Of a DNA stretch of 32,526 nt, positions 1 to 32,526 are shown one piece after another. Position numbers and translations under genes: made by a program. The notes under the pieces are model-generated. The model did not search any database. It was not told the origin of the DNA and saw only the letters and a program-made list of their open reading frames with translations. How positions within the stretch are numbered: position 1 is the first letter of the stretch; the number at the start of each line of letters is the position of its first letter. This DNA comes from Colwellia sp. (GTDB lineage: Bacteria > Pseudomonadota > Gammaproteobacteria > Enterobacterales > Alteromonadaceae): contig JABSOZ010000006.1 of the NCBI GenBank assembly GCA_013215295.1, positions 288,605 through 321,130 on the forward strand. The letters are read 5' to 3'.

Positions 1-39
1 TTTTAAATCCCTTGTGTCTACCAATTCCACCACCCGGGC
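1..39 (-). tRNA. leuZ: tRNA-Leu (UAA), 5' half, cut by window edge
   Basis: On the minus strand the sequence starts GCCCGGGTGGTGGAATTGG and continues through the D arm to AAGGGATTTAAAA, the 5' acceptor strand, D arm and anticodon stem-loop of a bacterial tRNA-Leu with a UAA anticodon. The 3' half lies beyond the window. It is the last visible gene of the minus-strand tRNA operon, about 100 nt after a tRNA-Gly. The 5' part of this copy is intact, unlike the Leu copy at 261-314. Confidence 0.9.
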
Positions 40-59
40 ATCGGATAATTCTTTTTAAA

Positions 60-78
60 GTAGAGATTGGCTCCCTAC
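60..78 (-). repeat. inter-tRNA hairpin, copy 1 (before intact tRNA-Leu)
   Basis: The minus strand reads GTAGGGAGCCAATCTCTAC: a 7-bp stem (one G-U pair) around the loop GCCAA, about 20 nt before tRNA-Leu. The same hairpin with a one-base loop change occurs at 335-353 before the broken Leu copy. The conserved stem suggests an RNA-processing element of the polycistronic tRNA precursor, which is inference. A second perfect hairpin, CTCTTA/TAAGAG at 82-99, lies in the same spacer. Confidence 0.6.
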
Positions 79-142
79 TAACTCTTATTTAACTAAGAGA
101 TTTGAGTGTTTAACACTCTTTAGCCTATTGTAACGCTAAATT

Positions 143-218
143 TGGAGCGGCTAACGAGACTCGAACTCGTGACATTCACGTTGGCAACGTGATGCTCTAC
201 CAGCTGAGCTACAGCCGC
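143..218 (-). tRNA. glyW: tRNA-Gly (GCC), second copy
   Basis: This is a 76-nt cloverleaf with acceptor stem GCGGCTG, anticodon loop TTGCCAA (GCC, glycine), T arm GAGTTCGAGTC and an encoded CCA. It is identical in sequence to the tRNA-Gly at 531-606, so the two arose by recent duplication or are kept identical by gene conversion. It sits between the broken Leu copy and the intact Leu. Confidence 0.95.
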
Positions 219-260
219 TTCATGAGAGCTTTACTTTTTACTTCCCAAATCGTTGAGGAA

Positions 261-314
261 TGGTACCCGGAGCCGGACTTGAACCGGCACGCTTTTCGGC
301 GAGGGATTTTAAAT
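261..314 (-). pseudogene. tRNA-Leu (UAA) remnant lacking its 5' half
   Basis: The minus strand carries ATTTAAAATCCCT (anticodon loop with UAA and the 3' anticodon strand), a variable arm, the T arm GCCGGTTCAAGTCCGGC and the 3' acceptor strand CTCCGGGTACCA. The acceptor 5' strand, D arm and 5' anticodon strand are absent. Its upstream flank (ATTATCCGA) equals the flank of the intact tRNA-Leu, so 32 nt corresponding to positions 9-40 were deleted cleanly. It cannot fold into a canonical tRNA. Confidence 0.85.
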
Positions 315-334
315 TCGGATAATTATTTTTTAGA

Positions 335-353
335 GTAGAGATTGGTTCCCTAC
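335..353 (-). repeat. inter-tRNA hairpin, copy 2 (before tRNA-Leu remnant)
   Basis: The minus strand reads GTAGGGAACCAATCTCTAC. The stem is identical to the hairpin at 60-78 and the loop is ACCAA instead of GCCAA. It marks the duplicated spacer that precedes each tRNA-Leu copy; beyond it the two spacers diverge. A further small hairpin TTAGC/GCTAA lies at 357-372. Confidence 0.6.
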
Positions 354-408
354 TTATTAGCATTTAAGCTAATTCCTTTAAACTCCCATTCCTTATTTAC
401 ATAAGATA

Positions 409-482
409 TGGAGGCGGGTCCCGGAGTCGAACCGAGGTAGACGGATTTGCAATCCGCAGCATAACCAGTCTGCCAACCCGCC
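409..482 (-). tRNA. cysT: tRNA-Cys (GCA)
   Basis: This is a 74-nt cloverleaf beginning GGCGGGTTGGCAGA, with anticodon arm CGGATTGCAAATCCG (GCA, cysteine), T arm CGGTTCGACTCCG and an encoded CCA end. It lies second in the operon after the first tRNA-Gly, matching the glyW-cysT-leuZ order known from enterobacteria. Only one Cys copy is visible, so the duplication that gave the second Gly and Leu did not keep a second Cys. Confidence 0.95.
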
Positions 483-530
483 AAACTTTTAATATTTGAC
501 AATAACAAAATCACAATACAAATTTTAAAT

Positions 531-606
531 TGGAGCGGCTAACGAGACTCGAACTCGTGACATTCACGTTGGCAACGTGATGCTCTACCAGCTGAGCTAC
601 AGCCGC
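531..606 (-). tRNA. glyW: tRNA-Gly (GCC), first gene of the tRNA operon
   Basis: This is a 76-nt cloverleaf with acceptor GCGGCTG, anticodon loop TTGCCAA (GCC) and an encoded CCA. It is identical to the copy at 143-218. It begins about 30 nt downstream of the GC-rich discriminator of the promoter at 640-667, so it is the first transcribed gene of the operon. Confidence 0.96.
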
Positions 607-632
607 TTCATCTGCTGACTCCCTGTCAACTT

Positions 633-667
633 GGGACGCATTCTACATTGAAATTATTGGGAGTCAA
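633..667 (-). promoter_or_regulatory. sigma-70 promoter of the tRNA operon
   Basis: On the minus strand TTGACT (662-667) and TAGAAT (640-645) are separated by 16 nt and followed by GCGTCCC. A GC-rich stretch between the -10 box and the start is the classic discriminator of stringently controlled stable-RNA promoters; ppGpp control is therefore inferred. The promoter lies between pgsA and the first tRNA-Gly. Confidence 0.75.
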
Positions 668-743
668 CTATTTAATTTCAATTTTATTTTGACTGCTCAA
701 AAAGCGGCTAATTTGACGTTTTTTTGACTAAAATCATCAATTT

Positions 744-1331
744 CTAGCTATCTTGTTTGGCTAATTCAGGCCAAGCTACTTTAAAATACGAGATCATTGA
801 CCAAAAAGTAAGCACTGTTGCTATCGCATAAAAGAAATAAGCTATGAACATAAGTAATTCATGTGGGAAATAAAATAAAATTAAAGGAATATCATAATCA
901 GGTTGCCAAATTAATCCCATAATTCCTAACATTTGTGCGGCAGTTTTATATTTTCCCATTTGTGAAACAGCTATTTCGTCGCGTTTGCCACGTGAAGACA
1001 TAAACTCACGTAATGCGCTGATAAAGATTTCACGAGCAATCATTAAAATGGCGGAAATGGAAATCCACCATAGTTGATAGTCTTGTATAAGTAACACTAA
1101 GGCGGCAACAACCATTAACTTATCAGCCACGGGATCAATAAATGCGCCAAAAGCTGATGATTGATTAAGTTTACGTGCTAGGTAGCCATCAAGTGCATCA
1201 CTAATAGCTGCAAGCCAGAATACGGCAAACGCGCCGAAATGATTCCACGACACAGGTAAATAAAATACCACTAAAAATACAGGTATTAATATTATCCGGA
1301 ACATGGTGATTTGGTTTGGAATAGTCCACAT
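744..1331 (-). CDS. pgsA: CDP-diacylglycerol-glycerol-3-phosphate 3-phosphatidyltransferase
   Basis: PgsA joins CDP-diacylglycerol and sn-glycerol-3-phosphate to give phosphatidylglycerophosphate, the committed step to phosphatidylglycerol and cardiolipin, at the inner membrane. The 195-residue protein carries the complete CDP-alcohol phosphotransferase signature: D45, D48-G49, A52-R53, G62, D66 and D70 in the spacing D-x2-DG-x2-AR-x8-G-x3-D-x3-D. Several hydrophobic segments follow, at about residues 8-24, 75-100 and 155-180, as expected for this integral membrane family. The start is ATG. It sits 138 nt downstream of uvrC on the same strand and upstream of the glyW-type tRNA operon, the same order as in enterobacteria. 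Confidence 0.96.
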   Translation of the reverse strand: MWTIPNQITMFRIILIPVFLVVFYLPVSWNHFGAFAVFWLAAISDALDGYLARKLNQSSAFGAFIDPVADKLMVVAALVLLIQDYQLWWISISAILMIAREIFISALREFMSSRGKRDEIAVSQMGKYKTAAQMLGIMGLIWQPDYDIPLILFYFPHELLMFIAYFFYAIATVLTFWSMISYFKVAWPELAKQDS

Positions 1332-1469
1332 AAATAAATTTTACTACTAATAACAAAAAAGCGTTGCCACATTCTACACAGATTAAGACTGAGACGAAAA
1401 TTTTTATCAATAAAATAGAAATTATAAGTAAAGATAAATTTGAAGGTTTATCTAAAGGTAAGGGTTAGC

Positions 1470-3320
1470 TTATTTTTCATGTAAGGCGTTATAAATGGTT
1501 TCTGCGAGTATTTTGCTAATACCTGGAACTTTTTCAAGCGTCGCTCTATCTGCTTGCATAACTTCTTGTAGACCACCTAAATATTTTAATAAGGCTTGAC
1601 GTTTTTTTGCGCCAATGCCTTCGATAGATTCGAGTGTAGATTTTTTACTGGCTTTTTGACGCTTAGCCCGATGACCAGTAATAGCAAAACGATGTGATTC
1701 ATCTCGAATATGCTGCACTAAATGTAGCGCAGATGAAGTAGATGGTAAGGAAATTAGTTGATGGCTTCCAGCTAATATTAAAGTTTCAAGTCCTGGTTTT
1801 CGCCCTTCTCCTTTAGCAACACCCACCAATAAAGGGATTTTTTCTAATTTTATCTCTGCCTGAAGCTTTGCGAAAAATTCTTCCGCTCTAGATAATTGTC
1901 CTTTACCCCCATCTATAAAGACAATATCTGGCATATTCTCCATAGACGTCACTTTGCCGTAGCGTTTATTTAGTGCAAATGACATTGCAGCATAATCATC
2001 ACCAGGTGTTATTCCATAAACGTTATAACGACGATAGTCACTTTTCAAAGGGCCCTCTTGATTAAATACCACATTTGATGCGACAGTTTGCTGTCCCATG
2101 GTGTGACTGATATCGAAACATTCAATTCTGTTGATACCATTATCTAATTCAAAGACTTCATTTAATGCTGAAAAGCGTGCTTGCATCGATTCTTTATGAC
2201 TATTCCTCGTCACTAATGCGTTTTCTGCATTTGTACACGCCAATTTTAAATACTGTGCCCGTTCACTTCGAACTTTTGTGGAAATTTTTACCAGGCGATC
2301 GGCTTGCACACTTAAAAGTTTAGTAAGTTCATTAATATTTTCGAAAGTATCGCTGATGACTATTTCTTTTGGGATAGCTGCACTTTTTAAATCTTGCCCT
2401 AAATAATGTTGACTGATAAAGGCTTCGTAAACTTCAGCTTGTTCTGTGTTGGCAGGAATACTAGGAAAATAACTTTTACTCCCAAGAATTTTTTGATCTC
2501 GTATGAATAAAACATGCACACAAACCTGCGATTTATTCATGTAGATGCCAATAACATCTAACTCTGCCACAATGCCACTGACGTACTGCTGCTTTTGTAC
2601 TTGTCGTAGTGTCGCTATTTGATCACGATATTTCGCTGCAGCCTCAAAATTTAACATTTGGCTCGCTTGTTCCATCTCACTGACTAGGCTATCAATAACA
2701 GTTGAGCTTTTCCCTCGTAAAAATAGTTTTGCCAAATCAACTTGTTGCTGATAATCATCCATTGATATTTTATCTACACAAGGGGCGGAACAACGATTTA
2801 ATTGATGCTGTAAACAGGGACGACTGCGAGCACGATAATAGCTATCTTCACATTGACGAACGGGGAAGAGTTTTTGCATTAAACGCAAACTTTCCCAAAC
2901 AGCACCCACGGTTGGATATGGGCCGAAATATTCTCCTTTAATTTTTTTACCCCCGCGATGAACACCTAATTTTGGATGTTTATGATCGGTAATGAGTAAA
3001 TATGGGTAGGATTTATCATCACGAAGTAAAATATTATATTTTGGAAGATATTTTTTTATATAGTTATTTTCGAGGATTAACGCTTCACCCTCAGTATGAG
3101 TAACGGTTACATCAATCGCGATAATATGACTGACTAAAACTTTAGTTTTGGTATTACCTACATCTTTACGAAAATAACTAGCAAGTCGTTTTTGAAGCTG
3201 TTTAGCTTTTCCTACATATATAACAGTTTGGTGTTTATCATACATTCGATAAACACCAGCTTGTTGAGAAACCGAAGAAAGAAAAGCTTTATGGTCAAAA
3301 AGGGAGAGTGAATCTGGCAA
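1470..3320 (-). CDS. uvrC: UvrABC excinuclease subunit C
   Basis: UvrC makes both incisions in nucleotide excision repair after UvrB has marked the lesion. The 616-residue protein has the N-terminal GIY-YIG nuclease (G22-V-Y24 and Y35-V-G37), a UVR motif for UvrB binding at about 205-240, the RNase H-like nuclease around the ECFDISH motif, and two helix-hairpin-helix motifs at the C-terminus (IEGIGAKKR and VPGISK). The length is typical. The start appears to be TTG, three nucleotides after the uvrY stop; no in-frame ATG precedes the conserved GVYRMYD region, so translation is probably coupled to uvrY. uvrY-uvrC is a classic gammaproteobacterial pair. Confidence 0.96.
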   Translation of the reverse strand: MPDSLSLFDHKAFLSSVSQQAGVYRMYDKHQTVIYVGKAKQLQKRLASYFRKDVGNTKTKVLVSHIIAIDVTVTHTEGEALILENNYIKKYLPKYNILLRDDKSYPYLLITDHKHPKLGVHRGGKKIKGEYFGPYPTVGAVWESLRLMQKLFPVRQCEDSYYRARSRPCLQHQLNRCSAPCVDKISMDDYQQQVDLAKLFLRGKSSTVIDSLVSEMEQASQMLNFEAAAKYRDQIATLRQVQKQQYVSGIVAELDVIGIYMNKSQVCVHVLFIRDQKILGSKSYFPSIPANTEQAEVYEAFISQHYLGQDLKSAAIPKEIVISDTFENINELTKLLSVQADRLVKISTKVRSERAQYLKLACTNAENALVTRNSHKESMQARFSALNEVFELDNGINRIECFDISHTMGQQTVASNVVFNQEGPLKSDYRRYNVYGITPGDDYAAMSFALNKRYGKVTSMENMPDIVFIDGGKGQLSRAEEFFAKLQAEIKLEKIPLLVGVAKGEGRKPGLETLILAGSHQLISLPSTSSALHLVQHIRDESHRFAITGHRAKRQKASKKSTLESIEGIGAKKRQALLKYLGGLQEVMQADRATLEKVPGISKILAETIYNALHEK

Positions 3321-3323
3321 AGT

Positions 3324-3968
3324 TTATAATGTTTCTGTTTTAATCATACCGTGACGAATAGCGAGATGAGTAAGCTCTACATCATTACCAACGTTTAATT
3401 TTTCAAACATTCTGTAACGGTAACTGTTAATCGTTTTGGTACTGAGAATTAATTGTTCTGAAATACTAGGGACTTTTTCACCACGCGTTATCATCAGCAT
3501 GATTTGAAGCTCACGCTCTGACAAGGTATTAAATGGATTTTCTTCATTTGACTTAAACTGACTTAATGCCATTTGTTGAGCAATATCAGGTGTAATATAA
3601 CGTTGCCCGCTATTTACAGCACGAATTGCATTAATCATCTCATCAGCACCAGCACCTTTAGTTAAATAACCTGCTGCACCAATTTGCATGACTTTGGTAG
3701 GAATTGGATCTTCGGAATACACCGTTAACACAATTACTTTGATATCAGGTGAATAACGAATTATTTTTTTGGTTGCTTCTAAGCCACCTATGCCTGGCAT
3801 GTTCATATCCATTAGCACTACATTAGGATCATTTTTACGACAAAATAGTACGGCTTCCTCACCTGTTTCTGCCTCGCCAATAACCTTAAGTCCTTTCACA
3901 TCCTCAAGGATTCTACGTATCCCTGTACGGACTAACTCATGGTCATCAACCAATAGAACATTTATCAA
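3324..3968 (-). CDS. uvrY: response regulator UvrY/GacA
   Basis: This is the response regulator of the BarA/GacS-UvrY/GacA system, which activates small RNAs that titrate CsrA. Receiver domain at residues 1-120: acidic pocket D8-D9, phosphoacceptor D54 in VLMDMNMPG, T82 and K104. A LuxR-type helix-turn-helix occupies about 148-205 (LSERELQIMLMITRG, then a recognition helix in LSTKTINSYRYRMFEKLNV). The start is TTG with an AAGG Shine-Dalgarno about 9 nt upstream; the next residues match the family N-terminus MINVLLVDDHELVR, so this start is well supported. The histidine kinase partner is not in the window. Confidence 0.95.
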   Translation of the reverse strand: MINVLLVDDHELVRTGIRRILEDVKGLKVIGEAETGEEAVLFCRKNDPNVVLMDMNMPGIGGLEATKKIIRYSPDIKVIVLTVYSEDPIPTKVMQIGAAGYLTKGAGADEMINAIRAVNSGQRYITPDIAQQMALSQFKSNEENPFNTLSERELQIMLMITRGEKVPSISEQLILSTKTINSYRYRMFEKLNVGNDVELTHLAIRHGMIKTETL

Positions 3969-4149
3969 AGAGTTTCACCTTAATTAACTATTATTATAAT
4001 GTAGTAGAATATTATAGTTCATATTCTTAATATGACTAGAGCATATAGGGTATTAACTAGCAGTACAATTGAATTCAACCTTCTTGATTGAAAAAGTGTA
4101 ACAGAAATATCCCACTGCTTTATTAACCGACAATTAGCCTAAAATTCAA

Positions 4150-4404
4150 CTAAAGTTCATGTTTCTTTAACCAGTTATTTAACAATCCAATCTGACCATT
4201 TTTATAAGCGGCATAAGTTAAACGAACAGCATTACTTAAGATAACACTATCCGTCCATTTCGTTTGTTCCGCAATAAGTTCATAACAGTTTTGCGCTTCT
4301 GGGGATAAATAGCCCCGCATTTCTCTTTTACCAGACTCTTTTTGACGATCTCGGTATCTTTTCTGCTTTTCTGCGTTACTAAACGCCTTTTTCTTTTCGT
4401 TCAT
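4150..4404 (-). CDS. small basic protein, possible ribbon-helix-helix DNA-binding protein
   Basis: An 84-residue protein starting with MNEKKKAFSNAEKQ. The N-terminal third is very basic (KQKRYRDRQKESGKRE). It is followed by a short possible strand (EMRGYLS), then a helix (PEAQNCYELIAEQT) and another helix (TDSVILSNAVRLTYAAYKNG). Basic tail plus strand-helix-helix suggests a ribbon-helix-helix fold, but this is inference. An in-frame TTG at 4455 would add 17 residues of non-basic sequence; I prefer the ATG at 4404. It stands alone between uvrY and fabA, and its target, if it is a regulator, is unknown. Confidence 0.6.
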   Translation of the reverse strand: MNEKKKAFSNAEKQKRYRDRQKESGKREMRGYLSPEAQNCYELIAEQTKWTDSVILSNAVRLTYAAYKNGQIGLLNNWLKKHEL

Positions 4405-4524
4405 CAATACGTTACCAAAATCACTAAGATATAAAAATAGGTTATGCGTAACCAAATCATATATAAATATAGGCTAACAATCTAATGTTATATCAATAAA
4501 ACTCAAATAAAGCACTGCTCGGAG

Positions 4525-4553
4525 TTGTTTAGTGTACAGGTGTTCGCTAAAGT
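4525..4553 (+). promoter_or_regulatory. fabA promoter with FabR-type operator
   Basis: AGTGTACAGGTGTTCGCT at 4531-4548 matches the FabR operator remembered for E. coli fabA/fabB (AGCGTACA-N2-TGTTCGCT) with one mismatch. It fills the 17-nt spacer between a weak -35 (TTGTTT, 4525-4530) and a -10 (TAAAGT, 4548-4553), so repressor binding would block polymerase directly. The position 39 nt upstream of fabA supports unsaturated-fatty-acid feedback control. Confidence 0.7.
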
Positions 4554-4586
4554 AGCGCATAAATTATTACTGAAAAAAGTGACCTC

Positions 4587-5102
4587 ATGTTAGATCAAAA
4601 TTCATACTCTAAAGAAGACTTAGTAAAAGCAGGTACTGGCGAAATGTTTGGCGAAGGGAATAGTCAATTACCTTCAGACAATATGTTAATGATGGACCGT
4701 ATTATTTCAATCACTGATGATGGCGGCGAGTTCGGTAAAGGCGAAATTATTGCTGAGCTGGATATTAGCCCAGATCTTTGGTTTTTCGATTGTCATTTTA
4801 AAGGTGACCCTGTAATGCCTGGTTGTTTAGGCCTAGATGCTATGTGGCAACTTGTTGGTTTTTTCCTCGGTTGGTCTGGTGGCCCAGGTCGTGGTCGAGC
4901 TTTAGGTGTAGGAGAAGTTAAATTTACCGGTCAAATATTACCCACCAATAAAAAAGTAACTTATAAAATAACGTTAAAACGCGTCATTAAACGTAGGTTA
5001 TTCATGGGTATTGCTGACGGTGAAGTTTTAGTTGATGGTAAAGTAATTTACACAGCTAAAGATTTAAAAGTAGGCTTATTTAAAGATACCACTGCTTTTT
5101 AA
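4587..5102 (+). CDS. fabA: 3-hydroxyacyl-ACP dehydratase/isomerase FabA
   Basis: FabA dehydrates 3-hydroxydecanoyl-ACP and isomerises trans-2- to cis-3-decenoyl-ACP, the branch point to unsaturated fatty acids, in the cytoplasm. The 171-residue protein has the usual length. The active-site histidine is H70 in [14 protein letters not shown] and the aspartate is D84 in [12 protein letters not shown], the same spacing as the E. coli enzyme. It is a single-gene unit with a FabR-like operator upstream and a Rho-independent terminator just downstream. Unsaturated fatty acid supply is important for cold-adapted marine bacteria, which fits the inferred host. Confidence 0.97.
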
Positions 5103-5142
5103 TAAATATAAATTATAACAATAAGTTACTCAATTTTAATAT

Positions 5143-5178
5143 AAAGCTCACTTTTTTGAACCGTGAGCTTTTTATTTT
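5143..5178 (+). terminator. Rho-independent terminator of fabA
   Basis: AAAGCTCAC (5143-5151) pairs with GTGAGCTTT (5163-5171) and is followed by a T-rich run to 5178. It separates fabA from the c-di-GMP phosphodiesterase gene. Confidence 0.85.
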
Positions 5179-5256
5179 TAACATTCCCTGCCTTTATCAC
5201 AGTTCTTCTGCTAAATTAATAACATAAAAGTTTTCCGCTATTCTTAAATTATTCTT

Positions 5257-7851
5257 ATGATCAAATTACCTTCAAATTTTTATAAAATATCAAAAACAAT
5301 CTTTATTCTTGCTATATCCCTCATATTAATTTTTATTTTCAACAGTGTATGGAAATTTATCAATAATATTGATGATCTTTCTTATAGCCATGACTCATCT
5401 ATAATAAAAAGTGAATTTAGCTATTATATTGATCATAGTAATAATTTTGACATTAAAACACTTTTCAATAAGAAATCGGAAACGCTGTTCACCCCGTTAT
5501 TTGCCAATGATGTTCCTTATGATTTAGGTCATCAATCTTATTGGATAAAAATCAATATAACGAACAATACCCCTAATACTCAACAGTTGGTTTTGCACGC
5601 TGATAACAGTATGCTGGAATTTTTTGATGTTTACAGAGTCAATCCAACCTTAAAAACTGCACCATTAATTACACAACAAAATCCCAATATTGACCAAGAA
5701 ACAATATTGGATGTATTTCCGCATATAAATTTTGAAATCCTTGAAAATAGCACGGTTCAACTTATTACACATGTAAAAAGTAATGGTCCACCCAATGTAC
5801 CTTTAGTAATTTATAACGAAGAAAACTTTGAGAAACGTATTGATTACACACAAATTGTGTATGGTATTTTTATTGGTATTATTCTCTTAATGTGTGCCTA
5901 TAACTTCGTCTTATATTTTGCGATAAAAGATAAAGTATATCTTGTTTATATTGGCTACTTGTTATCATCTTTTGTTGTTTTAGCTGGTGTAACAGGTTAT
6001 GGCTATTTAATTTTTTCAAAGGATATGCAGCATTTTATTCACAAATATGTCTTGTTTGCACATTTTTCACTTGTTTTTTTCTTATTATTATTTTCATTGT
6101 TTTTCTTAAGATACGATCAATTAAAAAACACTATTTATAAGATAGGAATGATTATTTGCGTATCTTTAGTCGTTTTATCCTTATATTCACTAACTTTAGA
6201 CAAAGTTATACAAGCTGAGCTATTTTTTTCAATTCAACCAATATTTGTTATTTTCTCTTTATTTATTATTTTCAGAAGATTATCTAAAGACTTCTCTTGG
6301 GCAAGGTTTTACTTTATTTCTTGGATACCATTTCTTGCTGGTGCATCAATACAGCCGTTGGTCTTATTAAATTATGTTGACTCAACCTTCTTAACACGAA
6401 ATGCTTTTTTGTTTGCGATAATGATAGAAGTAACTTTTATGGCTTTTGCGTTAGCAGAAAGAATGCGCAGAAACGATCAAGATAGAATTCATGGCATTAG
6501 TTATAATGACCTTAATGACCTGCCACGTAAATCAATGCTTGAAAATGCCATGACTACCTTGCAAATTACAGGGCAATGCAACTTTAGTGTACTTGTCATT
6601 AAGCCAGAGCATATTGAACAAATTTCATTATATATAGATGATAAAGCTAACGCGGCGCTATTTAAGCGATTAAGCCAACGTTTAAGCTCTTTATTCATTC
6701 ATAACGATGCAATTGTAGAATTATCAGGAAATAATGAAAAAATTTGTTTTTTACAAAATAACTGCCTAGCGATTATTGTTAAGCAAAAGAAAAACCAACA
6801 AGAGTTATCTATATTAGTTAGATCAATACAGCAACTTATCTCTGAAACGTTCCAAATTAATGAATTAAAACTACCTTTATCAGCCGTAGTGGGAATTGCT
6901 AATTACCCAGAGCATGGGAAAGCTAATTATTTATTGATCAATAATGCTTTATTAGCAGTGAATGATGCTCAACTCTTGTATGGCCGATGGGCTTATTATC
7001 AAAGTGAAAAATCAGATCAAACCAGTCATTTATTGAAATTAGCCGCGGACTTAAAAGAAGCGATTGAACAAGATACTTTAGAGATTTACCATCAACCTCA
7101 GATAGACTTAAAAACCTTACGCGTTTGCAGTAGCGAGTGTCTAATTAGATGGGATCATAAAAGTGAAGGCTTTATTTCTCCTGTAGTATTTATTCCTTTA
7201 GCGGAAGATCTCGGCCTTATTAATCAGTTAACATTATGGGTTATAAAACGCTCTCTCATGCAACATCAGCAAATATTAACAAAACACAATCACATGGTTT
7301 CCATTAACATTAGTGGTAAAGATATCGCTTATGAGCACTTCTTTAATAATGCGCTTACTATTATCGAAGAAAGTGAAATTCCTGCTGAAAAAATCATTCT
7401 AGAATTAACAGAATCTGCATCAATCAGCCACAATCAACAATCTCTCGATTTAATACAAAAATTGAGTGACTTAGGTTTTACTATTAGTATTGATGACTTC
7501 GGCACTGGTTATTCTTCAATGGCCCAGATTAGTCACCTTCCCTTTCAAGAACTTAAAGTTGATAGACAATTTGTTGAGAATGTTAATGACGATAAAAAAC
7601 GTAAAACTATCGCTGAAGCAACGGTTAAAATGGCAAAAGGTTTAGGTTTAGAAGTTGTCGCTGAAGGCATTAATAGTCAAGAAGATGAAGATACACTGCG
7701 AAGTTTTGGTTGTGATATTGGTCAAGGATATTATTACGCTAAACCCATGCCTATTGAAGAATATCTTGATTGGTTAGCTTTACAACATAATGGTCGAACA
7801 CAAAAACGTGTCGACCTCGACGGTGAATTCATTCCTGCAGGAAAAAGCTAG
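5257..7851 (+). CDS. 7TM-DISM membrane receptor with degenerate GGDEF and EAL phosphodiesterase domain
   Basis: An 864-residue predicted c-di-GMP phosphodiesterase. An N-terminal membrane segment (about 11-32) is followed by a periplasmic 7TMR-DISMED2-like sensor (about 45-185) and a seven-helix 7TMR-DISM block (about 195-405). The GGDEF-like domain keeps the fold but not the motif: residues 500-504 are QNNCL in place of GGDEF, so it should not make c-di-GMP. The EAL domain (about 605-850) reads ECL at 627-629 but keeps E627, the NIS asparagine, the ELTES glutamate, D746-D747 in DDFGTG, the KVD lysine, VAEGI and the GQGYYYAKP glutamine. It is therefore probably an active phosphodiesterase. 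Its ligand is unknown. Its stop codon shares a CTAG with the stop of the convergent ABC ATPase gene. Confidence 0.9.
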   Translation: MIKLPSNFYKISKTIFILAISLILIFIFNSVWKFINNIDDLSYSHDSSIIKSEFSYYIDHSNNFDIKTLFNKKSETLFTPLFANDVPYDLGHQSYWIKINITNNTPNTQQLVLHADNSMLEFFDVYRVNPTLKTAPLITQQNPNIDQETILDVFPHINFEILENSTVQLITHVKSNGPPNVPLVIYNEENFEKRIDYTQIVYGIFIGIILLMCAYNFVLYFAIKDKVYLVYIGYLLSSFVVLAGVTGYGYLIFSKDMQHFIHKYVLFAHFSLVFFLLLFSLFFLRYDQLKNTIYKIGMIICVSLVVLSLYSLTLDKVIQAELFFSIQPIFVIFSLFIIFRRLSKDFSWARFYFISWIPFLAGASIQPLVLLNYVDSTFLTRNAFLFAIMIEVTFMAFALAERMRRNDQDRIHGISYNDLNDLPRKSMLENAMTTLQITGQCNFSVLVIKPEHIEQISLYIDDKANAALFKRLSQRLSSLFIHNDAIVELSGNNEKICFLQNNCLAIIVKQKKNQQELSILVRSIQQLISETFQINELKLPLSAVVGIANYPEHGKANYLLINNALLAVNDAQLLYGRWAYYQSEKSDQTSHLLKLAADLKEAIEQDTLEIYHQPQIDLKTLRVCSSECLIRWDHKSEGFISPVVFIPLAEDLGLINQLTLWVIKRSLMQHQQILTKHNHMVSINISGKDIAYEHFFNNALTIIEESEIPAEKIILELTESASISHNQQSLDLIQKLSDLGFTISIDDFGTGYSSMAQISHLPFQELKVDRQFVENVNDDKKRKTIAEATVKMAKGLGLEVVAEGINSQEDEDTLRSFGCDIGQGYYYAKPMPIEEYLDWLALQHNGRTQKRVDLDGEFIPAGKS

Positions 7852-8771
7852 AACAATCTGTTTTCTAACGTTTTACCGTTTGTTAATTGTGAATATTGCC
7901 ATTGCTGTTTATGACAAAGCTGTAAAATTTGTAAATCTAACGGATCATTTTCAGAGGCTTCTGTAGAAGTAGTGATGACAAACTCATTTTTTTGCGTTTG
8001 TTCAACCTTCTGTACATTAGCCAGTGACTGAATCAGCTCTATAAAATTATCGTACGGTTGTTTCATTCTTAACGTTAAATAACGGTGTTCACTATCATTC
8101 TGTAAGCTTTGATGTTGCTGTAATTTACCTTTTTCTAAATATAAAACTTGGCTACATAAACGCTCTAGCTCACTTAAATCATGAGAGCTTAGTATGAACG
8201 TAATATCTGAAGATAACGTTGAAACCAATTCACGCACTTCTCTTGCGTTTATAGGGTCGAGTCCAGCTGTTGCTTCGTCTAACATTATAATTTCTGGTGA
8301 GCCAATTAACGTTTGGGCAATAGAAACACGCTTTCGCATACCATGAGATAATTCATCAGGTTTAGCTTTTAATGTATCCGCTAAGCCAACAAGTTCTAAT
8401 GTTCTATGCGCTTCTTTTTGTGCATTCATACGAGAAAATCCTTGGAGCTGAGCATAAAAGGTTAATTGATGCGCGATAGTAAAACGAGGGTCAAATTGGG
8501 CATCTTGTGGTAAAGCGGCTAAACGGCCAAATAAACTTGAGTGTCCAGCACTAAACCCCGCAATTTTAACACTGCCATTACTGGGTGATAAATAACCACA
8601 CAATATACTAAACAATGTAGTTTTACCCGCACCATTAGGCCCTACCAATGCGATAGGTTCCCCTTTATCAAGTGAAAAAGACACATTATCTAATGCTAAA
8701 TGTTCATTGAAAGACTTCGAAAGATTTTCAACTTGAATCAACGGACCTGCATGGTTATTAATAGCACTCAT
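7848..8771 (-). CDS. ABC transporter ATP-binding protein (NosF/CcmA-like exporter family)
   Basis: A 307-residue ATPase, the motor of a two-gene ABC-2 type transporter with the permease at 8768-9580. Walker A is GPNGAGKTT at 44-52, the Q-loop is about 89, the signature LSHGM is at 141-145, Walker B ends in D165-E166 and the H-loop is in SSHDLSEL. About 75 residues follow the nucleotide-binding domain, as in many exporter ATPases. Its ATG overlaps the permease stop by 4 nt (ATGA), so the two are translationally coupled. The substrate is not evident from sequence; NosFY-like pairs outside a nos cluster have varied or unknown substrates. Confidence 0.9.
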   Translation of the reverse strand: MSAINNHAGPLIQVENLSKSFNEHLALDNVSFSLDKGEPIALVGPNGAGKTTLFSILCGYLSPSNGSVKIAGFSAGHSSLFGRLAALPQDAQFDPRFTIAHQLTFYAQLQGFSRMNAQKEAHRTLELVGLADTLKAKPDELSHGMRKRVSIAQTLIGSPEIIMLDEATAGLDPINAREVRELVSTLSSDITFILSSHDLSELERLCSQVLYLEKGKLQQHQSLQNDSEHRYLTLRMKQPYDNFIELIQSLANVQKVEQTQKNEFVITTSTEASENDPLDLQILQLCHKQQWQYSQLTNGKTLENRLF

Positions 8772-9580
8772 ATTGATGCCCTTTTTAGTAATTTATCAGC
8801 GACAAATAACAAGACTACGGTTTGCAATAATGGGATTAAGTAGTGTTTAAAATCGAGACCTTCTAATGAAACAACTTTACTTATTTGTGTACCGGGAAAA
8901 AGATAATCAAGAAAATATCCACTATTCAAGCGAAATTGAATAAAACCAATTAAAAGCGCACCTATGGTATAAAATAAAATACTGGCGACGATACTCATTT
9001 TAGCTGACGATAAAATACTGTTAAAAAATGACATTAACGCGATAAATGGTGTTATAAGTATGGATAATTCAATAAACAAAACAAGCGCTTGTTGTATAGC
9101 TGGCAGTAATAAAGCACCATCACGGGCAGCAGCCAAAGCAATACAAGCCATTAAGGTTAAGAAAATTAAAACGACTATTATCAAAAATTGCCCCAAAAAT
9201 CTGCCTATTAATATTTCACTCCGTGTTGCGCGTAAAGTGATAAAACGCAATGTTCCACGTGCCTTGTCAGAACATGTTTGATCACTCGTCACAAATAGTG
9301 CAAATAATGGGAATGAATATACGGCTACTAGCCAATAAATCGCAAACTCTGCCACTGGCCATTTAAGTAAGGCATTTAAGCCTAATGAGCCAAAAAGTGT
9401 GCTCGCAACAATTTTAAACCCGTCAGAAAATATAATTTCTGTAGCAGCGCTAACCATATAATATAAAAGAATAAACCAAACTGCACAAAAAGCGCTTAAC
9501 GCAATTAAGCCACTTTTAGTTTTAAAAATTCTTATCAATTCAAATTGAATGAGAATAAAGAGTCTATGAATGTTTAACAA
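8768..9580 (-). CDS. ABC-2 type transporter permease (NosY-like)
   Basis: A 270-residue inner-membrane protein with about six hydrophobic segments: near residues 22-45, 60-75, 82-100, 128-150, 158-185 and 195-215, with a last one close to the C-terminus. A conserved-looking cytoplasmic stretch, TSDQTCSDKARGTLRFITLRA, precedes segment four and resembles the coupling region of ABC-2 permeases of the NosY group. It is the first gene of a two-gene operon with the ATPase at 7848-8771. No periplasmic partner or copper enzyme gene is adjacent, so a role in nitrous oxide reductase maturation is not supported. Confidence 0.8.
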   Translation of the reverse strand: MLNIHRLFILIQFELIRIFKTKSGLIALSAFCAVWFILLYYMVSAATEIIFSDGFKIVASTLFGSLGLNALLKWPVAEFAIYWLVAVYSFPLFALFVTSDQTCSDKARGTLRFITLRATRSEILIGRFLGQFLIIVVLIFLTLMACIALAAARDGALLLPAIQQALVLFIELSILITPFIALMSFFNSILSSAKMSIVASILFYTIGALLIGFIQFRLNSGYFLDYLFPGTQISKVVSLEGLDFKHYLIPLLQTVVLLFVADKLLKRASI

Positions 9581-9708
9581 ATGAAAACCTGCTAATTATT
9601 AGTTTTTCAATACATTAAATGCAGAGCCAATAAAATGCGAGTGTTATTTCACAACAAATAGTACAATAGTGATACCACGGTTATTAATAGAAAAAGATAG
9701 GAAGTTCA

Positions 9709-10671
9709 TTGTTTTTTGAAGGTTCAGAAAAAAAAGTTCAAATAATTGTTAACGAAAAAAAACTTTCATTATTAACAGGCATCGCTGATGCTTTTTGGCA
9801 TGGCTTTGTAAACAGTAGTGGCGCGAAAATTTTATCGACTATTGAAAGTAATCATTGCAAAGCATTCTTGCTATCTGAATCAAGTCTATTTATATGGCCT
9901 CACAAATTAATCCTGATCACCTGCGGTACAACACAACTCATTAAAGCCATTGAATTTTTCATTCATGAATTTAGCTTACAACCTATTGAACAAATTCTAT
10001 ATCAACGCAAGAATGAATATTTTTCTTATGCACAGCCAAGTTGTTTTTCGCAAGATATAAAAGTATTACGAGAATATGTATCTGGTGCCGCTTATCGATT
10101 TGGCGCTGTAGATTCACATCATAACTACCTTTTTCATCAAGAAAATGGTTATAAGGCAAACATCAACGATAAGAGTTATGAAATTGTCGCTTACCATATT
10201 AGTCACTCGGCAAGTAGGTTATTAACTCACGGTAAGTTAACGGCAAACGAGATTCGTACACTTTTTCAAATAAATGAATTGTTTCCAAATTTCACTATTG
10301 ATGACCATGTGTTTCACCCTTTTGGTTATTCACTTAATGGTATTAAAAACGAGAATTATTTTACTATTCACATAACTCCCCAAGCAGAAAGTAGTTACAT
10401 CAGCGTCAGTGCTAATTTTGACCTAATTGCCCTACTGCCTAGGTTAATAGCAATATTAGATCCCACAACCATAGATATTTTAACCAGTAACGAATTAAAT
10501 TTTGAAGAGAAAGTGAAAGGTAATTTACCCCCCCCTTTTGTCTGTACAAGTTTAGTCAAAGAAACGTTAAGTATTGGCGATGAGATATTATTTTCTAGTT
10601 ACAGTCAAAAAACTAAACAATGTAGTGAAGCAATCTCCTTAGCCACCAATAATGAGATTCAAAGCTTATAA
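9709..10671 (+). CDS. S-adenosylmethionine decarboxylase proenzyme, eukaryotic type
   Basis: Predicted pyruvoyl enzyme that decarboxylates S-adenosylmethionine to give the aminopropyl donor for spermidine. It resembles human AMD1 rather than the short bacterial SpeD. Matching positions: FFEGSEK at the N-terminus (F3, E4, E7), the self-cleavage site LSESS with E57|S58, C72 in CGTT, F202, S208 in GYSLNG and H221 in TIHITP. Both adenine-stacking phenylalanines (F3, F202) are kept; the glutamate that contacts ribose in the human enzyme (E247) is Q225 here. Length 320 against about 334 in human. The start is TTG at 9709 with AGGAAG just upstream; an in-frame stop at 9688 excludes a longer protein. 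No spermidine synthase gene is adjacent. Confidence 0.9.
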   Translation: MFFEGSEKKVQIIVNEKKLSLLTGIADAFWHGFVNSSGAKILSTIESNHCKAFLLSESSLFIWPHKLILITCGTTQLIKAIEFFIHEFSLQPIEQILYQRKNEYFSYAQPSCFSQDIKVLREYVSGAAYRFGAVDSHHNYLFHQENGYKANINDKSYEIVAYHISHSASRLLTHGKLTANEIRTLFQINELFPNFTIDDHVFHPFGYSLNGIKNENYFTIHITPQAESSYISVSANFDLIALLPRLIAILDPTTIDILTSNELNFEEKVKGNLPPPFVCTSLVKETLSIGDEILFSSYSQKTKQCSEAISLATNNEIQSL

Positions 10672-10676
10672 CGAAA

Positions 10677-10702
10677 AAAGCCAATCATATGTGATTGGCT
10701 TT
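10677..10702 (-). terminator. Rho-independent terminator of aroG (bidirectional stem)
   Basis: AAAGCCAATCA (10677-10687) pairs perfectly with TGATTGGCTTT (10692-10702) around a 4-nt loop. Read on the minus strand it is followed by a run of six T, so it mainly ends aroG. On the plus strand the tail after the stem is short (TTT then A), giving weaker termination for the decarboxylase gene. Confidence 0.85.
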
Positions 10703-10733
10703 ACTTGCTCGTATAAAAATAAGCTAAATTAAA

Positions 10734-11786
10734 CTATTTTCTACGTGTGGTAATTGAATCACTCAATTGAGATAATAAATCTTCAGTATCAGCCCAACCA
10801 ATACACGCATCGGTAATACTTTGTCCATAAGTAGCAACTTCACCGTCGACTAAGTCTTGACGCCCTTCGACTAAGTGACTTTCAACCATCACGCCGAAAA
10901 TATTATGATTACCGCCACTAATTTGCTGACAAACATCTTGGCAAACTAACATTTGATTTTCGAATTTTTTACTACTATTCGCATGGCTGAAATCAATCAT
11001 TATTTTAGTGTTAAGCGATGATTTGTTTAATTGTTCTGTTACTGTTTGTACGCTATCTGCATCGAAGTTCGTGGTTTTACCACCTCGTAAAATAATATGG
11101 CAATCTTTATTACCTGTTGTTTCTACGATAGCTGAATGCCCATATTTAGTCACCGATAAGAAATGATGAGGTGCACTTGCCGCGCCGATAGCATCGATAG
11201 CCACTTTAATTGTACCGTCTGTACCGTTTTTGAACCCTACAGGACAGGACAATCCTGAAGCAAGTTCTCTGTGTACTTGGCTTTCTGTAGTACGTGCTCC
11301 AATGGCTCCCCAACACATAAAATCAGCCATATATTGTGGCGTGATCATATCTAAAAACTCACCTGCTGTAGGCATACCCATATGATTTAAATCGAGTAAT
11401 AATTTCCGGCCAATGCGAAGACCGTCATTAAGCATAAAGGTGTTATCCATGTATGGGTCATTAATTAAACCTTTCCATCCGACTGTTGTACGAGGTTTTT
11501 CAAAATAAACCCGCATAACAATTTCAAGTGTGTCTTTATACTTTTCACGCAACTTAACTAAGCGTTGACCATATTCTAATGCGGCTTCAGTATCATGTAT
11601 TGAACAAGGGCCGATCACGACTAATAAACGATCATCTTGATGGTTAAAAATTTCACTTATGGCTTTACGCCCAGAAAAAACCGACTTAGACGCTTCTTGA
11701 GAAGCAGGAAATCGCTCAATTAATGCGATAGGAGGTAATAATTCTTTTATTTTGTTAATGCGAACGTCGTCGGTTTGGTAAAACAT
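10734..11786 (-). CDS. aroG: 3-deoxy-7-phosphoheptulonate (DAHP) synthase, AroG type
   Basis: It condenses phosphoenolpyruvate and erythrose-4-phosphate to DAHP, the first step of the shikimate pathway. The protein has 350 residues, like E. coli AroG, and is similar from end to end. The start FYQTDDVRI...KELLPPIAL matches AroG rather than AroF or AroH, which suggests phenylalanine-type feedback control (inference). Metal and substrate residues are present: C61 in VVIGPCSIHD, the MRVYFEKPRTTVGWKG loop, GARTTESQVHRE, IMIDFSHANS and VMVESHLVEG. It is a monocistronic minus-strand unit ending in the terminator at 10677-10702. Confidence 0.95.
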   Translation of the reverse strand: MFYQTDDVRINKIKELLPPIALIERFPASQEASKSVFSGRKAISEIFNHQDDRLLVVIGPCSIHDTEAALEYGQRLVKLREKYKDTLEIVMRVYFEKPRTTVGWKGLINDPYMDNTFMLNDGLRIGRKLLLDLNHMGMPTAGEFLDMITPQYMADFMCWGAIGARTTESQVHRELASGLSCPVGFKNGTDGTIKVAIDAIGAASAPHHFLSVTKYGHSAIVETTGNKDCHIILRGGKTTNFDADSVQTVTEQLNKSSLNTKIMIDFSHANSSKKFENQMLVCQDVCQQISGGNHNIFGVMVESHLVEGRQDLVDGEVATYGQSITDACIGWADTEDLLSQLSDSITTRRK

Positions 11787-12091
11787 AGTCTTTTCTCTTT
11801 ACATCAATACTAAAAATACAATAAATGCACAGCTTAGTATTTTATTATTTTCATGTGTATGTCTAACTCTCTGGTTAGACTCCTAGATGGTTAACCCTCT
11901 GACAATTTATCAGTGTTAAACAGACAATACCAATAGAAAATGAGCTAAAAACGATATAATTATAAGTTTTATCGGTGTGAAAGTTTTCATCAGATTTTCA
12001 GGGCCTTTTAATGGGTTTATTTTATACGTCTATTGAAAGCTCAACATTCATCCGCATATAATAGATATTCTCTAAATAATATTATTTCATC
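11787..12091. other. intergenic region between divergent aroG and the vemP-like gene
   Basis: This 305-nt gap has promoters in both directions. The plus-strand one is at 12033-12062. For aroG a TATAAT is seen on the minus strand at 11959-11964 without a good -35. Two small hairpins lie in the aroG leader: GTCTAAC/GTTAGAC at 11861-11880 and a bulged GTTAAC/GTTAAAC around CTGA/TCAG at about 11890-11921. Neither has a T run, so attenuation is not supported. No TyrR box with both half sites was found. Confidence 0.5.
12033..12062 (+). promoter_or_regulatory. strong sigma-70 promoter of the vemP-like-secDF operon
   Basis: TTGAAA (12033-12038) and a consensus TATAAT (12057-12062) are separated by 18 nt, with the ATG of the small secreted protein 30 nt further on. 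No promoter of comparable quality was found between that gene and secD, so the three genes probably share this transcript. Confidence 0.75.
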
Positions 12092-12529
12092 ATGTGGCGT
12101 AATTTCTCGATTTTTCTTTGTTTAATTACATTAGCGCAAACAGCTAATGCTTTGCCGATGGAAAATTTCGACCAAAACGCGTCAACATCCCCTTTAACAC
12201 TACAGCTTAAAATAGCAAACGTTGAAACATCCTTGAGTAATATTTTATTACTCGATGAGAGCGAACCAGAAGACACCTTCAATTTACCTCGCTTGTATCA
12301 AGCTTCTGCGTCTGTATTTTCTAATGAATTACAGAACACACCCAATTACTTTCTTGTTATAGAGTTTTTTAAAATAAAACTTAACGCTGGTTTATTCAAA
12401 AACCTTGCTAACCCTCCTGTTCAATTAAATTGGTATGAACAATTAAGTCATCGTTCTAACTCTACCCGTCTTTCTGGCTGGAAAGACGGCAACACCTTAT
12501 ACGCATCTCGCGTGAATTATCATTCCTAG
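12092..12529 (+). CDS. vemP: VemP-like secreted protein, candidate export-sensing arrest peptide
   Basis: A 145-residue protein directly upstream of a second-type secDF pair. The signal peptide is residues 1-20 (MWRNFSIFLCLITLAQTANA), with a likely cut after A20. The mature part is short and has no enzyme motif. The C-terminus carries RLSGWKDGNTLY (126-137), very like the arrest region of V. alginolyticus VemP, which I remember as R-I-S-G-W-K followed by a similar N-x-M-Y stretch; VemP has 159 residues and also precedes secDF2. Known role: VemP stalls its ribosome when export is slow, unfolding the mRNA and exposing secD2. By analogy this protein would monitor Sec export. The symbol is by analogy. 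The match is from memory and stalling is unproven. Confidence 0.7.
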   Translation: MWRNFSIFLCLITLAQTANALPMENFDQNASTSPLTLQLKIANVETSLSNILLLDESEPEDTFNLPRLYQASASVFSNELQNTPNYFLVIEFFKIKLNAGLFKNLANPPVQLNWYEQLSHRSNSTRLSGWKDGNTLYASRVNYHS

Positions 12530-12530
12530 A

Positions 12531-12663
12531 TTCATCATCTAACCATTACTTAATAATCGTTTTTCCTTTTCCAATGTTACTATTTGATAGTAACGCTTGC
12601 TGTACTCGTTTTACTGGTTTCAAAAAACAATTACCGCAATAATTTTCGAGATTTTATGATGAA
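12531..12663 (+). promoter_or_regulatory. candidate stall-responsive mRNA structure masking the secD start
   Basis: Three nested pairings lie between the vemP-like stop codon and secD. Outer: TTCATCAT (12531-12538) with ATGATGAA (12656-12663), which contains the secD start codon. Middle: TAATCGTTTTT (12554-12564) with AAAAACAATTA (12623-12633), one mismatch. Inner: GTTACTA (12576-12582) with TAGTAAC (12588-12594). A ribosome stalled on the last codons of the upstream gene would cover the 5' arm of the outer stem and free the secD start. The pairings are seen in sequence; folding and function are inferred, and the region is AT-rich. Confidence 0.55.
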
Positions 12664-14512
12664 CTCACCGACAAAAATGCCCTATAGATATTTTAAATGG
12701 CAAAATATATTAATTTTTGCCACCTTACTTTTTTTATTAATCAGTGCCCTACCAAACTTATATGACGATAAAGTAAAGTTTCACCTTTCGCCCATAAATG
12801 CAAGCGTGCAAAAAATCACCACAATAGAACTAAAAAACTTATTCGATAAGTACAATTTATCTATTGATGAAATTTCAACAACCCGTGATAAAGCATCCAT
12901 TACACTGAGTAATAAAATTGACAAAGTCACGGTTAACAACTTGTTGTCTGATGAATATAAAGATAACTTCCGCATCGAAAGCGTCGTTATAAATAATATG
13001 CCTTCTTGGCTAGTATCACTTGACGCAAAACCAATTAAGCTAGGTTTAGATTTAAGTGGTGGGGTATTGTTTGTACTTGAAGTTGATACAAAACAAGCCT
13101 TATTCGATCGTTTAAAAAACATCGCGTTAGAGATAAAAACCATTGCAATGGAAGACCGTATCCGAGGTGTTACTGTCGTCCAAAACAATGGAAATAAGCA
13201 AATTGATGAAACTAACCAAAACCTGTTGGTTAAATTTCCTCATTCAGCAAAAAATGAAATTGATACGCTTTTTAATAAAATAAAAGAAAACTATCCTGAC
13301 TTAACCCAGCAAAAAGATAAGAATAACCAAGTGACTTTGTCATTTCCTTCTCAGAAAACGTCTCAATTTCGTCAAGAAACCATGAAACAAACATTAAAAA
13401 CCATGCGTGGAAGGATAGAAGAACTGGGCATTACAGAAGCAGTTACATTACAGCAAGGGAAAAATCATATTCGTATTGAGCTACCTGGTGTTAATGATCC
13501 CGAAGAAGCGAGACGGATAATAGGTGCCACGGCGACCCTTGATTTTTATCAACTTGCTGAAAATTCAAAAGCTGCGGGCGTCTTACGTATGATTGATGAA
13601 AATGGTCGAAAGCTCAATTTAAACAGCAAAGTTGTCTTTTCTGGCAGCAATATTAAGCATGCTCGTGCAGGACAAGATCAAATGAGTATGCCTTTAGTTA
13701 ATCTAACGCTAGATGCTGTTGGCGGTAAAAAAATGTCTCAATTTTCTAAACAGAATGTAGGCAACACTATGGTGACTGTATTTTCTGAGTTTTACCGAAA
13801 TGCTCAGGACAAAATGGTCAAGAAGAGTAAAGTGATCAATGTCGCCACAATACAACAACACTTAGGTTCACAATTTAGTATCACTAATATGTCAAGCCAG
13901 CAAGCCGCACAAGAACTGTCTTTATTATTACGAGCTGGTTCGCTAACGGCCCCCGTAACCATAGTAAAACAACGCACTATTGAAGCAACACTTGGTATTG
14001 ATAATATCAATAATGGTATTAAAGCATTAAGTGTCGGCATTGGTATTACCTTGTTATTTATGATTTTTTGGTATCGTACTTTAGGCGTAATAGCGAACGT
14101 AGCATTAACATTAAACTTAATTAGCTTACTCGGCTTAATGTCCTTGTTGCCAGGTGCAGTGCTCACGCTCCCTGGTATCGCAGGTTTAGTGTTAACCGTT
14201 GGTATGGCTGTCGATACTAACGTGCTTATTTTCGAGCGGATTAAAGAAGAATTAAAGCGCGGTCATAAAGTACTGCAGGCCATTGAACAAGGTTATAAAA
14301 GTGCTTTTTCAACCATCCTTGATGCAAACATTACGACAATGATCACTGGAATTATTTTGTACACCATAGGTAATGGGCCCGTTAAAGGTTTTGCGCTTAT
14401 TTTGTGCTTAGGTATTTTAACCAGCATGTTTACTGGCGTTTTTGTTTCAAAAGCTTTAACAAATATGGTCATTCGTAAAAATAAAACACCATTATTAGGA
14501 GTTAACGCATGA
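12656..14512 (+). CDS. secD2: protein translocase subunit SecD, second-type paralogue (SecD2)
   Basis: SecD and SecF use the ion gradient to pull exported proteins out of SecYEG on the periplasmic side. About 618 residues from the ATG pair at 12656/12659, near a weak GAG Shine-Dalgarno at 12648-12650. A TTG at 12584 would add 24 residues but lies in a hairpin loop. N-terminal membrane segment (KWQNILIFATLLFLLISALP), LGLDLSGG motif, the large P1 periplasmic domain and a five-helix C-terminal block follow, with the conserved D520 in GMAVDTNVLIFERIKEE, which belongs to the ion pathway. yajC, tgt and queA, usual neighbours of the primary secDF, are absent, supporting a second copy as in Vibrio. 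secF overlaps by 4 nt. Confidence 0.9.
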   Translation: MMNSPTKMPYRYFKWQNILIFATLLFLLISALPNLYDDKVKFHLSPINASVQKITTIELKNLFDKYNLSIDEISTTRDKASITLSNKIDKVTVNNLLSDEYKDNFRIESVVINNMPSWLVSLDAKPIKLGLDLSGGVLFVLEVDTKQALFDRLKNIALEIKTIAMEDRIRGVTVVQNNGNKQIDETNQNLLVKFPHSAKNEIDTLFNKIKENYPDLTQQKDKNNQVTLSFPSQKTSQFRQETMKQTLKTMRGRIEELGITEAVTLQQGKNHIRIELPGVNDPEEARRIIGATATLDFYQLAENSKAAGVLRMIDENGRKLNLNSKVVFSGSNIKHARAGQDQMSMPLVNLTLDAVGGKKMSQFSKQNVGNTMVTVFSEFYRNAQDKMVKKSKVINVATIQQHLGSQFSITNMSSQQAAQELSLLLRAGSLTAPVTIVKQRTIEATLGIDNINNGIKALSVGIGITLLFMIFWYRTLGVIANVALTLNLISLLGLMSLLPGAVLTLPGIAGLVLTVGMAVDTNVLIFERIKEELKRGHKVLQAIEQGYKSAFSTILDANITTMITGIILYTIGNGPVKGFALILCLGILTSMFTGVFVSKALTNMVIRKNKTPLLGVNA

Positions 14513-15429
14513 ACAACATGAAGCTTAATAAGTACTTTAATTTAAGTCACTTTCGAATAGTCAGTTTTTATTGTGCGGTAATATTTGTTGCCATTGCACT
14601 TTCTGGTCTCTTTAGCAAAAACTTAGCGCTTGGTTTAGATTTTACTGGTGGTTACCTTACTGAATTTTCAACCGAAAAATCGGTAAGCCAAAAACAAATG
14701 AATGCATTACTCACTTCATATCTACCTGAGGATTTTAAGCTAACATCTGCCGATGAAGGGACACATTGGAGCGTCCAACAAGCGGATAATAAGTCCAATT
14801 TAAAAGGTAAAGAGTGGCTCGCTAACTTTGCTTTACACAGTGAATTAACTATTACTCCACAAGATGCAATTTACATAGGAAGCCAAGTAGGTGAGGAGCT
14901 GATAAACCAAGGTGGTTTAGCGCTGTTAACAGCAATCATTGTTATATTAATGTATTTGTCATTGAGGTTTGAATGGCGTTTTGCGGCCGGTGCTGTTATT
15001 GCGCTTTTTCATGATGTGCTGGTTGTACTTGGACTTTTTGCATGGTTCGGTATTACTTTTGATTTAACTATTTTGGCAAGTTTACTGGCTATCATAGGTT
15101 ATTCACTTAACGACTCAATTATTGTTGCTGATAAAATTAGAGAAATAATGAAAACAAACAGTGAAGCTAAAATAGATAACATTATCAATCAAGCAATTAA
15201 ATCTACTTTGGGAAGAACGATGATCACATCTGGAACGACATTAGCAACCATTATTGCTATTTGGGTCTTTGCTGGAGAATCGTTAGCCGGTTTTTCTATC
15301 GCCTTGTTCACAGGAGTATTGGTTGGCACCTTCTCTTCCATTGCTATTTCAGCAACAGTTCCTCAGTTACTTGGGTTGACTGCTGATTATTATCAACAAA
15401 AAGAGGAAGATATTTGTCTGTTGCCTTAA
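14509..15429 (+). CDS. secF2: protein translocase subunit SecF, second-type paralogue (SecF2)
   Basis: Partner of SecD in the inner membrane. The 306-residue protein has an N-terminal membrane segment (about 14-35), the LGLDFTGGYLTEFS motif, a short periplasmic P4 domain and five C-terminal helices, including GYSLNDSIIVADKIREI, which holds conserved aspartate and arginine residues of the family. It is slightly shorter than E. coli SecF (323). Its ATG overlaps the secD stop in ATGA, so translation is coupled and both subunits should respond to the same upstream control. Whether it runs on protons or sodium cannot be read from the sequence; in V. alginolyticus the SecDF2 copy uses protons. Confidence 0.92.
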   Translation: MNNMKLNKYFNLSHFRIVSFYCAVIFVAIALSGLFSKNLALGLDFTGGYLTEFSTEKSVSQKQMNALLTSYLPEDFKLTSADEGTHWSVQQADNKSNLKGKEWLANFALHSELTITPQDAIYIGSQVGEELINQGGLALLTAIIVILMYLSLRFEWRFAAGAVIALFHDVLVVLGLFAWFGITFDLTILASLLAIIGYSLNDSIIVADKIREIMKTNSEAKIDNIINQAIKSTLGRTMITSGTTLATIIAIWVFAGESLAGFSIALFTGVLVGTFSSIAISATVPQLLGLTADYYQQKEEDICLLP

Positions 15430-15455
15430 CGTATGTAAATTAACACACTAAACGC

Positions 15456-15491
15456 GATCATTTAGGAGGAGTCAAATCCTCTTAAATGATC
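15456..15491. terminator. 15-bp hairpin between convergent secF and peptidase genes, no T run
   Basis: GATCATTTAGGAGGA (15456-15470) pairs with TCCTCTTAAATGATC (15477-15491) over 15 bp with a single G-U pair around the loop GTCAAA. It lies 26 nt after the secF stop and 12 nt before the stop of the convergent gene. Neither strand has a T tract after the stem, so it may be a non-canonical or Rho-assisted terminator, or a 3'-end stabiliser. Confidence 0.55.
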
Positions 15492-15503
15492 AGCGGCTAT
15501 CGC

Positions 15504-16466
15504 CTACTTTATTTGATAAAACTGCTTAAACATAACATCAAGTTCGGCTAAGGTTTCTAGCGATAATTCTTCTAATAACCATGTTGAAACATCAGATTTT
15601 TGAACAAACTTTCTCGTTAAGCGTTTAAAAATTTCAGCACCTAATTTTTCACTTAAAAAATGATGAAATAAGGCTACTTGCTGATAAAATCGAACAGGAA
15701 GTTGGCCATCATCATCCACCTCAATAGCGGCAACAAAGGAACCATTGTTATTGTTTTTACTTTGTAGCTGCATCATTTTCTTTATTTTTTCTTTAATCAT
15801 TGTAAAAGCAGGGTTCTCCATGATAAAAAATTTATCAAAAGGAATAAAATCCTGTATAGCACTTGTTAGCCTCATGTCGTTTAGTGCTTGGTTTTCACAT
15901 ATAACCGCAGCCATTTCATCATACCAGTCAGGTAGCAAGCCATGGCCATAAGACATTTCACCATTACTTTTGTAGTTCAACCCTTTTTCTTCAACCTGAT
16001 TTATCAGTAGCATATGACAAGCTTCATGAGCAATGACATTATATTTATCCGCTTTGTTAGCCTCCATTCCCTGGTTATTTACCAGTCCCTGATAACTCAG
16101 AAAAGGTAAAAGCCGATCAGATAACTCACTTTTATCTAACTGAAACAAACCCATTTGACTATTCATTAAAGCAACATCAAGCTTAGTCGATGGACCAAAT
16201 TTATCATCGAAAATATCTATCGCCGTTAATAACTCCGATTTTTCTCTTAATAAATCAGTATTTTTCTCACCAAAAAGTCGTAATTTATTGTTTTCAAAAT
16301 AAAGTATCGGTCGGACTTTTTTCCCCTGACTTAATTTCTGTATTAGTTTTTCCTTTACCAGCGTTATTTCATCACTTAGTGCAAAAGCATTGCAGGTAGA
16401 AAATAATAACACCCCTGATATAAAGCATTGTTGACTGAAGCGAACAGAACTCTTAAAATTTATCAT
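15504..16466 (-). CDS. secreted HExxH zinc metallopeptidase (gluzincin-like), function unknown
   Basis: A 320-residue exported protein. The signal peptide covers about residues 1-29 (hydrophobic stretch CFISGVLLFSTCNAFA with a probable cut after AFA). The zinc-binding motif H147-E-A-C-H151 is followed 33 residues later by E184 in PDWYDEMAAVICEN, the usual third ligand placement of gluzincins. No other domain was recognised and the substrate is unknown; such proteins may act on periplasmic or outer-membrane targets. It is transcribed divergently from the LytS/LytTR-type pair that starts at 16677, with 210 nt between, which makes it a candidate target of that system (inference only). Confidence 0.75.
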   Translation of the reverse strand: MINFKSSVRFSQQCFISGVLLFSTCNAFALSDEITLVKEKLIQKLSQGKKVRPILYFENNKLRLFGEKNTDLLREKSELLTAIDIFDDKFGPSTKLDVALMNSQMGLFQLDKSELSDRLLPFLSYQGLVNNQGMEANKADKYNVIAHEACHMLLINQVEEKGLNYKSNGEMSYGHGLLPDWYDEMAAVICENQALNDMRLTSAIQDFIPFDKFFIMENPAFTMIKEKIKKMMQLQSKNNNNGSFVAAIEVDDDGQLPVRFYQQVALFHHFLSEKLGAEIFKRLTRKFVQKSDVSTWLLEELSLETLAELDVMFKQFYQIK

Positions 16467-16545
16467 GAATTTCCTTAATCCTTAGTTGTTGTTAATTAAT
16501 GTCACTAAGCTACAAGAGAAAATATTCGAAAAGTTTTATTTTCGT

Positions 16546-16561
16546 TGAAACTGACGTTTCA
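16546..16561. promoter_or_regulatory. palindromic site between metallopeptidase and sensor kinase genes
   Basis: TGAAACTGACGTTTCA is a perfect inverted repeat with 6-nt arms around TGAC. It lies in the divergent intergenic region 16467-16676, where operators for both units would be expected. It also overlaps a possible -35 (TTGAAA, 16545-16550). It may bind a dimeric regulator; which one is not known. Confidence 0.35.
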
Positions 16562-16676
16562 GTCGATAAAGTATGAAAATTGAAAGAAGTACACTTATCG
16601 AGTATATATAACCGCTAAACGAGTAATTAATTCATTTGGTCGAATTAATCGTCACAATGAAGCTATCCGCTTTATA

Positions 16677-17735
16677 ATGATCAATAAAAACAATGAAAAG
16701 AAAATGAAACAATCTACCTTGCGTATACTTTCACTGAGTGAATTAATAACCCATGCGATTTTTTGGTTAGGTTATTTATGGTTAACACTGAATAGCCAAC
16801 TGTTATTTATATCTCTTGATAGCCTCGATAGCGGTATTCTCCATGCAAATAATAGTAAACTGACCTCAATACTGAACATGTTGAGCTTTTATTGGTTCTA
16901 TTGGTTTGTTATTCCACGATATTTTACGCGTGCACGGCTAAAGTATATTCTTGTTACTCTCATATCAATTGTCATTTTTGTCGAAATAAGTAATATGGCG
17001 ATATTAGTGACTAGTGAACATAATACCGAAAGAGCACAAGGTATTTCCTACTGGTTGAGTTTAGCTGGTCAATTTTGTTGGGCAATATGGGCATTATTCA
17101 TGCATCGGATATTTGCTAGCCTAAAACGTAATACCATGAGCAAAGAACAAGAAATACAACATACAAAAACTGAATTAGCTTTTCTCAAACAGCAAATACA
17201 CCCTCATTTTCTCTTTAATGTTCTCAATAGTTTATACAGTAGTTCATACAAGTACGGCGATACAAAAACATCAGAGGGTATCGGGCAACTTGCTGACTTA
17301 TTGCGCTACATGTTATATGAAACACAAGCTGATAAAGTCCCCATTAAAGAGGAGTTAACCTATTTGAATAGTTATATTGATTTACAAATGCTTAGGTTTT
17401 CTGAAGATGTTACGCTTGAGTATACGAATAATGACGGTGGATATAACATAGATATTGCGCCAATGCTTTTCATTACCTTAATAGAAAACGCCTTTAAACA
17501 TGGGATAACACCTGAGAAAAACAATAAAATAGTCATCAATATTTCATATAATCAACAAGAGGTTACGCTTGTTGTTACTAATCCCATTGCTCGGTCAAGC
17601 CAGTTAGCAGATAAAACAGGCGGTGTCGGCTTAGTTAATTTACGCAGAAGATTATTATTACTTTACCCGCAGAGTCATGAATTTAATACTGATGTTTCCA
17701 ATAACACTTTTATTGCTAAGTTGATTTTACGATGA
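16677..17735 (+). CDS. LytS/YehU-family sensor histidine kinase
   Basis: A 352-residue inner-membrane kinase. Four hydrophobic segments at about 25-48, 64-80, 88-112 and 125-146 form the sensor part, with no periplasmic domain of note. A short linker leads to the His_kinase domain, with H177 in QQIHPHFLFNVLNSLY as the likely phosphoacceptor, and then an HATPase domain with the N-box LIENAFKHGI and the G-box GGVGLVNLRRRL. The start is ATG at 16677; an alternative is M10 at 16704. It overlaps its response regulator by 4 nt. The signal is unknown. Confidence 0.92.
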   Translation: MINKNNEKKMKQSTLRILSLSELITHAIFWLGYLWLTLNSQLLFISLDSLDSGILHANNSKLTSILNMLSFYWFYWFVIPRYFTRARLKYILVTLISIVIFVEISNMAILVTSEHNTERAQGISYWLSLAGQFCWAIWALFMHRIFASLKRNTMSKEQEIQHTKTELAFLKQQIHPHFLFNVLNSLYSSSYKYGDTKTSEGIGQLADLLRYMLYETQADKVPIKEELTYLNSYIDLQMLRFSEDVTLEYTNNDGGYNIDIAPMLFITLIENAFKHGITPEKNNKIVINISYNQQEVTLVVTNPIARSSQLADKTGGVGLVNLRRRLLLLYPQSHEFNTDVSNNTFIAKLILR

Positions 17736-18442
17736 TTTTTAATGTGGTTGTCGTCGATGACGAAAAATTAGCACTCGACTTAATTTCTGATTATGTAGAA
17801 CAAACCCCTTTCCTCTCACTTAAAGCAAGTTTCAGAGACAGCTTTGCTGCAATTAACTACCTTAATAATCATCATGTAGACTTACTATTACTTGATATTA
17901 ATATGCCTTCGTTAAACGGTATAGATTTAATGTTATCTTTACCTAATCCGCCGAAAGTAGTGTTTATTACCGCTCATCCTGATTATGCATTACAAGGTTT
18001 TAAACTTAATGCTTTAGATTACCTAGTAAAACCTGTGCGTTACCCCCAATTTTTAAAAGCAGCAAACAAACTTGTTGAATTACATAGCGCTCCGTTAGTG
18101 CAGCAACAAAATGATGTGCCAACTTCCTCTGACAATGATTACATTTTCGTAAAAGTGGACAATCGTTATGAGCGAATTAAGCTGGCCGAAATAAAATTCA
18201 TCGAAGCGTACGGAGATTATGTTACTTATTACCTTGAACAAGGTAAATGGTTGTCATTTAAGACCATGGGACAAGCGTTAGAAAACTTGCCCGACCATGA
18301 TTTTATTCGTGTACATAGGTCATACATCGTTAATTTAAGGCACGTTGATACGATACATCGTGATCATTTACTTATAGGTCAACAAGATATTTCTATCAGC
18401 AAGAGTTACTATAAAAACTTACAAAATCGTTTAGTGAAGTAA
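17732..18442 (+). CDS. LytTR-family response regulator
   Basis: A 236-residue DNA-binding response regulator that pairs with the kinase just upstream (ATGA overlap). Receiver at residues 1-120: D9-D10, phosphoacceptor D55 in LLLLDINMPSLNG, T75 region VFITAH and the lysine in DYLVKPV. The C-terminal LytTR domain (about 133-235) has the typical IKFIEAYGDYVTYYL, LENLPDHDFIRVHRSYIVNL and the ISKSYYKNL ending. LytTR proteins bind pairs of short direct repeats and usually control neighbouring genes; the divergent peptidase is the nearest candidate. It ends 12 nt from the convergent GNAT gene. Confidence 0.93.
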   Translation: MIFNVVVVDDEKLALDLISDYVEQTPFLSLKASFRDSFAAINYLNNHHVDLLLLDINMPSLNGIDLMLSLPNPPKVVFITAHPDYALQGFKLNALDYLVKPVRYPQFLKAANKLVELHSAPLVQQQNDVPTSSDNDYIFVKVDNRYERIKLAEIKFIEAYGDYVTYYLEQGKWLSFKTMGQALENLPDHDFIRVHRSYIVNLRHVDTIHRDHLLIGQQDISISKSYYKNLQNRLVK

Positions 18443-18454
18443 CGCGAAGTTAGC

Positions 18455-18970
18455 TTATTTAAACTCAACTTTTTTTAATTCATAATAATTGTTGAGGGTA
18501 GAATGAAATTCAATCTCTGACTTCAACACAAACCCTAAACGCTTCAATAATTGGTTTGATTTAATGTTATCAGTTAATGTAACAGCTGAAATCACAGGCA
18601 AAGAACAATGGTCAAAACTAGCTTTTAACACAAATAAAGAGGCTTCTTGAGCAAAGCCTTTACCGCTATATTTAGGTAAAAAAGCAAAACCTAAATCCGC
18701 ATAATCAAAATCAGCTCTTTTTAATAAACCGCACATGCCAATAGCCGTATTACATTCTTTCAAGCAGACGACATTCAAACCAAAACCATGTTCTTTATAA
18801 CTTGCTATAGGTCCTTCCAAGAGGTAGTTAATTGCATCCTTCTTATTTCTGACACCTTTATCACCTATATTTTTGATAAACGATTCGTCATTTAAAAGAG
18901 CAATAACAAATTCATGATCAGTATTAGATAAAGGTCTAATAATAAGCCGCTCTGTTTCATTTACCCGCAT
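18455..18970 (-). CDS. GNAT-family N-acetyltransferase, RimJ/RimL type
   Basis: A 171-residue acetyltransferase. The opening TERLIIRPL is typical of the RimJ/RimL (Acetyltransf_3) branch, and the acetyl-CoA binding region is around DLGFAFLPKYSGKGFAQEA (about 92-110), matching the R/Q-x-x-G-x-G/A loop in degenerate form, followed by NIKSNQLLKRLGF. The substrate could be a protein N-terminus, an antibiotic or a small amine and cannot be chosen from sequence. ATG start. It lies 49 nt upstream-to-downstream of metC on the same strand, so co-transcription with metC is possible but not shown. Confidence 0.85.
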   Translation of the reverse strand: MRVNETERLIIRPLSNTDHEFVIALLNDESFIKNIGDKGVRNKKDAINYLLEGPIASYKEHGFGLNVVCLKECNTAIGMCGLLKRADFDYADLGFAFLPKYSGKGFAQEASLFVLKASFDHCSLPVISAVTLTDNIKSNQLLKRLGFVLKSEIEFHSTLNNYYELKKVEFK

Positions 18971-19019
18971 ATAATGCTAACTCCAACACGTTGAATTTGA
19001 GAATAGATAAAAGCTATTT

Positions 19020-20204
19020 CTAACTATTATTAGCCAAGGATTCATTTAATCTATCGAAACCTTTCGCTAAATCAGCAATTAATTCATCAACATCTTCCAA
19101 GCCGACGTGTAAACGGATCAACGGATATTCATAATTCCATTGTGTCGCGGTGCGTAAACGTCCAACATTAGTATTACCTAGAATTAAACTTTCAAAACCG
19201 CCCCACGAATAGCCCATTTTAAAATGTTCCATACCGTCAAGTAAGGCATTTAATGATTGCTTATCGCCTCGCGTTAGCACAAAAGAAAATAAACCATTGG
19301 AACCGGTAAAATCACGTTGAAAAAATTCATGACCTGGACACGATTCAAACGCAGGATGAAGAATTACGTCAACTTCTTCACGTGTTGCCAACCAATTGGC
19401 TATTTTCAACGCACTCGATTGATGTTGCTTTAAGCGAACACCTAAAGTGCGTATGCCACGCATAGCCAAATACAAATCGTCTGGTGATGTACATTGTCCC
19501 ATTAAGTAACTATTTTCACGTAGCTGCGGCCAATATTCTTCAGTTGCTGTTGCTGTTCCCAACATTACATCAGAATGACCAACAATATATTTTGTCGCAG
19601 CTTGAATAGAAATATCGACACCAAAATCAAAAGGCTGGAAATTCACTCCGGCTGACCATGTGTTATCTAACATAACAATACAGCCATGCTTATGAGCAAC
19701 TTCAGCAATACCGGGAACATCTTGTACTTCCATGGTTATTGAGCCTGGAGATTCTAAAAAGATAATACGCGTATTACCTTTAATCAACGCTTCAATACCT
19801 TTACCAATAGTGGGATCGTAATAAGTCGTTTCAACGCCAATGTTCACCAGAATTTTATCGCAGAAATCGCGGGTAGGTTCATAAGCGGTATCGACCATCA
19901 AGATATGGTCGCCGGTTTTTACAAAAGATATAATAGCGTTGGTGATTGCTGCTGTGCCTGATGGATAAATAGCACACCCTGCTCCACCTTCAATATCTGT
20001 CATTGCATCAGCGAAAGCAAATGAGGTTGATGTTCCTCTACGACCGTAAAATAGCACTTGATTAGCACGATTAAGGGTTGCGTGATTCATCTCTTTAACT
20101 GTATCGAATACGACAGTTGAAGCACGTTCTACCGGAGGATTGACAACACCACGTGTCCATTTTGATTTTCGTCCAGCATTAACAATTTTTGTATCGTTGA
20201 TCAT
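19020..20204 (-). CDS. metC: cystathionine beta-lyase
   Basis: MetC cleaves cystathionine to homocysteine, pyruvate and ammonia in methionine synthesis, using pyridoxal phosphate. The 394-residue protein has the length of E. coli MetC and resembles it throughout. PLP lysine K205 is in QAATKYIVGHSD, D180 in MLDNTWSAGV contacts the pyridine nitrogen, and LFYGRRGT, YPSGTAA and FLESPGS are conserved. SYSWGGFESLI and IRLHVGLEDVDELI near the C-terminus distinguish MetC from cystathionine gamma-synthase (inferred from similarity). The start is ATG. A weak MetJ-like element lies about 30 nt upstream. Confidence 0.95.
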   Translation of the reverse strand: MINDTKIVNAGRKSKWTRGVVNPPVERASTVVFDTVKEMNHATLNRANQVLFYGRRGTSTSFAFADAMTDIEGGAGCAIYPSGTAAITNAIISFVKTGDHILMVDTAYEPTRDFCDKILVNIGVETTYYDPTIGKGIEALIKGNTRIIFLESPGSITMEVQDVPGIAEVAHKHGCIVMLDNTWSAGVNFQPFDFGVDISIQAATKYIVGHSDVMLGTATATEEYWPQLRENSYLMGQCTSPDDLYLAMRGIRTLGVRLKQHQSSALKIANWLATREEVDVILHPAFESCPGHEFFQRDFTGSNGLFSFVLTRGDKQSLNALLDGMEHFKMGYSWGGFESLILGNTNVGRLRTATQWNYEYPLIRLHVGLEDVDELIADLAKGFDRLNESLANNS

Positions 20205-20694
20205 GACATTTTATCCTAAAGCCCAAAACCATTTAGCCATCTACATAGCTAAAATAATAAAGTTACTTTATGATCTTTAAGGACATGATGCACGATTTAT
20301 TTTAAAAATTTTATCCTTTTATATAATTGACCAAGCGCATGAACAATATTTATGACAACAAATGAATTTGATCCCCAATGAGTGATTCCTCTGTTAGTTT
20401 CCTCACTGCCATTTTATTTATATTCATTATAAAAGCGCGATAAATGAACGCTATCTATGCTGATTAGATAATCGTTTTACATCAATATCTATAAATAAAG
20501 GTTTATGCTTCTTATGTCTGTTCCAATTGTATCTGCCAATTATCAATACGTCGCGTTATCTCTAGCAACAGAAGAAGCGAGTACATTTCATAACATTTAC
20601 TGGCTATATTGTAACGCCCCATTGAACGTAGAATTACCCCATCAAATCAAATATGAAGCAATAAACACGATCAAACTATCCCTTTGGAGGGGGA
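20205..20694. other. 490-nt intergenic region between metC and lipoprotein gene
   Basis: No convincing gene is seen here. AGCCATCTACATAGCT at 20235-20250, 31 nt upstream of metC, resembles two adjacent MetJ boxes: the first agrees with AGACGTCT at 6 of 8 positions, the second at only 4 of 8. It also sits inside a TTTAGC/GCTAAA inverted repeat (20232-20253). The rest is AT-rich with only poor promoter-like hexamers, for example TTGACC at 20327. An 82-codon open frame at 20505-20753 was judged spurious. Confidence 0.4.
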
Positions 20695-21180
20695 ATGAAA
20701 ATGAAGAAGATAATGACTACCGTATCAGTAGCCCTATTAATATCAGCCTGTAATAGCGACAACTCGTCAAACAACGAACCTATTCCAATAGCTAATTGTT
20801 ACGATGATACTCAGGTTACATCAAGTGAAAATAATGAGTCAACTCAGTACGACTTTTCAATTAACACATGCAACGCACTGACTAATGTGAAGGTAGCTAC
20901 CGATGATTCATACCAAAAAACAGGTATCAAAGTTGTAAGCGCTAGTCACCAAAACGACTCCGGTGCTATGGACACACTTTATTATACCGTTGGACAAGAA
21001 ACTATTGCTAAAGAGCTTTCATACTTATACCGCTATGGTGATGACTTCATGTTTAAGTACAGCACAATAACAACGAATACAGACATCATTTACTCTCATG
21101 AAGACGAATACAAAACTATTTTAAACCACACATTACCTGAGATAGTGTTGAGTGACTTAGATTATACATTAGGCAGATAA
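20695..21180 (+). CDS. predicted lipoprotein of unknown function
   Basis: A 161-residue protein with a lipoprotein signal: MKMKKIMTTVSVALLISAC, where LISAC is the lipobox and the cysteine at 19 would be lipidated. The mature part starts with a Ser/Asn-rich linker (NSDNSSNNEP), contains two cysteines (in IANCYDD and SINTCNAL) that could form a disulfide, and is otherwise acidic and polar. I do not recognise a family. The Shine-Dalgarno is strong (GGAGGGGG at 20686-20693), which supports starting at 20695 or the second ATG at 20701. It stands alone and ends 16 nt before the stop of convergent polB. Confidence 0.7.
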   Translation: MKMKKIMTTVSVALLISACNSDNSSNNEPIPIANCYDDTQVTSSENNESTQYDFSINTCNALTNVKVATDDSYQKTGIKVVSASHQNDSGAMDTLYYTVGQETIAKELSYLYRYGDDFMFKYSTITTNTDIIYSHEDEYKTILNHTLPEIVLSDLDYTLGR

Positions 21181-21196
21181 AATCTGTTGCAGGACA

Positions 21197-23713
21197 TTAA
21201 AACAACCCCATTTGATTACTGGTAATTTCATCAAAATCTTGACCTATAAAAGGTAATATATCATTCGCAATCGGTTTTATTTGTTTCTCAACATAAAAGT
21301 CATAATCAAGCTTGCTCTCGTTGTATTCTAAAGGCTGTACACCATCAAGAGTAATGACATACCTAATGGTCCTTCTGTTAGTATACTTGGGCTCTTTGCC
21401 CTCTTCTTTGAGCCTACTGTTGGCAATTAAAGCCGCTTTAACATGTGGCGGAGTATTTACGTAATCAGGCAAGCTTCGTCTTATTTTTTTCTTATATATT
21501 AGCTTGTCATCGTGAAGCCCTTGCTTTAATTCATCGACTATATTTTTAATATATTCTTCTACGGGTTCTTCGTTGAATATTAGCCGGTAAAGTTCTTGTT
21601 GAAACACTTTACTCAGCTCAGTCCAATCACTTCTCACCGTTTCTAAGCCTTTGAATAGTAGCTTTCCGTTGACAACACCCGCATAACGTTTCTTAGTGCC
21701 TATTTTACTTTGTTCCTTAACGACTTCTTGTCCGCGTATTGTCGGCATTAAAAATTTACTAAAATGGGTTTCAAACTCAATTTCTAATTCGCTTTCTATG
21801 GCAAACTCTTCCTTAAGTGTTGCTTGCCACCTGACATTAATTTTATCTTGTAAAACTTTACCTAGAGTTTGGCATTGCTCCGGCGTTTTATCTTCATCAA
21901 CATGGACAAAAATTGAATCGGTATCGCCATAAATCACTTGATAACCATCATTTTCAAGCCACTGTGAAGTAGTCTTTAATAATTCATGGCTACGTTTGGT
22001 AATAGAGCCTGATAAACGCGGATCAAAGAACCGACAACCCGTTGAACCTAAAACACCATAAAATGAATTCATGATAATTTTTATTGCTTGTGACAATGCC
22101 GCATTTTTATCTTTTTTAGCAATGTCACGTTCTAACCAAAGGTCGTTGATAATATCAGGTAAAAAGTGCTTATCTCTTGAAAAGTAGGCGCCATCGAAGC
22201 CTTTAATACTGTTTTCTGGTGATTTTAGTCCTTCAATTAACCCCATAGGGTCAATATTAAAACTACGAATGATGGACGGGTACAGACTTTTAAAATCGAG
22301 TACCAATACGTTTTTATATAAACCAGGAATTGAGTCCATCACATAACCGCCAGGAGAAACTAACCCTTGCAAGCCATCGCCCATATTTGGCGCAACATAA
22401 CCACTGCGATGAAGTTTAGGTAAATACAAATTGGTGAATGCAGCAACTGAGCCGCCAATGCGATCTATTGATAAGCCGGTTAATTTGGCGCGTAGACGAG
22501 TGAATTCAAGTAATAAGGTCTGTTCAAAAATCAGCGTAACTAAACGACAATCTTCAAGGTTATAAGCGGCAAGCGCGAGTTTGTCATGATGAAAGTTGTC
22601 GTTTATTTCTTGTATTCTATTTTCAACATCATCGACTTTTTTACCTTTGCCTAATAATGCATTGGCGACAAAGTCTAGGGAGAAACTAGCGAAGCTATAG
22701 GTGGCGTTTTTTAATAAATCGATACCGTCGAGTACCACTCTGCCAGCAATATCAATAAATTTTCGTTCATTTTGGGTTCCACCCGCAGACTGTGTTCGCC
22801 AACGTGGTGCTTTATCATTACGGCCAATGTTAAAAACAACATTGTGAAGATCGCAACGTTTTTGTAAAAGATTAAAGTCAAAGTTAATCACGTTCCAGCC
22901 AATAAGAATATCGGGGTCGTGCTGTTTTATCCATTGTATTAGCGCAAGTAAAAGCTGTTTTTCATTTTCAAGCCAAACAATATGTTCAGTAATCTCTGCG
23001 GCTTCTTTTGCGTTAAGTTTAGAGTTATTGGCTTTTGCTGAAGGCTTATTTTGATCGCCGATCATCAAAATACACTTTATCGGTTTTCCATCAGACATTT
23101 TATGAGATTGTAAGCCGATAGAATAAAGTTCTCCTGCCATAGAACACTCAATATCAAGCGATACCATGGTTAAAATAATATCATCAAGTAACTGAGATTT
23201 ATCCGTTGCTCGGCACTTATCACTATGGAAAACAGGAAAGTTACTTTGACTAGCTTGTTTGATGTTTTTAGATAGCGTTTGAGCGGGCATTTGCGTGATA
23301 AATTCAATGCCCGAGGTAATAAAACGCTCCATCAGAAAACGTTCATCGGGGCGAAAATCGTCTTCATAACATTTAATGTCATGCTGCTTTAATACATCAC
23401 GCGCACGATAAAAGTCACGCATTGTTGAAAAATAAAAACCACTGACCACTTGCTGATTAAACGTTTTTAGGGCGAGCGGGTTAACTTTAGCTGTGGCTAT
23501 TCTTTGTGCTGCTAATAATGTTTGCGCTTGTTCTTGCTGAGTTTGCTCAACAAAAAATAAAGCCTGTTGCTGGCGTACGATAACATTAACGGCGCCTTCT
23601 AAGGTTTTTACCCACAAAGATAATTCAATTCCTTGTTTGGTATCATAGGCTTGACGCGTTAATAAAAAGCCATAATTCGAGTTAGACGTTAATTTTTCAG
23701 CAGTAAGTGACAT
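21197..23713 (-). CDS. polB: DNA polymerase II (family B)
   Basis: Pol II is the SOS-inducible, proofreading polymerase used for lesion bypass and fork restart. The 838-residue protein is somewhat longer than the E. coli enzyme (783). 3'-5' exonuclease motifs are intact: D187-I-E189 in VSLDIECSM, IGWNVINFDF, and YNLEDCRLV. Polymerase motif A is DFKSLYPSIIRSFNIDP, motif B is IIMNSFYGVLGS, and motif C is Y595-G-D-T-D599 in VIYGDTDSIFV. A thumb region with KKRYAGV follows. It is divergent from dinG, and a perfect LexA box lies 34 nt upstream of its start. Confidence 0.96.
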   Translation of the reverse strand: MSLTAEKLTSNSNYGFLLTRQAYDTKQGIELSLWVKTLEGAVNVIVRQQQALFFVEQTQQEQAQTLLAAQRIATAKVNPLALKTFNQQVVSGFYFSTMRDFYRARDVLKQHDIKCYEDDFRPDERFLMERFITSGIEFITQMPAQTLSKNIKQASQSNFPVFHSDKCRATDKSQLLDDIILTMVSLDIECSMAGELYSIGLQSHKMSDGKPIKCILMIGDQNKPSAKANNSKLNAKEAAEITEHIVWLENEKQLLLALIQWIKQHDPDILIGWNVINFDFNLLQKRCDLHNVVFNIGRNDKAPRWRTQSAGGTQNERKFIDIAGRVVLDGIDLLKNATYSFASFSLDFVANALLGKGKKVDDVENRIQEINDNFHHDKLALAAYNLEDCRLVTLIFEQTLLLEFTRLRAKLTGLSIDRIGGSVAAFTNLYLPKLHRSGYVAPNMGDGLQGLVSPGGYVMDSIPGLYKNVLVLDFKSLYPSIIRSFNIDPMGLIEGLKSPENSIKGFDGAYFSRDKHFLPDIINDLWLERDIAKKDKNAALSQAIKIIMNSFYGVLGSTGCRFFDPRLSGSITKRSHELLKTTSQWLENDGYQVIYGDTDSIFVHVDEDKTPEQCQTLGKVLQDKINVRWQATLKEEFAIESELEIEFETHFSKFLMPTIRGQEVVKEQSKIGTKKRYAGVVNGKLLFKGLETVRSDWTELSKVFQQELYRLIFNEEPVEEYIKNIVDELKQGLHDDKLIYKKKIRRSLPDYVNTPPHVKAALIANSRLKEEGKEPKYTNRRTIRYVITLDGVQPLEYNESKLDYDFYVEKQIKPIANDILPFIGQDFDEITSNQMGLF

Positions 23714-23746
23714 TAAATATTTTAATTCGTGGCGGATAACGATAAA

Positions 23747-23762
23747 CTGTTAATATATACAG
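23747..23762. promoter_or_regulatory. LexA (SOS) box shared by polB and dinG
   Basis: CTGTTAATATATACAG is a perfect CTGT-N8-ACAG with the alternating A/T core typical of gammaproteobacterial LexA operators. It lies 34 nt upstream of polB and 80 nt upstream of dinG. Both genes are LexA targets in E. coli, so shared SOS control is well supported. Confidence 0.88.
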
Positions 23763-23766
23763 CAGT

Positions 23767-23824
23767 ATATACTCATTCCACTTGAAGATACAGGATTCAG
23801 CAAGTCGAGAACGAATGAGTATAT
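23767..23824. repeat. 12-bp perfect inverted repeat with structured centre
   Basis: ATATACTCATTC (23767-23778) and GAATGAGTATAT (23813-23824) are perfect inverted repeats around 34 nt, which itself contains an imperfect stem (CTTGAA at 23781-23786 with TTCA-gc-AAG). It lies between the LexA box and dinG and could be an interspersed palindromic element (REP/MITE type) or a leader hairpin in the dinG mRNA. No second copy occurs in this window. Confidence 0.6.
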
Positions 23825-23841
23825 AAACAAATGAACCATAA

Positions 23842-25971
23842 ATGGCTACCAGCATGCTAAGTGATAAAATCAAAGAAGTGATCCGTACTTCGTATAAAAC
23901 CATTGGTGAAAACCTAGAAAACTTTCATCCGAGAAAACAACAAACTTTTTTGATTGCCGAAATCGCTAAAACATTAGCAGGTGAATACGACAAAGCCCGA
24001 AAGATTATTATTATAGAAGCAGGTACCGGAACGGGGAAATCTTTAGCCTATTCATTAGGTGCCATTCCATTAGCGGTATCACGTTCCAAGAAAGTCTGTA
24101 TATCTACTGCAACCGTTGCTTTGCAAGAGCAGTTGGTTGACAAAGACCTACCCTTTCTAAAAAAGCATTCAGGCTTAGACTTTAATTTTACCCTAGTTAA
24201 AGGTCGACAGCGTTATGTTTGCCGACAGAAATTAGCACTTGCGGTTAGCAATGATGATTCACCGCAAGCGGGTTTTACCTTTGCACAAAAGCCCAATGCT
24301 ATGGATATAAAACTGTTGCACCATTTGCATAAAGCGCTAAATGATAATAAATGGCAAGGGGATCTTGATTCTTGGACAGACCCTATCCCACATCATTTAT
24401 GGCAACAGATCCAATGCGACAAACACAGTTGTTTAAAACATTTAGCCGAGCACACGCATTGTCCCTTTCATAAAGCACGCGAAACTATGGACGCCGCCGA
24501 TGTTTTGGTTATCAACCATAGTTTACTACTTGCTGACTTGGAGCTTGGCGGTGGCGTTATTTTACCCTCTCCTGAAGACACTTTTTATATCATCGATGAA
24601 GCTCATCATTTACCTAAGGTAGCGCGAGATCATTCAAGTGCGAGTGTCACGATTAAAGGGGCTATTGACTGGCTGACTAAGCTAAAAGAAACCGGCGATA
24701 AAATGGCGAAATTGATAAAATCGAATTCCGCAATTTCGCCCTCCTTAAAGCTCGGTGACGATTGCCAAGAATTATTAATGGAAATGCAAAAAGTCGCCAA
24801 CTTTATAGAAAACAATCAGGCCTTGTATTTCAATAATAACTTAAAAGAAAAAAACCGTTTTTCACGTGACGATGACGCGGCTCAATATCGCTTTGAAAAT
24901 GGCATTATTCCGCAGACCTTAAAAAATTGGGCGGAAGATTTAGCAGAGCTCAGTAAGAAATGTTTGGCTCATTGCAACAAGCTTTACAATTTACTGATGG
25001 AGTCAGTAAAAGACGGTGAAAGCAAAATGTTTCTAGCAGAGCCGCTGTTGGCTGAAGCCGGCTTTATGATCCAACGTCTTGAGAATTTTAATGCACTGTG
25101 GAAAATGTACGCTAAAACTGACAGTGAAAAAGGCGCGCCCATGGCAAGGTGGTTAGAGAAACTAACCGGAAAGCGTAGTGACTTTTTATTGTCTGCATCC
25201 CCCATTGAAGTAGGTTTTACCTTAGAAGATATTTTATGGTCGAAATGTGAAGGTGCTGTTTTATGCTCAGCCACCATTTTAGCACTCAATTCTTTTGACC
25301 ATTTTCGTCGTCAAGTGGGTTTACAAACCAATGACGGCACGCAATACCAAAAAGTAGACTCCCCGTTTGATTATCAAAATAATGCTCAACTTGTTATCGC
25401 CAAAATGAAAAATGAGCCGAGTAGTCCACAATTCACTGATGAATTAATTACTGAGTTACCGGCGTTAATTAAACAAGAAAAAGCCTGTTTAGTGCTGTTT
25501 TCATCTTACTGGCAAATGGAGCAAGTTGCCAAAGCATTGCGAGAGCAGCACAAAATGGAGATTGAAGTACAAGGTGAACAATCACGTCAACATATTATTG
25601 AAACGCATAAAAAACGCTGTGACGAAGATAAAGCCAGTATCATTTTTGGTACACAAAGTTTTTCTGAAGGGTTAGATTTACCGGGTAAGTACTTAACCAA
25701 CTTGATCATCACTAAACTACCTTTTTCAGTACCTACATCACCGGTTGAAGAAGCGCAGGCCGAATATATTACCACTAAAGGCGGTAACCCCTTTATGTCG
25801 ATTTCAGTACCAGAAACATCTAAAAAGCTTATTCAATCTACCGGTCGTTTACTGAGAAATGAGAAAGATACTGGTATTATTACGCTAATGGACAAACGTT
25901 TAATCACCAAGCGTTACGGTCAGCAGTTGCTTGACTCTTTACCGCCTTACCGAATTATTTCAAAAGGATAG
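23842..25971 (+). CDS. dinG: ATP-dependent DNA helicase DinG
   Basis: DinG is a 5'-3' iron-sulfur helicase of the XPD group that removes R-loops and helps replication past transcription. 709 residues, close to E. coli (716). Walker A is AGTGTGK at 60-66 and the DEAH box is at 252-255 (IIDEAHHL). The four iron-sulfur cysteines are C127, C192, C197 and C207. Later motifs include GTQSFSEGLDLPG and QSTGRLLRN. ATG start, with a second ATG four codons on. LexA control is suggested by the box at 23747. rluE begins 3 nt after the stop, so dinG probably heads a transcript with the RNA-modification genes downstream. Confidence 0.95.
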   Translation: MATSMLSDKIKEVIRTSYKTIGENLENFHPRKQQTFLIAEIAKTLAGEYDKARKIIIIEAGTGTGKSLAYSLGAIPLAVSRSKKVCISTATVALQEQLVDKDLPFLKKHSGLDFNFTLVKGRQRYVCRQKLALAVSNDDSPQAGFTFAQKPNAMDIKLLHHLHKALNDNKWQGDLDSWTDPIPHHLWQQIQCDKHSCLKHLAEHTHCPFHKARETMDAADVLVINHSLLLADLELGGGVILPSPEDTFYIIDEAHHLPKVARDHSSASVTIKGAIDWLTKLKETGDKMAKLIKSNSAISPSLKLGDDCQELLMEMQKVANFIENNQALYFNNNLKEKNRFSRDDDAAQYRFENGIIPQTLKNWAEDLAELSKKCLAHCNKLYNLLMESVKDGESKMFLAEPLLAEAGFMIQRLENFNALWKMYAKTDSEKGAPMARWLEKLTGKRSDFLLSASPIEVGFTLEDILWSKCEGAVLCSATILALNSFDHFRRQVGLQTNDGTQYQKVDSPFDYQNNAQLVIAKMKNEPSSPQFTDELITELPALIKQEKACLVLFSSYWQMEQVAKALREQHKMEIEVQGEQSRQHIIETHKKRCDEDKASIIFGTQSFSEGLDLPGKYLTNLIITKLPFSVPTSPVEEAQAEYITTKGGNPFMSISVPETSKKLIQSTGRLLRNEKDTGIITLMDKRLITKRYGQQLLDSLPPYRIISKG

Positions 25972-25974
25972 CTT

Positions 25975-26646
25975 GTGACTAACCTCACTCAAGACGAAAA
26001 AAGAGCAAAACGAAATAAAAGCACAAAATCGTCAAACTCAACAAATCGCCGAGGCTCGAAAAACCGTGCGATAAAAGAAACCAAGCCTCGCCCTGCTCCA
26101 GCCGATCGTGTTTTGGTGCTTTTTAATAAACCTTTTGATGTACTTTCGCAGTTTACCGACGACCTACAACGTCAAACATTGAAAGATTTCATCTCAGTAA
26201 AAGACGTTTATGCGGCAGGTCGTTTAGATAGAGACAGTGAAGGGTTATTATTATTAACCAACGACGGAAAATTACAGCATAAGTTGGCTAACCCAAAAGA
26301 AAAAACTGAAAAAACTTATTGGGTGCAAGTTGAAGGTGCACCGCAAAGCATTGACTTAAAAAAACTTTGTGACGGTGTTGAATTAAAAGATGGTCTAACG
26401 CTTCCTGCTAAAGTGAAAGTTATGAACGAGCCTGAACTTTGGCCACGTAATCCGCCCATTCGCGAACGCGCGAGCATTCCAACTACTTGGTTAAGTATTA
26501 CCATTAATGAAGGAAGAAACCGCCAAGTCCGTAGAATGACCGCCGCTATTGGCTTTCCTACATTAAGGCTAGTTCGTTATAGTATAGGTAAGTACAATCT
26601 CGATGGCATTGACAATGGTCATTACCAGCAATTAAAAGGCGAATAA
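25975..26646 (+). CDS. rluE: 23S rRNA pseudouridine synthase RluE
   Basis: RluE converts a uridine in helix 89 of 23S rRNA (U2457 in E. coli) to pseudouridine. The 223-residue protein belongs to the RsuA/RluE branch. A basic, disordered N-terminus (about 1-40, rich in Lys, Arg, Ser, Asn) is followed by the catalytic domain starting [15 protein letters not shown]. The catalytic aspartate is in [33 protein letters not shown] and [21 protein letters not shown] follow and match RluE well. The start is GTG at 25975 with AAAAGGA six to seven nt upstream inside the end of dinG. nudJ follows after 4 nt, the enterobacterial order. Confidence 0.94.
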
Positions 26647-26650
26647 CACC

Positions 26651-27166
26651 ATGTCGGTAACCGTTAATAACATAAATGTTAATGCCATAAACAGAGACCA
26701 TGGCGATGATCAATTTAAACCTAATGCCACCGTTGCTGCGGTTATTGTTCATCAAAATAAATTTTTACTGGTTGAAGAAATTGAAAACGGCAAAAATGTC
26801 TTTAATCAGCCTGCTGGACATTTAGAAATTAACGAAAATTTAATTGCCGCGATTGAACGTGAAGTACTTGAAGAGACAGGTTTAGTGCTTAGTCCCGATT
26901 ATGTTTCTGGTATTTACTATTTTCACCGCCCAGATCTAAATCTTTTTTTCCTCCGTTTTTGTTTTGTTATCGAACTTGATGACTATCTACAAAGTAAGCC
27001 GCAAGATGACGAAATAATTGATACACATTGGCTAACCTTAGAAGAAATAAAAGAAAAATCATCACAATTGCGTAGCGCGATGGTTTTAGAATGTATTGAA
27101 GATTACTTAACCATTCAGCAAACAGGTAATAAAATTCCATTATCTTCATTAAAATCTAATCTTTAA
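26651..27166 (+). CDS. nudJ: NUDIX hydrolase NudJ
   Basis: NudJ-type phosphatases remove phosphate from hydroxymethyl-pyrimidine pyrophosphate and nucleoside triphosphates. The 171-residue protein carries an intact Nudix box GHLEINENLIAAIEREVLEE followed by TGL, i.e. G-x5-E-x7-REV-x-EE-x-G. The ATVAAVIVHQNKFLLVEE strand before it and the DDEIIDTHWLTLEEI segment after it agree with the NudJ branch. About 25 extra N-terminal residues of low complexity precede the domain compared with E. coli. It lies between rluE and mnmA as in enterobacteria, which strengthens the assignment; the physiological substrate here is not proven. Confidence 0.9.
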   Translation: MSVTVNNINVNAINRDHGDDQFKPNATVAAVIVHQNKFLLVEEIENGKNVFNQPAGHLEINENLIAAIEREVLEETGLVLSPDYVSGIYYFHRPDLNLFFLRFCFVIELDDYLQSKPQDDEIIDTHWLTLEEIKEKSSQLRSAMVLECIEDYLTIQQTGNKIPLSSLKSNL

Positions 27167-27229
27167 TCTATGCCGCTAATTGTTGACATGATATAATTTT
27201 GCGCCATTTTCCTTAGATTTGTAGTTTTA

Positions 27230-28381
27230 ATGTCATCACAAATATCATCGAGCGCTGAAAACCAAATTTCTGCGCCTAAAAGCAAAGCACCACGCGACAC
27301 CAAAGTTATTGTTGGTATGTCTGGCGGTGTTGACTCCTCTGTTTCTGCACATTTATTGATTGAACAAGGTTATCAAGTTGAAGGCTTGTTCATGAAAAAC
27401 TGGGAAGAAGACGATACTGATGAATACTGTGCTGCATCGCAAGATTTAGAAGATGCACAACTTGTTTGTGACAAGTTAGGTATTAAGCTACACACTATCA
27501 ATTTTGCAACTGAGTATTGGGATAATGTTTTCGAATACTTTTTAGCAGAATATAAAGCTGGACGAACGCCTAATCCCGATATCATGTGTAACAAAGAAAT
27601 CAAGTTTAAAGCCTTTTTAGAGTTTGCTTGTGAAGACTTGGGCGCAGATTACATTGCGACCGGTCATTATGTTCAGCGTGAATTTATCGATGGTCAATGG
27701 GCAATGTTACGCGGTTTAGATAGCAATAAAGATCAAAGCTACTTTTTATATACGCTAAGTGATGTACAAGTTGGCCGTACTTTATTTCCTGTGGGTAATA
27801 TCGAAAAGCCTGCAGTACGCGCTATTGCAGAGCAAGCAGATTTAGTTACTCATAACAAAAAAGACAGCACCGGCATTTGTTTTATCGGTGAACGAAAATT
27901 TAAAGACTTCCTTGGCCAATATTTACCTGCACAGCCGGGAAAAATAGAATCTGCTGAAGGTGAAGTAATTGGTGACCACGACGGTTTGATGTACCACACA
28001 CTTGGCCAACGTAAAGGTCTTCGCATTGGTGGTTTAGCCAATGCCGGTGAAGAACCTTGGTATGTAGTAGAAAAAGACTTATTACGAAATGTCTTAATTG
28101 TCGGTCAAGGACATAATCACCCTCGCCTATTTTCTAAAGGCTTAATTGGCAATCAGTTACATATTGTTAATCGTAAGCCTCTTAATGGCCCGATAAAATG
28201 TACCGTGAAAACTCGCTATCGCCAAGACGATGTACCTTGTCATTTATCACCAATGAGCGACGGTGAATATTTAGTGATGTTTGATGAAGCTCAAAGTTCA
28301 GTAACGCCAGGACAATCAGTGGTTTTCTATCTGGATAATCTTTGTCTGGGCGGCGGTATCATCAATAGCCTTATTCGTTAA
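27230..28381 (+). CDS. mnmA: tRNA-specific 2-thiouridylase MnmA
   Basis: MnmA thiolates U34 at C2 in tRNAs for Lys, Glu and Gln, taking sulfur relayed by the Tus proteins. 383 residues. The PP-loop SGGVDSS is at 31-37. The catalytic cysteines are C120 in [12 protein letters not shown] and C217 in [24 protein letters not shown] and [13 protein letters not shown] are family hallmarks. A Ser/Lys-rich extension of about 15 residues precedes the domain relative to E. coli. It is 63 nt after nudJ and 47 nt before hflD in a conserved string. Confidence 0.96.
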
Positions 28382-28428
28382 GCGATTGCCTTAAAAATAT
28401 ACGTAGTAATATATAAGCAGTAAAAATT

Positions 28429-29052
28429 ATGAACAGCATAAATGAACAAACCTTAACACTAGCGGCTGTTTGCCAAGTCGCTTATTGGGTACAGAAAATA
28501 TCACGCAGTGGGCAAATTGATGAAGATGAGCTAGCGTTATTACTCAATAGTGTCATGATCACTTCTCCTGAGAACACTATGGAAGTTTACGGTGGTGAAA
28601 TTAGCCATTTAAAAATGGGATTGACAACATTGGTCAACCATTTAGGTAATAAATCAACAAACAAAGACCCTGAAATTACCCGTTATGTCGTAAGTTTACT
28701 CGGTTTAGAACGACGGTTAAGTAAGCGCAGTGATAAAATGAATGCACTCGGCGACCGTATCACACAAAGCCAGCGTCAGTTAGCCCATTACGAGATCACC
28801 AGCGATACACTTATTTCAAGTTTAGCATCAATTTATAGCGATTTAATTAGCCCTTTAGGCACGCCAATTCAAGTAGCAGGCGAACCAGCGATATTAAAAC
28901 AAACAGTCAATCAACATAGAATACGTGCACTTTTATTGGCCGGCATTCGTTCAAGTGTACTATGGCGACAAGTGGGCGGAAATCGCCGCAGTATTTTATT
29001 TTCACGTTCAAAAGTTGTTGAATGTGCCGAGCAACTACTTAGAACTTGTTAA
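28429..29052 (+). CDS. hflD: HflD-family membrane-associated protein
   Basis: HflD is a small, mostly helical peripheral membrane protein; in E. coli it binds the lambda CII regulator and affects its stability, and its normal role is not settled. The 207-residue protein fits the family length. Recognisable parts are the N-terminal TLTLAAVCQVAYWVQKISRSG, the YVVSLLGLERRLSKR segment and the C-terminal RALLLAGIRSSVLWRQVGGNRRSILFSR. It lies between mnmA and purB, the same place as in enterobacteria, and this context supports the call as much as the sequence. Confidence 0.92.
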   Translation: MNSINEQTLTLAAVCQVAYWVQKISRSGQIDEDELALLLNSVMITSPENTMEVYGGEISHLKMGLTTLVNHLGNKSTNKDPEITRYVVSLLGLERRLSKRSDKMNALGDRITQSQRQLAHYEITSDTLISSLASIYSDLISPLGTPIQVAGEPAILKQTVNQHRIRALLLAGIRSSVLWRQVGGNRRSILFSRSKVVECAEQLLRTC

Positions 29053-29092
29053 AAAATTCAAAAATTAGTTTTTAACCTTACTTTAACATTAG

Positions 29093-30472
<1,380 letters not shown>

Positions 30473-30490
30473 TTTCTAAGAAGTTAAAAA

Positions 30491-30527
30491 ACATAAAAGG
30501 GGATCCAACTGGCTCCCCTTTTTATGT
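30491..30527 (+). terminator. Rho-independent terminator of the dinG-purB string
   Basis: AAAAGGGGA (30495-30503) pairs with TCCCCTTTT, followed by a T run; flanking ACAT and ATGT extend the stem so that it spans 30491-30527. It closes the purB transcript and isolates roxA. Confidence 0.88.
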
Positions 30528-30598
30528 TCAGGATGAACGGTCATGATTTATGTTCCAGACAAATCATTAGTACCTAGATCCTTGTAGGCAATGTCACG

Positions 30599-31819
30599 AT
30601 GCCATGGATGGCAATGAGTGACGATTTCAAATCAATATCAACATTAATAGATGGTTCACCACTTATGCAACAGATTCAATGGGGCGAACTAACGCCTGAA
30701 CAATTTCTAAAAGAGTATTGGCAAAAAAAACCTTTATTGATCAAAGGCGCTTTTAAAGACTTTACCGATCCTATCGATGCTAATGAACTTGCTGGTTTAG
30801 CCATGGAAAGCGAAATTGAATCGCGTATTATTGCCAATCAAAATAATCAATGGCAAGTAGAGCAAGGCCCGTTTGAGTCGTTCGAAAAGTATGGTGAAAC
30901 AAATTGGACCTTATTAGTTCAAGCAGTAAATAATTGGTCTCGTGATACCCAAGCACTATTAACCGCCGTTGATTTTATACCTCAATGGCGTATTGACGAT
31001 GTTATGGTCAGTTTTTCAACACCTAACGGTGGTGTTGGTGCTCATTTAGATCAATACGATGTTTTTATTATACAAGGTGAAGGAAAGCGTCGCTGGCAAG
31101 TAGGTGCTCCAGATAGCTCACTCAAACAATTATTACCTCACCCTGACTTAAAGCAAATATCAGAATTTGTGCCTGTTATTGACGAAATAACAGAAGCTGG
31201 TGATTTACTTTATATCCCGCCGAATCATCCGCATAATGGAGTATCAATAGAAAACTCCATTAACTTCTCTATTGGCTTTCAAGCGCCGAATAATCAAGAA
31301 TTGTGGTCAAGCTTTGCTGATAAACTCATTGATGAAGATTTAGGTGAACAGCGTTTCCCAGATAAAGAAAGAACGTTAACGACACAACCTCAGCTACTGG
31401 AACAAACCGATATTGCAAAACTTAAATCTTTTATGCAAAAGCAGCTAGAAGACGATAGTTTATTCAGCCCCTTTATTGGTAAATACCTGACCCAAAATCA
31501 TCATGCTTTAGAGATATTAATGCCCGTATCCTCCATAACTAGCGAAAAATTTAGCGATATATTGGCGGAAGCTGAAAATACTATTGTGCCTGTTTCAGGC
31601 ATTAAAAGCTTAATTATTGAAAATAAGGCGCAACAGGCAAGTTTTTTATATATAAATGGCGAAAGTTTTTTAATTGATAAAGAAACAATAGAATTAGCCA
31701 CTTACTTAACAAAGCCGCATACGTTGACCACAAAACAGGTAAAAAGTTTAATAACTTGTTTGAAAAATGAACAATTGTTAACTAATGTTTTAAATATGGG
31801 CTTTTGGTACGTAGAATAG
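30599..31819 (+). CDS. roxA: ribosomal oxygenase RoxA (YcfD), ribosomal protein uL16 arginine hydroxylase
   Basis: RoxA is a 2-oxoglutarate and iron dependent JmjC-type oxygenase that hydroxylates an arginine of ribosomal protein uL16. The 406-residue protein matches E. coli YcfD from the YWQKKPLLIKGAF segment onward. The metal triad is H149-x-D151 (GAHLDQYDVFIIQG) and H212 (PPNHPHNG). DPIDANELAGLAMESEIESR and GETNWTLLVQAV are also conserved. A winged-helix-like C-terminal region ends in the GFWYVE motif. The start is uncertain: ATG codons at 30599, 30608 and 30614 all lack a good ribosome site. In enterobacteria phoPQ lies between purB and this gene; here it is missing. Confidence 0.92.
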   Translation: MPWMAMSDDFKSISTLIDGSPLMQQIQWGELTPEQFLKEYWQKKPLLIKGAFKDFTDPIDANELAGLAMESEIESRIIANQNNQWQVEQGPFESFEKYGETNWTLLVQAVNNWSRDTQALLTAVDFIPQWRIDDVMVSFSTPNGGVGAHLDQYDVFIIQGEGKRRWQVGAPDSSLKQLLPHPDLKQISEFVPVIDEITEAGDLLYIPPNHPHNGVSIENSINFSIGFQAPNNQELWSSFADKLIDEDLGEQRFPDKERTLTTQPQLLEQTDIAKLKSFMQKQLEDDSLFSPFIGKYLTQNHHALEILMPVSSITSEKFSDILAEAENTIVPVSGIKSLIIENKAQQASFLYINGESFLIDKETIELATYLTKPHTLTTKQVKSLITCLKNEQLLTNVLNMGFWYVE

Positions 31820-31838
31820 AAATTAGTGGAAGTTGATA

Positions 31839-32303
31839 ATGTCGTTTAGCGTCAGTAGAGTAAAATGGGAACAAGCATCCTTTTTATTAAGAGATGTTCG
31901 TGAAAAGGTTTTTATTTGCGAATGGCGTATTCCACGAAAAATAGAGTTTGATCGTAAAGACCAATATGCATTTCATGTATTGGTCTGTGACGATATTACG
32001 CAAGAGCCCGTTGCGACGGGCCGAATTTTATCTACCGGCGAAATATCTCGTATTGCGGTATTGATGTCTTTTCGAAAGAGAAATATAGACAGAGACGTTA
32101 TGAAAGGATTACTCGCTATCGCGAAAGATCTTAAACTTGACGAGGTGTTCATTTACAGCCCTCTTGATGATGTAGAATATTTTAGAAAGTTTAACTTTAT
32201 CAGTGCCGGCGCCGTGTTTATGGAAGCTGGCATGCCCAGACAACGAATGGCATGTTCTGTTGAAAACATAAGTAATGTCACCAATTTTGCTTTCAGTCAC
32301 TAA
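31839..32303 (+). CDS. GNAT-family N-acetyltransferase
   Basis: A 154-residue acetyltransferase of the ElaA/YjcF-like branch. The opening LRDVREKVFICEWRIPRKIEFDRKD resembles the R-x-x-VF-x-x-EQ-x-x-P-x-x-E-x-D pattern of that group. GRILSTGEISRIAVLMSFRKRNIDRDVM covers the acetyl-CoA strand and pyrophosphate loop, with RKRNIDRDVM a degenerate form of the R-x-x-G-x-G loop. A C-terminal YFRKFNFISAGAVFMEAGMPRQRM is typical. The start is ATG 31839 with GGAAG six nt upstream. It is 19 nt after roxA and may be co-transcribed. The substrate is unknown. Confidence 0.82.
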   Translation: MSFSVSRVKWEQASFLLRDVREKVFICEWRIPRKIEFDRKDQYAFHVLVCDDITQEPVATGRILSTGEISRIAVLMSFRKRNIDRDVMKGLLAIAKDLKLDEVFIYSPLDDVEYFRKFNFISAGAVFMEAGMPRQRMACSVENISNVTNFAFSH

Positions 32304-32526
32304 CTTTATTAACCCTTACAACCTCAATAGACAGTCATCAGCGCTGATTCTTTATACATATTTCCGAAAGATTATGCCTGTGCTTTATTCTATACAATTA
32401 GCATAATAAACAAATAATAATATTTTTATCACACAACTAGCGTAGCGTTAGGCTAAATGGTATTGTGCGCTCCGAAACAATACAACCTTTATTACAAAAG
32501 TAGAAATCCATTAGATAAAAACTTTT
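32304..32526. other. intergenic end of window
   Basis: AT-rich 223 nt after the last gene. I see no gene start, RNA gene or clear terminator hairpin with a T run here. Confidence 0.4.

Follow-up and report, generated by a model that had tools for sequence, protein, structure and literature searches.

The window analysed here, a 32,526-nucleotide stretch of a Colwellia sp. genome, carries a small open reading frame immediately upstream of secD and secF. The locus raises the question of whether this gene encodes a relative of VemP, the arrest peptide that precedes secDF2 in Vibrio alginolyticus, and whether it could control the adjoining genes in the same way. The ORF (12092-12529, forward strand, as are the other features of the operon) runs from an ATG to a TAG and encodes 145 amino acids ending in ...RSNSTRLSGWKDGNTLYASRVNYHS before the stop. 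An initial annotation had assigned to this protein the C-terminal stretch RLSGWKDGNTLY, which indeed occupies residues 126-137 (12467-12502), and its placement before secD and secF also holds. A gap of 126 nucleotides leads to secD2 (12656-14512), whose likely start is the ATG at 12656 rather than the TTG at 12584 of the ORF list. The start is preceded by a weak Shine-Dalgarno-like GAG (12648-12650), recognized from the sequence and from relatives, many of which carry AGAGA. The gene for SecF2 follows (14509-15429; TIGR00966, E 8.5e-76), and its start overlaps the end of secD2 by four bases. By eye, the N-terminus of the 145-residue protein, MWRNFSIFLCLITLAQTANA/LP (residues 1-20, ANA/LP; 12092-12151), resembles a Sec signal peptide, and relatives look alike. 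The protein has no match in Pfam or NCBIfam at E up to 1.

This SecDF set is one of two in the genome; the canonical one is on another contig (C12), where a yajC-like end lies upstream of secD by comparison with E. coli K-12. SecD2 scores above the cut-off of the NCBIfam SecD model NF009545 (732 bits versus 728), and the canonical SecD of the same genome scores below it (670 bits). The gene was also said to lie under a strong promoter. A sigma-70-like element, TTGAAA-18-TATAAT (12033-12062), matches 11 of 12 consensus bases, but promoter-like sites are not more numerous than in shuffled sequence (4 versus 4.7 expected), so the proposal comes down to this single 11/12 match. Directly after secF on the opposite strand (15504-16466) is a gene for a 320-residue, secreted-looking protein that carries the sequence HEACH and has no match in Pfam or NCBIfam; it is a possible peptidase.

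The initial annotation spoke of a VemP homologue or analogue and suggested a profile alignment to VemP as a check. The profile built from 50 secDF2-linked relatives of the window protein (A5), compared with 177,635 distinct PDB sequences, gave a single match at E up to 10, which is the VemP nascent chain of 5nwy at a modest E of 0.019. An earlier 51-row profile (A1) matched the same chain at E 0.021, with the alignment falling on HRISGWKETNAMYVAL, and the window sequence alone gave no match in the PDB. When A5 was compared with a profile of 13 secDF2-linked peptides of the Vibrio/Shewanella type (A4; Vibrio, Shewanella and relatives), hhalign returned a probability of 99.2 and an E-value, that of one pairwise comparison, of 3.6e-19 over 75 columns. 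Direct alignment to V. alginolyticus VemP covers the C-terminus only, where the core RLSGWKDGNTLY aligns to HRISGWKETNAMY of 5nwy. Together with a common SecD2 clade described below, the A5-A4 match and the sole PDB hit bear out the homologue side of the earlier wording. Judged by these comparisons, the 145-residue protein is a VemP homologue, and by synteny and the SecD tree it is most likely an orthologue.

The two proteins resemble each other in being encoded before secD2-secF2, the second SecDF of the genome, in their signal-peptide-like start, and in an R..GWK..N..Y core with equal spacing that is located near the stop. They are also similar in length, with V. alginolyticus VemP having 159 residues. 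Unlike VemP, the Colwellia sp. protein has only six (R, G, W, K, N, Y) of the 15 specified residues of the V. alginolyticus motif. The full motif HRIxGWKETNAMYVxLNxx is unmatched, and the V, L and N nearest the peptidyl-transferase centre are missing. This motif describes the V. alginolyticus sequence; the criterion published for the family is a shorter core, RxxxWKxxNxxY, which is present near the stop (R126, W130, K131, N134, Y137). The missing residues, V151, L153 and N154, are reported to belong to the V. alginolyticus arrest motif (PMC7897499), and the L153A change is reported to weaken the VemP stall (PMC5449182). Their places are taken by Ala, Arg and Val, and the tip of the peptide reads ASRVNY(HS) in Colwellia sp. 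versus VALNSQ in VemP.

The same RxxxWKxxNxxY consensus upstream of secDF is described for 339 VemP-like uORFs by Fujiwara et al. 2024 (PMC10987492), a set that may already include Colwellia members. That study also describes uDF_RQH_Enterobacterales of Alteromonas naphthalenivorans, which likewise lies upstream of secDF2 and comes from the same broad GTDB order. This peptide has an RGPP arrest motif, whereas no RAPP/RGPP-like motif, as found in RQH arrest peptides, occurs in the 145-residue sequence. SecM, MifM and ApdA/ApdP have a monitoring-substrate logic in common with the vemP homologue, but their motifs are unrelated, and SecM and MifM act on target genes other than secDF2.

The initial annotation suggested that only the signal peptide and the C-terminus might be conserved among homologues. 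The C-terminus is indeed the most constrained part and the linker (residues 22-62) is variable, but residues 63-112 (12278-12427; F76, Q81, P84, E91, F92) are conserved as well in alignments A1 and A5 and by dN/dS. Among 26 close relatives, the mean majority fraction is 0.34 in the linker, 0.66-0.73 in residues 63-125 and 0.86 in residues 126-145. Over 60 pairs above 60% identity, dN/dS is 0.36 in the signal region (residues 2-21), 0.55 in the linker, 0.12 in both 63-83 and 113-125, and lowest, at 0.08, in the last 20 codons (126-145); for residues 84-112 the value is a pN/pS of 0.17, with pS saturated. Four residues are invariant in A5 (F76, Q81, W114, W130), and P66, P84, E91, F92, L97, R126, G129, K131, D132, N134, Y137, T142, Y143 and S145 are each kept in at least 90% of its rows.

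The middle part of Vibrio VemP holds Sec-interacting elements (a hydrophilic-x-Pro, a short hydrophobic segment and Arg85), and residues 63-112 may be its functional equivalent. A PDB search for Q65xP67, L78ALF and Arg85 with a Vibrio-type single sequence, whose last seven residues were missing, gave no match. The search with the Vibrio/Shewanella-type profile, like that with A1, aligned the VemP C-terminus only, so the elements were not mapped.

In 101 of 120 distinct secDF2-linked loci the stop lies 16 codons from the core Trp. Other distances are 15 codons (five loci), 20 (four), 17 (three), 18 (three), 13 (two, one of which, L057, is mis-framed), and 21 and 25 (one each). The spacing is thus not kept in some lineages; the four loci with 20 codons belong to family f2, and the one with 25 is L075. 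In 100 aligned secDF2-linked loci, collected with a pattern that demanded R/K, W, K/Q and Y/H and left N, G and the tip free, position W+13 is Tyr in 77, W+14 is His in 61 and Leu in 25, and the last residue is Ser in 82. Neither L153 nor N154 of the Vibrio tip is retained in secDF2-linked loci. One member of this set, L117 from Thalassotalea sp. 42_200_T64, has a stop in place of the Tyr codon predicted for the P site (RTT*HS), which is a sequencing error or a natural loss.

In the reported VemP-ribosome structure, W143 stacks on R92 of uL22, K144 contacts U747, R139 stacks on A752 and Y150 stacks on C2610 (PMC5449182). The counterparts of these four residues in Colwellia sp. are W130, K131, R126 and Y137. 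By these alignments, the core predicted to hold the tunnel wall hardly varies, and it is the tip at the peptidyl-transferase centre that differs between lineages. VemP is reported to stall with Q156, at W+13, in the P site (PMC5449182). From the W143-Q156 spacing, the stall site in Colwellia sp. is predicted to have Tyr143 (12518-12520) in the P site and His144 as the A-site residue. Two codons would follow the stall residue here, versus three in VemP if that protein has 159 residues.

Relatives of the protein are widespread. Searches with the single protein gave matches in 55 of the 246 genomes sampled from the GTDB family, spread over 20 of 52 genera. The best place in each of the 55, along with one second copy, was inspected, and in 51 genomes secD lies downstream. 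Of the remaining four, two (G101 and G081) belong to a class before S41 peptidase genes that is described below and two (G241 and G151) are weak matches. Profile A1, which held one S41-linked sequence (L061) and was used for the family and order profile searches, matched 64 of the 246 genomes (the 51 above, 12 genomes from the S41 class and a weak match, G120) and 87 of 394 genomes in the order sample, from 20 of 115 genera. Among the best 80 of 82 confirmed loci, obtained from 146 pattern matches and not all located before secD, are representatives from Colwellia, Cognaticolwellia, Litorilituus, Thalassotalea, Thalassomonas, Pseudocolwellia, Pseudoalteromonas, Paraglaciecola, Aliiglaciecola, Psychromonas, Shewanella, Vibrio, Kangiellaceae relatives and others. 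The family is thus wider than the Alteromonadales, the group to which the initial annotation had extended it. Phage and plasmid records gave no match at E up to 0.01.

Several genomes depart from the common arrangement. A second copy in G197 (L063, G197:C1:1137000-1140500) consists of a vemP broken across more than one frame and, after it, a secF-like fragment; it has no secD match and is the remnant of a second vemP-secDF2 operon. Some genomes of the family, such as G014, G017, G024, G033, G050, G064 and G192, have two SecD genes and no VemP match with profile A1; other arrest peptides may be present at these loci. In G192, a diverged or decayed uORF without the Trp (L231) lies before a secD.

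We consider it highly probable that the vemP homologue, most likely an orthologue, stalls its own ribosome, senses export and switches on secD2-secF2. Stalling, co-translational export and control of secDF2 are inferred from the sequence, and the proposal is modelled on the mechanism reported for Vibrio VemP and secDF2 (PMC5449182, PMC11470409, PMC7897499). The Colwellia peptide would be exported co-translationally, and when export lags, reflecting SecDF1 activity, its nascent chain would fold in the ribosome tunnel. The folded chain would stall the ribosome at approximately codon 143, with Tyr143 occupying the P site, His144 the A site and two codons left to the stop. A ribosome stalled there would hold the vemP tail and the intergenic RNA open, allowing secD2-secF2 to be translated, and a working Sec machine would pull on the nascent chain and end the stall.

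The step from stall to expression is the part of this proposal for which another route deserves the most weight. In Vibrio, the start and ribosome binding site of secD2 are reported to be masked by a stem-loop that the stalled ribosome opens (PMC5449182). In the minimum free energy fold of 12500-12690, nucleotides 12503-12523 of the vemP tail, which lie inside the stretch assumed to be covered by a ribosome stalled at codon 143, are predicted to pair with the secD start at 12656-12680, but the overall fold is unremarkable (z -1.22). At the Colwellia sp. locus the tail-secD pairing (10.39) beats that obtained with shuffled downstream sequence and equals that obtained with shuffled tails (10.43, p 0.56), and a ribosome on the tail does not make the start more accessible (0.62 to 0.60). 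Because the tail control is unbeaten there, we do not claim masking for this locus.

Across the wider family, we examined 70 loci that remained after similarity thinning of 94 loci whose gap was below 240 nucleotides, using 25 shuffles each. The mean number of tail-start pairs is 8.6 versus 2.8 with the downstream sequence shuffled (above the shuffle mean in 70 of 70) and versus 7.1 with the tail shuffled (above the mean in only 40 of 70, p 0.0085). With the covered tail removed, the start becomes more accessible (0.38 to 0.55), and this is so in 55 of the 70. On this modelling, RNA masking of the secD start appears plausible for the VemP family. It is possible, but we think rather unlikely, that the homologue stalls and secD2 is instead controlled through transcript stability, coupling or attenuation. 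Such a route would fit the Colwellia sp. pairing, which is no better than its composition control, and the small excess over shuffled tails in the Colwellia-type subset (8.1 versus 7.1, one-sided p 0.035, n 26). The accessibility gain across the 70 loci argues for masking, as does the precedent of the published Vibrio mechanism.

Descent from a common ancestor is also favoured by the linked SecD proteins. In a tree of 28 SecD sequences, vemP-linked SecDs form one clade apart from canonical SecDs with support of 100/100. This clade, to which the SecD2 of the window belongs, comprises 13 peptide-linked SecDs and one further SecD of G253, and the 14 canonical sequences include that of E. coli; six of 34 candidates were left out because they were wrong ORFs (L127, L130, L163, L172) or had no ORF (L280, L291). 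A SecD above the NF009545 cut-off occurs in 41 of the 246 genomes, all among the 51 with vemP before secD, and each of these 51 has two SecDs except G029 (81% complete), which has one. Given the shared clade and the NF009545 pattern, the vemP-secDF2 operon looks old and common to several families. An unrelated uORF could instead have acquired a VemP-like stalling motif by convergence, as the likeness is strongest in the last 20 residues and arrest peptides are reported to arise repeatedly (PMC10987492). We set this very improbable reading aside because the profile-profile match, 75 columns long, takes in some of the middle region, and because the SecD tree gives one clade at an identical genomic place. 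That the gene encodes an ordinary small secreted protein which lies before secDF by chance and does not stall is scarcely credible, since, even though the stall is deduced from sequence and several V. alginolyticus motif residues are missing, the Trp-stop distance is nearly fixed, the tunnel-contact residues are near-invariant and synteny is constant over many genera.

The searches also uncovered VemP-like peptides that do not precede secD. In G101, which is from the GTDB genus of the Colwellia sp., the sole VemP-like gene found encodes RLSGWKESNLLY, has 16 codons to the stop and precedes an S41 peptidase gene. This arrangement, in which a VemP-homologous uORF lies directly before an S41 peptidase gene, occurs in 21 of the 246 family genomes, and outside the family in L193, L197 and L250 (other families) and in L176 (Shewanella sp. 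DT_112). The full set of loci is L189:4445-5971 (G101), L178-L188, L193, L197, L210, L211, L220, L221, L224, L228-L230, L232, L250 and L176. All five proteins tested were confirmed as S41 by Pfam.

A profile of 14 S41-linked rows (A6), none in common with A5, aligns with A5 over 71 columns (probability 98.9, E 2e-17) and keeps the four invariant residues F, Q, W and W in register. Another S41-linked profile (A2) retrieves the Colwellia sp. protein at 6.9e-8 and matches 74 of the 246 genomes, which are the 21 of the S41 class, the 51 with vemP before secD, G192, and G053, where no S41 gene was found. None of the 21 S41-class genomes is among the 51 VemP-secDF2 genomes. A single SecD is present in 20 of them and none in G076 (84% complete), and no second SecD was found. 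In 23 of 24 real S41-linked loci, a count that leaves out G030 (Trp lost) and a spurious row (L305), the stop lies 14-18 codons from the Trp; in L183 the distance is 23 codons. The arrest motif has decayed in several of these peptides. Their last 28 codons have the lowest pN/pS (0.46 versus 0.62 in the middle), a weak result from six chosen sequences. When the S41 protein was sought in six vemP-secDF2 genomes, four gave matches at 27-35% identity and two gave none.

A second class is found in the enterobacterial family of Serratia sp. Ag1, where 16 of 217 genomes and 12 of 154 genera carry a related peptide. In all 15 loci examined yqjA is downstream, and exuR was also matched in 13 of the 15. 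Loci with this arrangement, mostly with exuR upstream, are L177:3276-4919, L095, L194-L196 and L233-L247. The profile of yqjA-linked peptides (A3) matches A5 with probability 96.6 and E 5.9e-10, 10 of 15 distinct loci have a Trp-to-stop distance of 16 codons, and pN/pS is lowest in the last 28 codons (0.26 versus 0.58 in the middle; nine chosen sequences). We also considered YqiM of E. coli K-12, an annotated 27-residue small protein encoded between exuR and yqjA (L274:5169-5252) that ends in PAWR before the stop. Its translated sequence has no VemP-like motif, and so E. coli K-12 lends the yqjA case no support.

The gene next to yqjA encodes MzrA, which is similar to the N-terminal domain of SecD and matches Pfam SecD-TM1 (E 1.2e-18) and also NF009545 (E 1.2e-6, far below the cut-off). 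Against a profile made from the N-terminal part of 13 SecD2s, three MzrA proteins scored 40.7-46.9 bits, compared with 24.7-40.3 bits for that of 14 canonical SecDs, and each of the three was higher with the vemP-linked SecD2. These scores lean toward SecD2 but do not have the strength of proof. This suggests that the yqjA-mzrA arrangement might be the remains of an ancestral, decayed vemP-secDF2 operon.

Further targets are represented by few loci. In Vibrio inusitatus and Vibrio comitans a VemP-like peptide, SRISGWKDGNTLYSQRLPLSA, precedes a gene for a ChaA-like cation/proton antiporter (L168:3231-5118 and L170:3462-5293; the L168 protein was checked against Pfam and NCBIfam). In a single case, a Pseudohongiella MAG (L149:3366-6255), such a peptide precedes a gene for a MacB/FtsX-like ABC permease. 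From sequence, we infer that the S41- and yqjA-linked peptides would also stall and regulate. On balance we lean toward a view in which export-sensing arrest peptides form an old family, with VemP as one of its branches, and have been rewired to an exported S41 peptidase, to the DedA protein YqjA with MzrA, and possibly to a ChaA-like antiporter and an ABC permease.

Literature searches on VemP in Colwellia, Shewanella or Pseudoalteromonas, and on an arrest peptide with yqjA or yqiM with yqjA, found no relevant paper, and a search for arrest peptides on S41- or yqjA-type targets found none by title and the start of the abstract. The screen of PMC10987492, as described there, took only genes upstream of yidC, secA and secDF, and thus the S41- and yqjA-linked peptides were beyond its reach. 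The Colwellia sp. VemP would represent a known type with a variant tip, and the rewired S41 and yqjA classes are the newer part.

A 2024 paper calls the vemP-secDF2 operon specifically conserved among Vibrio species (PMC11470409). The relatives described here indicate instead that it looks like an old operon of several marine gammaproteobacterial families. Its near-fixed core and lineage-varying tip offer a natural series for testing VemP-type stalling. Within the literature searched, the S41- and yqjA-linked homologues would be the first Sec-monitoring arrest peptides to control targets other than secretion. If this is true, Sec-sensed stalls would control envelope proteolysis and ion or lipid-carrier transport, beyond the Sec machine itself.
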